This document shows, piece by piece, positions 1-64,000 of a stretch of 64,000 nucleotides of DNA. The DNA is from Planococcus lenghuensis (lineage in GTDB: Bacteria > Bacillota > Bacilli > Bacillales_A > Planococcaceae): assembly GCF_001999905.1 (NCBI RefSeq), contig NZ_CP019640.1, positions 1,344,001 to 1,408,000 of the forward strand, in the 5' to 3' direction. A model generated the notes under the pieces. The model had not been told where the DNA came from. It ran no database searches and saw nothing but the letters and a program-made list of their open reading frames with translations. A program made the position numbers and the translations under genes. The first letter of the stretch is position 1, and each line of letters begins with the position of its first letter.

Positions 1-445
1 ATGCTTTCAAGTCCGGTGCAATTTTCCGCATATAATCATCCGTCAGCTGCTTGGAGTCTTTCACACCAAGTTCCATTGCGAGCTCGACTTTGTCCGCCGG
101 TACATAACAGGCAGCGACGGTGATGGGCCCGAAAAAGTCACCCGTGCCCGTTTCATCCGAGCCGATGACGGATTTCTTTGCAAAATCTGCCGGCAGCGTG
201 TCACCTTTGGCAGAGGAAGAGGCGGTTTTCGCTTTTTCTTCCACCGTTCCCCATTTTGCGGCTTCCCGGCCGGCGCCGGCGCCCTGGAACAGCACTTTGC
301 CGGATGTGTAGGCCGTAATGGTCGTATCGGCCAGTTTGGCGGAGAATTGGACCGAGGCTGCTTTCGCTGGAACTTCATTTGTTCCATAAAATTTTCTCAA
401 TTCGGCAAGCTTACTGCCGCTTAGCTTTACAACAGCGTTTGACAT
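1..445 (-). CDS. rnhC: Ribonuclease HIII (partial, C-terminus beyond the left edge)
   Basis: Reverse-strand gene starting at the ATG at 445-443, behind GGAGGACC. About 148 residues are visible. The N-terminal half is the TBP-like substrate-binding domain of RNase HIII. It is followed by IGSDETGTGDFFGPITVAAC, the start of the RNase H fold with its first catalytic acidic residue, and by VKDSKQLTDD. The enzyme hydrolyses the RNA strand of RNA/DNA hybrids and acts in the cytoplasm. It is divergent from zapA, as in B. subtilis. The identification is firm; the remaining catalytic residues lie outside the window. Confidence 0.95.
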   Translation of the reverse strand, partial: MSNAVVKLSGSKLAELRKFYGTNEVPAKAASVQFSAKLADTTITAYTSGKVLFQGAGAGREAAKWGTVEEKAKTASSSAKGDTLPADFAKKSVIGSDETGTGDFFGPITVAACYVPADKVELAMELGVKDSKQLTDDYMRKIAPDLKA

Positions 446-528
446 GGATGGTCCTCCTTCGATTGATTCACAATTGATCTTAATTCATGTATGATAGTAG
501 ATAGATTATTCCAAAGGGGGATGGAGCG

Positions 529-789
529 TTGTCAGAACCAGAGAAAAAGCGCCTTCAAGTAGAAATATTCGGACAGACTTATAAAATGGTGGGCAGTGAA
601 TCATCCGGCCATATGCGGCTTGTGGCGTCGATGGTTGATGACAAGATGCGGGAGCTCCATTCACAAAATGCATCACTTGATACGGCGACACTTGCTGTCC
701 TGGCTGCCGTAAACGGGTTCCATGACTATCTTAAACTGAAACACCAGGTAGAACAAATGGAATCTGAATTGAAAAGATTGAAGGGTTGA
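529..789 (+). CDS. zapA: Cell division protein ZapA
   Basis: An 86-residue protein starting with TTG at 529 behind AAAGGGGGATGGAG. It has the ZapA N-terminal segment ([12 protein letters not shown]) followed by a mostly helical C-terminus (about residues 60-86) typical of the ZapA coiled coil. The family binds FtsZ and promotes Z-ring bundling. Its stop codon overlaps the TTG start of the cvpA-like gene, so the two are translationally coupled. Length and position next to rnhC match the Bacillales family. Confidence 0.9.
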
Positions 790-1334
790 CTGAAATGCTG
801 GATATACTTTTACTGATCTTACTGGTCGGCGGCCTGATTGTGGGGTTCGTTCGCGGTCTTGTCGTTCAATTGATTCATATGGTGGGTTTTATTATTGCGC
901 TGTTTATCGCCCGGCTGTACTATATACCGCTGGCTGAGAATTTCGATTTATGGATTCCGTATCCGGCAATTACGGAAGCTTCCCGGTTCACGATTGCAGT
1001 TGAAAGACTGAATTTGACCGAGACGTTTTATCAGATTTTCGCCTTTGCGCTTATTTTCTTTGCTGCCTGGCTCTTGCTGCAGATTATTGCATCGATCCTG
1101 AACTTCCTGAAGTACATGCCAGTTCTCGGGTTTTTCTCCCGGCTCCTCGGTGCAGTGCTCGGATTTGTGGAAGCCTACATACTGGTGTTCTTCGCACTTT
1201 ATCTGTTTGCACTCCTCCCGATCGCCATTGTGCAGGATGCACTGGAAGGTTCGGGGATTGCCCGGACACTTTTGGAGAACACGCCGTATTTCTCCTCGCA
1301 GGTAAAAGAATGGTGGTACATTTATCTCCAATGA
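786..1334 (+). CDS. CvpA family membrane protein
   Basis: 182 residues from TTG 786, which overlaps the zapA stop; an alternative in-frame ATG lies at 795. There are four hydrophobic segments (about residues 5-40, 75-100, 105-130 and 130-150) with the motif GFVRGLV near the N-terminus, as in the CvpA/colicin V production family. The biochemical role of the family is not settled. In B. subtilis the equivalent is yshB between zapA and polX, and the context here is the same. A hairpin terminator follows directly. Confidence 0.85.
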
Positions 1335-1366
1335 AACTTCTCTCCTCGTGAGGGAAGTTTTTTTCA
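1334..1366 (+). terminator. Rho-independent terminator after cvpA
   Basis: AAACTTC...GAGGGAAGTTT inverted repeat with a CTCG loop, followed by seven T residues. It ends the zapA-cvpA transcript. Confidence 0.8.
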
Positions 1367-1477
1367 GGGATGACCGGAAATCCGGGACTTATTTTTTTCC
1401 GATGCGTAAAATAAGGGTAAAGCTATGTAAAAGACAGCAGGAGAGCTGTCCTTCTTTTATTCGAATGGAGGTTTGTC

Positions 1478-3181
1478 ATGAATAAAAAAACGATTGTGCG
1501 CACGCTTGAAAAAATATCGCTTTATATGGAATTGAAAGGAGAGAACTCCTTTAAAGTATCGGCGTTCCGAAAAGCCGCTCAAGCGCTTGAACTTGATCAG
1601 CGCAGCCTGAGTGAAATCGAAGATGTGACGAAGCTGAAAGGCATCGGCAAAGGGACCGGGGATATCATCACCGAATTGATCGAAACCGGTCATTCCACCG
1701 TGCTGGAAGAACTCGAGAAAGAAGTGCCGAAAGGGTTGCTGCCGCTGCTCAGCCTGCAGGGGCTCGGCGGTAAGAAGCTGGCCCGGCTGTATGCGGAGCT
1801 CGGCATCGATTCAGCGGAATCGCTCCGGAAAGCGTGCGAAGAACACCATATTCAGAAGCTGGCCGGTTTCGGTCCAAAATCGGAAGAAAAGATTCTGAAG
1901 GAACTCAATGAACACGAGACGCGCCCAAATCGGCTGCCGATCTGGAAAATGGCTGACACGGTCGAATGGCTGGAAGCGGTTCTGCGGGACCTCAAAGAAA
2001 TTGAGCGGTTCCAAGTGGCCGGCAGTTACCGGCGGACGAAAGAAACGAGCAAGGATCTCGATTTCATCATCGCAACAAAAAAACCGGATGCCGTAAAAGA
2101 CCAGCTGCTTGAATCCCTGCCGATTCTTGAAACGATCGCAGCCGGATCGACGAAAGTTTCGGTGACACTCGATCAACAGACGCCGGTGGACGTCGATTTC
2201 CGGCTCGTCGCCCTGGAAGAATTCGCGTCCGCCCTGCATCATTTCACGGGTTCAAAAGACCATAACGTGAAATTGCGTCAGCTGGCGAAGTCGCAAGGCA
2301 AGAAAATCAGCGAATACGGCGTGGAACAGAAAGACGGCAGCGTCGAAACGTTCGAATCGGAAGAAGCGTTTTTCGCCCATTTTGATCTGCCGTTCATTCC
2401 GCCTGCCGTGCGGGTGGATGGCCGGGAACTCGATCGGCTCGATGAACTGCCGGACCTTATTGAACGGGAAGACGTGCAGGGCGATCTGCATATGCACACG
2501 ACGTGGTCGGATGGTGCCCATTCGCTGACCGAAATGATTGATGCCTGCCGGGAAAAAGGGTATAAATATATGGTCATCACCGACCATTCCCATTACTTGA
2601 AAGTGGCGAATGGCTTGTCGCCGGAACGGCTGCGGAACCAGCACAAGGAAATCCGGAAGCTGAATGAACAATACGACGACATTGAAATTCTCTCGGGAAC
2701 CGAAATGGATATTTTGCCGGACGGTTCGCTTGATTTTGATGATGAACTGCTCGCTGAACTGGATTTTGTCATCGCAAGCATTCATTCAAGTTTCAGCCAG
2801 TCACAGGATAAGATCATGAACCGGCTCCATAACGCCATCAAAAACCCCCATGTCGACATGATTGCCCATCCGACCGGGCGGATTGTCGGCCAGCGGGATG
2901 GCTATAACCCGGATGTAAAGCAGCTGATCGAATGGGCGAAGGAATATGGCAAAATCCTTGAACTAAACGGCAGTCCGTACCGGCTCGATCTGGCGACGGA
3001 ATGGCTTGAGCTTGCCCAAAAAGAAGGCGTGCCAATCGCCATCAATACAGACGCCCATTCAACGGATGGCCTGGATGTCATGGACATCGGCGTGAAGTAC
3101 GCGAAAAAAGCATGGTTGAAAAAAGCGACGGTCGTCAATACGTGGCCGTATGAACGATTAATAGAGCATTTAAAGCAGTAG
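1478..3181 (+). CDS. polX: DNA polymerase/3'-5' exonuclease PolX
   Basis: 567 residues from the ATG at 1478 behind GGAGGTTTGTC. The N-terminal helix-hairpin-helix segments ([21 protein letters not shown]) precede the Pol-beta-like nucleotidyltransferase motif [15 protein letters not shown] near residues 183-197. A C-terminal PHP domain begins at [11 protein letters not shown] (about 335) and continues with TDHSH, IAHPTGR and TDAHS metal-ligand motifs. This is the bacterial PolX architecture: a gap-filling polymerase plus Mn-dependent exonuclease for base-excision-type repair. It lies 13 bases before mutS2, so the two are probably co-transcribed. Confidence 0.95.
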
Positions 3182-3194
3182 GAGGTGTTCCGGT

Positions 3195-5552
3195 ATGATT
3201 GCCGATCGCGCACTTGATACATTGGAATACGATAAAATACGGAATGAAGTGGCGAAATTCGCCGCTTCTGCAATTGGAAAAAAGCATGTTAACGAATTGA
3301 AGCCTACGACAGAACCGGCGGAAGTGAATCGGCTGCTGGAAGAAATGGACGAAGGGGCACAGGTGCTCCGCATCCGCGGGAATGTGCCGCTCGGCGGTCT
3401 GTTTGATGTCCGGCCGCATGCCCGCCGTGCACAGATCGGCGGGACGCTAAGCCCGGCTGAATTGATGGAAACAGCGGCCGTCATCCGGGCAAGCCGCATT
3501 CTGCGTCAGTTTTTCGAAGCGATAGATGAAGACGGGGATATCGAAATACCGCTGTTCCTGGAAAAGAAAGAATCCTTGCCCATCCTGACCGGACTTGAAC
3601 ATGAAATTAACGGCTGCATCGACGATAACGGCGGGGTGATGGATTCGGCGAGTTCTGAACTTCGTCAGATCCGGTCGCAGAAGCGCATGCAGGAAAGCCG
3701 TGTACGGGAACGGCTCGAGAGCCTGATCCGCGGAAAGAATGCAAAAATGCTGTCAGATTCAATCATCACGATCCGCAACGATCGCTTTGTTATTCCGGTT
3801 AAGCAGGAGTACCGCGGCAGTTTCGGCGGGATTGTGCATGACCAGTCGTCATCCGGTCAGACGCTGTTCATTGAGCCGGATGCCGTCGTACAGGCGAATA
3901 ACGAAGTGAGCCGACTGAAAATGCGGGAAAAAGAAGAAATTGACCGCATCCTGCAGCAGCTGTCCGGGCTTGTCCAGGAAGTGGCGCATGAATTATTCAC
4001 AACCGTCGATATTCTGGGGGGCATTGACCTTGTGTTCGCAAAAGCCAAATACGGCGCAGCGAATAAATGTTCAAAGCCGGAAATGAACACAGAAGGCTAC
4101 ATTAATTTGAAAAAAGCACGCCATCCGCTCATTCCGACGGATGAAGTCGTCGCCAACGATATTGAATTCGGCCGGGAGTACACAGCCGTTGTCATCACCG
4201 GTCCGAATACGGGCGGGAAGACCGTTACATTGAAAACGGTCGGTCTTTGCACACTGATGGCGCAGTCCGGGATTCCGGTGCCGGCACTTGACGGTTCGGA
4301 GCTCGCGGTATTCGATCAGGTGTTTGCGGACATCGGCGATGAGCAGTCGATCGAGCAAAGCCTCAGTACGTTCTCATCGCATATGGTGAACATTGTCGAT
4401 ATCCTCAAAAAATTCGACGAAAACTCGCTCGTTATTTTTGATGAGCTCGGGGCTGGGACGGATCCGCAGGAAGGGGCGGCACTCGCCATTTCCCTGCTGG
4501 ATGAAGTGTACGGCCGCGGAGCACGTGTCATGGCGACAACCCATTATCCGGAACTGAAGGCATATGGTTTCGACCGGGAAGGGGTCATTAACGCGAGTGT
4601 CGAATTTGATGTTGAGACACTCAGCCCGACGTACCGGCTCCTTATGGGTGTGCCGGGCCGAAGCAATGCATTCGAGATCTCCAAGCGGCTCGGATTGCCG
4701 GATCACATCATCGATCAGGCGAAAAGCATCACCGGCACAGATCGCCGGGAAGTGGACGGCATGATCGCTTCTCTGGAGAAAAGCCGGCGTGATGCCGAGC
4801 GCGATGCCGAGCAGTCAAAAACGCTTCTTGAAGAAGCGGAAGGCTTGCGGAGTGATCTGGCTGCCGAACTCGAAGCATACGAAGCCCGAAAGCAGGAACT
4901 GGAAGACAAGGCGAAAGAAAAAGCCCGAAAGCTCGTGGAAGATGCACGCCGGGAAGCGGAATCCGTCATTTCGGAATTGCGTGACCTTCGGATGAACCAC
5001 GCGGCAAACGTAAAAGAACACGAACTCATCGATGCCCGCAAACGGCTTGACAGCGCAGCACCGGAAAATAGGGTGCTGAAGAAAGCGAAAAAAGACAAGC
5101 AGGATGTTGAACTGAAGCCGAATGATGAAGTGAAAGTACTATCGTACGGCCAGAAAGGAACGCTGCTTGAAAAAATGTCGGATAATGAATGGCTTGTGCA
5201 GATCGGCATTCTGAAAATGCGGCTGCCGGAATCAGATCTGTCCTACATCAAGCCGGAGAAGCAGAAAGAGCCGGCAGCGATGACGACGATCCGCAATCGC
5301 GACAGCTATGTGAAAATGGAACTCGATCTCCGCGGTGAGCGCTACGAAGATGCCATTTCCCGCGTCGAAAAGTATATCGATGATGCCCTGCTTTCGAATT
5401 ACCATCAAGTGTCGATCATTCACGGCAAAGGGACCGGCGCACTCCGGGAAGGCGTTCAGAAATACCTGAAGAAACACCCGCGCGTGAAAAACTACCGATA
5501 CGGGGAAGCAGGCGAAGGCGGATCAGGTGTGACAGTCGCTGAGCTGAAATAA
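3195..5552 (+). CDS. mutS2: Endonuclease MutS2
   Basis: 785 residues from the ATG at 3195, behind GGAGGTGTTCCGGT. A MutS-type core carries the Walker A motif GPNTGGKT (about residue 335) and [12 protein letters not shown] (Walker B region). A long charged coiled coil (about 515-630) and a C-terminal Smr nuclease domain follow ([11 protein letters not shown] near 710 and [12 protein letters not shown] near 742). There is no N-terminal mismatch-recognition domain, which separates it from MutS. The family works on branched DNA and, in B. subtilis, on collided ribosomes. Length is normal. Confidence 0.96.
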
Positions 5553-5577
5553 AGAAGTCACAGAGAAGGGGCCGATT

Positions 5578-5991
5578 ATGGAAGAGTCAAGCTTCTGGAC
5601 GCATCCGCTGGTGGAAACGGCCGGATATTTCAGCGTATTCATGCTGTGTCTGGTCGTAGCGATGGTCGTTTTTGAACTCGTAACGAAGTACAAAAACTGG
5701 GAAGAAATTCAAAAAGGAAACATAGCTGTCGCACTGGCTACAGGCGGGAAAATTTTCGGCGTAGCGAATATTTTCCGCTATTCGATCGAGAATCACAGCT
5801 CATTGCCTGAAATGATCGGCTGGGGCATGTATGGCTTTGTGCTGCTTATTCTAGCTTACTTCCTGTTCGAATTTTTAACCCCGAAATTCAAAATTGATGA
5901 CGAAATCGAAAGGGACAACCGCTCGGTCGGCTTTATTTCTCTTGTGCTGTCTGTTGGGCTGTCATTTGTTATCGGCGCAAGCATTTCTTAG
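5578..5991 (+). CDS. yshE: DUF350 family membrane protein (YshE-like)
   Basis: 137 residues, four predicted transmembrane segments (about 13-38, 55-75, 82-105 and 115-137). It follows mutS2 by 25 bases behind GAAGGGGCC. The family is of unknown function. In B. subtilis yshE occupies the same place, between mutSB and lcfA. A very small membrane ORF with a strong ribosome binding site follows it immediately. Confidence 0.8.
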   Translation: MEESSFWTHPLVETAGYFSVFMLCLVVAMVVFELVTKYKNWEEIQKGNIAVALATGGKIFGVANIFRYSIENHSSLPEMIGWGMYGFVLLILAYFLFEFLTPKFKIDDEIERDNRSVGFISLVLSVGLSFVIGASIS

Positions 5992-6002
5992 GAGGAAACG
6001 GC

Positions 6003-6083
6003 ATGGAAAAACTGGCGAAAGTGCTGCTCGGCGCCTGTGCGGCGTTCATTATTGCCGGCATTTTTTACCTTATGTTTTTATAA
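6003..6083 (+). CDS. Putative 26-residue single-span membrane micro-protein
   Basis: ATG at 6003 is preceded by a near-perfect AGGAGG Shine-Dalgarno at 5991-5996 and is followed by a terminator two bases after the stop, so it looks like the last gene of the polX-mutS2-yshE transcript. The product begins MEKLAKVLLGACAAF and continues with one uninterrupted hydrophobic helix to the C-terminus, with positive charge only at the N-terminus. No family is recognised. The short length leaves room for chance, but the SD spacing, the codon use (CTG, GCG, GGC rich like its neighbours) and the terminator position all support translation. Confidence 0.6.
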   Translation: MEKLAKVLLGACAAFIIAGIFYLMFL

Positions 6084-6086
6084 GCG

Positions 6087-6120
6087 GAAGCGCAGGGAAA
6101 AATTCCTGCGCTTCTTTTTC
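6087..6120 (+). terminator. Rho-independent terminator after yshE and micro-ORF
   Basis: GAAGCGCAGGGA and TTCCTGCGCTTC form a long stem, followed by TTTTTC. Confidence 0.88.
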
Positions 6121-6129
6121 ATCACTTGG

Positions 6130-6180
6130 TTGTAAGCGCATACATAGTGGGGTATAATAAAAAATAGGAATATTCACTCA
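6130..6180 (+). promoter_or_regulatory. lcfA promoter with a degenerate FadR half-site
   Basis: TTGTAA (6130-6135), a 17-base spacer and TATAAT (6153-6158) form a good SigA promoter. Around the expected start site, 6163-6180 reads AATAGGAATATTCACTCA. Its centre and right half match the B. subtilis FadR box (TGAATGAMTANTCATTCA) at 12 of 18 positions, while the left half is eroded. Promoter confidence is good; the operator is only a candidate. Confidence 0.6.
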
Positions 6181-6204
6181 CTTTATGCAAAAGGGGATGA
6201 AAAA

Positions 6205-7902
6205 ATGATTGAGAAGCCGTGGCTGTCCCATTATCCGTCTGAAATCCCGCCCACATTGACGTATGAACCGATTCCAGTCCAAGAATATTTGACGAGAACA
6301 AGCAAAAAGCATGGAAGTAAAACTGCTGTCCATTTTCTCGGAAAAGAACTGACGTATAAGGAATTGCATGAATCGGCACTGAAATTCGCCAATTATCTCC
6401 AGTCCCTTGGTGTCGAAAAAGGCGACCGGGTCGCCATCATGCTGCCGAACTGCCCGCAGAGCCTGATCGCTTATTACGGCGTCCTGTATACGGGCGGCGT
6501 TGTCGTGCAGACCAATCCGCTTTATACGGAACGCGAAATCGCTTATCAGATGAAAGATTCAGGCGCAAAAGTAATTGTGGCACTCGACCTTCTGTACCCG
6601 CGGGTTGCAGCGGTTCTGAAAGAGACGGAACTTGAAAATGTGATCGTTACGGGCATCCGGGATTACCTGCCGTTTCCAAAGAGCATGCTGTATCCGCTCG
6701 TGCAGAAAAAGCAGCAAGTGGTAGCGGTTAAAGTGGAACATAGCGGCATCAATCATTTATTCAGTGAAATCATGAAGCGGGCGGAACCTTCTGTCAGGGA
6801 ACAGTCATTCAATTTTGAGGAAGATCTGGCGCTGCTGCAGTACACAGGCGGTACAACCGGATCTCCAAAAGGGGTCATGCTGACGCATAAAAACCTGATC
6901 GCCAATGCGACGATGTGCAATGCATGGATGTACCAGACGAAAGAAGGGGAAGAGACGGTGCTCGCCATTATTCCGTTCTTTCATGTGTACGGCATGACAA
7001 CCGTCATGATCCTCGCTGTCATGCAAGGCAATAAGATGGTGCTGCTGCCGAAATTCGAACCGGAAACGGCATTAAAGACGATTCAGAAGCAGAAGCCGAC
7101 GATTTTTCCGGGGGCGCCGACCATCTACATCGGTCTCATGAATCATCCGGATTTTCATAAATACGATCTGTCTTCCATTGAAGCTTGTCTGAGCGGCTCT
7201 GCACCGCTACCGACTGAAGTGCAGGAGAAGTTTGAACAAGCGACCGGCGGTAAACTTGTGGAAGGGTACGGACTCTCAGAGACGTCTCCTGTCACTCACT
7301 CCAATCTATTGTGGGGCGAACGGGTTAAGGGCTCAATCGGTCTTCCATATCCGGACACGGAAGCGGCGGTCTTCAAACTCGGCACGACTGAACCCCTGCC
7401 GCCTGGAGAAATCGGGGAAATCGCCATCCGCGGCCCGCAGGTGATGAAAGGCTATTGGAACCGGCCGGAAGAAACGGCAGCAACGATTATCGACGGCTGG
7501 CTATTGACCGGGGATATCGGCCGGATGGATGAAAAAGGTTATTTTTACGTAATAGATCGCAAAAAGGATATGATCATCGCCGGTGGTTTCAATGTGTATC
7601 CGCGTGATATTGAAGAAGTGCTGTATGAGCATGAAGCCATCCAGGAATGCGTCGTAGCCGGCGTGCCGGATCCGTACCGTGGTGAAACGGTAAAAGCATA
7701 CATTGTGCCAAAAGACGGGTATACTTTAACAGAAGAGGAATTGGACACGTTCTGCCGGGCTCATCTGGCGGCATTTAAAGTCCCGCGCATCTATGAATTC
7801 CGCAAAGAGCTGCCGAAAACCGCAGTCGGGAAAATTCTGCGCCGCTCGCTCGTGGAAGAAGAGAAAAAGAAACTGGAGGAGAATGCTTCTGTTCCTTCGT
7901 AA
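6205..7902 (+). CDS. lcfA: Long-chain fatty-acid--CoA ligase
   Basis: 565 residues from the ATG at 6205 behind AAAAGGGGATG. It carries the adenylate-forming signature YTGGTTGSPKGVMLTHKN (about 212-230), EGYGLSETSP (about 352) and LTGDIGRMDEKG (about 433), with the C-terminal catalytic lysine region TAVGKILRRSL near residue 545. It activates long-chain fatty acids with ATP and CoA for beta-oxidation. It opens the lcfA-fadR-fadB-etfB-etfA block, the same order as in B. subtilis. Regulation by FadR is suggested by the sites on both sides of the gene. Confidence 0.95.
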   Translation: MIEKPWLSHYPSEIPPTLTYEPIPVQEYLTRTSKKHGSKTAVHFLGKELTYKELHESALKFANYLQSLGVEKGDRVAIMLPNCPQSLIAYYGVLYTGGVVVQTNPLYTEREIAYQMKDSGAKVIVALDLLYPRVAAVLKETELENVIVTGIRDYLPFPKSMLYPLVQKKQQVVAVKVEHSGINHLFSEIMKRAEPSVREQSFNFEEDLALLQYTGGTTGSPKGVMLTHKNLIANATMCNAWMYQTKEGEETVLAIIPFFHVYGMTTVMILAVMQGNKMVLLPKFEPETALKTIQKQKPTIFPGAPTIYIGLMNHPDFHKYDLSSIEACLSGSAPLPTEVQEKFEQATGGKLVEGYGLSETSPVTHSNLLWGERVKGSIGLPYPDTEAAVFKLGTTEPLPPGEIGEIAIRGPQVMKGYWNRPEETAATIIDGWLLTGDIGRMDEKGYFYVIDRKKDMIIAGGFNVYPRDIEEVLYEHEAIQECVVAGVPDPYRGETVKAYIVPKDGYTLTEEELDTFCRAHLAAFKVPRIYEFRKELPKTAVGKILRRSLVEEEKKKLEENASVPS

Positions 7903-7906
7903 GCGC

Positions 7907-7935
7907 TTGACACTGAATAGTTTTAACATTAATAT
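7907..7935 (+). promoter_or_regulatory. fadR operon promoter
   Basis: TTGACA at 7907-7912, an exact 17-base spacer and TATAAT-like TAATAT at 7930-7935. It lies just after the lcfA stop codon and its start point falls inside the FadR palindrome, so fadR-fadB-etfBA is probably autoregulated. Confidence 0.8.
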
Positions 7936-7969
7936 GAAAATATGAATGAGCCGTCATTCATATTTTCAT
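7934..7969. promoter_or_regulatory. FadR operator in a 16-bp-arm palindrome (possible lcfA terminator)
   Basis: ATGAAAATATGAATGA at 7934-7949 and its exact reverse complement at 7954-7969 are separated by GCCG. The inner 18 bases (7943-7960) have the two TGAATGA/TCATTCA half-sites of the B. subtilis FadR box. The right arm is followed by a T-run, so in RNA from lcfA the same sequence can fold into a terminator hairpin. The operator overlaps the fadR -10 element. Confidence 0.85.
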
Positions 7970-7990
7970 TTTTTTGGTGGTGAGAATCGG

Positions 7991-8572
7991 ATGAAGAAAG
8001 ATAAACCGAAGTACAGGATAATCATCGATGCTGCTGTGACCGTCATCGCGGAAAACGGCTACCATCAGGCACAAGTATCAAAGATTGCCAAACAGGCCGG
8101 AGTTGCAGACGGCACCATTTATCTGTACTTTAAGAATAAAGAGGACATTCTCATTTCGGTATTCGAGGAGAAGATGAGCCTGTTCACAGACAAGCTCATG
8201 GAAATCCTTGAAACGGAAATGCCGGCATCCGATAAACTGAAGTTCATGATCGAAAACCACTTCGATGTGCTGAGTGCCGACCGGCATCTGTCGATTGTCA
8301 CCCAGCTTGAACTGCGCCAGTCCAATCATGACCTTCGAATGAAAATCAATGGCGTGCTCAAAGAGTATTTAGTTTTGCTTGACGTTATCCTGAAGGAGGG
8401 AATGGAAAGCGGAGAATTCGACCAGGATATGGACATTCGCCTGGCGCGCCAAATGGTGTTCGGCACGATGGATGAAACCATCACGACATGGGTCATGAAT
8501 GATCATAAATACGATCTTGTCAGACTGGCACCGAAAGTTCATCGCATGCTGATGAAAGGGATGCGCGCATAG
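7991..8572 (+). CDS. fadR: TetR-family fatty acid regulator FadR
   Basis: 193 residues from the ATG at 7991, behind GGTGGTGAGAATC. An upstream in-frame ATG at 7946 lies inside the operator palindrome and is rejected. The N-terminal TetR helix-turn-helix covers about residues 5-50 ([19 protein letters not shown]). The C-terminal ligand domain matches the FadR/YsiA type. In B. subtilis FadR represses beta-oxidation genes and is released by long-chain acyl-CoA. Context between lcfA and fadB, plus a FadR-box palindrome over its promoter, makes the assignment strong. Confidence 0.93.
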
Positions 8573-8588
8573 GAAAGGAGACGAATTG

Positions 8589-9362
8589 ATGGAAGCGATT
8601 ACATGGAAAAACGAGGATGGCGTAGCGATTGCTGCAATTAACCGTCCTCCGGCGAACGCTTTATCGCGTTCACTGATTCTGGAAGTTAATGAATTGCTTG
8701 ATGCTGTGGAAAACGATGCGGAAGTCCGCGTAGTCGTGCTGCATGGGGAAGGCCGGTTTTTCTCAGCCGGTGCAGACATCAAGGAATTCACCTCTGTCAC
8801 ATCGGGGGAAGAGTTTTCGAAACTGTCAGCAAGCGGCCAGCAAGTATTTGAACGGGTGGAGACTTTCTCAAAACCGGTGATTGCCGCCATCCATGGTGCT
8901 GCCCTTGGCGGCGGGCTGGAACTGGCGATGAGCTGCCACATGCGGTTCGTAACAGAAACCGCTAAGCTCGGACTGCCGGAACTGCAGCTTGGCCTCATTC
9001 CGGGCTTTGCCGGCACGCAGCGGCTGCCGCGCTATGTCGGCATGGCGAAAGCAGCAGAAATGCTGCTGACGAGTGATCCCATCAGCGGTGAGGAAGCGGT
9101 CCGGCTTGGACTTGCCAACCGCGCCTATGCGGAAGAGGCGTTATTGCCTGAAACACTGAAACTCGCAAAGAAGATTGCGAAAAAAAGTCCGGTTTCCGTC
9201 AGTGCCGCACTCCGGATGCTGCAATTCACAAAAGATGCGCAGTATCACGCGGGGGTGGATGCCGAAGCGGAAGCGTTCGGCACTGTTTTCGTATCGGAAG
9301 ACGCGAAAGAAGGCATCCAGGCTTTCCTTGAAAAGCGGGAAGCAAGTTTTAAAGGGAAATAA
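8589..9362 (+). CDS. fadB: Enoyl-CoA hydratase
   Basis: 257 residues; the ATG at 8589 is preferred to the TTG directly before it, behind AAAGGAGACG. Crotonase motifs are present: the oxyanion-hole segments SAGADIKEF (about 58) and [12 protein letters not shown] (about 103), and [11 protein letters not shown] with the catalytic glutamate region (about 128-140). It hydrates trans-2-enoyl-CoA in beta-oxidation. It lies 16 bases after fadR and 20 before etfB, in one operon feeding electrons to ETF. Confidence 0.93.
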
Positions 9363-9382
9363 TATTCGGGAGGGAAACGTTC

Positions 9383-10156
9383 ATGAACATTTATGTATTG
9401 GTAAAACGCACATTCGACACGGAAGAAAAAATCGCAGTCTCCAACGGTAAAATCCAGGAAGACGGCGCGGAATTCATCATCAACCCATATGATGAGTATG
9501 CAGTGGAAGAAGCGATCCAGCTGCGCGATGAGCACGGCGGGGAAGTGACCGTTGTGACCGTCGGAGAAGAAGATGCAGAAAAGCAGCTGCGCACAGCGCT
9601 CGCAATGGGCGCGGATAAAGCAGTGCTGATCAACACGGAAGACGATGTGGAAGAGTCTGATCAGTATACAACAGCGCTGATTCTTGCTGAGTATCTGAAG
9701 GACAAAGATGCAGACCTGATTCTTGCAGGAAACGTGGCCATCGACGGCGGATCCGGACAAGTCGGCCCGCGGGTCGCTGAACGCCTCGGCATCAATTGCG
9801 TCACAACAATCACTGACTTTAAATACGACGGCACAAATGTGACGATCGTCCGTGACATGGAAGGTGATTCTGAAACAATCCAGACAACGCTGCCGCTTCT
9901 TGTGACAGCCCAGCAAGGTCTGAACGATCCGCGGTATCCGTCGCTTCCAGGAATCATGAAAGCGAAGAAAAAACCGCTTGAAGAACTGGAAATCGATGAC
10001 TTGGATCTAGAAGAAGACGACGTGGAACCGAAGATCGAAACGGTGGATGTCTACCTGCCGCCTGCGAAAGCAGCGGGACGGATTCTTGAAGGTGAACTGA
10101 CCGATCAGGTGGCTGAGCTGGCCAGCCTGCTGCGCAACGAAGCGAAAGTTATATAA
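9383..10156 (+). CDS. etfB: Electron transfer flavoprotein beta subunit
   Basis: 257 residues from the ATG at 9383 behind GGGAGGGAAACGTTC. It has the ETF-beta fold and signature segments (LVKRTFDTEE at the N-terminus, ILAGNVAIDGGSGQVGPRVA near 113-132 and LPGIMKAKKKP near 189). It binds AMP and pairs with EtfA to accept electrons from acyl-CoA dehydrogenases. It lies 30 bases before etfA. Confidence 0.95.
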   Translation: MNIYVLVKRTFDTEEKIAVSNGKIQEDGAEFIINPYDEYAVEEAIQLRDEHGGEVTVVTVGEEDAEKQLRTALAMGADKAVLINTEDDVEESDQYTTALILAEYLKDKDADLILAGNVAIDGGSGQVGPRVAERLGINCVTTITDFKYDGTNVTIVRDMEGDSETIQTTLPLLVTAQQGLNDPRYPSLPGIMKAKKKPLEELEIDDLDLEEDDVEPKIETVDVYLPPAKAAGRILEGELTDQVAELASLLRNEAKVI

Positions 10157-10186
10157 TCGGATTTTTATATAGGAGGGTGACTGAAT

Positions 10187-11152
10187 ATGTCGAAGAAAGT
10201 ACTGGTACTGGGTGAAGCGCGTGAAGGCGCATTACGAAACGTGTCATTTGAAGCGATTGCTGCAGCGAAGCAAGTTTCGGGTGGCGGAGAAGTGGTCGGT
10301 GTACTGATTGGAGATTCCGTGCAGGATCTGGCACAGGAACTGTCCCAGTACGGCGCAGACCGCGTCATCACTGTGGAGCATCCGCACCTGAAAACATATA
10401 CGTCTGACGGGTTCGGCCAGGCATTCATGGCGGTTGTCGAACAGGAAAATCCAGAAGGCATGGTATTTGCACATACAGCAAACGGTAAAGATCTGGCACC
10501 GAAAATCGCATCGAAACTGCAGTCCGGGCTCGTGTCGGATGTCACGGCGATTGAAGGGGAAGGCGATGATGCTGAATTCATCCGTCCGATCTACTCCGGA
10601 AAAGCGTTTGAAAAAGTGCGTGTGAAAGACGGCATTGCGTTTTTGACAATCCGTCCGAATAACATCCCGCCGCTTGAAAAAGGCGAAGGCGGCGGAGACG
10701 TCAGCTCCCTGTCCGTTGACATCACGAACCTGCGCACGATCATTCAGGATGTTGTGAGAAAATCGACGGATGGCGTGGACCTGTCCGAAGCGAAGGTCAT
10801 CGTAGCCGGCGGGCGCGGCGTTAAAAGTGCGGAAGGCTTCGAACCGCTGAAAGAACTCGCTGATCTCCTCGGCGGTGCGATCGGCGCATCCCGCGGAGCA
10901 TGTGACGCTGATTACGTCGATTACTCTCTGCAAATCGGTCAGACCGGTAAAGTTGTTACACCTGACCTTTACATCGCTGCAGGTATCTCAGGTGCCATCC
11001 AGCATCTCGCTGGAATGTCCAACTCGAAAGTAATCGTCGCCATCAATAAAGATCCGGAAGCGAACATCTTCAAAGTGGCGGATTACGGAATTGTGGGCGA
11101 CTTGTTTGAAGTCGTGCCGATGCTGACAGAAGAATTCCGCAAAATGATGTAA
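10187..11152 (+). CDS. etfA: Electron transfer flavoprotein alpha subunit
   Basis: 321 residues from the ATG at 10187 behind GGAGGGTGACTGAAT. The C-terminal FAD-binding domain is intact: [15 protein letters not shown] (about 206), [14 protein letters not shown] (about 234) and [17 protein letters not shown] (about 262). EtfAB passes electrons from fatty-acid oxidation to the quinone pool. It closes the lcfA-fadR block; a terminator follows within ten bases. Confidence 0.96.
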
Positions 11153-11159
11153 ATGATTA

Positions 11160-11197
11160 TACAGGCGGCCTGTAATTATGCAGGCTGTTTTTTTATT
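11160..11197 (+). terminator. Rho-independent terminator after etfA
   Basis: GGCCTGTAATTATGCAGGCT, with ACA/TGT as outer pairs, is followed by TTTTTTTA. Confidence 0.8.
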
Positions 11198-11215
11198 TTG
11201 GGGATGGTGGTTGAG

Positions 11216-11341
11216 TTAAAGTACACTCGCTGGTTTTTAAAATGCGTTCGCTGATTTTTAAAGTTCACTCATTGACGCTTAAAGTGCATTCACCGGACTT
11301 CAACCGTCATTCAGTCCATTTTGAAGTGGATTGGGCTTCAG
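11216..11341. repeat. Repeat island 1, block A: six 21-nt degenerate units
   Basis: Units start at 11216, 11237, 11258, 11279, 11300 and 11321, each exactly 21 bases. The consensus start is TTAAAGTGCATTCACC. Units drift from each other but keep the TTAAAG head and the central CATTC/CACTC. No gene or ribosome binding site is seen. Confidence 0.85.
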
Positions 11342-11410
11342 GGGATCAAAAATTTCTCCTAGCATGATACGGATCTGAAGTAGATAAGACGGTGCCACAG
11401 CCCATCCTAC

Positions 11411-11536
11411 TTAAAGTGTATTCGTTAGCCCTTAAAGGACACTCGCCGATTTTTAAAGTGCACTCACCAGCGCTTAAAGTGCATTCACCAGACTTCAATC
11501 GTCATTTAGTTCATCTTAAAGAGCATTCAGCTCCTG
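11411..11536. repeat. Repeat island 1, block B: six 21-nt degenerate units
   Basis: Units start at 11411, 11432, 11453, 11474, 11495 and 11516. Each corresponds by position to a unit of block A at an offset of 195 bases: unit 4 TTAAAGTGCATTCACCAGAC against TTAAAGTGCATTCACCGGAC, and unit 5 TCAATCGTCATTTAG against TCAACCGTCATTCAG. The ATCAAAAATTTCT tail after unit 6 is also shared. Open frames through it (such as 11392-11745) come from the 21-nt period, not from a gene. Confidence 0.85.
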
Positions 11537-11774
11537 AACATCAAAAATTTCTTTTAAAACGGTATCAATCTGTTCTCAATTGGACAGATTGTCACCATCT
11601 TCAACTTAGATCCATCTCTTCTACTCATAACCACCCTTCATTAAAGCTGCTCATCGGCTTGTTTTCCGCCTGGAGCAATGACACTCACATAAAGCATTTT
11701 TGCACGAGGATTAACAGAAACGAGGGGCGGGTAAAGAAGAAATAGGCAAAAAATTCGCCCGCCCAAAAACGCGG

Positions 11775-11783
11775 TGCTATAAT
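11775..11783 (+). promoter_or_regulatory. trxA extended -10 promoter element
   Basis: TGCTATAAT at 11775-11783, about 44 bases before the trxA start codon. No strong -35 is visible, which is common for extended -10 promoters. Confidence 0.6.
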
Positions 11784-11826
11784 CAGTAGGGAGAACAGGC
11801 TATATTACTCAAGGAGGAATGTTTCA

Positions 11827-12141
11827 ATGGCAATCGTAAAAGGAACAGATCAGAACTTTAAACAGGAAATTTCAGACGGTCTTGTACTTGTGGACTTCTG
11901 GGCAGCTTGGTGTGGGCCTTGTAAAATGGTCGCTCCTGTATTGGAAGAACTGAACGAAGATATGGGCGACCAGCTGAAGATCGTCAAACTCGATGTTGAC
12001 GAAAATCAGGAAACTGCCGGAAATTTCGGTATCATGTCGATTCCGACGCTTCTGCTGTTCAAAGACGGCCAGCAAGTGGATAAAGTCGTTGGCTTCCGTC
12101 CGAAAGATGCATTGGCTGATATGGTCAGCAGCCACGCATAA
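11827..12141 (+). CDS. trxA: Thioredoxin
   Basis: 104 residues from the ATG at 11827 behind AAGGAGGAATGTTTCA. The active site WCGPC lies at about residues 29-33, with the cis-proline motif [10 protein letters not shown] near 73. It is the general cytoplasmic disulfide reductase. It is monocistronic here, between the repeat island and a terminator. Length and sequence are standard. Confidence 0.97.
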
Positions 12142-12150
12142 TAATGTCTG

Positions 12151-12183
12151 AACCGGGTCCCGTGAAGGTGCCCGGTTTTTTTA
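12151..12183 (+). terminator. Rho-independent terminator after trxA
   Basis: ACCGGG and CCCGGT arms with an imperfect centre, followed by TTTTTTT. Confidence 0.85.
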
Positions 12184-12252
12184 TCGCATATCGATCAACA
12201 CGATCATCCCTTGGGAATGAAACAACAAGATCTGCAAATAAGGTGATAAAAG

Positions 12253-14046
12253 ATGAATGAATGGATCAAAAATAAGCTGTCCGTGCTGCCCGATCAGCCG
12301 GGCTGTTATTTAATGAAAGACCGGCAAGGCACGATTATTTATGTCGGGAAGGCGAAAGTGCTGAAAAACCGGGTACGTTCTTATTTTACCGGCAGCCATG
12401 ATGCCAAGACGCAGCGGCTGGTCGGTGAAATCGAGGATTTCGAATATATTGTAACATCATCGAATATCGAGGCGCTGATTCTTGAACTGAACCTGATCAA
12501 AAAGCATGATCCGAAATACAATATCATGCTGAAAGACGATAAATCGTATCCATATATTAAAATTACAGCAGAGCGGCATCCGAAACTGATCACGACCCGG
12601 CAAGTCAAAAAAGACAAAGGGAAATATTTCGGGCCGTATCCGAATGCCTATGCAGCCAATGAAACGAAAAAACTCCTCGACCGGCTATACCCGCTCCGCA
12701 AATGCCATACACTGCCGGATAAGGAATGCCTTTATTACCACATCGGCCAATGCATGGCGCCGTGCATCCATCCGGTCGAAAAAGAAACGTACCAGGAAAT
12801 GATCGATGAGATCACGAAGTTCCTGAACGGCGGCTTCCAGGATGTTAAAAAAGACCTGACTGAAAAAATGCGGCTTGCCTCTGAGAACCTGGAGTTTGAG
12901 CGGGCGAAAGAGTACCGCGATCAGATTGCGCATATTGAAACGGTAATGGAAAAGCAGAAGATGGCGATGAACGATTTCACAAACAGGGATGTCTTTGGAT
13001 ATGCAGTTGATAAAGGGTGGATGTGCGTTCAGGTGTTTTTCGTGCGGCAAGGTAAATTGATTGAACGGGACGCCTCGATGTTTCCGCTTTACCGCGATCC
13101 CGAAGATGAATTCATGACATTCCTTGGCCAGTTTTATGAGAAGCCGAACCATGTGAAGCCGAAAGAGATTTTCCTTCCGCCTGGAACAGATGCCGACCTG
13201 GCAGGCGAATTGCTTGATGTGCGGGTATCTGTACCGCAACGGGGAAAAAAGAAAGACTTGGTGGACTTGGCCGTGAAGAATGCACAAATCGCCGTCCGGG
13301 AAAAATTCCAGCTGATTGAACGGCAGGAACAGCGGACGGTCGGTGCCTGTGAAGAACTCGGAGAAGCGTTGAACATCGCAGTCCCGCTTCGGATTGAAGC
13401 GTTCGACAATTCGCATATTCAAGGGGCGGATGCCGTATCGGCGATGGTGACGTTTGTCGACGGCCGGCCGTCCAAGAAAGATTACCGCAAGTACAAAACG
13501 CGGAGCGGTGCTAAACCGGATGATTACGAAGCGATGCGTGAAGTCATCCGGCGCCGCTACTCCCGGGTGCTGCGTGAAGACCTGGCATTGCCGGACCTTA
13601 TCGTCATCGATGGCGGGAAAGGCCAGATGGAAGCGGCGCGTGAAGTGCTTGAAGATGAGCTCGGTCTTGAAATTCCGATTGCAGGGCTGGCGAAGGATGC
13701 AAAACACCAGACGGCCCAGCTGTTATTCGGCTTCCCGGCCGAAGTGGTTCCGCTTCCGCGCACGAGTGAAGCATTTTATATGCTGCAGCGGATTCAGGAC
13801 GAAGTGCACCGCTTTGCAATCACGTTCCACCGCCAATTGCGGGGCAAAGGATCGATTACTTCTGTGCTGGATGAACTGCCGGGCGTTGGACCGAAACGGA
13901 AAAAGCAGTTGTTGAAGCATTTCGGTTCTGTCAAAAAAATCAGGGAAGCAACGGCGGAAGATTTCCAGAAAGCCGGCATGCCCGCCGGTGTCGCAACAGC
14001 AATTGAAGCGCATTTCCATTCCGGTAATACGCAGCAAGAAGGGTGA
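12253..14046 (+). CDS. uvrC: Excinuclease ABC subunit C
   Basis: 597 residues from the ATG at 12253 behind AAGGTGATAAAAG. The N-terminal GIY-YIG nuclease is present ([20 protein letters not shown], residues about 17-37). A UVR helix pair lies near 205-238, the RNase-H-like 5' incision domain includes [18 protein letters not shown] near 380, and C-terminal helix-hairpin-helix motifs lie at 555-590. It makes both incisions in nucleotide excision repair with UvrAB. Order trxA-uvrC-sdhC is the usual Bacillales one. Confidence 0.97.
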
Positions 14047-14098
14047 CCGTCCGCTGTTTATCCGCGTTATGCGGGCAGTGCAAAAGTTCAGGGTCGCC

Positions 14099-14239
14099 TT
14101 GACGCTCCTGTACGGGGGGAGTACAATAAAACTGTCATAATTTTGTATGATGATAGACGGTGCAGCGGTCAGGGGAAGACCGGCAGAACAAGCCGCCCCT
14201 GCTGCTGCCGATTTTATTGTGCCGAGAGGGGGAAAAGCT
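14099..14239 (+). promoter_or_regulatory. sdhCAB promoter and leader
   Basis: TTGACG (14099-14104), 17-base spacer, TACAAT (14122-14127). The leader of about 105 bases contains an inverted repeat (GCAGC..CAGGGG against CCCCTG..GCTGC, about 14160-14208) upstream of GAGAGGGGGAAAAG, the sdhC ribosome binding site. In B. subtilis this leader is an sRNA target (FsrA); whether that holds here cannot be seen. Confidence 0.65.
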
Positions 14240-14848
14240 TTGACTACACATCGTGAATTTCTTTTGAAACGTCTTCATTCATTGCTGGGAATCATCCCGG
14301 TAGGCATCTTCCTGACACAGCATTTGTTCGTCAACAACTTTGCTGTCCGGGGACCGGAAGCATTTGAAGCCGGTGCTCATTTCCTGGAGAGTCTGCCATT
14401 CCGGATTTTTCTTGAAATCTTCGTGATTTTCCTGCCATTGTTGTTCCATGCATTTTATGGCCTCTACATAGCATTCACGGCGAAAAACAATCCGGGCGAG
14501 TATGGTTATCTCCGCAACTGGGCATTCGTACTGCAGCGTTACACGGGCGTCTTCCTTGTAATCTTTATTGCATGGCACGTCTATGAAACACGCATTCAGG
14601 CGGCATTCGGCGCAGAAGTCAATTTTGAAATGATGGCAGAAATTCTGTCGAACCCGTTCATGGTCGCATTCTATGTACTGGGTGTCCTGACGGCAACATT
14701 CCATTTTTCAAACGGAATCTGGTCATTCCTCGTCAGATGGGGAATCACACAGTCACCGGGCTCACAGCGCGTGGCAACAGCTGTTACGATGCTGTTCTTC
14801 GTTGTACTGTCGATTATCGGCGTACAGGCTGTGTTCGCATTCGTCTAA
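14240..14848 (+). CDS. sdhC: Succinate dehydrogenase cytochrome b558 subunit
   Basis: 202 residues from TTG at 14240, chosen because GAGGGGG lies 9-10 bases upstream and the product then begins MTTHREFLLKRLHSLLG, as in Bacillus SdhC. A longer frame from 14147 would run through the promoter leader. Five transmembrane segments and conserved histidines (RLHSLLG, TQHLF, FHAFYG, AWHVYE) fit the di-haem membrane anchor of the menaquinone-reducing enzyme. It is first in sdhCAB. Confidence 0.95.
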   Translation: MTTHREFLLKRLHSLLGIIPVGIFLTQHLFVNNFAVRGPEAFEAGAHFLESLPFRIFLEIFVIFLPLLFHAFYGLYIAFTAKNNPGEYGYLRNWAFVLQRYTGVFLVIFIAWHVYETRIQAAFGAEVNFEMMAEILSNPFMVAFYVLGVLTATFHFSNGIWSFLVRWGITQSPGSQRVATAVTMLFFVVLSIIGVQAVFAFV

Positions 14849-14898
14849 ACACGGCGCAAAATTAGTTCTTGGGAAATGAAAGAGGAGTGAGAAGTTAA

Positions 14899-16647
14899 AT
14901 GGCGAAAGGCAAGTTAATCGTTGTCGGCGGAGGCCTCGCAGGTTCAATGGCAACTGTGCGGGCTGCTGAAGCCGGCACACAAGTAGATTTGTTTTCACTG
15001 GTTCCGATAAAGCGCTCACACTCTGTATGCGCACAGGGCGGCATCAATGGCGCAGTAAATACAAAAGGGGAAGGCGACTCCCCCGATATTCACTTTGACG
15101 ACACGGTATACGGCGGTGACTTTTTAGCGAATCAGCCACCGGTTAAGGCGATGACGGATGCAGCTCCGGCGATTATCCGATTGCTGGACCGCATGGGCGT
15201 CATGTTCAACCGGACACCGGAGGGACTGCTCGATTTCCGCCGTTTCGGCGGAACGCTTCACCACCGGACGGCATTTGCAGGCGCGACTACAGGCCAGCAG
15301 CTCTTGTACGCAATCGAAGAGCAGGTGCGCCGGCAGGAAGTGAATGGGCTTGTAACAAAATATGAAGGCTGGGAATTCCTCGGAATCATCCTGGACGACG
15401 ACGGAAAAGCGCGCGGAATTGCGGCTCAGAACTTGAAGTCCATGGAGATCCAGACATTCCGCGCCGATGCAGTGATCATGGCAACTGGCGGACCGGGGAT
15501 CATCTTCGGAAAATCCACGAACTCCATCATCAATACCGGATCGGCAGCTTCCATTGTTTATCAGCAGGGTGCCTATTACGCAAACGGTGAATTCATCCAA
15601 ATCCACCCGACAGCCATTCCGGGAGACGACAAGCTCCGGCTCATGTCGGAATCGGCCCGTGGTGAAGGCGGGCGGATCTGGACGTATAAGGACGGCAAAC
15701 CGTGGTATTTCCTGGAAGAGAAGTATCCGGCTTACGGAAACCTGGTGCCGCGTGACATCGCGACCCGGGAAATTTTCGATGTGTGTGTAAACCAGAAGCT
15801 CGGCATCAATGGTGAGAACATGGTCTACCTGGATCTCTCGCATAAAGACCCGAAAGTGCTGGATCTCAAACTCGGCGGCATCATCGAGATTTATGAGAAA
15901 TTCACAGGCGACGATCCGCGTAAAGTGCCGATGAAGATCTTCCCGGCTGTGCATTATTCAATGGGCGGTCTGTGGGTCGATTACGATCAGATGACGAACA
16001 TCCCTGGCTTGTTCGCTGCCGGTGAATGTGATTATTCACAGCACGGAGCAAACCGCCTGGGCGCTAACTCGCTCTTATCCGCCATTTACGCAGGCATGGT
16101 AGCAGGACCGAACGCGATAGAATACATTAAAGGGCTTGATGTGCTGGCTGAAGATCTGCCGACGGATATCTTTGACCGCAAACAAGCGGAAGAAGAAGCG
16201 AAGTGGGAGCATATCATGGGCATGAACGGCACAGAAAACGCTTATGTGATCCATAAGGAACTCGGCGAGTGGATGACGGACAATGTGACAGTTGTGCGCT
16301 ACAATGATAAACTGAAGGCGACGGATGAAAAAATCGTCGAACTTCTGGAACGCTATGAAAACATCAATATTCTTGATACACAGCGCTGGAGCAACCAGGG
16401 TGCCATGTTTACCCGGCAGCTGAAAAATATGCTGCTGCTCGCACGCGTCATCACACAAGGTGCGTTGAACCGGAATGAGAGCCGAGGCGCTCACTTCAAA
16501 CCGGATTTCCCTGAACGTAATGACGCCGAGTGGCTGAAGACGACGATGGCGAAATTCGACGGTGAGAGTGCGCCGATCTTCCATTATGAAGAAGTGGACA
16601 TCTCCCTGATTCCGCCGCGCAAGCGCGACTACTCTGCAAAATCATAA
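14899..16647 (+). CDS. sdhA: Succinate dehydrogenase flavoprotein subunit
   Basis: 582 residues from the ATG at 14899 behind AAGAGGAGTGAGAAGTTAA. It has the N-terminal FAD-binding GGGLAGSMATVRAAEAG, the covalent-FAD histidine region SHSVCAQGGINGA (about 40), HRTAFAGATTG (about 119) and the substrate-site IHPTAIPG (about 235). It oxidises succinate to fumarate in the TCA cycle and respiratory chain. Length is normal for the Bacillus-type enzyme. Confidence 0.97.
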   Translation: MAKGKLIVVGGGLAGSMATVRAAEAGTQVDLFSLVPIKRSHSVCAQGGINGAVNTKGEGDSPDIHFDDTVYGGDFLANQPPVKAMTDAAPAIIRLLDRMGVMFNRTPEGLLDFRRFGGTLHHRTAFAGATTGQQLLYAIEEQVRRQEVNGLVTKYEGWEFLGIILDDDGKARGIAAQNLKSMEIQTFRADAVIMATGGPGIIFGKSTNSIINTGSAASIVYQQGAYYANGEFIQIHPTAIPGDDKLRLMSESARGEGGRIWTYKDGKPWYFLEEKYPAYGNLVPRDIATREIFDVCVNQKLGINGENMVYLDLSHKDPKVLDLKLGGIIEIYEKFTGDDPRKVPMKIFPAVHYSMGGLWVDYDQMTNIPGLFAAGECDYSQHGANRLGANSLLSAIYAGMVAGPNAIEYIKGLDVLAEDLPTDIFDRKQAEEEAKWEHIMGMNGTENAYVIHKELGEWMTDNVTVVRYNDKLKATDEKIVELLERYENINILDTQRWSNQGAMFTRQLKNMLLLARVITQGALNRNESRGAHFKPDFPERNDAEWLKTTMAKFDGESAPIFHYEEVDISLIPPRKRDYSAKS

Positions 16648-16669
16648 AACAGGAAGGAGTCCTTGAATC

Positions 16670-17440
16670 ATGGCTGAAGCAGCTAAAACGGTCATTTTTG
16701 AAATCGAACGGCGCAACGGAACTGACGAAGAGTCATACTGGGAATCGTTCGAAGTACCATACCGTGCAAACATGAACGTTATTTCTGCGCTCATGGAAAT
16801 CCGCCGGAATCCGGTGAACCGGGACGGCAAAGTGACGACACCGGTTGCATGGGACATGAGCTGTCTCGAGGAAGTGTGCGGCGCCTGTTCCATGGTCATC
16901 AACGGCCGGGCCCGCCAATCTTGTACAGCGCTCGTGGATCAGCTTGAACAGCCGATCCGCCTGCAGCCGATGAAGACATTCCCGGTTACCCGCGACCTGA
17001 TCATCGATCGCAGCCGTATGTTCGACTCACTGAAAAAAGTAAAAGCATGGGTGCCGATCGACGGAACGTATGACCTTGGAGAAGGTCCGCGTATGCCGGA
17101 ACAGAAGCGCCAATGGGCATATGAACTGTCCAAGTGCATGACATGCGGCGTATGCCTCGAAGCGTGCCCGAACGTCAACGAAAAATCGGACTTCATCGGT
17201 GCAGCGCCGATTTCACAGGTTCGCCTGTTTAATGCGCATCCGACAGGTTCCATGAATAAAGATGAGCGCATCAATGCGCTGATCACAGATGGCGGCCTGC
17301 AGGGCTGCGGCAACTCGCAGAACTGTGTGGAATCTTGCCCGAAAGGCATTCCGCTTACAACTTCCATCGCTGCAATGAACCGGGCAGCTACGGTTCAGAT
17401 GTTCCGTAACTTCTTCGGAAGCGACAGCATGGTAGATTAA
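16670..17440 (+). CDS. sdhB: Succinate dehydrogenase iron-sulfur subunit
   Basis: 256 residues from the ATG at 16670 behind AGGAAGGAGTCC. It has the [2Fe-2S] ligands in CLEEVCGACSMVINGRARQSC-type arrangement (about 64-84), and a ferredoxin-like C-terminal domain with CMTCGVCLEACP (about 155) and CGNSQNCVESCPKG (about 210). It relays electrons from SdhA to SdhC. A terminator ends the operon 12 bases later. Confidence 0.97.
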   Translation: MAEAAKTVIFEIERRNGTDEESYWESFEVPYRANMNVISALMEIRRNPVNRDGKVTTPVAWDMSCLEEVCGACSMVINGRARQSCTALVDQLEQPIRLQPMKTFPVTRDLIIDRSRMFDSLKKVKAWVPIDGTYDLGEGPRMPEQKRQWAYELSKCMTCGVCLEACPNVNEKSDFIGAAPISQVRLFNAHPTGSMNKDERINALITDGGLQGCGNSQNCVESCPKGIPLTTSIAAMNRAATVQMFRNFFGSDSMVD

Positions 17441-17451
17441 GTAAAAAGAGA

Positions 17452-17476
17452 ACCCCGTGAAAACGGGGTTTTTTAT
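17452..17476 (+). terminator. Rho-independent terminator after sdhB
   Basis: AACCCCGT-GAAA-ACGGGGTT with a TTTTTTAT tail. Confidence 0.9.
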
Positions 17477-17484
17477 CGTTTTAG

Positions 17485-19680
17485 GCGAGAAGATCCCCAC
17501 CTCCGGGAGCGACAAGGGCAAAGCCCAGCGAACAGGTGGGGGATGAATCGCTTTTTTGATGTTTGTAAGAACATTCAGCTACTTACCACTTCCTGCTGGC
17601 AACCGGGACGTTCGCTTGCTAAACTGGAACAAACGTTCTTACTTTGACAGGAGGGAATCGGGATGAAGAAGTGCCTGTTCAGTAACCGGATGGCAAAAAA
17701 TCGGCTGCCGGCTGAAACGGTCGGCCAGCTGACGCAGCTGCTCTGTGACTTCAACCGCCTGCAGTGCACCGCTTATCAGTCGCAAATCCGTGATCTGCGT
17801 CTGCAGGCTAACGGAGTTTCCGTTACATACACCGATTCCCTCCATATCCGGATGAAAAAGCAGTTCGGCCTGAACGATTACTATACGAACAGCGCCATCC
17901 AGAATGCGAAGGCCTTGATCTCCAGTCAGAACGAGCTGAAAAACCTGTACCGGGACCAGGCCCGCGAAAAGATCCGGAAACTCAGAAAAAAACTGAAACA
18001 AGTGCGGACGAAACGCACCCAAACGCAAACGATCAAGGATAGCCTGAGAGCGGGGAACCTGAAATTTCCGAAACAAAGCCACTGGCAACGAGAGACGGCG
18101 CACGTATCATCCGCAAGCACCGTGGGAAGGTGAAGACCGGCTCGTACAGCCAGCTTTTCTTCAACGCCTATGATTTCGAAATCCGGCACATCAATGGTCT
18201 GCTGAAGCGCTTGAAACAGCAGGCGGGCGCGCTGCAGTTCCGCCTCCGCCGGCTTGAAGAACAGCTGGCAGCACGGGAAGCGACCATTCCAAGTGCTGTC
18301 TTCGGCGGCAAAAAGCGCTTTCAATCCCGCCGCCACTGTGAGACGGCCAAACAGAAAAAACGGTGGAAAGAAGACTTCAGTTCCGCCCGAAACAAACGGA
18401 TGCGGATTTCCGGGCGGAAAGATGCCAAGCACGGTAACTTCGTTTTTCTGTACAATGAACAGTCCCACACCCTGTATTTGACACTTCCGAACCGGAAGGT
18501 GGTTGCATTCGCCGATGTCCGCTTTCCGTACGGACAGGCGCTACTGGATGAGACCATTCAGGCGCAGCGCACCTGTCCGAATAAAAAAGTGAACGGCAAG
18601 GCCATCGCCTGGGAACTGGAAGACCATGGCGGCTATTATGTGATCAAAGCCATCATTGAGATTGAGCCGAATCCGCACACAAACTATAGCCGCACGACGG
18701 GCGTCATCGGCATCGACTGCAACGTGGACTGCTTCTCTTGGTGTGACGTGTCGGCGGATGGCAATTACCTCGCAAGCGGCCACATCCGTTTTCCGATTGC
18801 CGGGAAGCGGAGCGGCCAGGTGACAAAAGCAATTGAAGCGGCGGCGATCAACGTCGTCCGCTTGGCGAAAGACGCAAACAAACCGATTGCCCTGGAAAAA
18901 CTCGATACCACGCTCAGCCGGACCGGCGACCGCTACGGCAACAAAAAAGCCAACCGCATGAAAAGCCTGTTCGCCTCAAGAAAAATGGCGGCCAGCGTGA
19001 AAGCGCGAGCGGACAAGGAAGGGGTGGCCGTGTTCGACGTCCATCCCACCTACACCTCCGTCAGCGGCAAGTTCAAGCACATGCGCCGGCTCGGCATCAG
19101 CGTCCATGAAAGCGCCGGCCTCACCATCGGCCGGCGGGCGCTCGGGTACAACGAACGGGTTCCGCGCTTCCTGCACACCTTTGTCGCCGACCGTAAGAAA
19201 ACGAACCACCACTGGGCGCAGTGGCACGACCTGAACAAAAAAATCGACCTGTTGCCGGAGAAGATCCGCCACTTGTACAACATGCACCAGCCACTGAATG
19301 GCTTGTCCCTGGACCACTTGTTGGAAATGGAACAATTGAAAATCAGAAGACTGATATAAACCAACGGAAGAACCGGAACCCCCTGAAGGGACGCCGGCCA
19401 CAAGAACAGATGACCGGTCTCCGCAGGCCGAAATTCCGGTTCTTCCCCACTGAAGCGCATCACCCGCTGTCGTGCAGCTGGTTGTTCGCGGAAACAGCCG
19501 GTTTGGCTGCGGAAGTGAACGGCCACGACGGCTTCCCGGAAGCCCGATCACGCGCAGCTGGCGATAGTGCGACCACGCCCGTTGGACGGCAGGTGGGTTC
19601 CGGAGCCGCGCGCTATAGGGCTTGCGTGTTTTGGAATCCCCCACCTCAAAAGGCGGATGCCTTTAGGTGGGGGTAGTTCA
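17485..19680 (+). mobile_element. IS200/IS605-type element without tnpA (tnpB only)
   Basis: The left end carries a large imperfect palindrome (ATCCCCACCT at 17494-17503 with AGGTGGGGGAT at 17535-17545). The right end carries the matching hairpin CCCCCACCT (19638-19646) with AGGTGGGGG (19665-19673), followed by TAGTTCA. These subterminal hairpins, rather than terminal inverted repeats, are characteristic of the IS605 superfamily. The element holds only a tnpB-like gene and a long 3' non-coding tail, so it would need TnpA in trans to move. Exact ends are estimated to a few bases. Confidence 0.8.
17663..19359 (+). pseudogene. tnpB: TnpB-family RNA-guided nuclease, frameshifted
   Basis: The ATG at 17663 behind ACAGGAGGGAATCGG opens a 136-residue stretch ending near KDSLRAGNLKFPK. 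The reading then has to shift by one base around 18070-18085 to continue as LATRDGARIIRKHRGK, and from there is open to 19359; rejoined length is about 565 residues. RuvC motifs I (GVIGIDCNVD) and II (PIALEKLDTT) are present. The usual C-terminal CxxC zinc ribbon is missing. In its place is VHPTYTSVSGKFKHMRRLG with GISVHESAGLTIGRRALG, as I recall from a zinc-less group of OrfB proteins, and the third RuvC acidic residue is not obvious. No in-phase slippery heptamer is seen, so it is called a pseudogene; a sequencing error remains possible. Confidence 0.75.
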
Positions 19681-19700
19681 ATTTGGGTGAAAATTGCTAT
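19360..19700 (+). ncRNA. Candidate omega/reRNA of the tnpB element
   Basis: The 320 bases after tnpB hold no gene but several self-complementary stretches, ending in the right-end hairpin and TTCA. In known TnpB systems the guide RNA overlaps the tnpB 3' end and the right end, and its guide is the flanking DNA just outside. Here that flank would be ATTTGGGTGAAAATTGCTAT (19681-19700). This is inference from family knowledge, not from a covariance match. Confidence 0.45.
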
Positions 19701-19737
19701 ACTGATAGAATACTGAAAAAGAACTGGGGGAACGGCC

Positions 19738-20214
19738 ATGCGCGCTGCCTATATTAATGATTTTGAACAATGGAAAGAAGAGTTCCGGTTTGCCGTGCCA
19801 GTGACGGTCCGGTTTTCTGATACGGATATGTTCGGCCATTTGAATAATACTGTACCGTTTACATATTTTGAATATGCCCGCATCGAATATTTCAAGGAAC
19901 TGGGCCTTATGCAGCAATGGCTCGATGGAAATGGCGATAAAATCATCGTCGTTGCTGATCTGCAATGTGATTATGCCAAGCAAGTCTTTTTTGATGAAGA
20001 GCTGGCGATCCATGTGAAAGCGGGGAAGATGGGGACTTCATCAGTTGATCTCCATTATTGGGGAACGAATGCCCAAGGCGAGACATGCTTGACGGGGCGG
20101 GGAACCATCGTGCAGATTTCAAAAGCGACCGGGAAGAGTGCTGCCTGGGAGGAGAACGAAAAAGCCTTGTTTGATTCAGTGACAGGGACATCGGTGAGAG
20201 CAGCACAGCAGTAA
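19738..20214 (+). CDS. ysmA: Acyl-CoA thioesterase, hot-dog fold (YsmA-like)
   Basis: 158 residues from the ATG at 19738 behind CTGGGGGAACGGCC. The 4HBT hot-dog signature is VRFSDTDMFGHLNNTVPFTY (about 23-42), including the catalytic aspartate region. The family hydrolyses acyl-CoA or acyl-ACP thioesters. It follows sdhCAB as ysmA does in B. subtilis, apart from the inserted IS element. A TATACT -10-like box (19698-19703) sits about 18 bases beyond the IS right end, so its promoter abuts the element. Confidence 0.85.
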   Translation: MRAAYINDFEQWKEEFRFAVPVTVRFSDTDMFGHLNNTVPFTYFEYARIEYFKELGLMQQWLDGNGDKIIVVADLQCDYAKQVFFDEELAIHVKAGKMGTSSVDLHYWGTNAQGETCLTGRGTIVQISKATGKSAAWEENEKALFDSVTGTSVRAAQQ

Positions 20215-20285
20215 GGATTGCGAAAAGTGCGGAAAACCGTCACTATAGAAAGTAAGGATTAGCACTGGAGGAGTGAGCGAAGGTA

Positions 20286-20735
20286 ATGAATAAGGAAAAA
20301 CAGGCAATTCATAATGAAGAACGTGTGGCGTTCGTGGAAAAAGAACTCCGCTATATTTCCGGCATTATTAAGCAGAAAGGCCGGGAATTGCTGAATTCAT
20401 ATACAATCACACCACCGCAATTCGTTGCGCTGCAATGGCTGTTCGAGCACGGGGACATGACAATCGGCGATTTGTCGAACAAAATGTTCCTGGCATTCAG
20501 CACCACGACGGATCTTGTGGACCGGATGGAAAAAAATGAACTTGTGCTCCGGGTCCGGGATGAACAGGACCGGCGCGTTGTGCGGATTCACCTGCTCAAA
20601 GAAGGCGAACGGATCATTGAAGAAGTCATCAAGAAACGACAGCATTACCTGCAGGATGTCCTGACCGATTTTTCACCGGATGAAGTGAAACAGCTGTCGA
20701 CCCTGCTTGAAAAACTGCACCGGGAAATGAAATAA
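20286..20735 (+). CDS. ysmB: MarR-family transcriptional regulator (YsmB-like)
   Basis: 149 residues from the ATG at 20286 behind CTGGAGGAGTGAGCGAAGGTA. The winged helix covers about residues 35-100 (MTIGDLSNKMFLAFSTTTDL as recognition region, DEQDRRVVRIHLL as the wing). Target genes are unknown. It lies directly before racE as in B. subtilis. The gerE gene that separates ysmA and ysmB in B. subtilis is absent. Confidence 0.85.
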   Translation: MNKEKQAIHNEERVAFVEKELRYISGIIKQKGRELLNSYTITPPQFVALQWLFEHGDMTIGDLSNKMFLAFSTTTDLVDRMEKNELVLRVRDEQDRRVVRIHLLKEGERIIEEVIKKRQHYLQDVLTDFSPDEVKQLSTLLEKLHREMK

Positions 20736-20752
20736 GGATAGAGGCGAACAGA

Positions 20753-21550
20753 GTGAATGCACCTATAGGGGTCATGGACTCCGGTGTCGGAGGCCTGACT
20801 GTGGCAAAAGAAATTATCCGGCTGCTTCCGGCTGAACAAGTGGTGTATATTGGAGATAATGCCCGCTGTCCATACGGGCCGCGGCCATTCCATGAAGTGC
20901 GGAAGTATACGTGGCAGCTGGCGGAAAAACTTATGCAACAAGGCGTGAAAATGATCGTGATTGCCTGCAATACGGCGACTGCCGCTGCATTGAAATCCCT
21001 GCAGAAGCATTTGCCGATTCCGGTAATCGGTGTTATTTTTCCGGGAGCGCGTGCGGCGATCAAAGCATCGGCCACAAAAAAAATCGTCGTGCTTGGCACG
21101 AATGGAACGATTGAAAGCGGAGCGTACGAACATGCGATCAAATCGCTGCAATCTGCTTCAGTCATTATTCCGCTCGCTTGTCCGAAGTTTGTCCCGCTTG
21201 TTGAGAGCCGGGAGCATGAAGGCGAATTTGCGCGGAGAATGGTAACGGAAACACTGGCGCCGATCAAGCAGCTGTCGTTTGATACGGCGATTCTTGGCTG
21301 CACGCATTATCCGCTGTTGCAGCCGTTTATTGAAAAGGAGCTCGGGGAACGGGTGACGGTTCTATCATCCGCTGCGGAGACCGCCCGGGATGCCAAGAAG
21401 TACTTGGAGCATGAGGGCACACTCGCGGACAGGACCGAACCACCGAAGCATATTTTCTATACGACCGGCTCCGTGCCGATTTTCAGGGAAACTGTGAGCG
21501 ACTGGCTGCAATTGGATGAACCGGATGTCAGGACTATCCGTTTTATTTAA
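20753..21550 (+). CDS. racE: Glutamate racemase
   Basis: 265 residues from GTG at 20753 behind AAGGATAGAGGCG. Catalytic cysteines lie in IACNTATAA (about 71) and LGCTHYPLL (about 184), with the N-terminal MDSGVGGLTVAKE. It makes D-glutamate for peptidoglycan. It lies 17 bases after the MarR gene and ends in a terminator. Confidence 0.95.
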   Translation: MNAPIGVMDSGVGGLTVAKEIIRLLPAEQVVYIGDNARCPYGPRPFHEVRKYTWQLAEKLMQQGVKMIVIACNTATAAALKSLQKHLPIPVIGVIFPGARAAIKASATKKIVVLGTNGTIESGAYEHAIKSLQSASVIIPLACPKFVPLVESREHEGEFARRMVTETLAPIKQLSFDTAILGCTHYPLLQPFIEKELGERVTVLSSAAETARDAKKYLEHEGTLADRTEPPKHIFYTTGSVPIFRETVSDWLQLDEPDVRTIRFI

Positions 21551-21577
21551 AAACCGCCTTGTGCGGTTTTTTGTTTT
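21549..21577 (+). terminator. Rho-independent terminator after racE
   Basis: AAAACCGCCTTGTGCGGTTTT followed by TTGTTTT. Confidence 0.85.
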
Positions 21578-21734
21578 GGGTAAAAGTGTTTCTTCGTCGG
21601 AGTTTGTATTTGATGAAAAGAAATCGCTTCAAGCGGACGCTTTCCGCTAAAATCAAACGATACACCGTGCCGGCTTTTGTTCGATGCGCTGCGTTTATGG
21701 TACGATAAATGCGGAGCAATGGAGGAGGATTTAC

Positions 21735-22484
21735 ATGGCAAGACATGATGGAAGAGAAGCGACTGAATTACGGAATATACAGATTGAAAAGGATTATTTG
21801 ATTCATCCGGAAGGCTCGGTGCTTATTACGGTGGGGCAGACGAAAGTGATCTGCACGGCGACGATAGAAGCAAAAGTGCCGCATTTTTTGCGCGGACAGG
21901 GCAAAGGCTGGGTGACAGCTGAGTACTCGATGCTGCCACGAGCGACAAATCAGCGAACGCAGCGTGAAGCTTCCCGCGGTAAAATCGGCGGACGCACAAT
22001 GGAAATTCAGCGCCTGATCGGCCGGGCGTTGCGTGCCGTCATCGACCTAGAAAAACTCGGTGAACGGACTATTTGGGTGGATTGTGATGTCATTCAGGCA
22101 GACGGCGGAACCCGGACCGCTTCGATTACCGGTGCATTCGTTGCGTTGTCTCTCGCGTGCGCAAAACTGGATCTGCCGGTATTTCCAGTGACGGATTATT
22201 TGGCAGCAACGAGCGTCGGTGTATTGGAAGAAGCTGGTGCGGTGTTGGATCTGGACTACAGTGAAGATTCCAAAGCGGAAGTCGACATGAACCTTGTCAT
22301 GACCGGGGCAGGCCAATTCGTTGAAATCCAAGGGACCGGCGAAGAAGCGACATTTTCCCGTGCGCAGCTGAACGAATTGCTGGACCTCGGTGAAGCGGGC
22401 ATCCAGCGACTGGTTGCCGTGCAGAAAGAAGTGCTCGGTGACATCAGCAGCCGAATCGGAGAAAAGGCGGGAACTATCCAATGA
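21735..22484 (+). CDS. rph: Ribonuclease PH
   Basis: 249 residues from the ATG at 21735 behind ATGGAGGAGGATTTAC; an upstream in-frame ATG at 21684 has no such site. RNase PH landmarks include [16 protein letters not shown] (about 60) and [20 protein letters not shown] (about 114-133). It trims tRNA 3' ends by phosphorolysis. Its ATGA overlap with rdgB indicates coupling. gerM, found upstream of rph in B. subtilis, is missing. Confidence 0.96.
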
Positions 22485-23077
22485 AACAAATCATTATCGC
22501 AACGAATAATAAAGGGAAAGCAAAGGATTTTGAAGCGCTCCTCAATCCATTGGGTTATGAAGTGCTGACTTTGCAGGATATTGAAGAAGAGATCGATGTG
22601 GAAGAGACCGGTACGACATTCGAGGAGAACGCTATCCTGAAAGCGGAAGAAACAGCGAAAATCCTGAATAAACCGGTGATTTCCGATGACAGCGGACTTG
22701 AGATCGATGCGCTGAACGGGGAACCGGGCATCTACTCGGCCCGTTATGCAGGCGGCGAGAAAAGTGATAGCGCCAATATCGATAAAGTGCTGTCAAAGCT
22801 TGAAGGCGTACCGGAAGAACAGCGTACGGCCCGCTTCCGCTGTGTGCTGGCAATTGCAGCACCGGGTGAGCAGACAGAGACATTCTCGGGTTCTTGCGAG
22901 GGACGGATTCTAAACGGACGCCGGGGAGAACATGGTTTTGGGTATGATCCGATCTTTTACGTGCCGGAACTTGATAAGGCCATGGCGGAACTCGCGCCGG
23001 AGCAGAAAGCGAAGATCTCTCATCGCGGAAACGCCCTGCGTGAGCTGAAGGCAGCAATGCCATCGTGGCTGAGCTAA
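22481..23077 (+). CDS. rdgB: XTP/dITP diphosphatase
   Basis: 198 residues from the ATG at 22481, overlapping the rph stop. Family motifs are the N-terminal [36 protein letters not shown] (about 67-86) and [13 protein letters not shown] (about 148). It hydrolyses non-canonical purine triphosphates. The usual downstream neighbour ysnB is not present; a tRNA and the variable region follow. Confidence 0.95.
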
Positions 23078-23107
23078 GGCTAATTTCATGTTTTATTTAA
23101 AATGGCA

Positions 23108-23136
23108 TTGACTTTTGTGTCCGGAGTTTCTATAAT
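23108..23136 (+). promoter_or_regulatory. tRNA-Arg promoter
   Basis: TTGACT (23108-23113), exact 17-base spacer and TATAAT (23131-23136), 32 bases before the tRNA 5' end. Confidence 0.8.
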
Positions 23137-23167
23137 TAAACTTGTCGTTCGATTATGAAGGACACGA

Positions 23168-23536
23168 GTCCCAGTAGCTCAGCTGGATAGAGCAACGGCC
23201 TTCAAGAATAGGAGCCTCCGTAGGGAAACGAGAACCTGCAGAGTGCACGGCACTATATCGGTGAAACCTTAACAGATCATGCTGATGGCAATACCGAGGA
23301 AACTTACGATCTCATACGTATGAGATTCAGGTGTTTTAAAGGCTCAAGTTCACTTGAGGGTAGAAACGCTAAAACATAATCAGGCGACTGATTATCGTGA
23401 GGTTCCGTAGAGACTACACGTGCCGCACCTGAAATGGTGAAGATATAGTCCAGACTTGCAAACAACACCTGTTGGTGGCGAAAGCCATAGCGGTAAGCTA
23501 AGCCGTCGGTCGGGAGTTCGAATCTCTCCTGGGATG
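23168..23536 (+). tRNA. tRNA-Arg(UCU) interrupted by a group I intron
   Basis: 5' exon 23168-23202: acceptor GTCCCAG, D-arm GCTC..GAGC, anticodon stem ACGGC and loop start CTT. 3' exon 23498-23536: CTAA, stem GCCGT, variable CGGTC, T-arm GGGAG-TTCGAAT-CTCTC, acceptor CTGGGAT and discriminator G. Joined, the anticodon loop is CTTCTAA, giving anticodon UCU (Arg, AGA/AGG codons). CCA is not encoded. All stems pair (one G-U at position 1-72). The 295-base insert sits between anticodon bases 34 and 35. The exons resemble the Bacillus tRNA-Arg(UCU). Confidence 0.92.
23203..23497 (+). ncRNA. Group I self-splicing intron, ORF-less (295 nt)
   Basis: P1 pairs exon CUU plus intron C1 with GGAG at 23211-23214, leaving the canonical U-G pair at the 5' splice site (U23202 with G23212). 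The last intron base is G (23497). P3 is CGGCAC (23248-23253) with GTGCCG (23420-23425). P7 is GACTA (23412-23416) with TAGTC (23446-23450). P8 is CACC/GGTG (23426-23429, 23436-23439). AGATATAGTCC at 23441-23451 is the classic 3' core signature. Peripheral hairpins include ATAATCAG-GCGA-CTGATTAT with a GNRA loop. No homing endonuclease is encoded. Confidence 0.9.
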
Positions 23537-23580
23537 TTAGAAGACATATTGAGCTGTTTTCATCAGTTCATACACAAAAA

Positions 23581-23626
23581 AGAGCCTTAAAACGTTTGCG
23601 TTACGACGTTTCAAGGTTCTTTTTCT
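23581..23626 (+). terminator. Rho-independent terminator after tRNA-Arg
   Basis: AGAGCCTTAAAACGT and ACGTTTCAAGGTTCT arms with TTTTTCTTT tail. Confidence 0.82.
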
Positions 23627-23741
23627 TTATTCCTGTTTTTATGGTGCGGGAGATTAACTATATTGTAACCTTTTGATAAAAATAAAGGGTTTCCTTCTCT
23701 TTTATAGAAGTAATCGGAGTAGAAGGGGAGTGAGGATAACG

Positions 23742-24731
23742 ATGAAAGTAGCTTTTATTTCAATTTTATCCAACCTGGAAATACGGACGGAAATTAACAG
23801 TAACAGCTATGCCGGCATGGAGCTAATAAAGGCGGGAGCCAATATACGAGGTTACCAGGATCGGCAATTCATGAATTCGATCGGAACGTTCACTTTCAGA
23901 GGATTTATGAACAAGCCCTGTCTTTATATGAATGAAGAAATGGCTCCGGAAGGAAGCAGGCTGTCCCAAATGACTGAAGGAATGATAAGAGTCCGCGGTG
24001 TGGTGGAATATATTTTACTTTCTCTTTGGTTGGTTAAGGATAACGCGGTCAATGCGGATCTTATAGTCAGCAGATCAGAGGATGGCCACATCATAGAAAA
24101 CAAAGCAAAAACCACACTTTCAACAAGTGATGGAGAATTCGGAAGCACCCAGTTTTCCGAGCAGGAGTTAAAAGATTCGCAGCGGTGGTTTTCTTTGCTT
24201 GGAGAAACTGCTTTTGGCAATGGTGTCGAAAAGCGGGGAATGCCGGGGGAAACAACTGCTTTTTTTCATTATATAGAATCGGATAAATTATCTCCCTATC
24301 ACAGAGCCGATAGGTTTCAGCGCATGCTGCGATTTATTGCGCTGGCGCGTTCACAGTCGTCCTTATTTGCGAAGATTACCTTTTATATTTCAGCTTTAGA
24401 GGCAGCGCTGTCTACATCGTCTTCGGAATCGGACGTTCAAGTAACAGATAGCGCTTCCAGGGTTTTAGGGAATGATTCTGACGAACGGCTCCAACTCACC
24501 AGGATCATATCGACTGCTTATGCTTTCAGATCCACTTACATTCATGGCTCCGTACACGATCAGGAAAACTTCAAGAACAAAATGGTACCCTTCGAAAGTG
24601 CTGCAGAACTTGCTGATGGAATGGACAGTATTCTGAGAAAGATGACGAAAGATTTTCTGACGGAGTTAAACCATGTGCCGGCTTTGCCAGAAGAAGAATT
24701 CAGTGTATGGATTAAAGGATTTCCTGGATGA
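23742..24731 (+). CDS. Apea-like HEPN domain protein (unknown function)
   Basis: 329 residues from the ATG at 23742 behind AAGGGGAGTGAGGATAACG; a longer frame from 23673 has no ribosome binding site. The N-terminal two thirds are not recognised. The C-terminal part (about 195-310) has the pattern RFQRMLRFIALARSQSSL, YISALEAALSTSSSE and AYAFRSTYIHGSVHD. The RSTYIH segment fits the R-x4-H motif of HEPN ribonucleases, and the layout resembles Apea-like HEPN domains. No toxin or antitoxin partner is adjacent. Base composition is more AT-rich than the flanking core genes, and it sits next to a tRNA, so acquisition is plausible. A defence role is only inference. Confidence 0.6.
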   Translation: MKVAFISILSNLEIRTEINSNSYAGMELIKAGANIRGYQDRQFMNSIGTFTFRGFMNKPCLYMNEEMAPEGSRLSQMTEGMIRVRGVVEYILLSLWLVKDNAVNADLIVSRSEDGHIIENKAKTTLSTSDGEFGSTQFSEQELKDSQRWFSLLGETAFGNGVEKRGMPGETTAFFHYIESDKLSPYHRADRFQRMLRFIALARSQSSLFAKITFYISALEAALSTSSSESDVQVTDSASRVLGNDSDERLQLTRIISTAYAFRSTYIHGSVHDQENFKNKMVPFESAAELADGMDSILRKMTKDFLTELNHVPALPEEEFSVWIKGFPG

Positions 24732-24749
24732 GCAGAGGAAGATAGAGGA

Positions 24750-24777
24750 AAAGGCAGCCTATGAGCTGCCTTTTTTC
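24750..24777. terminator. Bidirectional terminator between HEPN gene and DUF6241 gene
   Basis: AAGGCAGC-CTAT-GAGCTGCCTT with a T tail on the plus strand and A-rich flank (T on the minus strand) on the other side. Confidence 0.85.
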
Positions 24778-25276
24778 AATCACTGAAGTTTTCTTCGGCA
24801 AACTGTTTCTTCTCTTCCTCGCTCAGTAATCCGGTTGCTTTCCCGACTGTCCCGCCTTGAAGCTTCCAAACGAAGTTATGAACCGATACGGCATTGCTGA
24901 AATTCCCTTCCCGCCATTGTTCCAATACGCCTATATAATAGGCGCTATGCTCATACTCGTTTCGGTTGGCCTGCACGATGGTCAGCAAGTTTTCAATGTT
25001 CTGCGGGTTGCTTTCAACACTTCCCCATTTTTCGCTGGCTATGACATGTTGGTGTGTCATTTGGTGGAGGTAGGTTTGCACTTCGGATTCTTCCATGCTT
25101 ACTTCCACGTCATTTTCACGAACTTCCCCTTTGTGTTGCTCTCGTTCATTGATTTCTTCAGCAGTCTGGGCTAATTCGTCTGGACTAGCCAAGTCTTGTT
25201 TGATGTAATAATACCCGCCGACTGCGAGCGCTGCAATCAGTCCCAAAACGATTACTACATGTTTAAAGGTCTTCAT
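24776..25276 (-). CDS. DUF6241 domain membrane-anchored protein
   Basis: 166 residues from the ATG at 25276 (complement) behind GGAGGTACAAGAA; a longer frame to 25315 is not needed. One N-terminal transmembrane or signal-anchor helix (VVIVLGLIAALAVGGYYYI) is followed by an acidic linker. A conserved-looking extracytoplasmic domain has LHQMTHQHVIASEKWG, EQWREGNFSNAVSVHNFVW and LQGGTVGKATGLLSEEE. I recall this pattern from the Bacillales DUF6241 family, which has no known function. Confidence 0.7.
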   Translation of the reverse strand: MKTFKHVVIVLGLIAALAVGGYYYIKQDLASPDELAQTAEEINEREQHKGEVRENDVEVSMEESEVQTYLHQMTHQHVIASEKWGSVESNPQNIENLLTIVQANRNEYEHSAYYIGVLEQWREGNFSNAVSVHNFVWKLQGGTVGKATGLLSEEEKKQFAEENFSD

Positions 25277-25605
25277 TTCTTGTACCTCCAAATGGTTATG
25301 TTGTTGCCAAGTCATCCAGCCATGCGTTGCAATGGAAAGTGAAAATAAAAAAAGTTATCCATACTTTCCTTTGATAATTAACCGATCAGCTGCTGAATGG
25401 AAAATTTCAATTTAAACAAGTTACCCGAAATTTCCATTCCAACTTACTGGACTTTAGACTCATTACATTTCTGTATTTTACCATACTTAAGATCTTAAGT
25501 TGTACAGCAACTCTTATTTGTATGAGAAAATGAGTTTTATGAACGTCTATGAAGGACTAATGACAATGAAATCATCCGCTGACCGGAGCAGCCGCCGGAT
25601 TCCAC
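25277..25605. other. Intergenic region, no gene seen
   Basis: AT-rich sequence upstream of the reverse-strand DUF6241 gene. It should hold that gene's promoter, but no clear -35/-10 pair is convincing. A short open frame at 25500-25712 runs through the terminator and into the end of the SDR gene and lacks a ribosome binding site. Confidence 0.5.
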
Positions 25606-25660
25606 ATAAAAAATGCTCAAAATATCTCAGGAAGAGACATTTTGAGCAGTTCTTTTTTTC
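25606..25660. terminator. Terminator downstream of the SDR gene
   Basis: TGCTCAAAAT (25614-25623) and ATTTTGAGCA (25639-25648) pair, with A-run on the left and TTTTTTT on the right, so it can act in both directions. It terminates the reverse-strand SDR gene. Confidence 0.85.
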
Positions 25661-25662
25661 GG

Positions 25663-26424
25663 TTAGATTCCAAATGTTTTTCCGCCATTCACGGAAATCG
25701 ACTGCCCGGTGATGAACCGGGAAGCGTCTGAAGCAAGAAACATGACTACGTCAGCAATGTCTTGCGGCTTTCCGGTCGTCTCCAACGGCACGTCTTGCGT
25801 GTATTGGTCGATAACGGCCGGATCGAGATGCTGATGGCGCTCGACCGGAATAAAGCCGGGATTCACCAAGTTCACAGTGATTGCATGTCGCCCAAGTTCA
25901 TTGGCCCAGGATCGCGTCATGCCTAGCTGGGCTGATTTTGCTGTCACATAATTGGCGAAGTTGGGCGTGCCGAGCTGCACCACTTCACTTCCGATGGTGA
26001 TGATCCGGCCGGCCCCGATCTTTTTCATGCCCGGCAATACAGCTTTTGTCAGGAGGAGTGGGGCTTTGGCAAAAAATTTCAACTGATCTTCATAATCCTG
26101 CCACGTGCTGTTTTCTATGGACAGTTCAGGCTGCGGACCGGTCGCGTTATTAACAAGAATATCAATTGGCTGGTTAAAACGATCTGTAACTTCCGTCACG
26201 ATGTGTGCTGCTTCCTGTTCATCCGTCACGTCTCCCTGCACTGGGAATGCATTCCCGCCACTGTCGGTGATTTCCTGAACAGTCAATTGTGCCGTTTCCT
26301 GATCCGTGGCGTAATTGATGAAAACGGTGGCGCCAGCAGAGGCCAGGCCTTTACTGATCGCTTTTCCGAGTCCTTTTGATCCGCCGGTGACCAATGCGAT
26401 TTTTCCGTTAAGCTGTTGGTTGAT
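25663..26424 (-). CDS. SDR-family oxidoreductase (3-oxoacyl-ACP reductase-like)
   Basis: About 253 residues. The Rossmann start LNGKIALVTGGSKGLGKAIS includes the TGxxxGxG cofactor site; NNATGP and the catalytic S...YVTAKSAQ..K set follow, and the C-terminus GQSISVNGGKTFGI is typical. Substrate is unknown. The start is odd: an ideal GGAGG lies seven bases before an ATC codon (26424-26422), while the only conventional in-frame start, TTG at 26394, would delete the first beta strand. Either ATC is the start, or an ATG was mutated. Confidence 0.8.
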   Translation of the reverse strand: MNQQLNGKIALVTGGSKGLGKAISKGLASAGATVFINYATDQETAQLTVQEITDSGGNAFPVQGDVTDEQEAAHIVTEVTDRFNQPIDILVNNATGPQPELSIENSTWQDYEDQLKFFAKAPLLLTKAVLPGMKKIGAGRIITIGSEVVQLGTPNFANYVTAKSAQLGMTRSWANELGRHAITVNLVNPGFIPVERHQHLDPAVIDQYTQDVPLETTGKPQDIADVVMFLASDASRFITGQSISVNGGKTFGI

Positions 26425-26770
26425 GGGATCGCCTCCAAAATAAAGAAGATGCAGTCAGCTTACACCAAAGAATAAAACATGTAAAAGGCAGTCTAAAAAA
26501 ATTGATCGCATGATTCGGTCAAATAAATACCAGGTGACTGAAAACAGAAACAGGAACTAAAGCCATAGATTCGACAAAAGGGTTTTTGGATAACCGTACT
26601 AGTAAAGTCATGTAAGGCCTTTAATAAATAATGAGGAGTAAGATACTGGGGCGGAGAAGGAGACGTGATAAAGTTAGAGACACTAAGGATTGACAGCTCC
26701 TGCTGCCAAGTGATTTCATGACATATCTTCTTCTCTGCCATTGGAATAACGAGCGGGAAAAGAGGGTCAG
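26425..26770. other. Divergent intergenic region, nothing further recognised
   Basis: 346 bases between the SDR gene (minus) and the methyltransferase gene (plus). It contains a TTGACA at about 26688 without a matching -10 at normal spacing. No hairpin, RNA gene or supported ORF is seen. Confidence 0.5.
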
Positions 26771-27328
26771 ATGGTTATCCTGCAATTTGTCGGTCAGTAC
26801 ATAAAGCACCCGCGCAAGGTCGGGGCAGTTCATCCGAGTTCGCGCAAGCTCGCGCACCAAACGGTGGCATTCGTTGACTTTGAATCTGCCGAATGTATCG
26901 TCGAGTACGGGCTGGGTACCGGTGTGTTTACCGAGTTACTCGTCCAGCGAAAGCATGGGGATACGAAATTGCTGGTATTCGAAAGCAACCGGAAATTCTA
27001 TGAAATCCTTCAGCGGAGATTCGGGGGAATGGAGAACGTGCATATTATTCATGATTCAGCCGAGCACGTCGGCCGCTATGTGGAACAATATGGAATCGGC
27101 AAAGTCAGCCATGTTGTATCCGGCCTGCCGTTCACAAGTCTTCCGAGAGAAGTTTCCGAACGCATTCTCCAGGAAACCCGAAACGTACTCGGAATGGAAG
27201 GGGAATTTGTCACATTCCAATACAGCAAACTGAAACAAGTCTATTTCAACTCGTTTTTCAGTGACATCCAAATCAATAAAGTACTGCAAAATATACCGCC
27301 TGCCTATGTATTTAAGTGCAGCCGGTGA
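26771..27328 (+). CDS. SAM-dependent methyltransferase (PmtA/rRNA adenine methylase-like)
   Basis: 185 residues from the ATG at 26771 behind AGAGGGTCAG. SAM motif I reads IVEYGLGTGVFTELLV (about 43-58). AVHPSSRKLA near the N-terminus and SGLPFTSLP (about 117) are typical of the phospholipid N-methyltransferase/KsgA-like group. The substrate cannot be told from sequence. It is monocistronic, with its own terminator. Confidence 0.7.
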   Translation: MVILQFVGQYIKHPRKVGAVHPSSRKLAHQTVAFVDFESAECIVEYGLGTGVFTELLVQRKHGDTKLLVFESNRKFYEILQRRFGGMENVHIIHDSAEHVGRYVEQYGIGKVSHVVSGLPFTSLPREVSERILQETRNVLGMEGEFVTFQYSKLKQVYFNSFFSDIQINKVLQNIPPAYVFKCSR

Positions 27329-27332
27329 AAAA

Positions 27333-27378
27333 GGCATGCAGAGATGCGGTGACCCCCGGCATCCCTGCATGCTTTTTT
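27333..27378 (+). terminator. Terminator after the methyltransferase gene
   Basis: GGCATGCAGAGATGC and GCATCCCTGCATGC arms followed by TTTTTT. Confidence 0.8.
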
Positions 27379-27636
27379 GTTGAATACATCGGACTTCTGA
27401 TGATGAACAGAGAAGACAAATGAACACACGGGATAAACCAGCTGACAAACAACCGTGGCCGCTGTAAGATGAGTAAGGCTGTTTGATCTAAAAAAACAGG
27501 GAACACAGAGACTAGTCTGTATCTTATAGCTGCCAATGTACGTCTAACTTGAAAATAAAATACAGTTTTCGAAAGTGGAAATTCATTGTATATTAATTAG
27601 TAGATAGAGCCGGTTGACCGGCTGGGGGTATTAAAG
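27379..27636. other. Intergenic region, no gene seen
   Basis: No supported ORF or RNA structure. AT-rich sequence at 27540-27605 probably holds the promoter of the next small gene. Confidence 0.4.
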
Positions 27637-27855
27637 ATGGAAGAAGTATATTTGGTTACAATGGAAATTGAGAAGCTGAGCTTTCCGGTCGGCTATTTCA
27701 TGCTGGATGAAGCGCTGCGGATTAAGCGGGAAATGCTGGAGACGTATCGCAGCATGGGATTTAAAACGAAAGTGCATATTACCCGGTTTGAAAAACTGCC
27801 AGCAAATCCTCCGGGGTTGGACCAACTGGCGCCGGATGTTTTAGCGGCAAATTGA
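27637..27855 (+). CDS. Hypothetical protein, 72 residues
   Basis: ATG at 27637 behind GGCTGGGGGTATTAAAG. The product has an MEIEKL..PVGYFMLDEALRIK segment followed by a charged helix and KVHITRFEKLP. No family, membrane span or metal motif is recognised. It is bounded by a following terminator, and the ribosome binding site and codon usage support it as a real gene. Confidence 0.6.
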   Translation: MEEVYLVTMEIEKLSFPVGYFMLDEALRIKREMLETYRSMGFKTKVHITRFEKLPANPPGLDQLAPDVLAAN

Positions 27856-27874
27856 TTAACAGGGAAAACTAATA

Positions 27875-27912
27875 AAGAACTCTTCGGTTTTTGAAGCCGA
27901 AGAGTTCTTTTG
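27875..27912. terminator. Bidirectional terminator between the 72-residue gene and the SLH-VanY gene
   Basis: AAGAACTCTTCGG and CCGAAGAGTTCTT arms, with TTTT on the plus side and A-rich flank on the other. Confidence 0.85.
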
Positions 27913-27942
27913 CGTGTTTATGCAGCGAGCCAGTGAGGATTT

Positions 27943-29118
27943 TTACTCAGTTCCCAAATATGTCTCAAGTGTCATAGAATGCTGATTGATAGATTGGGCT
28001 GCTTCTTGACCGACATAACGTAAGTGCCATGGCTCATACTGATAGCCGGTGATGGATTCCTTGCCTTCGGGATACCGGATAATGAACCCATAATCACTGG
28101 CGTGTGCCTGTACCCATTGGCCTTCAGCGGTTTGCGCGAATTCCGTGGAAAGGTATTCTCCTGAAGACAATGCGGAACTGGAAACATCCATGGCCAATCC
28201 TGTCTGATGTTCACTTTCCCCAGGGCGGGCACTGAATTGATTTGCCTGTTCAATACCGTACTGTTCAGCGTAGTTTTGGAAAATCCGTTCTTGTTCATCG
28301 TAAGATCGGTAACCTGAAACAGCGATCAACTGAAGCCCGTCCTGCGTGGCGGCGGCGAACAGATCCTCCAGTGCAGTGCCTGCTGCTTGCTTCATTTTTT
28401 CTGTGCCGAACATATAAACCTCAGGTGTCATCAAATTGGCCGGTACGTAATCAGCAGGTAAACTGCGTTCTTTGTTGACCAGTACAGTCAGTTCTTCAGG
28501 ATTCGTCACAACCGGTGTGAATGACTCATTGAGTGTCCGGGCGAGGAAAACTGAAAATTCCTCCCGTGTGGTGAATTCGTCCGGGTGAAACAAGCGATCA
28601 GGATACCCAACGGTAATGTAGCGGGCGGCCAAGTCCTGAATTGAATCAAACGCCCAGGCATCTCTTCCTACATCACTGAAACGAGGGGCGTCTAAGGCGC
28701 TGTCGAACGTGTACGCCCGGTCCAGTATTGCTGCCACTTCATCTCTTTCAATCGGTTCATCAGGCTGAAAGGAACCATCTGGATAGCCGGTGATTATACC
28801 GGCATCTGCAGCCGCACCGATCGAACCGGCTGCCCAGTGGCCGGAGTCCACATCCGTAAAGGTGGGGGGAGATGAAGTCAGTTCCAGTTCTCTCGCTAGA
28901 AAGGAAGTGGCTTCCGCTCTTGTAATGTGATCTCCCAGCCCGAAATCACCGTTTGGATAGCCCTCGATTACGTTTCTCTCTGCAAGATAAGTTATTTCAT
29001 CTTCTGCCCAATGACTTTCCGATAAATCGGTGAACTCTGTTGCTGCTTCGGTGAGATTGTCAGGACCCAAGGCGATCATGCCAAACGCTGCGCAAATCAA
29101 AGCAGTTGAAGTTCTAAT
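27943..29118 (-). CDS. SLH-domain D-alanyl-D-alanine carboxypeptidase (VanY family)
   Basis: About 391 residues. After a signal peptide (TALICAAFGMIALG core) come three SLH repeats: FTDLSESHWAEDEI (about 27), FTDVDSGHWAAGSI (about 86) and FSDVGRDAWAFDSI (about 148), each with a GYP(D/N)G-type turn. The C-terminal VanY domain shows SGYRSYDEQ, SEHQTGLAMDVS (Zn ligands) and EPWHLRYVG (Zn/catalytic). SLH repeats bind cell-wall polymers and VanY trims peptidoglycan stem peptides, so it is a wall-anchored muropeptidase. The start is taken as ATT at 29118-29116, behind AAAGGAGAG; the next upstream ATG (29202) would give a 28-residue basic extension before the signal peptide. Confidence 0.85.
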   Translation of the reverse strand: MRTSTALICAAFGMIALGPDNLTEAATEFTDLSESHWAEDEITYLAERNVIEGYPNGDFGLGDHITRAEATSFLARELELTSSPPTFTDVDSGHWAAGSIGAAADAGIITGYPDGSFQPDEPIERDEVAAILDRAYTFDSALDAPRFSDVGRDAWAFDSIQDLAARYITVGYPDRLFHPDEFTTREEFSVFLARTLNESFTPVVTNPEELTVLVNKERSLPADYVPANLMTPEVYMFGTEKMKQAAGTALEDLFAAATQDGLQLIAVSGYRSYDEQERIFQNYAEQYGIEQANQFSARPGESEHQTGLAMDVSSSALSSGEYLSTEFAQTAEGQWVQAHASDYGFIIRYPEGKESITGYQYEPWHLRYVGQEAAQSINQHSMTLETYLGTE

Positions 29119-29506
29119 GGGGATTCTCTCCTTTCTGTTGCATGTTCTTAGTTTTCCCCTTCCCTTATAAGCGACGAATAAACGCGGCAATCGATCACGC
29201 ATGAAATAACAGCCGGCTGCTGTATGTGTTCATGTGAAACGAGGGGAGCCGGAGAGTTCTAAGCTGATGAAATACTGAGGGTGATTGCAAGTTCAGGGTT
29301 CAGTAAAACCCACTTCGTCGATCGAACAGAGAACTGATTTTTGGCGATGAATCATTGTGTCCTTTTTAAGAATGATAAGTGCGTTTGAGTGCAAATCCAG
29401 CAGGGTAAGTAAAGGGTAATCATTTATGAGGATTGGATTAATGCAGAGCCCCGTACAAGGGAAGCTCTCCTTCGGATGCTCATGTTAAAGGAGGGGGAGT
29501 CGGCCA
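29119..29506. other. Divergent intergenic region, no gene seen
   Basis: 388 bases between the SLH-VanY gene and the DUF421 gene. It should hold both promoters. No convincing -35/-10 pair, structured RNA or coding frame was identified. Confidence 0.45.
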
Positions 29507-30031
29507 GTGTTGGAATCTTTCTGGTTCGACAATTGGAATACCGTATGGCGCATAATTTTCATGTCTATCCTGATCTACGTATTTCTGATCATCATTCTGA
29601 GAGTGGCAGGCAAGCGGATTCTTTCGCAGTATAATATGTTTGACGTTATTATTTCTGTTGCATACGGTTCATCGATAGCCACAGCACTCATATCGAAGAG
29701 TATCTCGTTTACAGAAGGAGCGCTCGTGCTGCTGATGCTGACACTGTTGCAGTTCTCTGTGGCGCTGTTCGAAAGGAAATCCCCAAAATTCTATTCAATC
29801 ATCAGCGCGAAACCTGTCTACCTGTACTATGATGGCGAGTATTGTGAAGATGCCATGCGAAAAGAACGGGTTGTAAAGAGCGATGTCAGACAATCCGTTC
29901 GGCAGAATGGCAAAGGATCGATGGAAGATATTGAAGCGGTCATACTTGAAGGTGATGGAAAAATATCGGTAATTTCAAAAAGCGATGCAGGGTCGAAGGA
30001 CGCGATGCAGGATGTGAAACAGCCAAAGTGA
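29507..30031 (+). CDS. DUF421 (YetF-like) membrane protein
   Basis: 174 residues from GTG 29507 (or the adjacent TTG 29510), behind AAAGGAGGGGGAG. Three transmembrane helices lie in the first 90 residues with the family motif LRVAGKRILSQYNMFDVIISVAYGS-type segment. A cytoplasmic domain follows, with KPVYLYYDGEYCEDAMRKER. Members are often linked to stress or spore membranes; function is unknown. It is somewhat shorter than typical YetF proteins (about 220-230). Confidence 0.8.
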   Translation: MLESFWFDNWNTVWRIIFMSILIYVFLIIILRVAGKRILSQYNMFDVIISVAYGSSIATALISKSISFTEGALVLLMLTLLQFSVALFERKSPKFYSIISAKPVYLYYDGEYCEDAMRKERVVKSDVRQSVRQNGKGSMEDIEAVILEGDGKISVISKSDAGSKDAMQDVKQPK

Positions 30032-30080
30032 AGTTTTCCGGTCATCTGCTCCGCCGTGAATCAGCAAGGCACCCATCGGA

Positions 30081-30116
30081 AGCGGACACGTCACAGAAAC
30101 GTGCCGCTTTTTTTAT
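30081..30116 (+). terminator. Rho-independent terminator after the DUF421 gene
   Basis: AGCGGACACGT and ACGTGCCGCT arms with one mismatch, TTTTTTTAT tail. Confidence 0.85.
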
Positions 30117-30184
30117 AATAATGCTGCTGAATGCCACCTGAAAACAGCTATGCTATGATGAAATCAGTAAATGAGGTGATTGGA

Positions 30185-31171
30185 ATGCAAAAAAAGCACG
30201 GCGGTCTGAGACGTAAAGGAAACGTCATTGTGTTCCCGACGACGATCGACCGCCTGATGGAAGAAGGGATTACTGCCCTGCAGCAGGAAAATTTTTCTGC
30301 GGCCCACGACAGGCTTTCTGAAGTGCTGAAGTATGAACCGGGCAATCCGGCTGCGCTGGGTGCCTACGCCTATGCGCTTTATGAACTTGGCGATTATGCG
30401 GCAGCTCTTGAAGTCACAGACGAACTGCTCAAAATTGGTCCTCTTCATTATTTGGAAACGATGGAGCTCCACATTAGTCTCCTGATGCAGCTCCGCCGAT
30501 ACGGAGAAGCGGAACAGATGATCGAAGCGCTGATCAGTGAAGGTGTGCTTCCGGAAGACCGGATCGCTCAGTTCCGGCAGCTGCAGGAGCTGAACGAACG
30601 GATACAGGATCAAACACCCACTCAGGAACCGGCAGTGGAACCGATCAATTTTCCGCTGGATGAATTCTTTGCCCTGCAACACGAGGAACAGGAGCGGGCC
30701 GTCATGGAATTGGAGCCCCAGGCATTCCGGCAGCTCCAAGCCGAAATGATCCAAGCGGTGGAGCATCCGAACGTTGATATGCTGGCAAAGACATATATCT
30801 TATTCATGCTGCAGCGGGCACAGGCAGACGGGATGGTAAAAATCGAGAAATTTCATTACATAGGTACGTTCCATATCCAGCAACTGCCGGATCCGCTGAC
30901 AAGCGAACGGCTGCTGACCATCAAATCACTGTTTGAAGAAGCGCTGCTCCAGGATCCGACCCGACTCGAGATGATTACGGAATTATTCGACCGCCATACG
31001 TATTTGCTGTTTCCGTTCCAATGGGACGAATTCGGGGCATCCGAAGTCGCAGAAGTGTATTTGAGTTATCTGGAAGCCGTGTTTACAGGCAGCAGTCCGG
31101 ATACCGCACACCCGGATCTTCTGCAGCTGCTCTTGCGCATTGAAACGTGGTTCGAGCTGCGCAACGGATAA
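30185..31171 (+). CDS. ysoA: Tetratricopeptide-repeat protein (YsoA-like)
   Basis: 328 residues from the ATG at 30185 behind AATGAGGTGATTGGA; a longer frame from 30131 is not supported. TPR helices are visible at about residues 30-95 (EENFSAAHDRLSEVLKYEPG, GDYAAALEVTDELLKIGP) and further helical repeats follow. Molecular partner unknown. Its place just upstream of tig matches ysoA of B. subtilis, and marks the point where the conserved gene order resumes after the variable region. Confidence 0.82.
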   Translation: MQKKHGGLRRKGNVIVFPTTIDRLMEEGITALQQENFSAAHDRLSEVLKYEPGNPAALGAYAYALYELGDYAAALEVTDELLKIGPLHYLETMELHISLLMQLRRYGEAEQMIEALISEGVLPEDRIAQFRQLQELNERIQDQTPTQEPAVEPINFPLDEFFALQHEEQERAVMELEPQAFRQLQAEMIQAVEHPNVDMLAKTYILFMLQRAQADGMVKIEKFHYIGTFHIQQLPDPLTSERLLTIKSLFEEALLQDPTRLEMITELFDRHTYLLFPFQWDEFGASEVAEVYLSYLEAVFTGSSPDTAHPDLLQLLLRIETWFELRNG

Positions 31172-31272
31172 ATCAGTTGAAACCCAAACGCAGTATGCTA
31201 TACTAAAAGGGCTGCAAAAATCGAAGAAGCAATTTTTTAGGTTGTTTAAAAAATGTTTGGAGGTAGTTATAA

Positions 31273-32583
31273 ATGTCAGTTAAGGTAGGCGAAAGAGAAG
31301 GCAACACGATCACTCTGACGATCGAAGTGCCGGCAGAGCGTGTCAATGAAGGGCTCGACACAGCATTCAAAAAAGTGGTAAAAGAAATCAACGTACCCGG
31401 TTTCCGCAAAGGGAAAATGCCGCGTCAAATGTTTGAAAAACGTTTCGGTGTAGAATCCCTGTACCAGGACGCGCTGGATGCCATTCTTCCGGATGCATAT
31501 GCAAATGCAGTGGAAGAAGCCGGCCTCGAGCCAGTTGACCGTCCGGAAATCGACATCGAAGAAATGGAAAAAAACAAGCCGCTCGTGTTCACTGCTAAAG
31601 TAACTGTAAAACCGGAAGTGAAACTCGGTGATTACAAAGGGCTTGAAGCAACAAAGCAGCCGACAGACGTGACGGACGAAGATGTTGAAGAACAGCTGAA
31701 AGAACGCCAGGAGCGTTTGGCTGAACTTGAACTGAAAGAAGACGAAGCGATCGCAGAAGGCGACACAGCGGTCATCGACTTTAAAGGCTTCGTGGACGGA
31801 GAGGCATTTGAAGGCGGCGAAGGTGAAGATTATTCACTGGAAATCGGTTCAAACACCTTCATCCCGGGCTTTGAAGAACAGCTGATCGGTTCGAAATCCG
31901 GCGACGAAAAAGAAGTGAAAGTGACATTCCCTGAAGAATATCACGCAGCAGAACTCGCTGGAAAAGAAGCGACATTCGAAGTGAAAGTGAAAGAAGTGAA
32001 GTCGAAAGTCCTTCCGGAACTGAACGATGAATTTGCGAAAGAAATCGACGAAGAGATCGAAGGCCTCGATGCACTCCGCGCGAAGCTGAAAGAAGATCTG
32101 ATGAATGAAAAAGTATCCGCTTCTGATATGGCTCTCCGTGATGAGCTCGTTGAAAAAGCGGCAGACAACGCAACAATCGAGATCCCACAGTCCATGGTGG
32201 ATACAGAAGTAGACCGCATGCTGCAGGACTTTGAACAGCGTCTGTCCCAGCAGGGCATGAACTTGGACCTGTACTACCAGTTCTCCGGCCAGGACGAGAA
32301 TGCACTGCGCGAGCAAATGCAGGCTGATGCTGAAAAACGCGTACGCGTTTCATTGACACTCGAAGCGATCGCAGCTGCTGAAGACCTGAAAGTGACTGCA
32401 GAAGACATCGACAAAGAACTTGAGAAGATGGCTGGCCAGTTCAACATGGAAGTGGATCAGATCAAAGCAGCTCTCGGCGGCACGACAATGCTTGAAAATG
32501 ATATCCGCATGCAGAACACTGTGGAATTCCTCGTGGACAATGCAAATGTAACAGAAGGCGGCGCAACTGACGCGGCTGAATAA
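31273..32583 (+). CDS. tig: Trigger factor
   Basis: 436 residues from the ATG at 31273 behind TTTGGAGGTAGTTATAA. The ribosome-docking signature is [17 protein letters not shown] (about 43-59), a central FKBP-type PPIase domain lies near 165-250 ([19 protein letters not shown]), and a helical C-terminal chaperone domain follows. It is the ribosome-associated folding chaperone. Length is standard. It is followed by its own terminator. Confidence 0.97.
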
Positions 32584-32599
32584 GAACGATCAATTTCAA

Positions 32600-32633
32600 A
32601 AGACAAGGCGGCAAAATGGCGCCTTGTCTTTCA
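32600..32633 (+). terminator. Rho-independent terminator after tig
   Basis: AGACAAGGCG-GCAAAATG-GCGCCTTGTCT with a short T-rich tail. Confidence 0.8.
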
Positions 32634-32789
32634 TTACATAAGCCGCATCTTCAAGCGGCCCCTATCCCAAAAAGGCTTGGCCGGCGGCACTTTCTGCAAG
32701 GCTATTCCGTAAAACATAGAGCGAATCTAATTAGTTGCCACGGGCAGTAATATCTTATAATATTAGACTTTGAATAGGGGTGAATTACA

Positions 32790-34061
32790 GTGTTCAAATT
32801 CAACGATGAAAAAGATCATCTGAAGTGTTCCTTCTGTGGAAAACCGCAGGAACAAGTACGCAAACTGGTTGCAGGACCGGGCGTATACATCTGTGACGAA
32901 TGCATCGATCTTTGTACAGAGATAGTAGAAGAGGAACTTGGTTCTGAAGAAGAAACTGAGTTTAAAGAGGTTCCGAAACCGAAAGAGATTCTTGATATTC
33001 TGAATGGCTATGTCATTGGGCAAGACCGGGCGAAAAAGTCGCTGTCTGTCGCTGTATATAACCATTATAAACGGGTTAATTCCAATTCGAAGATCGACGA
33101 TGTCGAACTGTCGAAATCCAATATCGTGCTGATCGGGCCGACAGGGAGCGGGAAAACGCTCCTGGCGCAGACACTGGCACGCATTCTCAATGTGCCATTC
33201 GCAATCGCGGATGCGACATCCCTGACAGAAGCCGGGTATGTCGGTGAAGACGTTGAAAACATCCTGCTCAAGCTGATCCAAGCAGCGGATTATGACGTGG
33301 AACGCGCACAAAAAGGCATCATTTATATCGATGAGATCGATAAAGTGGCACGTAAATCCGAAAACCCATCCATCACACGGGATGTATCGGGTGAAGGTGT
33401 ACAGCAGGCGCTCCTGAAAATCCTTGAAGGCACAACAGCAAGCGTGCCGCCGCAGGGAGGACGCAAGCACCCGCACCAGGAATTCATCCAGATCGATACA
33501 ACGAATATCCTGTTCGTGGTCGGCGGTGCCTTCGATGGCATCGAGCAGATCATCAAGCGCCGTCTCGGCAGCAAAGTGATCGGCTTCGGTGCGGATCCGA
33601 ACAAAGAAGAGCAGGAAGGGCAGTCGCTCCTCAGCCAGCTCATTCCGGAAGACCTGCTGAAATTCGGTTTGATCCCTGAATTCATCGGGCGTCTGCCGGT
33701 ACTCGCGAGCCTCGAGCAGCTGGATGAAAATGCCCTTGTGCAGATTCTGACAGAACCGAAGAACGCGCTTGTGAAGCAGTATCAGAAAATGATGGAGCTG
33801 GACGGGGTTTCACTGACGTTTGAAGATGAAGCACTCGTTGAAATCGCAAAACTTGCGATTGAGCGTAAAGCCGGTGCCCGCGGTCTGCGGTCCATCATTG
33901 AAAACATCATGCTCGATGTGATGTTCGACTTGCCTTCACGCGAAGACATCGTCGAATGTGTCATCACAGAAGAGACGGTAAAAGACGGCGCACAGCCGAA
34001 GCTGATCTTATCAGACGGCACAGAATTCATTAAAGACAACAACGAAAAAACATCCGCGTGA
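32790..34061 (+). CDS. clpX: ATP-dependent Clp protease ATP-binding subunit ClpX
   Basis: 423 residues from GTG at 32790 behind AGGGGTGAATTACA. The N-terminal C4 zinc finger [14 protein letters not shown]...CDECIDLC spans about residues 12-38. Walker A GPTGSGKT lies near 114, and sensor and pore residues follow ([11 protein letters not shown]). The C-terminal IGF loop region is VIGFGADP. It unfolds substrates for ClpP. A TATAAT at 32756-32761 lies upstream. lonA follows; lonB, which sits between them in B. subtilis, is absent. Confidence 0.97.
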
Positions 34062-34081
34062 TGTTTTATATTGAATGACTT

Positions 34082-34144
34082 TGAGCTGACTCTTCACTAG
34101 CGCATGCACGGCAGGCGTGGGAAAGGGTCAGCCGTTTTTTTCAG
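34082..34144 (+). terminator. Probable terminator between clpX and lonA
   Basis: GCTGACTCTTCAC and GTGGGAAAGGGTCAGC form an imperfect long stem ahead of TTTTTTT. The lonA ribosome binding site follows, so read-through may be partial. Confidence 0.5.
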
Positions 34145-34181
34145 CCGAAAGGCTTTGAATCCTATGGAGGTGGACTCCCAG

Positions 34182-36503
34182 ATGGCAAATGACATAAAAC
34201 TGCAAGTGCCTTTGCTCCCGCTTCGTGGTCTTCTCGTATTTCCGACCATGGTGCTGCATATCGATGTCGGCCGTGAACGGTCGGTGGCAGCGCTGGAGCA
34301 GGCGCTTCTTGGTGATGAAATCGTTTTTCTCACCACTCAAAAAGAAATGAGTCTTGAACAGCCGGGCTTGGATGATTTATATGAAACCGGCACATTGGCT
34401 CGCGTAAAACAGATGCTGAAGCTCCCAAACGGCACGATCCGTGTGCTTGTGGAAGGTCTTGAACGCGGACAATGGGCGAATTACACGGAAGGGGAGACGG
34501 TCACGACAGTGGATGTGACGCCTTACCCGGATCCGACGGAACGGACAACTGAACTCAATGCACTCATGCGTATGCTGCTTGAACAGTTTGAAAGCTATAC
34601 AAAAAACACGAAAAAAGCATCAAAAGAATCCATCAGCACCGTTGCCGATATCGAAGAACCGGGCCGCCTTGCCGATACAATCGCTTCTCAGATGAAGATA
34701 AAGATTGCGGGCAAGCAGGAAATCCTGGAAACATTCGATGTAACGGAACGGCTGGAGAAGCTGATTACACAGCTGCACAGTGAACAGGAAGTGCAGGAGA
34801 TCGAGAAGCGGATCGGCCAGCGTGTGAAAAAAGCGATGGAGCAAACCCAGAAGGAATTTTATTTGCGCGAGCAGATGAAAGCGATTCAGAAAGAATTAGG
34901 CGATAAAGACGGCAAATCGGCTGAAGTCGTGGACCTTCGTAAACGAATCGAAGAAGCCGGTATGACGGAATCCGCTGAAAAAACAGCGCTTAAGGAACTG
35001 GATCGGTTTGAGAAATTGCCGGCCGCAGCAGCTGAAAGCGGCATCGTCCGCAATTACATCGAATGGCTCGTCACGATTCCATGGTCAAAAGCGACGGAGG
35101 ACCGGCTGGATATCAATCATGCCGCCGAAGTGCTGGAGCGCGATCATGACGGTCTTGAAACCGTCAAAGAACGCGTGCTGGAATATCTGGCTGTCCAGCA
35201 GATGACGAACTCGCTGCGCGGACCCATTCTATGTCTCGTCGGACCGCCGGGTGTCGGGAAAACTTCCCTTGCGCATTCGATTGCGGAGTCCCTTGACCGC
35301 AATTTCGTCCGTGTGTCGCTCGGCGGCGTACGGGATGAGTCGGAGATTCGCGGCCACCGCCGGACATATGTCGGAGCGATGCCGGGTCGTCTCATTCAGG
35401 GAATGAAAAAAGCGGGGACGATCAATCCGGTGTTCCTGCTCGATGAAATCGATAAGATGTCGAACGATTTCCGGGGCGACCCGTCTTCGGCTATGCTCGA
35501 AGTGCTCGATCCGGAGCAGAATTCGACATTCAGCGACCATTATATAGAAGAAAGCTATGACCTTTCCCAAGTGCTGTTCATTGCAACAGCGAACGATCTC
35601 GGGTCGATTCCCGGCCCATTGCGCGACCGAATGGAAGTTATTCAGATCGCGGGGTACACGGAAGGCGAGAAACAATTGATCGCGAAGAATCACTTGATTC
35701 CGAAGCAGTTGAAAGAACACGGCCTGACAGATGATAAGCTCCAGTTCGAAGCTGATGCGATTCTGTCGGTCATCCGCTATCATACCCGGGAAGCGGGCGT
35801 GCGCGGATTGGAACGCCAAATCGCATCAATTTGCCGGAAAGTGACGAAACAGCTCGTGTCCGGTGAAAAAGAAGCCATTACGGTGAATGAAGCGCTGGTG
35901 GAAGAGTACCTCGGCAAGAAAAAATTCCGCTACGGCCAAGCCGAAACGGAAAATCAGGTTGGGGTTGCGACAGGGCTCGCGTATACGGCGGTCGGCGGCG
36001 ACACGCTGCAGATTGAAGTCTCCCTGTCACCGGGCAGCGGGAAACTGCAGCTCACCGGGAAACTCGGCGATGTGATGAAGGAATCTGCACAGACGGCTCT
36101 GTCATTTGTGCGGGCACGGGCAGAATCCCTCGGCATCGATCCGGATTTCCATAAAAATCATGATATTCATATTCATGTTCCGGAAGGCGCCGTACCGAAA
36201 GACGGTCCGTCCGCCGGTATCACGATTGCCACAGCACTCGTGTCCGCCTTATCGAAACGGCCGATCCGCCGTGAAGTCGGCATGACCGGAGAAATCACAT
36301 TGCGCGGGCGCGTATTGCCGATCGGCGGCGTCAAAGAAAAAACATTGAGCGCACACCGGGCAGGCTTGCGGACAATCATTTTGCCGAAAGAAAACGAACG
36401 TGACATCGATGATATTCCGGAAAGTGTACGTGAAGCGCTGACTTTCAAGCTCGTATCACAGGCGGATGAAGTCTTGAATGTGGCGCTTGAAGGAGATATT
36501 TAA
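34182..36503 (+). CDS. lonA: ATP-dependent protease La (LonA)
   Basis: 773 residues from the ATG at 34182 behind TGGAGGTGGACTCCCAG; an in-frame ATG at 34104 overlaps the terminator. The N-terminal LON substrate domain begins [15 protein letters not shown]. Walker A GPPGVGKT lies near 352. The Ser-Lys protease domain has [14 protein letters not shown] (catalytic Ser about 675) and the [17 protein letters not shown] lysine segment. Length equals B. subtilis LonA. Its TAATG junction couples it to ysxC. Confidence 0.97.
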
Positions 36504-37084
36504 TGAAAGTGAATAACGTTGAACTGGTCATCTCGGCTGTCCGGCCGGAACAGTACCCGGAAGGCGGACTCCCCGAGTTCGCACTCGCCGGCCGGTCGAA
36601 TGTCGGAAAATCCTCCTTCATCAACCGGATGATCGGACGGAAAGCGATGGCGCGCATTTCCTCAAAGCCCGGCAAGACCCAGACGCTAAACTTCTATAAA
36701 ATTGAAGAGCAGTTATTCTACGTCGACGTGCCGGGGTACGGTTATGCGAAAGTATCAAAATCCGAACGGGAAGCATGGGGGAAAATGATCGAGCGCTACA
36801 TCACCGGCCGTGATGTGCTGCAGGCGGTCATCCAGATCATCGACCTCCGGCATCCGCCGACGGAAGATGATGTCATGATGTACGATTTCCTGAAGCATTA
36901 CAATATTCCCTGCATCATCATTGGAACGAAAGCGGACAAGATCCCGAAAGGCAAGTGGGCGAAGCACAAGAAAATCATCCGTGAAGGACTTGAACTGGAA
37001 GAAGGCGATCCCCTCATCGTCTTCTCCTCTGAAACCGGTCTCGGGAAAGATGAAGTATGGGGCGAAATTCTGAAACGCATGTAA
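36503..37084 (+). CDS. ysxC: Ribosome biogenesis GTP-binding protein YsxC/EngB
   Basis: 193 residues from the ATG at 36503, overlapping the lonA stop by one base. GTPase motifs: G1 GRSNVGKSS (about 30), G2 region [12 protein letters not shown]3 [10 protein letters not shown] (about 75), G4 [11 protein letters not shown] (about 142). It is needed for large-subunit assembly. A terminator follows directly. Confidence 0.96.
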
Positions 37085-37113
37085 GGTGCAGCTGCGGCTG
37101 CGCCTTTTTTTTA
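37084..37113 (+). terminator. Rho-independent terminator after ysxC
   Basis: AGGTGCAGC-TGC-GGCTGCGCCT with a run of eight T. Confidence 0.85.
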
Positions 37114-37218
37114 TGGGGAAGCGAATTTCAGTGGTTCATTTGCTGGATTCGGGGAATAGGTTCAAAGAGACTGCGTGACATGGGGGATTATTACTTGTTT
37201 AAGATAAATTTTCAGGCG

Positions 37219-37323
37219 TTCGCAAGTATTTTTGCTTGATTCGCAAGTGTTTGATTTGATATCGCAAGTATTGCACCTAGAATCGCAAGTAACGGAAGGT
37301 GTTTTGCAAGTAATGAAATCCTC
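37219..37323. repeat. Repeat island 2, block A: five 21-nt degenerate units
   Basis: Units at 37219, 37240, 37261, 37282 and 37303, all 21 bases, consensus NTCGCAAGTATTN(8-9). The first 11 bases are most constant (TTCGCAAGTAT, ATCGCAAGTAA). No coding or ribosome-binding signal. Confidence 0.85.
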
Positions 37324-37391
37324 TTCGTTTATTGGGATGAGTGTGAGAAAACCATGCTAGAAATTTACGAATCTTGTGGTATAGTTGCTGT

Positions 37392-37496
37392 ATCTGCAAG
37401 TATCGCTGCTTGAAACGTAACTGTTTAATCAGAGTTCGCAAGTATTACATAGTATATCGCAAGTAACGGAAGGCAGTTCACAAGTAACGAAGGGGC
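37392..37496. repeat. Repeat island 2, block B: five 21-nt degenerate units
   Basis: Units at 37392, 37413, 37434, 37455 and 37476. Unit 4 of both blocks shares TCGCAAGTAACGGAAGG. The offset between blocks is 173 bases. Unit 2 (AAACGTAACTG) is the most worn. Confidence 0.8.
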
Positions 37497-37562
37497 TGTT
37501 AATATCCCGGGCTCGCAGAGTCTTTGTTCTTGAGGCTGGTTCCCGGCTTTGCTACACTTAGA

Positions 37563-37653
37563 CAGTAATCATTCTAATGTAGTTGCTCAATTGGCTTGAA
37601 TTCAACGCTTGTTCACAATTCACCGCTGTGGAATCAAGCTTTTATGCTATAAT
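37563..37653 (+). promoter_or_regulatory. hemA promoter with extended -10 and candidate PerR box
   Basis: TGCTATAAT at 37645-37653 is a good extended -10, 40 bases before hemA. CAGTAATCATTCTAA at 37563-37577 matches the 7-1-7 PerR/Fur-type box (TTATAATNATTATAA) at 10 of 14 informative positions. hemA is a PerR target in B. subtilis. The box is about 70 bases upstream of the -10, which is far for direct repression, so the call is tentative. Confidence 0.45.
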
Positions 37654-37692
37654 TGGGTATATGAAACTTGATCGGAAAGGTGTCATGAGTCC

Positions 37693-39060
37693 ATGCATAC
37701 CATCGTAGTGGGAGTTAATTTCCGTACAGCGCCTGTTGAGATCCGCGAAAAGCTTTCGTTCACGGAAAGCAGTATTCCGAATGCGATGCAGCAGCTGCAG
37801 GAACAAAAAAGCATATTGGAGAACGTGATCGTATCGACCTGTAACCGGACGGAGATTTATGCAGTCGTCGACCAGGTACATACAGGGCGCTATTATATCA
37901 AGGATTTTCTGGCGAAGCATTTCGGGCTGCCGCAGGATACGTTTTCACCGTACCTTTTCGTTTATGAAGGCGACGGTGCTGTTGAACACTTGTTTAAGGT
38001 GACGTCCGGCTTGGATTCCATGGTGCTCGGCGAAACCCAGATCCTCGGACAGGTGCGTTCAAGCTTTCTGGCCGGCCAGAATTTCGGCACGACCGGAACG
38101 GTATTCAACCAGCTGTTCAAGCAGGCAGTGACGTTCGCGAAACGCGCACATTCGGAAACGGCAATCGGCGAAAATGCCGTGTCTGTTTCATATGCGGCTG
38201 TTGAACTCGGCAAGAAGATTTTCGGTTCCCTGAAAAACAAACGAGTCGTCATCCTTGGCGCCGGTAAAATGGGCGAACTGGCTATTCAGAATCTGCAGGG
38301 AAGCGGCGCGAAAGATATCACTGTCATCAACCGGACATTTTCGAAGGCAGAGGAAGTGGCAGCGAAATTCGACGGACAGGCAAAACCGCTGCAGGAACTT
38401 CAATGTGCACTGCTGGAAGCGGATATTCTTATTTCGTCGACTGGCGCAACCGAATATGTACTTGATCATGAAGTGATGAATTATGTGGAAAAGCTTCGCA
38501 AAGGCAAACCGCTTTTTGCGGTCGACATCGCAGTGCCGCGGGACTTGGATCCGCGCATCGGCGACTTGTCGAACGTGTTCTTGTATGACATCGACGATCT
38601 GCAGGGCATTGTGGACGCGAATCTTGCAGAACGGGAACGGGCAGCGAATGAAATCCGCCTCATGATCGAACAGGAATGCGTGCAGTTCAGCGATTGGCTG
38701 GCGACACTCGGTGTGGTTCCGGTTATTTCGGCCCTGCGCGGTAAAGCGTTGGCGATCCAGACGGAAACGATGGCGAGCATCGAAAACAAAATGCCGGATC
38801 TTACAGACCGGGAACGCAAGATTTTGAGCAAGCATACCAAATCGATCATCAACCAGCTGCTGAAAGAGCCGATTCTGCAGGCGAAGGAAATGGCGGCGTC
38901 TCCGAAATCCCGGGAGCAACTTGAGCTGTTCCAGCAGATCTTCGGAATTGAAGAAGCGGTGGAACAGGAATTGGCGCAGCAGGCAACGCTTGCTAAAGCC
39001 CGCGTAAAAACCGCTGCCGATCAGCAGCAGGCACAGCAAAAACCCGGATTTTCATTTTGA
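37693..39060 (+). CDS. hemA: Glutamyl-tRNA reductase
   Basis: 455 residues from the ATG at 37693 behind GGAAAGGTGTCATGAGTCC. The active-site cysteine lies in [11 protein letters not shown] (about 50), [13 protein letters not shown] is near 112, and the NADPH-binding [13 protein letters not shown] near 186. It makes glutamate-1-semialdehyde from Glu-tRNA, the committed step of C5-pathway haem synthesis. First gene of hemAXCDBL. The C-terminus is Gln-rich ([12 protein letters not shown]). Confidence 0.96.
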
Positions 39061-39069
39061 CCGATCGAC

Positions 39070-39122
39070 AAGAGCGTTTCTGTATCTGTATGTTAAACTA
39101 GAGATACGGAACGCTCTTTTTG
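39070..39122 (+). terminator. Terminator-like hairpin between hemA and hemX
   Basis: AGAGCGTTTCTGTATCT and AGATACGGAACGCTCT arms with TTTTTGCG tail. Placed inside the hem operon, it would lower expression of hemXCDBL relative to hemA. Confidence 0.75.
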
Positions 39123-39151
39123 CGTTGACCGGCTGAATAAAGGAGAAGACG

Positions 39152-39982
39152 ATGGCGGATCTGACAATGGCAAGGCTGCATGAAGCGATGGTCATTCTGT
39201 ACGCTGTCAGCCTTGTTTTTTATTTTATCGATTTTCTGTATAAGGAAACAAAGGCGAGCCGTTGGGCACTCGGGCTGCTCGGTGCTGTCTGGGTGCTTCA
39301 GACGGTATTTCTTATCATATATGTGGTTGAGACAGGCCGGTTCCCGGTATTGACATTGTTTGAAGGCATTTATTTTTACGCATGGCTGCTTGTGACGCTG
39401 TCGATTGTGCTCCGGATTTTCACGAGACTCGATTTCGCGGTGTTTTTCATCAATGTGATCGGCTTCGTGTTCATGACCGTCCATACATTCGCGCCGGTGC
39501 AGATTGAACGGTCACCGGTCGGGGAAGCGCTCGTGTCCGAGCTCCTGCTGATCCACATCACGTTTGCGATTTTGTCGTATGCCGCATTCTCGCTGGCATT
39601 CGTGTTTGCGGCGCTGTATTGGATTTTATACCGGCTGCTGAAAGAAAAACGCCGGCCTGTGCAGTGGAGCCGGCTGCCGTCGCTCGGCCAGGCGGAACAG
39701 GGCATGACGGCGTCGATTTTGGCCGGCATTCCGCTGTTGTTCGTGTCGTTGACACTCGGGCTGCAATGGGCATATGTGTCTCTTGAGGAATTCTCCTTAT
39801 GGGATGCGAAAATCGTCGGTTCGTTCGTGCTGCTGCTTATTTACAGCGGCATCCTGTACTTCCGCCGAAAAGGTCCGTTGAACGGCAAGGCGTATGCGAG
39901 TGCGCATGTGTATGCCTTTTTATTCGTGCTTATTAACTTCCTGCTTGGCAGCAGGCTGTCAGAATTTCATTTTTGGTACTAG
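39152..39982 (+). CDS. hemX: HemX, CcsA-like membrane protein of the haem operon
   Basis: 276 residues from the ATG at 39152 behind AAAGGAGAAGACG. Eight hydrophobic segments; the family is related to cytochrome c assembly protein CcsA/ResC. In B. subtilis HemX lowers HemA levels. The last coding bases, encoding SRLSEFHFW, are duplicated 270 bases downstream, beyond a tandem repeat array. Confidence 0.9.
   Translation: MADLTMARLHEAMVILYAVSLVFYFIDFLYKETKASRWALGLLGAVWVLQTVFLIIYVVETGRFPVLTLFEGIYFYAWLLVTLSIVLRIFTRLDFAVFFINVIGFVFMTVHTFAPVQIERSPVGEALVSELLLIHITFAILSYAAFSLAFVFAALYWILYRLLKEKRRPVQWSRLPSLGQAEQGMTASILAGIPLLFVSLTLGLQWAYVSLEEFSLWDAKIVGSFVLLLIYSGILYFRRKGPLNGKAYASAHVYAFLFVLINFLLGSRLSEFHFWY
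39950..39977 (+). repeat. 28-bp direct repeat, copy 1 (inside the hemX 3' end)
   Basis: Starts AGCAGGCTGTCAG and ends TTTTTGGT. An identical 28-base copy occurs at 40221-40248. Confidence 0.9.
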
Positions 39983-40024
39983 CATGAATTGACCCGTGGC
40001 TGAAAAATTGCCACCGTATTTTTA

Positions 40025-40223
40025 ATGCGACGAGCGAGCGAAGCGGCGCAGGAGCACTTGTATTGTATGCGACGAGCAAGCACAGCGGCGCAGGAGCACT
40101 TGTATTGTATGCGACGAGCAAGCACAGCGGCGCAGGAGCACTTGTGTTGTATGCGACGAGCAAGCACAGCGGCGCAGGAGCACTTGTGTTGTATGCGACG
40201 AGCAAGCACAGCGGCGCAGGAGC
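40025..40223 (+). repeat. 42-bp tandem repeat array (4.7 copies) between hemX and hemC
   Basis: Units start at 40025, 40067, 40109, 40151 and 40193, each exactly 42 bases (ATGCGACGAG... to ...CACTTGTGTTGT). The last is cut after about 31 bases, where it joins the duplicated hemX end. Unit 1 differs at a few positions; units 2-5 are nearly identical, with one A/G change. Because 42 is a multiple of three, all frames stay open, giving spurious ORFs on both strands. There are no spacers, so it is not CRISPR. Confidence 0.92.
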
Positions 40224-40248
40224 AGGCTGTCAGAATTTCATTTTTGGT
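40221..40248 (+). repeat. 28-bp direct repeat, copy 2 (upstream of hemC)
   Basis: Exact copy of 39950-39977. It fuses to the last 42-bp unit at AGCAGG and ends 24 bases before the hemC start codon. Confidence 0.9.
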
Positions 40249-40271
40249 TATAACGGAAAGGTTGGAGAAAG

Positions 40272-41207
40272 TTGAGAAAAATAATTGTAGGTTCCCGCAG
40301 AAGCAAATTGGCGCTCACACAGACGAATTGGTTCATCGAGGAAATGAAAAAAGCGGGCGCGCCGTTTGAATTTGAAGTGAAGGAAATCGTCACGAAAGGT
40401 GACAAGATCGTGGATGTTACGCTATCGAAAGTCGGGGGCAAAGGGCTGTTCGTGAAAGAAATCGAGCAGGCGCTGGAAAATAAGGAAATCGACATGGCAG
40501 TCCATTCCATGAAAGATGTGCCTTCCGTATTGCCGGAAGGGTTCACGATCGGCTGTGTGCCGCGCCGGGAAGACCCGCGCGATGCGTTCATTTCAAAAGG
40601 CAACGTCAAGCTTGCCGATCTGCCGGCAGGGGCAATCGTCGGGACGAGCAGCCTGCGCCGCAGCGCTCAGCTTCTCCGAATCCGGCCGGATGTGAAAGTG
40701 CAGTGGATTCGCGGCAATATCGATACGCGGCTCGGAAAGCTGGAAACAGGTGAATTCGATGCGATTATTCTGGCAGCTGCCGGACTGAAACGCATGGGCT
40801 GGAGCGATAACGTGGTTACGGAATACCTTGATGCGGAACAATGTGTGCCGGCGATCGGTCAGGGTGCACTCGGCATCGAATGCCGGATTGATGACGATGA
40901 ACTGATTTCCGAACTCGCCAAACTGAATGATCCGGCAACGATGACAGCAGTCAGTGCAGAACGCAAATTCCTCTCGGATATGGATGGCGGCTGCCAGGTG
41001 CCGATCGCCGGTTATGCGACGCTGTCGGATGAAGGTGTTTCATTCACCGGACTTGTCGGGGCACCGGACGGTTCGGTCATGTACCGGGAGACGATCCAGT
41101 CGCAGGATCCGGTTGAAGCGGGCCGGATCGCAGCAGAGCGCATCAGCGCACAAGGCGGTTATGACCTCATCCAGAAAGTGAAAGCGGAAAATGACCTCCA
41201 CTACTGA
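40272..41207 (+). CDS. hemC: Porphobilinogen deaminase (hydroxymethylbilane synthase)
   Basis: 311 residues from TTG at 40272 behind GGTTGGAGAAAG. Motifs: [13 protein letters not shown] at the N-terminus, VHSMKDVPS (about 78) and the dipyrromethane-cofactor cysteine in [10 protein letters not shown] (about 238). It joins four porphobilinogens. It overlaps hemD by 17 bases. Confidence 0.96.
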
Positions 41208-41898
41208 TCGGCCGTTGCAAGGCGATACGATTATTTTCACCGGATCATCACTGCCGGAAGAAGCGGTGAAGCTTGCAGCGTCATACGGAGCGAACGTGCA
41301 GTATGTGCCGTTGATTGAAACGGTGCCGACGGATGAGCCGGCACCGGATTTGCATGAATATGACTGGCTCATTTTCACGAGCGCATCAGCGGTGGAAGCG
41401 TTTCATGAACAGCATGCACGGCCGAAAGCGAAAATCGCTGCGGTTGGCAGTAAGACAGCGGCCGCTCTGGAGCAGGCGGGCTATCATGTCGATTTCGTGC
41501 CGTCTGTATTTGCGGCGGATGCATTTATCCGTGAATTTCCGGAAGTGGCACCGGACGGCCGCTGCCTGTTCATCCGGGGCGCGCGGGCGAAAGATACGAT
41601 TTATCAATTGCCGCTCGCAGTGGACGACTGGACGGTGTACGATACGGCCCCATGCAGGGGAAACGCCGAACGGCTTGCCCGGATGACGGATGCAATCGTC
41701 ATTTTTGCAAGCCCTTCCGCTGTTGAAACCTATATGGAAGCGGGTGGCCAGTGGCGGACGATCGAGGCTGCCGCCATCGGTTATGTGACGGAACAGGCAA
41801 TCAAACAAGCCGGCGGTCGCGTCAGCGCGGTGCCGGCTAACCATACGTACCCGGACGTGATCCGGACAATCGTGAAAGGCAGGGTTCAAAATGACTGA
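41191..41898 (+). CDS. hemD: Uroporphyrinogen-III synthase
   Basis: 235 residues from the ATG at 41191, inside the hemC 3' end. The fold pattern of HemD is visible: [14 protein letters not shown] at the start, [15 protein letters not shown] (about 52) and [13 protein letters not shown] (about 168). Sequence is typically weakly conserved; operon position makes it certain. It overlaps hemB by 8 bases. Confidence 0.93.
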
Positions 41899-42880
41899 AT
41901 TGAATTTCCGGCGCCATCGCCGTCTTCGGACATCGGCGAATATGCGCGCTATGGTAAGGGAAACACAGCTCGACAAACAGGATTTCATTTACCCGATTTT
42001 TGTGGTGGACGGAGAAAATGTGCGCAACGAAGTGAAATCGATGCCGGGTGTTTATCAGCTGTCACTCGATCTGCTCGGGGAAGAAGTCGACGAAGTGGCT
42101 TCACTCGGCATTCCGTCTGTGATTTTATTCGGCGTGCCGGATGCAGCTGATAAAGACGCAGAAGGGACCGGGGCTTTCCACGATCACGGCATCGTGCAAA
42201 AAGCGACCCGCTTTGTGAAAGAACGCCAGCCGGACTTGCTTGTCATCGCTGATACGTGTCTGTGCGAATACACCAACCACGGCCATTGCGGCGTCATTGA
42301 AAACGGCATCGTCCTGAACGACAAAACGCTTGAATTGCTTGCCCGTACGGCAGTGAGCCAGGCGAAAGCGGGCGCGGACATCATTGCGCCGTCGAATATG
42401 ATGGACGGCTTTGTCGCTGCTATCCGCGCGGGACTCGATGAAGCCGGGTTCGACCATATTCCGATCATGAGCTATGCGGTGAAGTATTCATCCGCCTATT
42501 ATGGTCCGTTCCGCGATGCGGCGAATTCCGCTCCGCAATTCGGCGACCGCAAGGCGTATCAGATGGATTATTCAAACCGGACCGAAGCGCTGCGCGAAGC
42601 GGCGTCCGACGTCGAGGAAGGCGCGGATTTCCTCATGGTAAAACCGGCGCTGTCATATCTCGACATCGTGCGCGACGTAAAGAATAACTTCGATCTGCCG
42701 GTTGTGGCCTATAATGTGTCCGGTGAGTATGCGATGGTGAAAGCCGCTGCGGCGAACGGCTGGATCGATGAAAAACAGATCGTGCTTGAAACGCTGACGA
42801 GCATGAAGCGGGCGGGCGCCGATCTGATTCTGACGTATCACGCAAAAGACGCGGTGCGCTGGCTGGAGGGAAAAGCATGA
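41891..42880 (+). CDS. hemB: Delta-aminolevulinic acid dehydratase
   Basis: 329 residues from the ATG at 41891. The zinc-binding cysteines are in [14 protein letters not shown] (about 118-131). The Schiff-base lysines lie in [15 protein letters not shown] (about 198) and [12 protein letters not shown] (about 250). It condenses two ALA molecules to porphobilinogen. It overlaps hemL by ATGA. Confidence 0.97.
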
Positions 42881-44169
42881 GCTACGAAAAATCTCAACAA
42901 GCATTCAAAGAAGCAGTAAACCTGATGCCGGGCGGCGTTAACTCGCCGGTCCGCGCATTCAAATCCGTCAACATGGACCCGATTTTCATGGAAAGCGGCA
43001 AAGGGGCGGAAATCACCGACATTGACGGCAATACATATGTCGATTATGTCTTGTCATGGGGGCCGCTCATTCTCGGCCATGCCCATCCGGATGTTGTGGA
43101 AGCGGTCAAAAAGACAGCGGAAAGCGGCACGTCGTTCGGCGCACCGACGGTCATTGAAAACGAATTGGCGAAACTTGTGATCGACCGGGTGCCGTCGATC
43201 GAAATGGTGCGCATGGTATCATCCGGCACGGAAGCGACGATGAGCGCATTGCGGCTGGCGCGCGGCTATACCGGGCGCAATAAAATCCTGAAATTCGAAG
43301 GCAATTACCATGGACACGGTGACAGTCTGCTGATCAAAGCGGGTTCCGGTGTGGCAACACTCGGACTGCCGGATTCACCGGGTGTACCGGAAGGCGTGGC
43401 GCAGAACACGATCACGGTTCCATTTAACGACCTCGAAAGTGTCCGCTATGTATTTAATGAATTCGGTGATGACCTGGCAGGTGTCATCGTTGAGCCGGTC
43501 GCAGGAAATATGGGCGTCGTCCCGCCGGCGGAAGGGTTTCTCGAAGGGTTGCGTGAATTGACCGAACAAAACGGCACTGTCCTTATTTTCGATGAAGTCA
43601 TGACCGGATTCCGTGTCGGTTATCATTGCGCCCAAGGCTATTACGGCGTGACACCGGATCTTACTTGTCTCGGTAAAGTCATCGGTGGCGGATTGCCGGT
43701 TGGCGCATACGGCGGCAAACGCGAGATCATGGAACAAATTGCGCCGGCCGGTCCGATTTATCAGGCGGGCACATTATCCGGCAATCCGCTGGCTATGTCT
43801 GCCGGACTGGCAACATTGTCGAACCTGACTGAAGAAAGTTATGATACGTTCAAAGAGCAGGCGGATCAGCTGGAAGCGGGATTCCGTGAAGCTGCGGAGA
43901 AATACAACATTCCGCATACCGTGAACCGCGCTGGTTCGATGATCGGATTTTTCTTTACGAATGAAACCGTCACGGATTTCGAAACGGCGAAGACATCCGA
44001 TTTGAATTTATTCGCGGAAGTATATGAAGGCATGGCGGAACAAGGCATTTACTTGCCGCCGTCCCAATTTGAAGGATTGTTCTTGTCGACTGCCCATACA
44101 GCAGTGCAAATCGCAAAAACAGTGGAAGCATTCCATACGGTCTTCGCAAAAGTAACGAAAAACGCATAA
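42877..44169 (+). CDS. hemL: Glutamate-1-semialdehyde 2,1-aminomutase
   Basis: 430 residues from the ATG at 42877. PLP-enzyme motifs: the N-terminal [31 protein letters not shown] (about 113), [12 protein letters not shown] (about 234) and the PLP lysine in [17 protein letters not shown] (about 267). It converts GSA to ALA. It closes the hem operon with a terminator after it. Confidence 0.97.
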
Positions 44170-44178
44170 ATGAGACAA

Positions 44179-44212
44179 ACCGCCAACTTTTCCACGTTGG
44201 CGGTTTTTTTCA
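44179..44212 (+). terminator. Rho-independent terminator after hemL
   Basis: CCGCCAAC-TTTTCCAC-GTTGGCGG with TTTTTTT tail. Confidence 0.9.
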
Positions 44213-44356
44213 TGATTGCATATCAATTAAAGGAAAAAATGGATCAAAAGACGGAAAAAGAGAATGTGTATTTTAATGTTATTTACGATAACTTTTTAAG
44301 GGTTTGAAGTGTGATTTCGGTTACATAACTTAGTTTTCTGAAATAATTTAAAGCTC

Positions 44357-44435
44357 TTGACCCCCCTATATTAAAAGGGTATAGTACTCCTCATTGGTTA
44401 AAAAAACCGCCTGTGAATAAGGCGTTTAGAGGAGT
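44357..44435 (+). promoter_or_regulatory. MATE gene promoter and leader
   Basis: TTGACC (44357-44362), 17-base spacer, TATAGT (44380-44385). ACTCCTC (44386-44392) is exactly complementary to the GAGGAGT Shine-Dalgarno (44429-44435), and a small CGCC/GGCG hairpin lies between. The left arm sits near the expected transcription start, so whether it is in the RNA is unclear. Confidence 0.6.
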
Positions 44436-44444
44436 TTATAAATA

Positions 44445-45875
44445 GTGAAATTCAGATTCAAACAGCCTGCATTGGCAACCGCCGGAACGACAAAAGGCCT
44501 GTCAGTTGGAGGACATACAAATCAGCTTCCCGCCACTAATGATAAGGAAAAAATCACTATGGCTGCTTTGGCTGTCCCAATCTTCGTCGAGCTTGCGCTT
44601 GCGATGCTCATGGGGAACGTGGATACGCTGATGCTCAGCCAATTTTCGGATAAAGCGGTCGCCGCTGTCGGCATCGCCAACCAAGTTATCTTTCTTTTAA
44701 TTGTCATGTTCGGCTTTATCGTCACGGGAACGACCGTGCTGATGTCCCAGGCACTCGGTGCGGGGAATAAGCAGCGGGCGAATGAAATTGCCGCCATCTC
44801 ACTCGCAGCGAATTTGGCGATCGGCCTGTTGCTGAGCGGCATCGTATTCTTATTCCAGGAACAGATTCTGGCCTTAATGAATGTGACCGGTCAAGTCGCA
44901 GCGGACGCCAGCAGCTACCTGGTTTTTGTCGGCAGTTTCATGTTCATCCAAGCCATATTGGTCACCATCAGCGCCATCCTGCGCAGCCATAGCTTTACGA
45001 AAGATGCGATGTATGCCAACATCGGGATGAATGTCATCGGCATTGTGCTGAACTACATCGTGCTCTTTGAACCATTCGGCCTGCCTTCTTACGGTGTCGC
45101 TGGTGTCGCCATTGCCACAACCGTTTCCCGGGTGCTCGGCTTGATCGCGCTTATCGTCCTGATGAAAAAACGGATCAAAGAACCGATGGGTCTGATGAAA
45201 GTGTTCAAAATGCCAAAAGAGCATTTGCAGGAATTGCTGCGGATCGGTCTGCCGGCAGCCGGTGAACAGATTGCGTATAACATGAGCCAGTTCGTCATCA
45301 TCTTCTTCATCACGACGTACATGGGTACGTTATTCGTCACAACCCGGATCTATGCGTTCAACTTGATGAACTTCATCATGCTCGGTAGTATCGCGCTTGC
45401 ACAGGCGACTCAGATTCTGATCGCCCGCCATGTCGGTGCAAAGGAATACGACGATGCCTATAAACGCTGCATGGACAGCTTGAAGCTCTCCATCCTGACG
45501 GCGATCGTCACAGCAGTCGGCTTCTCATTCGTCGCTGAACCGCTCCTGTCGATTTTCACCGATGATGAAACGATCATCCGGAACGCAACGGTACTCATTT
45601 ACCTGGCAATCATTCTGGAGCCGGGCCGTGCATTCAACATCATGATCATCACATCACTCCGGGCAGTCAACGACTTGAAGTTCCCGCTCATCATGGGCAT
45701 TATCTCGATGTGGGGCATCGGCGTGGTCGTCGCGTATGTCCTCGGTGTCCATTTCGCCTTGGGGCTCGTCGGCATCTGGATTGCCTACATCCTGGACGAA
45801 TGGTTCCGCGGTATCGCCATGCTATTCCGCTGGCGCGGGCGTTCGTGGCTGTATGCCTTACAAAACCGGCCGTAA
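44445..45875 (+). CDS. MATE-family multidrug efflux transporter
   Basis: 476 residues from GTG at 44445 behind AGAGGAGTTTATAAATA. Twelve transmembrane segments in two MatE halves; typical opening PIFVELALAMLMGNVDTLM (about 41-59) and GLPAAGEQIAYNMSQF (about 267). It exports cationic or organic compounds by H+ or Na+ antiport. It lies where B. subtilis has spoVID/ysxE, between hemL and valS. Confidence 0.9.
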   Translation: MKFRFKQPALATAGTTKGLSVGGHTNQLPATNDKEKITMAALAVPIFVELALAMLMGNVDTLMLSQFSDKAVAAVGIANQVIFLLIVMFGFIVTGTTVLMSQALGAGNKQRANEIAAISLAANLAIGLLLSGIVFLFQEQILALMNVTGQVAADASSYLVFVGSFMFIQAILVTISAILRSHSFTKDAMYANIGMNVIGIVLNYIVLFEPFGLPSYGVAGVAIATTVSRVLGLIALIVLMKKRIKEPMGLMKVFKMPKEHLQELLRIGLPAAGEQIAYNMSQFVIIFFITTYMGTLFVTTRIYAFNLMNFIMLGSIALAQATQILIARHVGAKEYDDAYKRCMDSLKLSILTAIVTAVGFSFVAEPLLSIFTDDETIIRNATVLIYLAIILEPGRAFNIMIITSLRAVNDLKFPLIMGIISMWGIGVVVAYVLGVHFALGLVGIWIAYILDEWFRGIAMLFRWRGRSWLYALQNRP

Positions 45876-45882
45876 TGATCGA

Positions 45883-45920
45883 TTAGCATCTGTTCTCTTT
45901 GGAGCGGATGCTTTTTTTAA
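45883..45920 (+). terminator. Rho-independent terminator after the MATE gene
   Basis: AGCATCTGTTC-TCTTTG-GAGCGGATGCT with TTTTTTT. Confidence 0.82.
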
Positions 45921-45992
45921 TGGAAATTTCTTTACGAGGAAATGAAACCAAAAATCCGTTATACTATTTAGAGAGACGAAAGAAGGGTTTCC

Positions 45993-47045
45993 ATGAACGA
46001 TTTCCTCAAAACATTGGCCATTTCTGTTGCGGCGGGAGGGCTCCTCGATTTGCTTGGCATGTTCCTGCCATGGCTGCTCGGCCCGATGCTGGCACTGCTG
46101 CTATTGCGTCAGTTCACATCCATGACGTTTTACTGGCCGCGAATGCTGCGGACAATCGGGCTCATTTTAATCGGCGTGCAGATCGGCTCATCGTTCAACC
46201 GGGAAGCGGTGCTGCTCATGTGGCTCGATTTGCCGATGATGGTGTTCATGACGCTGGCACTCGTCGGATTTGCGCTGGTGCTGGCATTGCTGTTCCGGAA
46301 AATGACGGGGGAGTCGATCCAGACGAGCATGCTCGGTTCATTGCCGGGCGGGCTGTCGCAGATGGTGCTGCTGTCAGAAGACATCAAGTCAGCGAGCACA
46401 ACGATCGTGACAATCATGCAGACATTCCGGATCTTGCTCGTCGTTCTCGTCGTGCCGTTTTTCACGATTTTCCTCGGTGGCCGGGAAGGCGGCACAGCAC
46501 TCATCCTGACAGAACCGGAATTCAGTCTGCCGGCATTTATGGCAGCAGCAGCAGGCGGGACGGCCCTGTACTCCGGCATGAAAGCGGTCCGTTTCCCGCT
46601 GCCTGAGATGATGGCACCGATTGTGGCGCTCGCGGCTGTCCAGTCTGTGACAGGCACGCTGCTGTTTGAAATGCCGCCGATTCTGATCATCTGTGCACAA
46701 TTATTCATCGGAGCGCGGCTCGGTCTGCAAATGGAGCAGATCGGTGAAAAGATGACGCTGCGCATCGGTGCTGCCATTGTCGTGAATAACTTGCTGCTCG
46801 TCGCATTCGCCGGCGGAGTGGCGTATGTGCTGTCGCTGTGGATTTCGAGCGGTCTTTTCATTGATTATTTCCTGAGTGCGGCGCCGGGCGGCATGGCGGA
46901 AATGGTGTTGACGGCGATTGAAGCGGGCGGCGACGTGGCGCTCATCACCGGTTTTCACCTGTTCCGGATCTTCTTCATCCTGTTGATTGCGGCGCCTGCA
47001 ATTGCTTATTTCATTAAAAAACTTGACGGAAAAACCGAAGTGTAG
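45993..47045 (+). CDS. AbrB family (PF05145-type) membrane protein
   Basis: 350 residues from the ATG at 45993 behind AGAAAGGGTTTCC. About ten transmembrane segments in two repeated halves, each with a GxLPGGLSQM-type turn (LGSLPGGLSQMVLLSED about 112; SAAPGGMAEMVLTAIE about 297). This matches the AbrB/ammonia monooxygenase-like membrane family, unrelated to the DNA-binding AbrB. Substrate unknown. Confidence 0.85.
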   Translation: MNDFLKTLAISVAAGGLLDLLGMFLPWLLGPMLALLLLRQFTSMTFYWPRMLRTIGLILIGVQIGSSFNREAVLLMWLDLPMMVFMTLALVGFALVLALLFRKMTGESIQTSMLGSLPGGLSQMVLLSEDIKSASTTIVTIMQTFRILLVVLVVPFFTIFLGGREGGTALILTEPEFSLPAFMAAAAGGTALYSGMKAVRFPLPEMMAPIVALAAVQSVTGTLLFEMPPILIICAQLFIGARLGLQMEQIGEKMTLRIGAAIVVNNLLLVAFAGGVAYVLSLWISSGLFIDYFLSAAPGGMAEMVLTAIEAGGDVALITGFHLFRIFFILLIAAPAIAYFIKKLDGKTEV

Positions 47046-47074
47046 GTACAATAACTCTAACTTGATAGCCATGC

Positions 47075-47325
47075 AGTGACATGCAGTGATGAGGAAAGTA
47101 CGATGTGCGGCCGTTTCAGAGAGAATGCGGAAAGGTGAGACGCGTTCACGGGCAAAACCATCGGAAAGTCCCCTCGGAGCAGTTTCCGTGAACTCTTCAG
47201 TAGCGGAAACCGGACCTGAAATCCGTTATCGAATGAAGTGCCAGGCGCGCTTTTTCTCCGTGCCTGCGAATAAAGGTGGTACCGCGAAAGCTCCTTCGTC
47301 CTTTAAGACGAAGGGGCTTTTTGTG
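47075..47325 (+). promoter_or_regulatory. T-box riboswitch upstream of valS
   Basis: The conserved T-box sequence AAAGGTGGTACCGCG lies at 47272-47286, followed by the terminator hairpin GCTCCTTCGTC/GACGAAGGGGC with TTTTTG (47289-47325). Upstream, GATGAGGAAAGTACGA (47085-47100) is the Stem I AG-bulge region. Uncharged tRNA binding would favour the antiterminator and valS expression; tRNA-Val is inferred from the gene. I could not place the specifier codon with certainty. Confidence 0.92.
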
Positions 47326-47441
47326 TTTTGTAGATTTTACTGGTGGAGTTAGTGGATTCCGCTGGAGTCTCGCAGTGTTGTTCCACTGACTCATTCAACA
47401 AAGCCCAACAATAAAGGTTTAATCTAAAGGAGGAGTTTTCA

Positions 47442-50090
47442 ATGACAGAGAAAGTACAGACAGAGATGTCGACGAAGTACGATCCGAAAGCGATCGAACA
47501 GGGCCGCTATGAATGGTGGCTTAAGGGTAAGTTCTTTGAAGCCCAGCCCGAATCGGACAAAGAGCCGTACACAATTGTGATTCCGCCGCCGAACGTAACC
47601 GGAAAACTTCACCTCGGCCACGCATGGGACACCACACTGCAGGACATTCTGACGCGCATGAAGCGCATGCAAGGTTATGACACGCTATGGCTCCCAGGTA
47701 TGGACCACGCCGGCATTGCGACGCAGGCGAAAGTGGAAGGGAAGCTGCGCGAGGAAGGAAAATCACGTTACGATCTCGGGCGTGAAAAGTTTTTAGAAGA
47801 AGCCTGGAAATGGAAAGATGAATACGCCCAGACAATTCGTGCGCAATGGTCGAAGCTCGGTCTCGGGCTGGATTACTCCCGTGAACGTTTTACATTGGAT
47901 GAAGGCCTGTCGGATGCAGTTAAGGAAGTATTCGTCCGGCTGTACGAGAAAAAGCTCATTTACCGCGGCGAATACATCATCAATTGGGACCCGGCGGCAA
48001 AAACGGCGTTGTCCGATATCGAAGTAATCCACCAGGACGTACAAGGTGCTTTCTACCATATGCGTTATCCGCTGACAGACGGTTCAGGCGGCATTGAAAT
48101 CGCGACGACGCGTCCGGAGACGATGCTCGGCGATACGGCTGTGGCGGTTCACCCGGAAGATGACCGCTACAAGCACTTGATCGGCAAGACGGTTACGTTA
48201 CCGATCATCGGACGCGAGATTCCGATTGTTGCGGACGATTATGTCGACATGGAATTCGGAAGCGGTGCGGTCAAGATTACGCCGGCTCACGACCCGAATG
48301 ACTTTGAAATCGGCAACCGTCACGATTTGCCTCGCGTTCTTGTGATGAATGAGGACGGCACGATGAATGGAAACGCCGGCAAGTACGAAGGCATGGACCG
48401 CTTTGATTGCCGGAAGCAAATCGTCAAGGATCTGCAGGAACAAGGCGTACTATTCAACATTGAAGACCATCTGCATTCCGTTGGCCATTCCGAGCGGAGC
48501 GGTGCAGTCGTTGAGCCATACCTGTCAACGCAATGGTTCGTGGATATGCAGCCGCTCGCTGCGGAAGCCGTCAAGCTGCAAAAAGGCGACGATGGAGTCG
48601 ACTTCGTGCCGGAGCGCTTCGAGAAAACGTATTTGAACTGGATGGAGAACATTCGCGACTGGTGTATTTCCCGTCAGCTGTGGTGGGGTCACCGCATCCC
48701 GGCGTGGTACCACAACGAAACCGGTGAGCTGTATGTTGGCCGGACCGCACCGGAAGACGAAGAAAACTGGACACAGGACGAAGACGTACTCGATACGTGG
48801 TTCTCATCCGCCTTGTGGCCGTTCTCGACGCTCGGCTGGCCGGACATCGACAACGAAGAGTTCAAGCGTTATTACCCGACGGACGCACTCGTAACGGGCT
48901 ATGACATCATCTTCTTCTGGGTGTCGCGCATGATCTTTCAAGCGCTGGAGTTCACGGACCAGAAGCCATTTGATGACGTATTGATCCACGGGCTCGTTCG
49001 CGCAGCGGACGGCCGCAAAATGTCGAAGTCACTCGGCAACGGCGTCGATCCGATGGATGTCATCGACGAATACGGTGCCGATTCACTCCGCTACTTCCTG
49101 GCGACCGGCTCAGCGCCGGGACAGGATCTCCGCTTCTCGATGGAGAAGGTGGAGTCCGTCTGGAACTTTGCGAATAAAATCTGGAATGCGTCGCGGTTTG
49201 CCCTCATGAACATGGAAGGCATGACGTATGACGAAATCGACTTGTCGGGCGAGAAATCTGTTGCCGATGCGTGGATTCTGACGCGCCTGAATGAAACCAT
49301 CGATTCCGTGACAAAACTCGCGGAGAAATACGAATTCGGTGAAGTGGGCCGCGTGCTCTATAACTTCATCTGGGATGATTTCTGTGACTGGTACATCGAA
49401 ATGGCGAAACTGCCGTTGTACGGGGAAGACGAAGCGGCGAAGAAAATGACGCGTTCGGTTCTGGCGTACGTACTCGATAACACGATGCGTCTCCTGCATC
49501 CATTCATGCCATTCATCACTGAAGAAATCTGGCAGAACTTGCCGCATCAAGGGGAATCGATCACAACGGCGGCGTGGCCGACAGCTGACGCATCGCTCAC
49601 AGATACGGAACAAGCCGACAGCATGAAACTGCTCGTCGACATCATCCGCGCTGTCCGCAACATCCGGGCGGAAGTCTCGACGCCGCTGTCGAAGAAAGTG
49701 CCGCTCACGATCATTGCACGTGATGAGAAGACGGAAGGCGTACTGAAAGCGAACTCCGCATACATCGAGCGCTTCTGTAACCCGGACGGCCTGACGATCA
49801 CGCATAACACTGCGGCGCCGGAAAAATCCATGTCCGCTGTCGTGTCAGGTGCCGAGCTGTTCATGCCGCTCGAAGGCTTGATCGACATCGATGCGGAACT
49901 CGCGCGTCTCGGCAAAGAACTCGACAAATGGAACGGCGAAGTCAAACGCGTCCAAGGCAAACTGTCGAACGAGCGTTTTGTCTCGAAAGCGCCGGAAGCA
50001 GTAGTCGAAGAAGAACGTGCGAAAGAAAAAGACTACCTCGAAAAACGCGCGGCCGTTGAAAAACGCATTGAAGAATTGAAGAACCTGTAA
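47442..50090 (+). CDS. valS: Valyl-tRNA synthetase
   Basis: 882 residues from the ATG at 47442 behind AAAGGAGGAGTTTTCA. Class I motifs: HIGH-type [16 protein letters not shown] (about 48-63), the KMSKS loop [14 protein letters not shown] (about 525) and the CP1 editing domain ([20 protein letters not shown] about 220). The C-terminal coiled coil (about 815-880) is typical of ValRS. Controlled by the T-box leader. Confidence 0.97.
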
Positions 50091-50102
50091 ATGGTATGAT
50101 GA

Positions 50103-50138
50103 ACCCCCGCTCTCCTGGGAAGGATGCGGGGGTTTTTG
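50103..50138 (+). terminator. Rho-independent terminator after valS
   Basis: ACCCCCGC and GCGGGGGT arms with TTTTTGGG. Confidence 0.88.
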
Positions 50139-50145
50139 GGGTTTC

Positions 50146-50225
50146 TATGCTTTATTTATGATTTGTACGCGATAAATTGATTTTCTACGCTATATTTCGG
50201 GTTTCTACGCCATCATAATGAAGAA
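50146..50225. repeat. Repeat island 3, block A: four 20-nt degenerate units
   Basis: Units at 50146, 50166, 50186 and 50206: TATGCTTTATTTATGATTTG, then TACGCGATAAATTGATTTTC, TACGCTATATTTCGGGTTTC and a worn last unit. Constant head TA(C/T)GC. Confidence 0.75.
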
Positions 50226-50248
50226 AACCATCCGAATTACAGGAAATA

Positions 50249-50349
50249 TATGATCGTTAATTTCAGTTTATGCTCTATAATTCGGATTTATGCTCGATAA
50301 ATTCACTTTTATGATCGTTAATTTGGATTTATGCTCGATGATCCGGATT
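50249..50349. repeat. Repeat island 3, block B: five 20-21-nt degenerate units
   Basis: Units at 50249, 50269, 50289, 50310 and 50330 with consensus TATGCTCGATAATTCGGATT. TATGATCGTTAATTT occurs in units 1 and 4, and TATGCTCGAT in units 3 and 5. Confidence 0.8.
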
Positions 50350-50450
50350 CTTACAAAAAAGCGCACGATTCCATCGGCTGATTCGCTGCGCTATCCCAGT
50401 AAACTCTCTCTTCAAGGCAGCCGCGTAATCTTCCCATCTGGCCCGAGCAC

Positions 50451-50963
50451 TCATTCCACTTCATCAACCCCTTGGTTCCGGTCTTTCCACTTCATTTCTT
50501 CCAATAAATCCTTGAACGTCAGCTCGGCACAATCCACTACGGCTTCATCCGCCAGCGCCAGCAGATCATCAATCAACCTCGGTTCGACATCGATGAAAGC
50601 CACAGACAACGGCGTCTCCTCATGCCATTTTTTCATCTCACAGACAATCGTCCGGTAAAGAATAGGGAAGTCCCGGCTGATCGCTTCCTTATGTACCAGA
50701 AACGCTTCAGCATAATCGTCAAACGCATAACGGAAGCGTTCATGACTCCTCGGCTGCAGCACACGGGCTACGCCTCTCCGCGTGTTCCCGAGCGCAGACG
50801 CAAACACGAGGATGGACAGCTTCCGCACTTCCGGATCAGCGTCGCCAAAATACAGAAAATAATCTTCGTAGTCGTCGCTGTTCCAGTCTTTTGCCGTTTC
50901 AAAATGGCCGACTTCCAGTCCCTCCAGCAGCCGCTTCGCTTTTTCGATCAAAGACGCAGACAT
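50451..50963 (-). CDS. Hypothetical protein, 170 residues
   Basis: ATG at 50963 (complement) behind GAGGAGGAATTCC. Acidic, mostly helical protein; segments such as DYEDYFLYFGDADPEVRKLS and HEETPLSVAFIDVEPRLIDD are not tied to any family I know. It lies 12 bases downstream of two ATP-grasp genes on the same strand, and probably shares their transcript. No signal peptide or membrane span. Confidence 0.75.
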   Translation of the reverse strand: MSASLIEKAKRLLEGLEVGHFETAKDWNSDDYEDYFLYFGDADPEVRKLSILVFASALGNTRRGVARVLQPRSHERFRYAFDDYAEAFLVHKEAISRDFPILYRTIVCEMKKWHEETPLSVAFIDVEPRLIDDLLALADEAVVDCAELTFKDLLEEMKWKDRNQGVDEVE

Positions 50964-50975
50964 GGAATTCCTCCT

Positions 50976-51761
50976 CTACAGTCGATCATCCGCCCATCGC
51001 CAGCCGCGCGCTTTCTTGTCCCGCAAGTACTTGCACAATAATTCCGCCACATTCTCCTCATGCGTCTCATAAAATGCCCGCGCACCGACCGGATCCTCGA
51101 TTTCATTGAACACATGCCGCCCGTCCGGCAGCAATAAAAAATCGATTCCGATGTAATCACTTTTCAGCGCCCGCGCAATCCGCAGCACGTCCCGCTCCTG
51201 GGCCGCCGACACCAAAAACTTCTCCGCTTTCCCGCCGAGCGCAATATTGGCTTTAAAGGAATCCACCCCGGACCGCTTCACGGCACCGACGACTTCATCG
51301 CCGATCACATACACCCGCACATCCGCTTCGTGTTCCATAAACGGCTGGAAAATAAGCGCCTCATCCGCGTCGCGCGGCGTATCCCAGATCTCGACACCCT
51401 CACCGCCATGGCCGTCCCGCGTCTTCGCGACACACGGATAGCCCGGCGGTTCCTTGAACGTCGGAATTACCGGCAGGCCCAATAACTGCATCATTTCAAA
51501 CGCTGTCCATTTATCATTCGCGATCCGGTTCACTTCCGCCCGGTTCACGAGCCGCACACCGGCATCTTCAAGCGCCCGCGCGGCCACCGGATGCCGCACC
51601 CGGAACAGCACCGTCTCGCCGTGCAATCGGTCCGCCAGCTGAAGCAGCCCTGACTCCGACCAGTCATCCCACGTCATGAGCCCGACATCCCCGAACTTCT
51701 TTAATTCGGCAATAAACCCCTGATTCCGCTCGGCATCCGCACTCCGGTACAGCGCAATCAT
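50976..51761 (-). CDS. ATP-grasp domain protein, ligase-like (second of a pair)
   Basis: 261 residues from the ATG at 51761 (complement), whose ATGA overlaps the stop of the upstream ATP-grasp gene. The frame extends upstream to 51860 inside that gene, but the coupled ATG gives the natural N-terminus MIALYRSADAERNQGF. ATP-grasp elements: YPCVAKTRDGHGGEGVEIW (about 113, ATP lysine and glycine loop), EADVRVYVIGDEVVGAVKRS (about 158) and HVFNEIEDPVGARAF (about 230, Mg ligands). It resembles RimK/YheCD-type ligases; substrate unknown. Confidence 0.78.
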   Translation of the reverse strand: MIALYRSADAERNQGFIAELKKFGDVGLMTWDDWSESGLLQLADRLHGETVLFRVRHPVAARALEDAGVRLVNRAEVNRIANDKWTAFEMMQLLGLPVIPTFKEPPGYPCVAKTRDGHGGEGVEIWDTPRDADEALIFQPFMEHEADVRVYVIGDEVVGAVKRSGVDSFKANIALGGKAEKFLVSAAQERDVLRIARALKSDYIGIDFLLLPDGRHVFNEIEDPVGARAFYETHEENVAELLCKYLRDKKARGWRWADDRL

Positions 51762-52621
51762 GCGAGATCTCTCAAAATATACGTCATCATCGCATCCGCC
51801 ACATTGATCCCCGTCACGTTCAAAATGTTCCGGATATGTGCCGCCGCATTCACTTCGCACACCAACGGCTCCTCGTCCGGCCCGAACAGCAGATCCACGC
51901 CGGCAAACTCCGCACCGACCGCATCCGCCGCCTGCAGCGCCAGCACCCGCTGAACTTCCGTCAGTTCCACGGGCGACGCTTTCCCGCCGTTCGTGATGTT
52001 CGCCCGGAAATCCGTCTCCGAATGCCGAACCATCGCCGCAATCACTTCACCGCCGACCACATTCACGCGGATATCCCGGCCGCGGCTCGATGCCACGAAT
52101 TTTTGGAACACGAAATCCACGCCGCGCAGCGACTCCACTTTGTCATAAAACGCATCTTCCGTTTCGATCAAATACACCTTCATGCCGAACGACCCGTGCC
52201 CTTCCTTAATGATCATCGGCAAGCCCAATGTCTCCAGCACCCCTTCAAAATACCCCGACTCGCGGATCGAGAACGCCGGATACACTTTCGGCGCCACAAT
52301 CGTCTTCGGCATCGGAATGCCGCGAGCCGCGAGCTCAATGTACTGTTTCGCTTTATTGTCACACAGATCGATCACCGCCGGATCGTTATAAACCGGCACC
52401 CCTGAGCTCTTCAAAAAATACCCGAGCAGAATGTCCTTATCGAGCAACACGGCAAAATCCGGGGGAAGAACCCCTGCGTCCAGCTGCATCACGATGTCGT
52501 AGTTTTTCTTAATCGCGGCATTCACGCCTGCGCGTTCCGCCGCTTCCGCGACCAGTTCCGCCTGATCGCGGAATTTATCACTCGTCAAACTTCCGTTATA
52601 AATTACCCAGCAAGTTGTCAT
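51758..52621 (-). CDS. RimK-family ATP-grasp ligase (first of a pair)
   Basis: 287 residues from the ATG at 52621 (complement) behind GGAGGGTCAATT. A RimK/LysX-like arrangement: N-terminal domain, then PMIIKEGHGSFGMKVYLIE (about 134), FVASSRGRDIRVNVVGGEVI (about 170), DFRANITNGGKASP with the N-NGG loop, and LVCEVNAAAHIRNI (about 253, Mg-binding). Members add amino acids to carboxylates or make small peptides. It is divergent from folC and coupled to a second ATP-grasp enzyme. Confidence 0.82.
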   Translation of the reverse strand: MTTCWVIYNGSLTSDKFRDQAELVAEAAERAGVNAAIKKNYDIVMQLDAGVLPPDFAVLLDKDILLGYFLKSSGVPVYNDPAVIDLCDNKAKQYIELAARGIPMPKTIVAPKVYPAFSIRESGYFEGVLETLGLPMIIKEGHGSFGMKVYLIETEDAFYDKVESLRGVDFVFQKFVASSRGRDIRVNVVGGEVIAAMVRHSETDFRANITNGGKASPVELTEVQRVLALQAADAVGAEFAGVDLLFGPDEEPLVCEVNAAAHIRNILNVTGINVADAMMTYILRDLA

Positions 52622-52639
52622 AATTGACCCTCCGTACTT

Positions 52640-52648
52640 TGCTATAAT
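52640..52648 (+). promoter_or_regulatory. folC extended -10 promoter element
   Basis: TTGCTATAAT with TG upstream of TATAAT (52643-52648), about 38 bases before folC. Confidence 0.6.
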
Positions 52649-52686
52649 CAGTAAAAGTGTAGCACGAAACGAAAGGAAGAGGTTAA

Positions 52687-53868
52687 ATGATTCCGGGACT
52701 CGACCGATATAAAAAGAAATGGAATATTACTACCGATCCAGCCATCAAGCCAGGATTGGATTCCATTACAGCAGCACTCAAAGAACTCGGCAACCCGCAA
52801 AAAGAAGGGACGTATATCCATCTCGCCGGCTCGAACGGCAAAGGGTCGACCGCTGCGTTCTTGACGGCCATCTTCAAGGAGCATCATCTGTCTGTCGGCA
52901 GCTTCATGTCGCCGCATATTGAAGACCTGCACGATCAAATCCAATTGAACGGGAAACCAGTGACCCCGGACGTGCTCGATCAAGCGATGGAGCAGCTCGC
53001 CAATATCCGGACACTGCTCACCGATTTTGAATTGCTGACGGCGGCTGCGTTTCTCGTATTCAAAAACGAACAGCCGGACGTCATCATCCTCGAAGCCGGC
53101 ATGGGTGGCCGCTTCGACAGCACGAATGTCATCACCCCGGCGGTCGCCATCATTCCGTCCGTTTCATTGGAACATACGAATTTCCTCGGACCGACGATCG
53201 GGGACATCGCCTGGCATAAAGCCGGGGTTATCAAAGTGCACATACCTATTATCATCGGGGACTTGCCGGAAGAAGCGGAAGCGGTGATCCGAAAAGAAGC
53301 AAAGAAACTCACGGCGCCGGTCGTCCTTCCGGAAGGTGTTCCGAATGTTTCGTTAAAACTGAAAGGCGCTCATCAGCAACGCAATGCGATGCTGGCACAA
53401 GCTGCAGCTGCCCACGTATTAGGCGACCGGTTCGACGCCGAGCGAGCCGATCGCGGACTGGCCGCTGCGTTTATTCCGAACCGATTCGAGGAAGTCGCGC
53501 CGAATATCTTTTTCGATGGTGCCCATAACCCAGCGAGTGTGGAAAAACTGGTGGAAACCGTGAAAACGGAATTGGCAGATCGGCCGATTCATGTATACGT
53601 CGGTATTCTGAAAGATAAGGATTACATAACAATATTACGTAAACTGGAAGAAATCAGCGATAACTTCACGTTTGTCGATTTTCCGCATGAGCGGGCGATG
53701 GTGGCAAAAAATTTATATTTGGAAAGTAAAGGAAAAGTAAAGACAATCCAAAAGGTCTGTGATATATTACCTGTATTGCATAAAAATGAAGTGGCTTTAG
53801 TCACGGGTTCACTTTATTTATTAGCTGAAATACGTCATTTATTAATAAACAGGCAAGATACGAAGTAA
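52687..53868 (+). CDS. folC: Folylpolyglutamate synthase/dihydrofolate synthase
   Basis: 393 residues from the ATG at 52687 behind AAAGGAAGAGGTTAA. P-loop HLAGSNGKGSTAAFL (about 45), EAGMGGRFDSTNV (about 137), HTNFLGPTIGDIAWHKAGV (about 163) and FDGAHNPASVE (about 277). It adds glutamates to folates. It follows valS as in B. subtilis, apart from the inserted reverse-strand cluster. Confidence 0.95.
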   Translation: MIPGLDRYKKKWNITTDPAIKPGLDSITAALKELGNPQKEGTYIHLAGSNGKGSTAAFLTAIFKEHHLSVGSFMSPHIEDLHDQIQLNGKPVTPDVLDQAMEQLANIRTLLTDFELLTAAAFLVFKNEQPDVIILEAGMGGRFDSTNVITPAVAIIPSVSLEHTNFLGPTIGDIAWHKAGVIKVHIPIIIGDLPEEAEAVIRKEAKKLTAPVVLPEGVPNVSLKLKGAHQQRNAMLAQAAAAHVLGDRFDAERADRGLAAAFIPNRFEEVAPNIFFDGAHNPASVEKLVETVKTELADRPIHVYVGILKDKDYITILRKLEEISDNFTFVDFPHERAMVAKNLYLESKGKVKTIQKVCDILPVLHKNEVALVTGSLYLLAEIRHLLINRQDTK

Positions 53869-53895
53869 CGCAAGGAAATGGGGGAGTGAGCATCA

Positions 53896-55605
53896 GTGGA
53901 TTATAAAAAGCGGGCGGTGATTCTCTGGTCGCTCTGGACGTTACTTGTGCCATCGGGGTTTTACATGGTGTACAGGCTAAGCCCGCCAGCCGAAATGGAC
54001 CTCTCTTATTTGCTTGTGTTCGCCGCGTTCGCTGTGTTCATGATGCTGTTTCCGTTAACGATCAACGGCAATTCAATATTCATCGTTCAATGGGCGACGC
54101 TCGCCATTTTCCTGAAATATGGCTTATTCATGGAAATGATCGTCATCCAGCTGTCTGCCGTATTCGTCATTTTACGGGCGCGCAGCAGTGAACCCGTGTA
54201 CTTGCGATTGCCGTTCAACTCCCTCATGTTTTTTGCGGTATCTATTATTGCCGGAACGGTCTTTTTTGTCTACGGCGGTGAAATCGGAAGTGAAGCATTG
54301 GGCCATGTGTTTTTTTACGGGCTTTTGTTTCAGCTCATCTATTTTTTGGCCAACCATTTCATCCTGTATTTTTATTCACTGATCATTGACGAAGAAACGA
54401 AATTTATCACGATTGATACCATTTGGGATTTCTGTATCATGCTCACCATTTTTCCATTCACCCTCATCCTGTACTTGGTGGAAGCCCATGTCGGCGTATA
54501 TGGCGTCTTTCTGCTCGGTCTGCCGTTTATCATCGTGTCCTATTTTCTTCGCATGTATTCGGATTCCGAACGCATCAACCGTGATTTGAAGATCGCCGTC
54601 ACAATCGGCCATCAGCTGGCCGGCAGCATGACATCAAACGAAGTGCTCGATTTGTTCGTCGTCCGCATTGCGGAGTTATTGCCGGTTGACTATGTGTATC
54701 TGATCGACCACCGGCGCAAACAAGGCGATTTTGCAATGCTCCGCCGCTGGCAGGACAGTCGCTTCCTGGATGAGGAATTCCCGATCTGCCAGCGCTCAGA
54801 AGGGGTTGCCGGGCATGTACTTGCGCGAAAAAAACCTGTCATTTACCACAGCAGAGAAGAGTGGGAATGGCTGACACTCGGTCATATCGCGGCTGACGCA
54901 GAAAGCCTGATGGCGCTCCCGATCAGCCGGAATGGAATCACAGAAGGCATCCTCGTTGTGGCGGCCCGTAAGAAAAACGTCTTTGTCCATCATCAATTGA
55001 AGATCCTCGAGATGCTGTGCTCGTATTTCGCAGTCTCACTCGAGCGGGCGGGACTCGTTCAATCGGCGATTGCCCGCAGTGAACGCTGCGGACTCACAAA
55101 GCTCTATAATTACCGCTATATTGAAGACCGGCTCGAATCGCTCGTGCAGCAGGTGAATAAAGGCGAAATGGACGCTCTGTCCCTCATCATGATGGATATC
55201 GATTTCTTCAAATCCATCAACGACCGTTACGGGCACCAAAGCGGCAACGATGTTCTGATCCGGGTCGCCCGGCTGATTGAAGAAGAAGTCGGAGAGGCCG
55301 GAATCATCGCCCGCTACGGGGGAGAGGAATTCATCGTCGCCTTGCCGGATTACAGTAAAACGCTGGCGCTTTTGCTCGGCGAAAAACTGCGGAAGCGGAT
55401 CGAAGACCATGATTTTGAAATCCAATCCGATCTCGACGAGGGCCGGACCTTGCAGAAAGTGAAAATCACCATGAGCATCGGCATCGCCAGCGCGCCGGAA
55501 GACAGCGACGACGCCATGGGACTGATCCGCAATGCCGACCGGGCATTATACATTGGAGCTAAACAAGCCGGCCGCAATAAAGTCGCAGCTTATGCGAAAA
55601 TGTGA
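53896..55605 (+). CDS. Membrane GAF-GGDEF diguanylate cyclase
   Basis: 569 residues from GTG at 53896 behind GGGGGAGTGAGCATCA. Six transmembrane segments occupy about residues 1-215. A GAF domain follows (about 235-385) and a GGDEF domain (about 400-567) with the active-site loop RYGGEEF (about 474) and MMDIDFFKSINDRYGHQSGN (about 433-452). The GGEEF signature is intact, so it probably makes c-di-GMP. Its position directly before a type IV pilus operon suggests it may tune piliation. Confidence 0.9.
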   Translation: MDYKKRAVILWSLWTLLVPSGFYMVYRLSPPAEMDLSYLLVFAAFAVFMMLFPLTINGNSIFIVQWATLAIFLKYGLFMEMIVIQLSAVFVILRARSSEPVYLRLPFNSLMFFAVSIIAGTVFFVYGGEIGSEALGHVFFYGLLFQLIYFLANHFILYFYSLIIDEETKFITIDTIWDFCIMLTIFPFTLILYLVEAHVGVYGVFLLGLPFIIVSYFLRMYSDSERINRDLKIAVTIGHQLAGSMTSNEVLDLFVVRIAELLPVDYVYLIDHRRKQGDFAMLRRWQDSRFLDEEFPICQRSEGVAGHVLARKKPVIYHSREEWEWLTLGHIAADAESLMALPISRNGITEGILVVAARKKNVFVHHQLKILEMLCSYFAVSLERAGLVQSAIARSERCGLTKLYNYRYIEDRLESLVQQVNKGEMDALSLIMMDIDFFKSINDRYGHQSGNDVLIRVARLIEEEVGEAGIIARYGGEEFIVALPDYSKTLALLLGEKLRKRIEDHDFEIQSDLDEGRTLQKVKITMSIGIASAPEDSDDAMGLIRNADRALYIGAKQAGRNKVAAYAKM

Positions 55606-55634
55606 AGAGACGAGACAATCGTCTCTTTTTTTAC
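55606..55634 (+). terminator. Rho-independent terminator after the diguanylate cyclase gene
   Basis: AGAGACGA-GACAA-TCGTCTCT with a TTTTTTT tail. Confidence 0.9.
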
Positions 55635-56001
55635 TTCAATCGCCAAAATAGGTCAAAATATCCTAGAACAATTTATAGTTCTTTATGATAATTAGTATAG
55701 GAAATAATGATTATATAAAATAAAAAAGTCCCGAATGACGAAAAAAGATTCCAAGTGCCGGTACATGACTGAGTTTAAGGACCTCCGGCAGAGCGAACTT
55801 CCATAACTCGTGCCTATTTTCCTTGTCCTGCCTGGTTTTTTGGTGACTTTATGTAAAAAAATCAGGTTTTACGCAAAAAAATAGTGCAAAATCCCGGGCA
55901 ACATGTGATAATTCTCTTAAGTGAATTTTTAGATAACATTACATGCGGTCTTGGAATAATAAGTAATATGCCGGAATTAGCTAAAGGACGGGGTGATAAG
56001 A
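55635..56001 (+). promoter_or_regulatory. Long AT-rich leader of the pilus operon
   Basis: No coding frame. AT-rich promoter-like sequence covers 55670-55725. Around 55755-55815, AAGTGCCGG and CCGGCAGAGCGAACTT can pair (inner stem GCCGG/CCGGC, outer AAGT/ACTT), and TTACGC/GCGTAAAA-type elements follow. No known riboswitch class was recognised. The length and the possible structure suggest transcript-level control of the pilus genes. Confidence 0.35.
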
Positions 56002-56625
56002 GTGAAAAAAGTCTTAATTGCCAAGCAGGATGGACTGACATTGATCGAAGTTCTTGCGGCGTTGGTCATATTGGGGATTCTATTCGTCGGAATCATGTCG
56101 GTCTTTCCGCAGATGACTCTTTTTAATGTAAAAACCGAAGCGAAACTGAGTACGATGAACTTGGCCAGACAGGAAATGGCAGATGTGACGGAGCGGACAA
56201 AATGGGAAAAGCAATTGCTTGATCTTCCTGCTGAACCGACTGCTGAGGACATGCTCGCCGCTGCCCCAAGCTATTTAACGGACACGAAAATCAGCAGCGA
56301 GATGAGTGCTGCCGGGTATTCCTGGATATCCAAGACTGCGGATTACATTCGGTATCAGAAAAACGGCGATTACCGGTATGAGGTTGATGTTTACTTGAAG
56401 TGTGAACCATTTCTGAATCCTGAGTCGGTCAACCCCGATGCTGCTGCCCCTGATGCCGGCACCTGCTCAGTTGCTGATAAGCAGAAGCTCTATAAGGTTC
56501 ACTTGAAAGTTCTGCAGGAAAGCACACCGGGAAGTGGAAATTACCGCTTAAGCAGTGAAACTTTTTCCTATTTGGCTTATACAGCAGTCCCAGCGGCCCC
56601 TGTAGCAAGCGCGGGTGGTGGATGA
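56002..56625 (+). CDS. Type IV prepilin-like protein 1
   Basis: 207 residues from GTG at 56002, behind ACGGGGTGATAAGA; GTG at 55993 is an alternative. The prepilin signature is KQDG|LTLIEVLAALVILGI with Gly-1 and Glu+5. It is followed by about 175 residues with a Cys pair flanking KCEPFLNPESVN...GTC. It should be cleaved by a PilD/ComC peptidase and assembled into, or prime, a pilus. First gene of the operon. Confidence 0.85.
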   Translation: MKKVLIAKQDGLTLIEVLAALVILGILFVGIMSVFPQMTLFNVKTEAKLSTMNLARQEMADVTERTKWEKQLLDLPAEPTAEDMLAAAPSYLTDTKISSEMSAAGYSWISKTADYIRYQKNGDYRYEVDVYLKCEPFLNPESVNPDAAAPDAGTCSVADKQKLYKVHLKVLQESTPGSGNYRLSSETFSYLAYTAVPAAPVASAGGG

Positions 56626-56626
56626 A

Positions 56627-57106
56627 ATGAAGCTGGATGAAAAAGGGATCACACTCGTCGAACTATTGGGAGCGCTGATGCTGGTCGCGTTGATCGCCGT
56701 TACAGCGTGGACCACTTTATCGATCGGATTCAAACACACCGACATGGAGACGACAAAAACACAACTTCAGCAAGATGCAAATTTAATCATTACCAGCCTT
56801 TCGAATACACATCGCCTGAACAGCACATACACGGTAACATTTGAAAATAATAGGATTAAGGTCGATTCGTGTAAAGCTCCTGGAAATTGCGCTACGGAAA
56901 CGATTGATAAAGAGTACGATTTCACAGGGACAGTCATTAATGCTACGACGGTTGATTCGCACGACAGTGTAGCAGACATCATTGCGAACATCGAACCTGA
57001 AAAGACGCACACCGACCTGACATTGGTCATCACAGACTTGCAGAATCCAAAGCGGACGCTTTCCATAAAAACTACACTGACCCGGGTCCTCACGGGTATG
57101 AATTGA
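56627..57106 (+). CDS. Type IV prepilin-like protein 2
   Basis: 159 residues; the ATG at 56627 overlaps the previous stop region and gives MKLDEKG|ITLVELLGALMLVA, with Gly-1 and Glu+5. A hydrophobic N-terminal helix is followed by a globular domain with a C..C pair (DSCKAPGNC). Probably a minor pilin. Codon use and spacing show it belongs to the pilus operon. Confidence 0.85.
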   Translation: MKLDEKGITLVELLGALMLVALIAVTAWTTLSIGFKHTDMETTKTQLQQDANLIITSLSNTHRLNSTYTVTFENNRIKVDSCKAPGNCATETIDKEYDFTGTVINATTVDSHDSVADIIANIEPEKTHTDLTLVITDLQNPKRTLSIKTTLTRVLTGMN

Positions 57107-57120
57107 AGGGAGCGGGACAG

Positions 57121-58635
57121 ATGAAGCTATTGAAGAATCAGCAAGGATATGCACTTCTCGTGGTACTGCTGATCGTTGTGCTTTTTCTCACGATGTCAGC
57201 GACATTCATGATGAAGTCACTGACTAATGCTAAGCAGGAGCAGACGATTGATACATCGAATCAATCAGTCGCCTCAGCGGAAATGGGCGCCCGGTTCTAC
57301 AGTTCCGATTTTGAACGGGAACTGCAATTGATTAAGCAAGATATTGCCATTCAAACACAGACAGAGATTAATCTTCTTATCGACTGTATTAAAGCTCGGG
57401 AGGCCAAATGCGACGATCCGGCGGATATTCCGCTCCGGGAAGCAGAGATCGACGAGAAAATGCGAACGCTTTACATCAAACTGATTGAAGACAAAATCGC
57501 AGCATTAGATACATTAGCGAATTCAGGAACAGAAGTCATTCCTTTTTCCGCAGACCAGATCAATTACTCCATTACTTCTGCAGCCGGCACCCGACTAAAC
57601 GCAGCAGAAGAAGATATATCACTTGCCACGACAATGGATAAGAAAATCAGATTCATTGAAGTGGAACTGGGAATGTCCGGGACATCCAAAAGTGTTACGA
57701 AAACGCTGGATGCGCTATTCAAGATAGATGTGCCAAATACATTCCTGAACCCAAGTGAATCATTGATCATCGAAACCGTTGTGCCTGTGGATAAAGAAGC
57801 TGTCACTTATGAGGATGTTTTCAGCACGTCGAAGCCGACTATTTCGTGCACTCAATTGGTGGCTGATATTATCGCGAATCCAAGTGGATATTCCGCACCT
57901 TTTGAATGTCTGCTAGATGGCAGTACCGACTTGGCGGATTTAATTACTCAAATTGAAGCGGGTGGCCTTGATCCTGAATTGTTCAAAGTGTATACGGATA
58001 ACTTTGTTGAGAACATCTGTACCACTGAGTGCAACTCGCTGGATTTCAAAGGAATCACGATTGTTGTCAATCCTGATGATGCAGAAGCCATTAAGAACAT
58101 GAATAATCTAATCAATGCTAATTTGCTCGTCAACGGTGAGCTCCTTACCGGTAATAACCTGATCAATCTAGGGAAGAATAACTCGAAACAGACCATCATT
58201 GTCAAAGAACTAAATGTTGGAAGCAACATCCAGAATCTCTACTATACGAATTTCCTTGTTCTTGGTTTGACAGAGGCGACTCCAGGAGATCTCATCTGGG
58301 GGCAAAATATCGAAATCGATAATTACTCGAACTTCTGTATCGATATTGACCGGATCAACCCCGACCATTTGAAACGATTGGCTAATGAAGTCAAATTCAC
58401 CAATAGCGGGAAGTTGATCTACTTTACTCGTTACAACGATGGAGCGACCCGTAAAGAATTCGTGCTGACCGGCAATAAAGTCGAGGAGCGTTCGAAATCA
58501 GTAGTCAGGATTGAAGATTATACAACTTTCCTGAATGCCTGCGGAGTTACATTGAAGGACTCTGTGACAGAAACGACTGAAGTCGCTGTTCCAAACATCT
58601 TGGATCCAGGTATCGACATCAAGATTCTGTACTAA
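57121..58635 (+). CDS. Large prepilin-like protein 3 (PilX/GspK-like)
   Basis: 504 residues from the ATG at 57121 behind GGGAGCGGGACAG. KNQQG|YALLVVLLIVVLFLTM resembles a prepilin N-terminus but has Val, not Glu, at +5. That is also true of the tip minor pilins GspK, and the length and overall layout agree. The large C-terminal domain (about 465 residues) has several cysteine pairs (DCIKAREAKC, CTTEC). A pilus-tip or adhesin role is inference. Confidence 0.7.
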   Translation: MKLLKNQQGYALLVVLLIVVLFLTMSATFMMKSLTNAKQEQTIDTSNQSVASAEMGARFYSSDFERELQLIKQDIAIQTQTEINLLIDCIKAREAKCDDPADIPLREAEIDEKMRTLYIKLIEDKIAALDTLANSGTEVIPFSADQINYSITSAAGTRLNAAEEDISLATTMDKKIRFIEVELGMSGTSKSVTKTLDALFKIDVPNTFLNPSESLIIETVVPVDKEAVTYEDVFSTSKPTISCTQLVADIIANPSGYSAPFECLLDGSTDLADLITQIEAGGLDPELFKVYTDNFVENICTTECNSLDFKGITIVVNPDDAEAIKNMNNLINANLLVNGELLTGNNLINLGKNNSKQTIIVKELNVGSNIQNLYYTNFLVLGLTEATPGDLIWGQNIEIDNYSNFCIDIDRINPDHLKRLANEVKFTNSGKLIYFTRYNDGATRKEFVLTGNKVEERSKSVVRIEDYTTFLNACGVTLKDSVTETTEVAVPNILDPGIDIKILY

Positions 58636-58687
58636 ATAAACCGGAACATCGGGAGAGAAAATAGCTAGCGAATGGGGAAGTGACAAA

Positions 58688-59092
58688 ATGATCAAACTAC
58701 TGGTGTTCATCATACTGTCGTTACTGGTGCTGCCGTTCATGTATTGGATTGCAAAACAGCGGGGGGATATGAAGCAATTCGGACTGATTACTGCAGGAGC
58801 GGTACTGGCATTGCTCGGTATTACTCTCCAGACGCTTTATCCGTTCTATCTGGTGCTGTTGCTGCTTGTATGTGTATCGTTCCTCGGTGCTTTCGGATTT
58901 GCGAAATACGATGAAAAACAGGCAGTGTCGGCTTTCGCTGATATGCCTGAAGATTTAGATGTAAAGCAACCGATGCTTGAAAAAGCGGAACCGGGAAAGC
59001 TTCCTGAAATCAAAAGTGTCAATCAGCAACCAGAATCAGCGACCGGTATGGCATCAATCGAACCGATCGGAAAGGAGCAGGGCCGTGAATAA
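58688..59092 (+). CDS. Small membrane protein of the pilus operon
   Basis: 134 residues from the ATG at 58688 behind GAATGGGGAAGTGAC. Two or three hydrophobic helices (1-20, 32-52 and 54-75) and a charged, Pro/Glu-rich C-terminal tail. No family recognised. Its stop overlaps the start of the VanW-like gene, so the two are translationally coupled and may work together. Confidence 0.7.
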   Translation: MIKLLVFIILSLLVLPFMYWIAKQRGDMKQFGLITAGAVLALLGITLQTLYPFYLVLLLLVCVSFLGAFGFAKYDEKQAVSAFADMPEDLDVKQPMLEKAEPGKLPEIKSVNQQPESATGMASIEPIGKEQGRE

Positions 59093-60524
59093 TAAAATTG
59101 TTCTTCAATTGTTTTCCGTTATCGCAGTTTCCGCACTCGCGTTTTTCGGTCTTGCCAATGCCGGTGCGTTTGCAGTCGATAAATTATTGTTTCCTGAACG
59201 GGAATTCGGCAGCAACACGAGAATCGGCTCTGTCGATGTATCGAATGTCAGTGAAAGGGAAGCGAAAATTGCCCTTACGCAGCAACTCGCCGGTTGGCAG
59301 TCCGGTACAACCCTGCAAGTCGTATACATGGATGCAGTGGCGGATTATCCGATGGATGCCGCAGAGCTTCTATTAGAAGAAAGCGTAGCGACTGCTGAAA
59401 CCGGCGAACGGAATAAATTGGATGTGAGTTTATCGGAAGAAGCGACGGCGGTATTTTTATCCCAGAATTTCCCGACAGTCACATTCAGTGCGGAAGATAT
59501 CACGAACATTAACAGCATGCTCGCTGATGCGCTTGGCAGCGGTAACCGCCGGGTATCGATCAGCACCGATGCGGCCGATTTTATCAAAGGTATCACAGCT
59601 GAAACGATCTTCCCGGCGATGAGCCCGGAAGCCGCCCTGGTCGCGCAAGTACTGGACGGCATAGAGCTTGCACCGGGCGAGACGTTTTCTCTTCTTGAAT
59701 CCATTGAAGCCGGAAACCTGGATTCCATCAGCGATGCAGCGTTGACTGAAGTCGCATCGGCTCTTTATAACCTGGTGCTGCAGACGAGTTTTACAGTAGA
59801 ACAGCGGTCGATCGGAACGAAGATCCCGGAAACGGTCCCGCTTGGCTTCGAGGCGGCAATCGACCAGGATCTGGGCATCGATTTTGCCTTCACGAATACG
59901 ACGGATAGTTCATTTATATTGAACGCTGATCAATCCGCTGAATCGCTGTATGTAGCATTAACAGGCTACCCGTTTGTGTACACCTATGATGTGTACGCAC
60001 AGGCGCCGGAAATCGTCGAACCGCGTACGATCAAAGAGTACAGCGCACTTGTCACTTCAGGCAAACAAGTTAAGGAAGAAGGAGAGGATGGTCTCCGGAC
60101 AACTGTTAACCGCCTTGCCATCGATAATGAAGACAACGTGCTTGAGACGACAGTCGTCTCAACGGACTTCTATCCACCGACACATAAAGTGGAAGTGTAT
60201 CCATTAGAAGCGGCAGAATCAACTGGAACAGACGGAACTGCGTCGGACGGCACAACAGATGGGACATCTACCGATGGAACACCGACTGATGGCACGTCTT
60301 CAGACGGAACCACAGATGGAACAACGACAGATGGAACAACAACTGACGGCACTTCCACAACGGGTGGCGGAACAACAACTGATGGCACTGCCACTGATAA
60401 AGGTGGAGAAGATTCAGAGACAGACAGCACAGACTCGGATCAGGGAGATTCAGCTGATGACAGCACGGATTCAGAAAATGAATCGTATGATAAAGGCGGT
60501 AACCTGATCGGGTCGGGGAAATGA
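59085..60524 (+). CDS. VanW-like protein of the pilus operon, with a TDG-rich tail
   Basis: 479 residues from GTG at 59085 behind AAAGGAGCAGGGCC; the longer frame from 58977 lies inside the previous gene. An N-terminal signal anchor precedes a peptidoglycan-binding-like segment (IGSVDVSNVSEREAKIAL). A VanW-type core follows (ELAPGETFSLLE, ASALYNLVLQTSFTVEQRS, FAFTNTTDSSFIL). The usual VanW GGGxCQVS motif is replaced by ALTEVAS, so the core is degenerate. Residues about 385-445 are low-complexity TDGT repeats. Wall-spanning support for the pilus is a guess. Confidence 0.75.
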   Translation: MNNKIVLQLFSVIAVSALAFFGLANAGAFAVDKLLFPEREFGSNTRIGSVDVSNVSEREAKIALTQQLAGWQSGTTLQVVYMDAVADYPMDAAELLLEESVATAETGERNKLDVSLSEEATAVFLSQNFPTVTFSAEDITNINSMLADALGSGNRRVSISTDAADFIKGITAETIFPAMSPEAALVAQVLDGIELAPGETFSLLESIEAGNLDSISDAALTEVASALYNLVLQTSFTVEQRSIGTKIPETVPLGFEAAIDQDLGIDFAFTNTTDSSFILNADQSAESLYVALTGYPFVYTYDVYAQAPEIVEPRTIKEYSALVTSGKQVKEEGEDGLRTTVNRLAIDNEDNVLETTVVSTDFYPPTHKVEVYPLEAAESTGTDGTASDGTTDGTSTDGTPTDGTSSDGTTDGTTTDGTTTDGTSTTGGGTTTDGTATDKGGEDSETDSTDSDQGDSADDSTDSENESYDKGGNLIGSGK

Positions 60525-60540
60525 AGGGAAGTGATCGGGG

Positions 60541-62199
60541 ATGGCTGTAACACGGAGAAGACTCGGCGACATCCTGATTGAACAAGGGCTCCTTACAGAA
60601 CAGCAGCTGAAAGATACACTGGACGACAAAGCGACTGACCAGAAGCTAGGTGATGCTCTCCTTTTACGGGGGTTCATCACAGAGCAGCAATTGATCGAAA
60701 CACTCGAAGTGCAGTTGGGCATTCCACATGTGTCCCTGTTCCGCTATCCGTTTGAAGCGAGACTATTCAATATCGTGCCGAAAGAATTTGCGAAGCGGAA
60801 ATTGCTTGTCCCTTTAAAAGTGGAAGGCAACAAACTGTACGTCGGGATGGCGGATCCGATGGATGTTATTGCAATTGATGATCTCCGGCTGATTACAGGA
60901 TTTAAAATAGAGCCGGCGATCGCTTCAAAAGATGACATTTTAAAAACCATCACGAAATACTATGAAGAAGAATCTTTTGATGATCTGCTTGATGGACTGG
61001 AGCAGGATGAGGAAGATCAATCGGATGAATTGCTTGATATGGATGCGCCGGTTGTCCGGCTCGTCAATCAGCTGTTATCAAATGCAGTGACTCAAAAAGC
61101 GAGTGACGTCCATCTCGATCCACAGGAAAACCGGATTGTTGTCCGCTACCGGATTGATGGCACACTCCGCAATGAACGGGTTTTGCCGAAAAGCATGCAA
61201 GGCATGATGATCGCCCGGATCAAGATCATGGCGAATCTTGATATCACTGAACACCGAGTGCCGCAGGATGGGCGCATAAAAACGCAAGTGGATTTGCGTC
61301 CGATCGACCTCCGGGTATCCACGCTACCGACGGTTTTCGGGGAGAAAATCGTAATGCGGATTTTGGATCTCGGAAGCAATCTGACCGACATCGCCAAACT
61401 TGGTTTCGGGCAACTCAATATGGAACGCTTCATGCGGGAAATCGATAAGCCGAACGGCATCGTGCTTATTTCAGGGCCGACCGGATCCGGGAAATCATCC
61501 ACGCTTTATGCAGCGCTCAGTAAACTTAATAGCGAAGAAGTGAACGTCATTACAGTTGAAGATCCGGTTGAGTATCAATTGGAAGGCATCAATCAAATCC
61601 AGGTAAATTCGAACGTCGGCCTGACGTTTGCAGCAGGATTGCGTTCCATTCTCCGGCAAGATCCGGATATCGTCATGGTCGGGGAAATCCGGGATAAAGA
61701 AACAGTGGAAATCGCCATCCGGGCTTCACTGACAGGGCATCTCGTTCTGTCGACCATTCACACAAACGACTCGATTGCATCCGTTACCCGACTGATGGAC
61801 ATGGGCGTCGAACCGTTTCTCGTCACGGCATCACTCAATGCGGTCGTTGCCCAGCGGCTCATCCGGCGGGTATGCCGCGATTGCCGGGAGATACATAAAC
61901 CGACCATGCGTGAACAGGAAATTTTCCGGAAACGCGGACTGGAAATTCATGAAATCGCTCGCGGATCCGGTTGTCCGCAATGCAATATGAGTGGTTACAA
62001 GGGCCGGATGGCGATTCATGAAGTGCTCGTTATTACAGATGAAATGAAGACGGTCATCAATTCCGGTGGGTCTGCGGCAGATATCCGGCGCATCGCTGTC
62101 CAGGAAAACACTGTTTTCCTGATTGATGATGGACTGATGAAAGTACAGCAAGGACACACTACGACGGAAGAGGTGCTTCGAGTTGCAATTGCCGACTGA
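60541..62199 (+). CDS. pilB: Type IV pilus assembly ATPase PilB
   Basis: 552 residues from the ATG at 60541 behind AAGGGAAGTGATCGGGG. An N-terminal MshEN-type domain (about 1-140) is followed by the secretion ATPase core. Walker A is GPTGSGKSS (about 313), Asp/His boxes are STIHTNDS (about 402), and the four-Cys zinc motif is CRDC...CPQC (about 443-482). It powers pilus extension. MshEN domains in related ATPases bind c-di-GMP, which fits the neighbouring cyclase. Confidence 0.93.
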   Translation: MAVTRRRLGDILIEQGLLTEQQLKDTLDDKATDQKLGDALLLRGFITEQQLIETLEVQLGIPHVSLFRYPFEARLFNIVPKEFAKRKLLVPLKVEGNKLYVGMADPMDVIAIDDLRLITGFKIEPAIASKDDILKTITKYYEEESFDDLLDGLEQDEEDQSDELLDMDAPVVRLVNQLLSNAVTQKASDVHLDPQENRIVVRYRIDGTLRNERVLPKSMQGMMIARIKIMANLDITEHRVPQDGRIKTQVDLRPIDLRVSTLPTVFGEKIVMRILDLGSNLTDIAKLGFGQLNMERFMREIDKPNGIVLISGPTGSGKSSTLYAALSKLNSEEVNVITVEDPVEYQLEGINQIQVNSNVGLTFAAGLRSILRQDPDIVMVGEIRDKETVEIAIRASLTGHLVLSTIHTNDSIASVTRLMDMGVEPFLVTASLNAVVAQRLIRRVCRDCREIHKPTMREQEIFRKRGLEIHEIARGSGCPQCNMSGYKGRMAIHEVLVITDEMKTVINSGGSAADIRRIAVQENTVFLIDDGLMKVQQGHTTTEEVLRVAIAD

Positions 62200-63247
62200 G
62201 GACGTACAGACGCTAGTTAATATAGATGAAATATTGACCACCGCGCACAAACTCGGTTCATCGGACGTCCACATAACGGTCGGTGTTCCGCCGATTTTCC
62301 GTGTGCATGGTCAATTGAAGCGGTATGGCGAAGAAAAAATCACCCCGGAAGTTTCAGAAGTCATTGCCCGGCAAATACTGCCGGCAAAAATGTGGGATCG
62401 ATTTGTGGAGCGCGGCGAAATGGACTATTCCTATTCCTTGGACGGAGTCGGCCGGTTCCGTGTGAACACATTCCAGCAACGCGGATCAATGTCGCACGCC
62501 TTCCGGACGATTCCGACGAAGATTCCGACAGTCGACGACCTCCAAGTACCGCAAGTACTGAAAAAATTGGCGGAAACACATCAGGGCCTGATCCTCGTCA
62601 CCGGACCGACGGGCTCAGGGAAATCGACGACACTCGCAGCGATGATCCGGCATATCAACGAAAATTTATCGAAACATATCATCACGCTCGAAGATCCGAT
62701 CGAGTATTTGCATAATCACGGTTCATCCATCATTGACCAGCGGGAAGTCGGATTTGATACGCAGACGTTTGCGAATGGATTGCGTGCAGCCCTCCGTCAA
62801 GACCCGGACGTGCTGCTCGTCGGGGAGATGCGCGATCTGGAAACGATTTCGACAGCGATCACTGCTGCAGAAACCGGTCACTTAGTTCTGGCGACACTCC
62901 ATACATCGAGCGCCGCTTCGACTGTGGAACGAATCATTGATGCATTTCCAGGTGAACAGCAGTCTCAAGTGCGGACGCAACTCGGCGGTATTTTGAAAGC
63001 CGTTATTTCCCAGCGACTGCTGCCGACAATTGACGGGCAGGGACGCAAAGCTGCAACGGAGATCATGATCAACAACCCGGCGATCGGCAACTTGATCCGT
63101 ACAGAAAAAGTACACCAGATTCCGAACGTCATCATGACGAACCGCGCAATGGGCATGCACATGATGTCAACATCTGTGCAGGAACTGTTAACGCGAGGAC
63201 TCATCAGTAAGCAAGTAGCCCAGCCTTTTTTAACAGAGGAGGAGTAA
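62183..63247 (+). CDS. pilT: Type IV pilus retraction ATPase PilT
   Basis: 354 residues from TTG at 62183 behind GAAGAGGTG, overlapping pilB by 17 bases. Walker A GPTGSGKSTT (about 140), ATLHTSSAASTVERIIDAFP (about 235) and the AIRNLIRE-like GNLIRTEKVHQIPN (about 292) are PilT features. A retraction motor implies a dynamic, twitching-type pilus rather than only a competence pseudopilus. Confidence 0.93.
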   Translation: MQLPTEDVQTLVNIDEILTTAHKLGSSDVHITVGVPPIFRVHGQLKRYGEEKITPEVSEVIARQILPAKMWDRFVERGEMDYSYSLDGVGRFRVNTFQQRGSMSHAFRTIPTKIPTVDDLQVPQVLKKLAETHQGLILVTGPTGSGKSTTLAAMIRHINENLSKHIITLEDPIEYLHNHGSSIIDQREVGFDTQTFANGLRAALRQDPDVLLVGEMRDLETISTAITAAETGHLVLATLHTSSAASTVERIIDAFPGEQQSQVRTQLGGILKAVISQRLLPTIDGQGRKAATEIMINNPAIGNLIRTEKVHQIPNVIMTNRAMGMHMMSTSVQELLTRGLISKQVAQPFLTEEE

Positions 63248-63248
63248 C

Positions 63249-64000
63249 ATGGCTCGTTTTCAGTATGAAGGGCGTGACCATAAACGCGTGAGGGGCGGCG
63301 TAGTAACCGCTCAGAGCCGCCGAGAAGCGGTGGAAATGCTGCGGGATCAAGGCGTACGCATCACCGATATCCGGGAAGCGAAAGAAACGACGCTGACAAA
63401 AGATATTTCAATCGGTGCCCCTGTAAAGCGCGAGCAGTTCATTATGTTTTTGCGTCAGTTCGCCACGCTCATGAGGGCTGGTGTAACGATTGTCGCGGCT
63501 ATCGAGATACTGGCTCAGCAAGTGGAGTCAAAAGCGCTCGCTAAAGCATTGGATAAAGTCGGAGATGAACTAAGGACAGGGAATTCACTATCCGATGCAT
63601 TTGCCAAACATCCGAAGATTTTCGAACCGCTCACGATTAATCTCATCCGTGCGGGAGAAATGACAGGGAATATTGACGAATCGCTTGATCGGCTGGCGGT
63701 ACATTATGAGAAAGCGTACCAGACGAGACAGAAAGTTATTTCCGCATTGACGTATCCGGTTGTCGTTGCTTTTCTTGCCATTGGTGTTGTGATCTACCTG
63801 CTGACTTCTATCGTGCCGATGTTCGTCGATATGTTTAATGATTTCGGCGGGGAATTGCCGCTCGTGACGCAATTTGTCATGGGGGCGAGTGAAGTTGTAC
63901 AGCAATACTGGTATCTGCTGGTACTTGTCGCACTCATTATTCCTATAGTTCTGACACTAACGCGACGATCGCCACAAGGACGTATGGCGCTTGACACTAT
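63249..64000 (+). CDS. pilC: Type IV pilus inner-membrane platform protein PilC (partial, runs off the right edge)
   Basis: About 250 residues visible from the ATG at 63249 behind GAGGAGGAGTAAC. The T2SF domain has FLRQFATLMRAGVTIVAAIE (about 70-89) and LIRAGEMTGNIDESLDRLA (about 134), followed by the first transmembrane helices near residues 175-200 and 220-240. It anchors the PilB and PilT motors. The C-terminal half lies outside the window. Confidence 0.93.
   Translation, partial: MARFQYEGRDHKRVRGGVVTAQSRREAVEMLRDQGVRITDIREAKETTLTKDISIGAPVKREQFIMFLRQFATLMRAGVTIVAAIEILAQQVESKALAKALDKVGDELRTGNSLSDAFAKHPKIFEPLTINLIRAGEMTGNIDESLDRLAVHYEKAYQTRQKVISALTYPVVVAFLAIGVVIYLLTSIVPMFVDMFNDFGGELPLVTQFVMGASEVVQQYWYLLVLVALIIPIVLTLTRRSPQGRMALDT

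What the first reader, a model, noticed from the sequence alone, without database searches (positions are those of the whole stretch)
23168..23536. Group I intron splitting the anticodon of tRNA-Arg(UCU)
A 295-nt ORF-less group I intron sits between anticodon bases 34 and 35. P1 with U-G wobble, P3, P7, P8, the 3' core signature and the terminal omega-G can all be drawn, and the joined exons form a complete tRNA. Known bacterial tRNA group I introns that I recall are in tRNA-Leu(UAA), tRNA-Ile(CAU), tRNA-fMet and tRNA-Arg(CCU); a Bacillales tRNA-Arg(UCU) host is one I do not remember. If this is the only UCU gene, splicing would be essential for decoding AGA codons.
Basis: partly seen in the sequence, partly recalled or inferred. 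Interest (0 to 1): 0.85.

Follow-up and report, generated by a model that had tools for sequence, protein, structure and literature searches.

The report
Self-splicing intron splits tRNA-Arg(UCU) anticodon
The only gene found in this bacterium for the transfer RNA that reads AGA codons is cut inside its anticodon by a self-splicing RNA, apparently the worn-down relic of a mobile intron whose relatives, some still carrying their DNA-cutting enzyme, sit at the same spot in distant bacteria and in phages.

Summary
Confirmed. A 295-nt group I intron (23203-23497) lies between U34 and C35 of a complete tRNA-Arg(UCU) gene (23168-23536). Strong covariation in 49 relatives supports the fold; Rfam's Intron_gpI matches, but below its gathering score. 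No other UCU gene was found in this genome, and 22 of the 23 intron-bearing genomes of the host family (261 searched) show no intact UCU tRNA, so splicing should be needed to read AGA. It is not a singleton. A scan of 84,980 species genomes gave 72 matches; 69 could be read through both exons, and all 69 are tRNA-Arg(UCU) split at U34|C35 (49 Bacillota, 15 Bacteroidota, five metagenome genomes of other phyla). Sixteen of the 69 carry an intact frame for a homing endonuclease (PDDEXK_5 in all six tested). The window's intron keeps an in-frame, internally deleted remnant of that gene (23324-23410), so it looks like a former homing intron that is now fixed and depends on splicing. Viral copies exist, one about 80% identical to host introns, which makes phages likely carriers. 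I found no report of this host gene in the open-access papers searched. It is a new, widespread subfamily of a known kind. Splicing, homing and phage transfer are inferred, not shown.

The parts
22481..23077 (+). Upstream neighbour (RdgB/Ham1-type ORF, name recalled): marks the native locus
   Evidence: tblastn finds it in the fetched flank of 23 of 26 intron loci and 9 of 11 intronless loci
23108..23136 (+). Promoter-like site TTGACT-17-TATAAT
   Evidence: 11 of 12 consensus matches; but 1 site found against 1.1 expected in shuffles, so not significant by number alone
23168..23202 (+). 5' exon of tRNA-Arg(UCU), ending at U34
   Evidence: ARAGORN with introns
23203..23497 (+). Group I intron, 295 nt; 23497 is omega-G
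   Evidence: unconstrained fold z = -4.44
23209..23214 (+). Internal guide UAGGAG: GAG pairs C32-U33-U34 (P1, U.G at the splice site), UAG pairs C35-U36-A37 (P10)
   Evidence: P1 pairs invariant in 49 of 49; P10 98.6% of cells
23248..23253 (+). P3 5' strand; 3' strand 23420-23425
   Evidence: 6 pairs, 3 with changes on both sides, 100% paired
23324..23410 (+). In-frame relic of the homing endonuclease gene (28 codons and stop); stop codon lies in the ribozyme core
   Evidence: Read back from the stop: DSGVLKAQVHLRVETLKHNQATDYREVP, beside full-length frames ...GDLGVLKAQVDL... and ...LRVETPKNNQ...DYREVP. The 26-residue peptide itself gives no Pfam match
23412..23416 (+). P7 5' strand (GACUA); 3' strand 23446-23450 (UAGUC)
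   Evidence: Invariant in 49 of 49, so supported by conservation, not covariation
23426..23439 (+). P8 hairpin
   Evidence: 100% paired, 1 of 4 pairs with a change on both sides
23498..23536 (+). 3' exon of tRNA-Arg(UCU), from C35; no CCA encoded
23578..23628 (+). Terminator-like hairpin with T run

Best explanation
[quoted passage not shown] The precursor folds so that the guide UAGGAG holds the anticodon loop C32-A37, guanosine attacks after U34, the freed U34 attacks after omega-G, and the joined exons form the tRNA that reads AGA. The intron descends from a homing intron: full-length relatives carry a PDDEXK_5 endonuclease that most likely cuts intronless tRNA-Arg(UCU) genes so that the intron is copied in, at times between distant hosts, with phages as likely carriers. 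In this lineage the endonuclease gene was deleted internally; its two ends stayed because their codons also form a helix of the folded intron. The intron now persists because only exact removal would be harmless and failed splicing would cost an essential tRNA. Supported here by comparison: position, fold, absence of another copy, distribution, decay series, end-codon helix. Inferred: splicing activity, endonuclease target, homing, phage transfer.
For: Fold and splice sites. Sole gene: one BLAST match, no UCU among 50 typed tRNAs, no intact arm at up to 1 mismatch. Host family: 23 of 261 genomes have the intron core, 236 of 261 an intact arm; both in 2, of which G237's hit lies in an MFS transporter gene and is no tRNA and G279's is a real tRNA. 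Native locus invaded. Family: 69 of 69 readable named loci are U34|C35 of tRNA-Arg(UCU). Endonuclease: 18 of 69 introns are 600 nt or longer, 16 with an intact frame; six proteins tested, all PDDEXK_5, E 2.7e-28 to 1.6e-36; one compared with solved structures, 2OST at E 0.0078. Decay series. End-codon helix in full-length genes: 109 of 112 pairs, 97.8 in shuffles, 0 of 5000 as high. Several entries into the host family: one clade rejected, AU p = 0.018. Viral copy: L190, about 80% identical to host introns, inside their clade with SH-aLRT 99, on a contig with terminase and PhoH-like genes.
Against: No RNA or enzyme data. The Rfam score is below the curated cut-off. P6 and P7 do not vary, so covariation does not test them. 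The extraction of the 69 introns looked for CTT and [CT]TAA exons, so their uniformity is partly built in; ARAGORN on its own of 72 Arg(UCU), 21 otherwise (I read these as shifted splice points) and 3 none. The search for intact copies used one exact pattern and could miss variant arms; 4 of 261 genomes show neither pattern. The best decayed relic tested matches PDDEXK_5 only at E 0.0075, below its cut-off. The tree rests on short, partly long-branched sequences. Exiguobacterium introns as one clade are not rejected (p = 0.51), so vertical descent is also real.
Confidence: 0.88

Rival explanations
1. A true group I intron, but splicing in the cell needs a protein helper, or is slow and regulated, so that it meters the supply of tRNA-Arg(UCU).
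For: A review passage states that protein co-factors are presumed for splicing in vivo (PMC7717549, passages). P1 is only 3 pairs.
Against: The complete core and strong covariation fit an active ribozyme; a tRNA-Arg(CCU) intron self-splices in vitro (PMC7717549). Nothing here points to regulation.
Confidence: 0.25
2. The direction is the reverse: compact introns came first, and the endonuclease gene was inserted into the P6 hairpin later, its ends growing into intron sequence.
For: The end codons form intron helices; the shared columns are the same in short and long introns.
Against: Short introns in several lineages hold in-frame protein-like ends, for example L262, L268, L294, L261 and the window; GDLGVLK lies at the start of the PDDEXK_5 profile, so these codons are protein sequence. 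The tree needs at least 8 changes between full and short, without giving their direction.
Confidence: 0.12
3. The gene is a silent remnant and the cell reads AGA by other means.
For: No expression evidence; AGA and AGG are rare, 9 of 2009 codons in six window genes.
Against: Compensatory change in the anticodon stem across the intron, near-exclusion with intact copies, intact exons and signals.
Confidence: 0.02

Closest known systems
[quoted passage not shown]
   Same: Group I intron in the anticodon loop after U34 (position recalled; viral Leu(UAA) introns here have the same CUU|A site); the guide pairs C32-U33-U34 (recalled)
   Different: Other tRNA; cyanobacterial sequences were not compared here; the Leu intron is thought old and vertically inherited (recalled), this one is patchy
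Synechocystis tRNA-fMet group I intron with I-Ssp6803I
   Same: tRNA anticodon-region intron with a PD-(D/E)XK endonuclease of 150 residues in a 655-nt intron (PMC1995217, passages); weak sequence match to 2OST, which I recall as I-Ssp6803I
   Different: Other tRNA and phylum; here most introns have lost the enzyme
Alphaproteobacterial tRNA-Arg(CCU) intron (Agrobacterium; Bartonella BbgpI)
   Same: tRNA-Arg host; [quoted passage not shown]
   Different: Anticodon CCU, other insertion position (recalled), other phylum; an endonuclease is not mentioned in the passages seen
Azoarcus tRNA-Ile(CAU) intron
   Same: Small tRNA group I ribozyme; similar P7/P8 strands (recalled, not tested)
   Different: Other tRNA and position (recalled)

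Membership tests
Group I intron | Conserved core P3-P4-P6-P7-P8 | tested here: met
   Rfam match below gathering score; P3, P4, P8 covary or pair fully, P6 and P7 invariant
Group I intron | P1 with U.G at the 5' splice site and omega-G at the 3' end | tested here: met
   U.G in 49 of 49; last base G in 69 of 69
Group I intron | Guanosine-started two-step splicing | not testable with these tools
   Needs RNA work
Bacterial tRNA anticodon-loop intron | Lies in the anticodon loop; joined exons form a tRNA | tested here: met
Subgroup IC3 | Subgroup-specific structure and descent | not tested
   Resemblance is recalled; no IC3 reference was fetched
Homing endonuclease, PD-(D/E)XK (PDDEXK_5), full-length relatives | Profile match | tested here: met
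   6 of 6 tested, above curated cut-off; 16 of 69 introns have an intact frame
Homing endonuclease, PD-(D/E)XK (PDDEXK_5), in the window | Intact gene | tested here: not met
   Only a 28-codon relic; no Pfam match for the peptide
Homing intron | Enzyme cuts the intronless allele and the intron is copied in | not testable with these tools
   Inferred from patchy spread at one site

The most novel reading that the evidence does not exclude
A homing-intron lineage specialised on the anticodon loop of U34 tRNAs shuttles between phages and bacteria of several phyla, and between tRNAs (Arg-UCU, Leu-UAA, Lys-UUU, Thr-UGU), with an endonuclease gene written into the ribozyme itself: its first and last codons form a helix beside the catalytic core. 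Hosts may keep the split essential tRNA because it blocks reinvasion by the endonuclease, or because it hides the anticodon from anticodon-cutting nucleases until splicing.
Probability: 0.2. Interest if true: 0.8.

Novelty: new member of a known kind. Interest (0 to 1): 0.58.

Why it matters
It adds tRNA-Arg(UCU), and Bacillota, Bacteroidota and probably further phyla, to the homes of bacterial tRNA group I introns; a 2014 survey lists cyanobacteria, alpha- and betaproteobacteria (PMC4033280, passages). The viral matches bear on a 2014 review's statement that all phage introns then observed lay in protein-coding genes (PMC3984707, passages). One site on an essential gene shows every stage from endonuclease-bearing intron through relic to bare ribozyme, so the invasion-decay-fixation model can be tested in culturable hosts such as Exiguobacterium or Neobacillus. 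In practice, tRNA finders that do not allow such introns will report these genomes as lacking a UCU tRNA, as ARAGORN's default did here.

Tried and rejected
Rejected: chance or artefact; a second intact gene in this genome; acquisition of the whole tRNA gene instead of invasion of the resident one (3 of 26 intron loci and 2 of 11 intronless loci showed no RdgB hit in the fetched flank); a lone oddity. Led nowhere or went against me: plasmid collection, no match; an even sample of the phylum had the core in only 2 of 398 genomes, one being the window's own; the first register for the end-codon helix was off by one and gave no signal (52 of 112, shuffles 53.2), corrected, where a second helix was weaker (79 of 96, 4 of 5000 shuffles as high; other register 67 of 96, 109 of 5000). 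One-clade test for Exiguobacterium not rejected. Ten paper searches of an open-access library gave no report of a bacterial tRNA-Arg(UCU) group I intron; most subscription papers are not in it. Eight papers were opened for passages only.

Rows dropped before counts: 3 of 72 named loci (L231, L232, L249) are cut at the locus edge. G036 was left out of alignment A1 (15 of 16) for its length. A2 used 49 introns: the window, L032 and 47 of the 49 short introns (L220 and L221 left out as near or exact duplicates). L211, a duplicate of L243, was dropped from the trees and the helix test. L270 and L272 were dropped from the helix test for lack of the motif. Of the 120 viral loci 29 went into the tree, picked by me, with two introns of LR756508. 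Of 16 intact endonuclease frames 6 were run against Pfam.

Full report
WHAT IS THERE. The window holds a tRNA-Arg gene at 23168-23536, interrupted by 295 nt (23203-23497). ARAGORN without introns finds nothing; with introns it places the interruption exactly between U34 and C35, and the joined exons form a 74-nt tRNA-Arg(UCU). A TTGACT-17-TATAAT site lies upstream; such sites are expected about once by chance in the stretch scanned. A stable hairpin with a T run lies downstream (z = -4.12), so the gene looks like its own transcription unit. Rfam's Intron_gpI model covers 23193-23467 with E = 6.8e-4, but at 23.5 bits, under the curated 50, so a default scan misses it.

STRUCTURE. BLAST over 151 genomes gave 16 genomes with a full or near-full intron match, the window's included (aligned). 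Forty-nine introns scored against a structure that I named have 97.4% of cells paired (87.5% in shuffles, 31-42% when slid), 46 pairs with changes on both sides and a covariation score of 0.289 against 0.112. P2, P3, the P9-type hairpins and the P6 extensions covary; P6 and P7 are invariant and so rest on conservation. The guide UAGGAG pairs with the anticodon loop: GAG with C32-U33-U34 (P1, U.G at the splice site) and UAG with C35-U36-A37 (P10). The anticodon stem, split by the intron, has one pair that is G-C in 33 and C-G in 16, which is selection on the joined tRNA. The unconstrained fold of the window intron has z = -4.44.

IS IT THE ONLY UCU GENE? Fifty other tRNA genes were located and typed: arginine ACG and CCG, no UCU. 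That list may be capped at 50. Two further searches agree: one BLAST match in this genome, and no intact arm at up to one mismatch (six matches, none an intact UCU arm). In the host family 23 of 261 genomes have the intron core and 236 of 261 an intact UCU arm, both by exact pattern. Two genomes have both: G237's match lies in an MFS transporter gene, where ARAGORN sees no tRNA, G279's is a real tRNA-Arg(UCU). So 22 of 23 intron-bearing genomes show no intact copy. Four genomes show neither pattern. AGA and AGG are 9 of 2009 codons in six window genes: rare but used.

HOW WIDE. Sixty-nine could be read through both exons; all 69 have CUU before and CUAA after the intron, which ends in G, in a paired anticodon stem. 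My extraction looked for such exons, so some of this uniformity is built in; ARAGORN on its own of 72 tRNA-Arg(UCU), 21 something else, which I read as shifted splice points, and 3 nothing, these being cut at the locus edge. By phylum the 69 are 49 Bacillota, 15 Bacteroidota, 2 Rhodothermota, 2 Chloroflexota and 1 Mycoplasmatota; the last five are metagenome bins by their titles, so misbinning is possible. In an even sample of the phylum only 2 of 398 genomes matched, the window's own among them: wide but sparse.

ENDONUCLEASE AND DECAY. Of the 69 named introns 18 are 600 nt or longer, 12 are 330-599 and 39 shorter. Sixteen of the 18 have a frame of about 138 residues that ends at a stop codon inside the ribozyme core; L270 and L272 have broken frames. 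Six of the proteins were tested and all six are PDDEXK_5, E 2.7e-28 to 1.6e-36; one was compared with solved structures and weakly hits 2OST, E 0.0078. Shorter introns keep in-frame remnants with the middle missing, for example L262, L268, L294, L261 and the window: DSGVLKAQVHLRVETLKHNQATDYREVP and stop. The L262 relic matches PDDEXK_5 only at E 0.0075, and the window peptide not at all, so the kinship of the relics rests on alignment with the full frames. In 16 full-length introns the codons of the two gene ends pair with each other: 109 of 112 pairs, 97.8 in shuffles, 0 of 5000 as high. The gene ends are thus also intron structure, which explains why deletions spare them.

SPREAD. The tRNA sits beside the same neighbour gene with and without the intron (23 of 26 and 9 of 11 loci), so the intron entered a resident gene. 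Introns of the host family as one clade are rejected (23 rows against 58, AU p = 0.018), those of Exiguobacterium are not (p = 0.51). Viral L190, with terminase and PhoH-like genes, carries an Arg(UCU) intron about 80% identical to host introns and falls in their clade (SH-aLRT 99). Viral L118, an Arg(UCU) intron, groups with a viral Leu intron (99), which suggests a move between tRNAs. A 484-kb uncultured phage record has introns after U34 in both tRNA-Lys(UUU) and tRNA-Arg(UCU). Four viral Arg(UCU) introns of about 600 nt hold another frame; the one tested is HNH. Long branches make the deep part of the tree unreliable.

PRIOR KNOWLEDGE (passages read, not whole papers). Group I introns in four different tRNA genes in bacteria, and I-Ssp6803I as the first PD-(D/E)XK homing enzyme (PMC1995217, 2007); tRNA group I introns listed for cyanobacteria, alpha- and betaproteobacteria (PMC4033280); phage introns then seen only in protein genes (PMC3984707); tRNAscan-SE not designed for such introns (PMC8450103); self-splicing of a tRNA-Arg(CCU) intron (PMC7717549). 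Ten searches of this library showed no account of a bacterial tRNA-Arg(UCU) group I intron.

VERDICT. This is a genuine new member of a known kind, in a host gene that recurs across distant bacteria, and by its relic a decayed homing element. Splicing, cutting and transfer remain to be shown at the bench.

Noticed in passing
IMG/VR loci L084-L203: Viral contigs often split tRNAs with group I introns: 50 of 99 called as Leu(UAA), others as Arg(UCU), Lys(UUU), Thr(UGU) and CAU tRNAs; some carry HNH-type ORFs. Many other isotype calls are probably shifted splice points.
   Followed up: partly
L083:1367-1635 and 1766-2017 (LR756508.1, 484-kb uncultured phage): Two neighbouring intron-split tRNAs, Lys(UUU) with 193 nt and Arg(UCU) with 175 nt, both after U34.
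   Followed up: partly
L072:12365-12428, L075:1214-1275, L074 about 9203-9319, L076 about 1253-1283: Copies of the tRNA-Arg 3' end lie 5-26 kb downstream of the gene, as after integration of mobile elements; in three of four they include the intron's 3' end, even beside an intronless tRNA (G103). The G124 and G103 copies share the same upstream sequence.
   Followed up: partly
Bacillus phages 268TH007 and 268TH002: Both hold 37 bases identical to the tRNA-Arg 3' end, as a phage attachment site would.
   Followed up: no
genus g5 genomes: Most hold two, one even three, intact tRNA-Arg(UCU) arms, often 0.2-20 kb apart and at times in opposite orientation.
   Followed up: no
G000 tRNA set: Leu(UAA), Leu(UAG) and Arg(CCU) tRNAs are not among the 50 typed genes; the list may be capped, or further genes may be split.
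   Followed up: no
window 18130-19359 +: 409-residue ORF that looks transposase-like (TnpB-type) by eye; no Pfam match at E 0.01.
   Followed up: partly
window 47077-47306 +: T-box leader, 122.6 bits.
   Followed up: no
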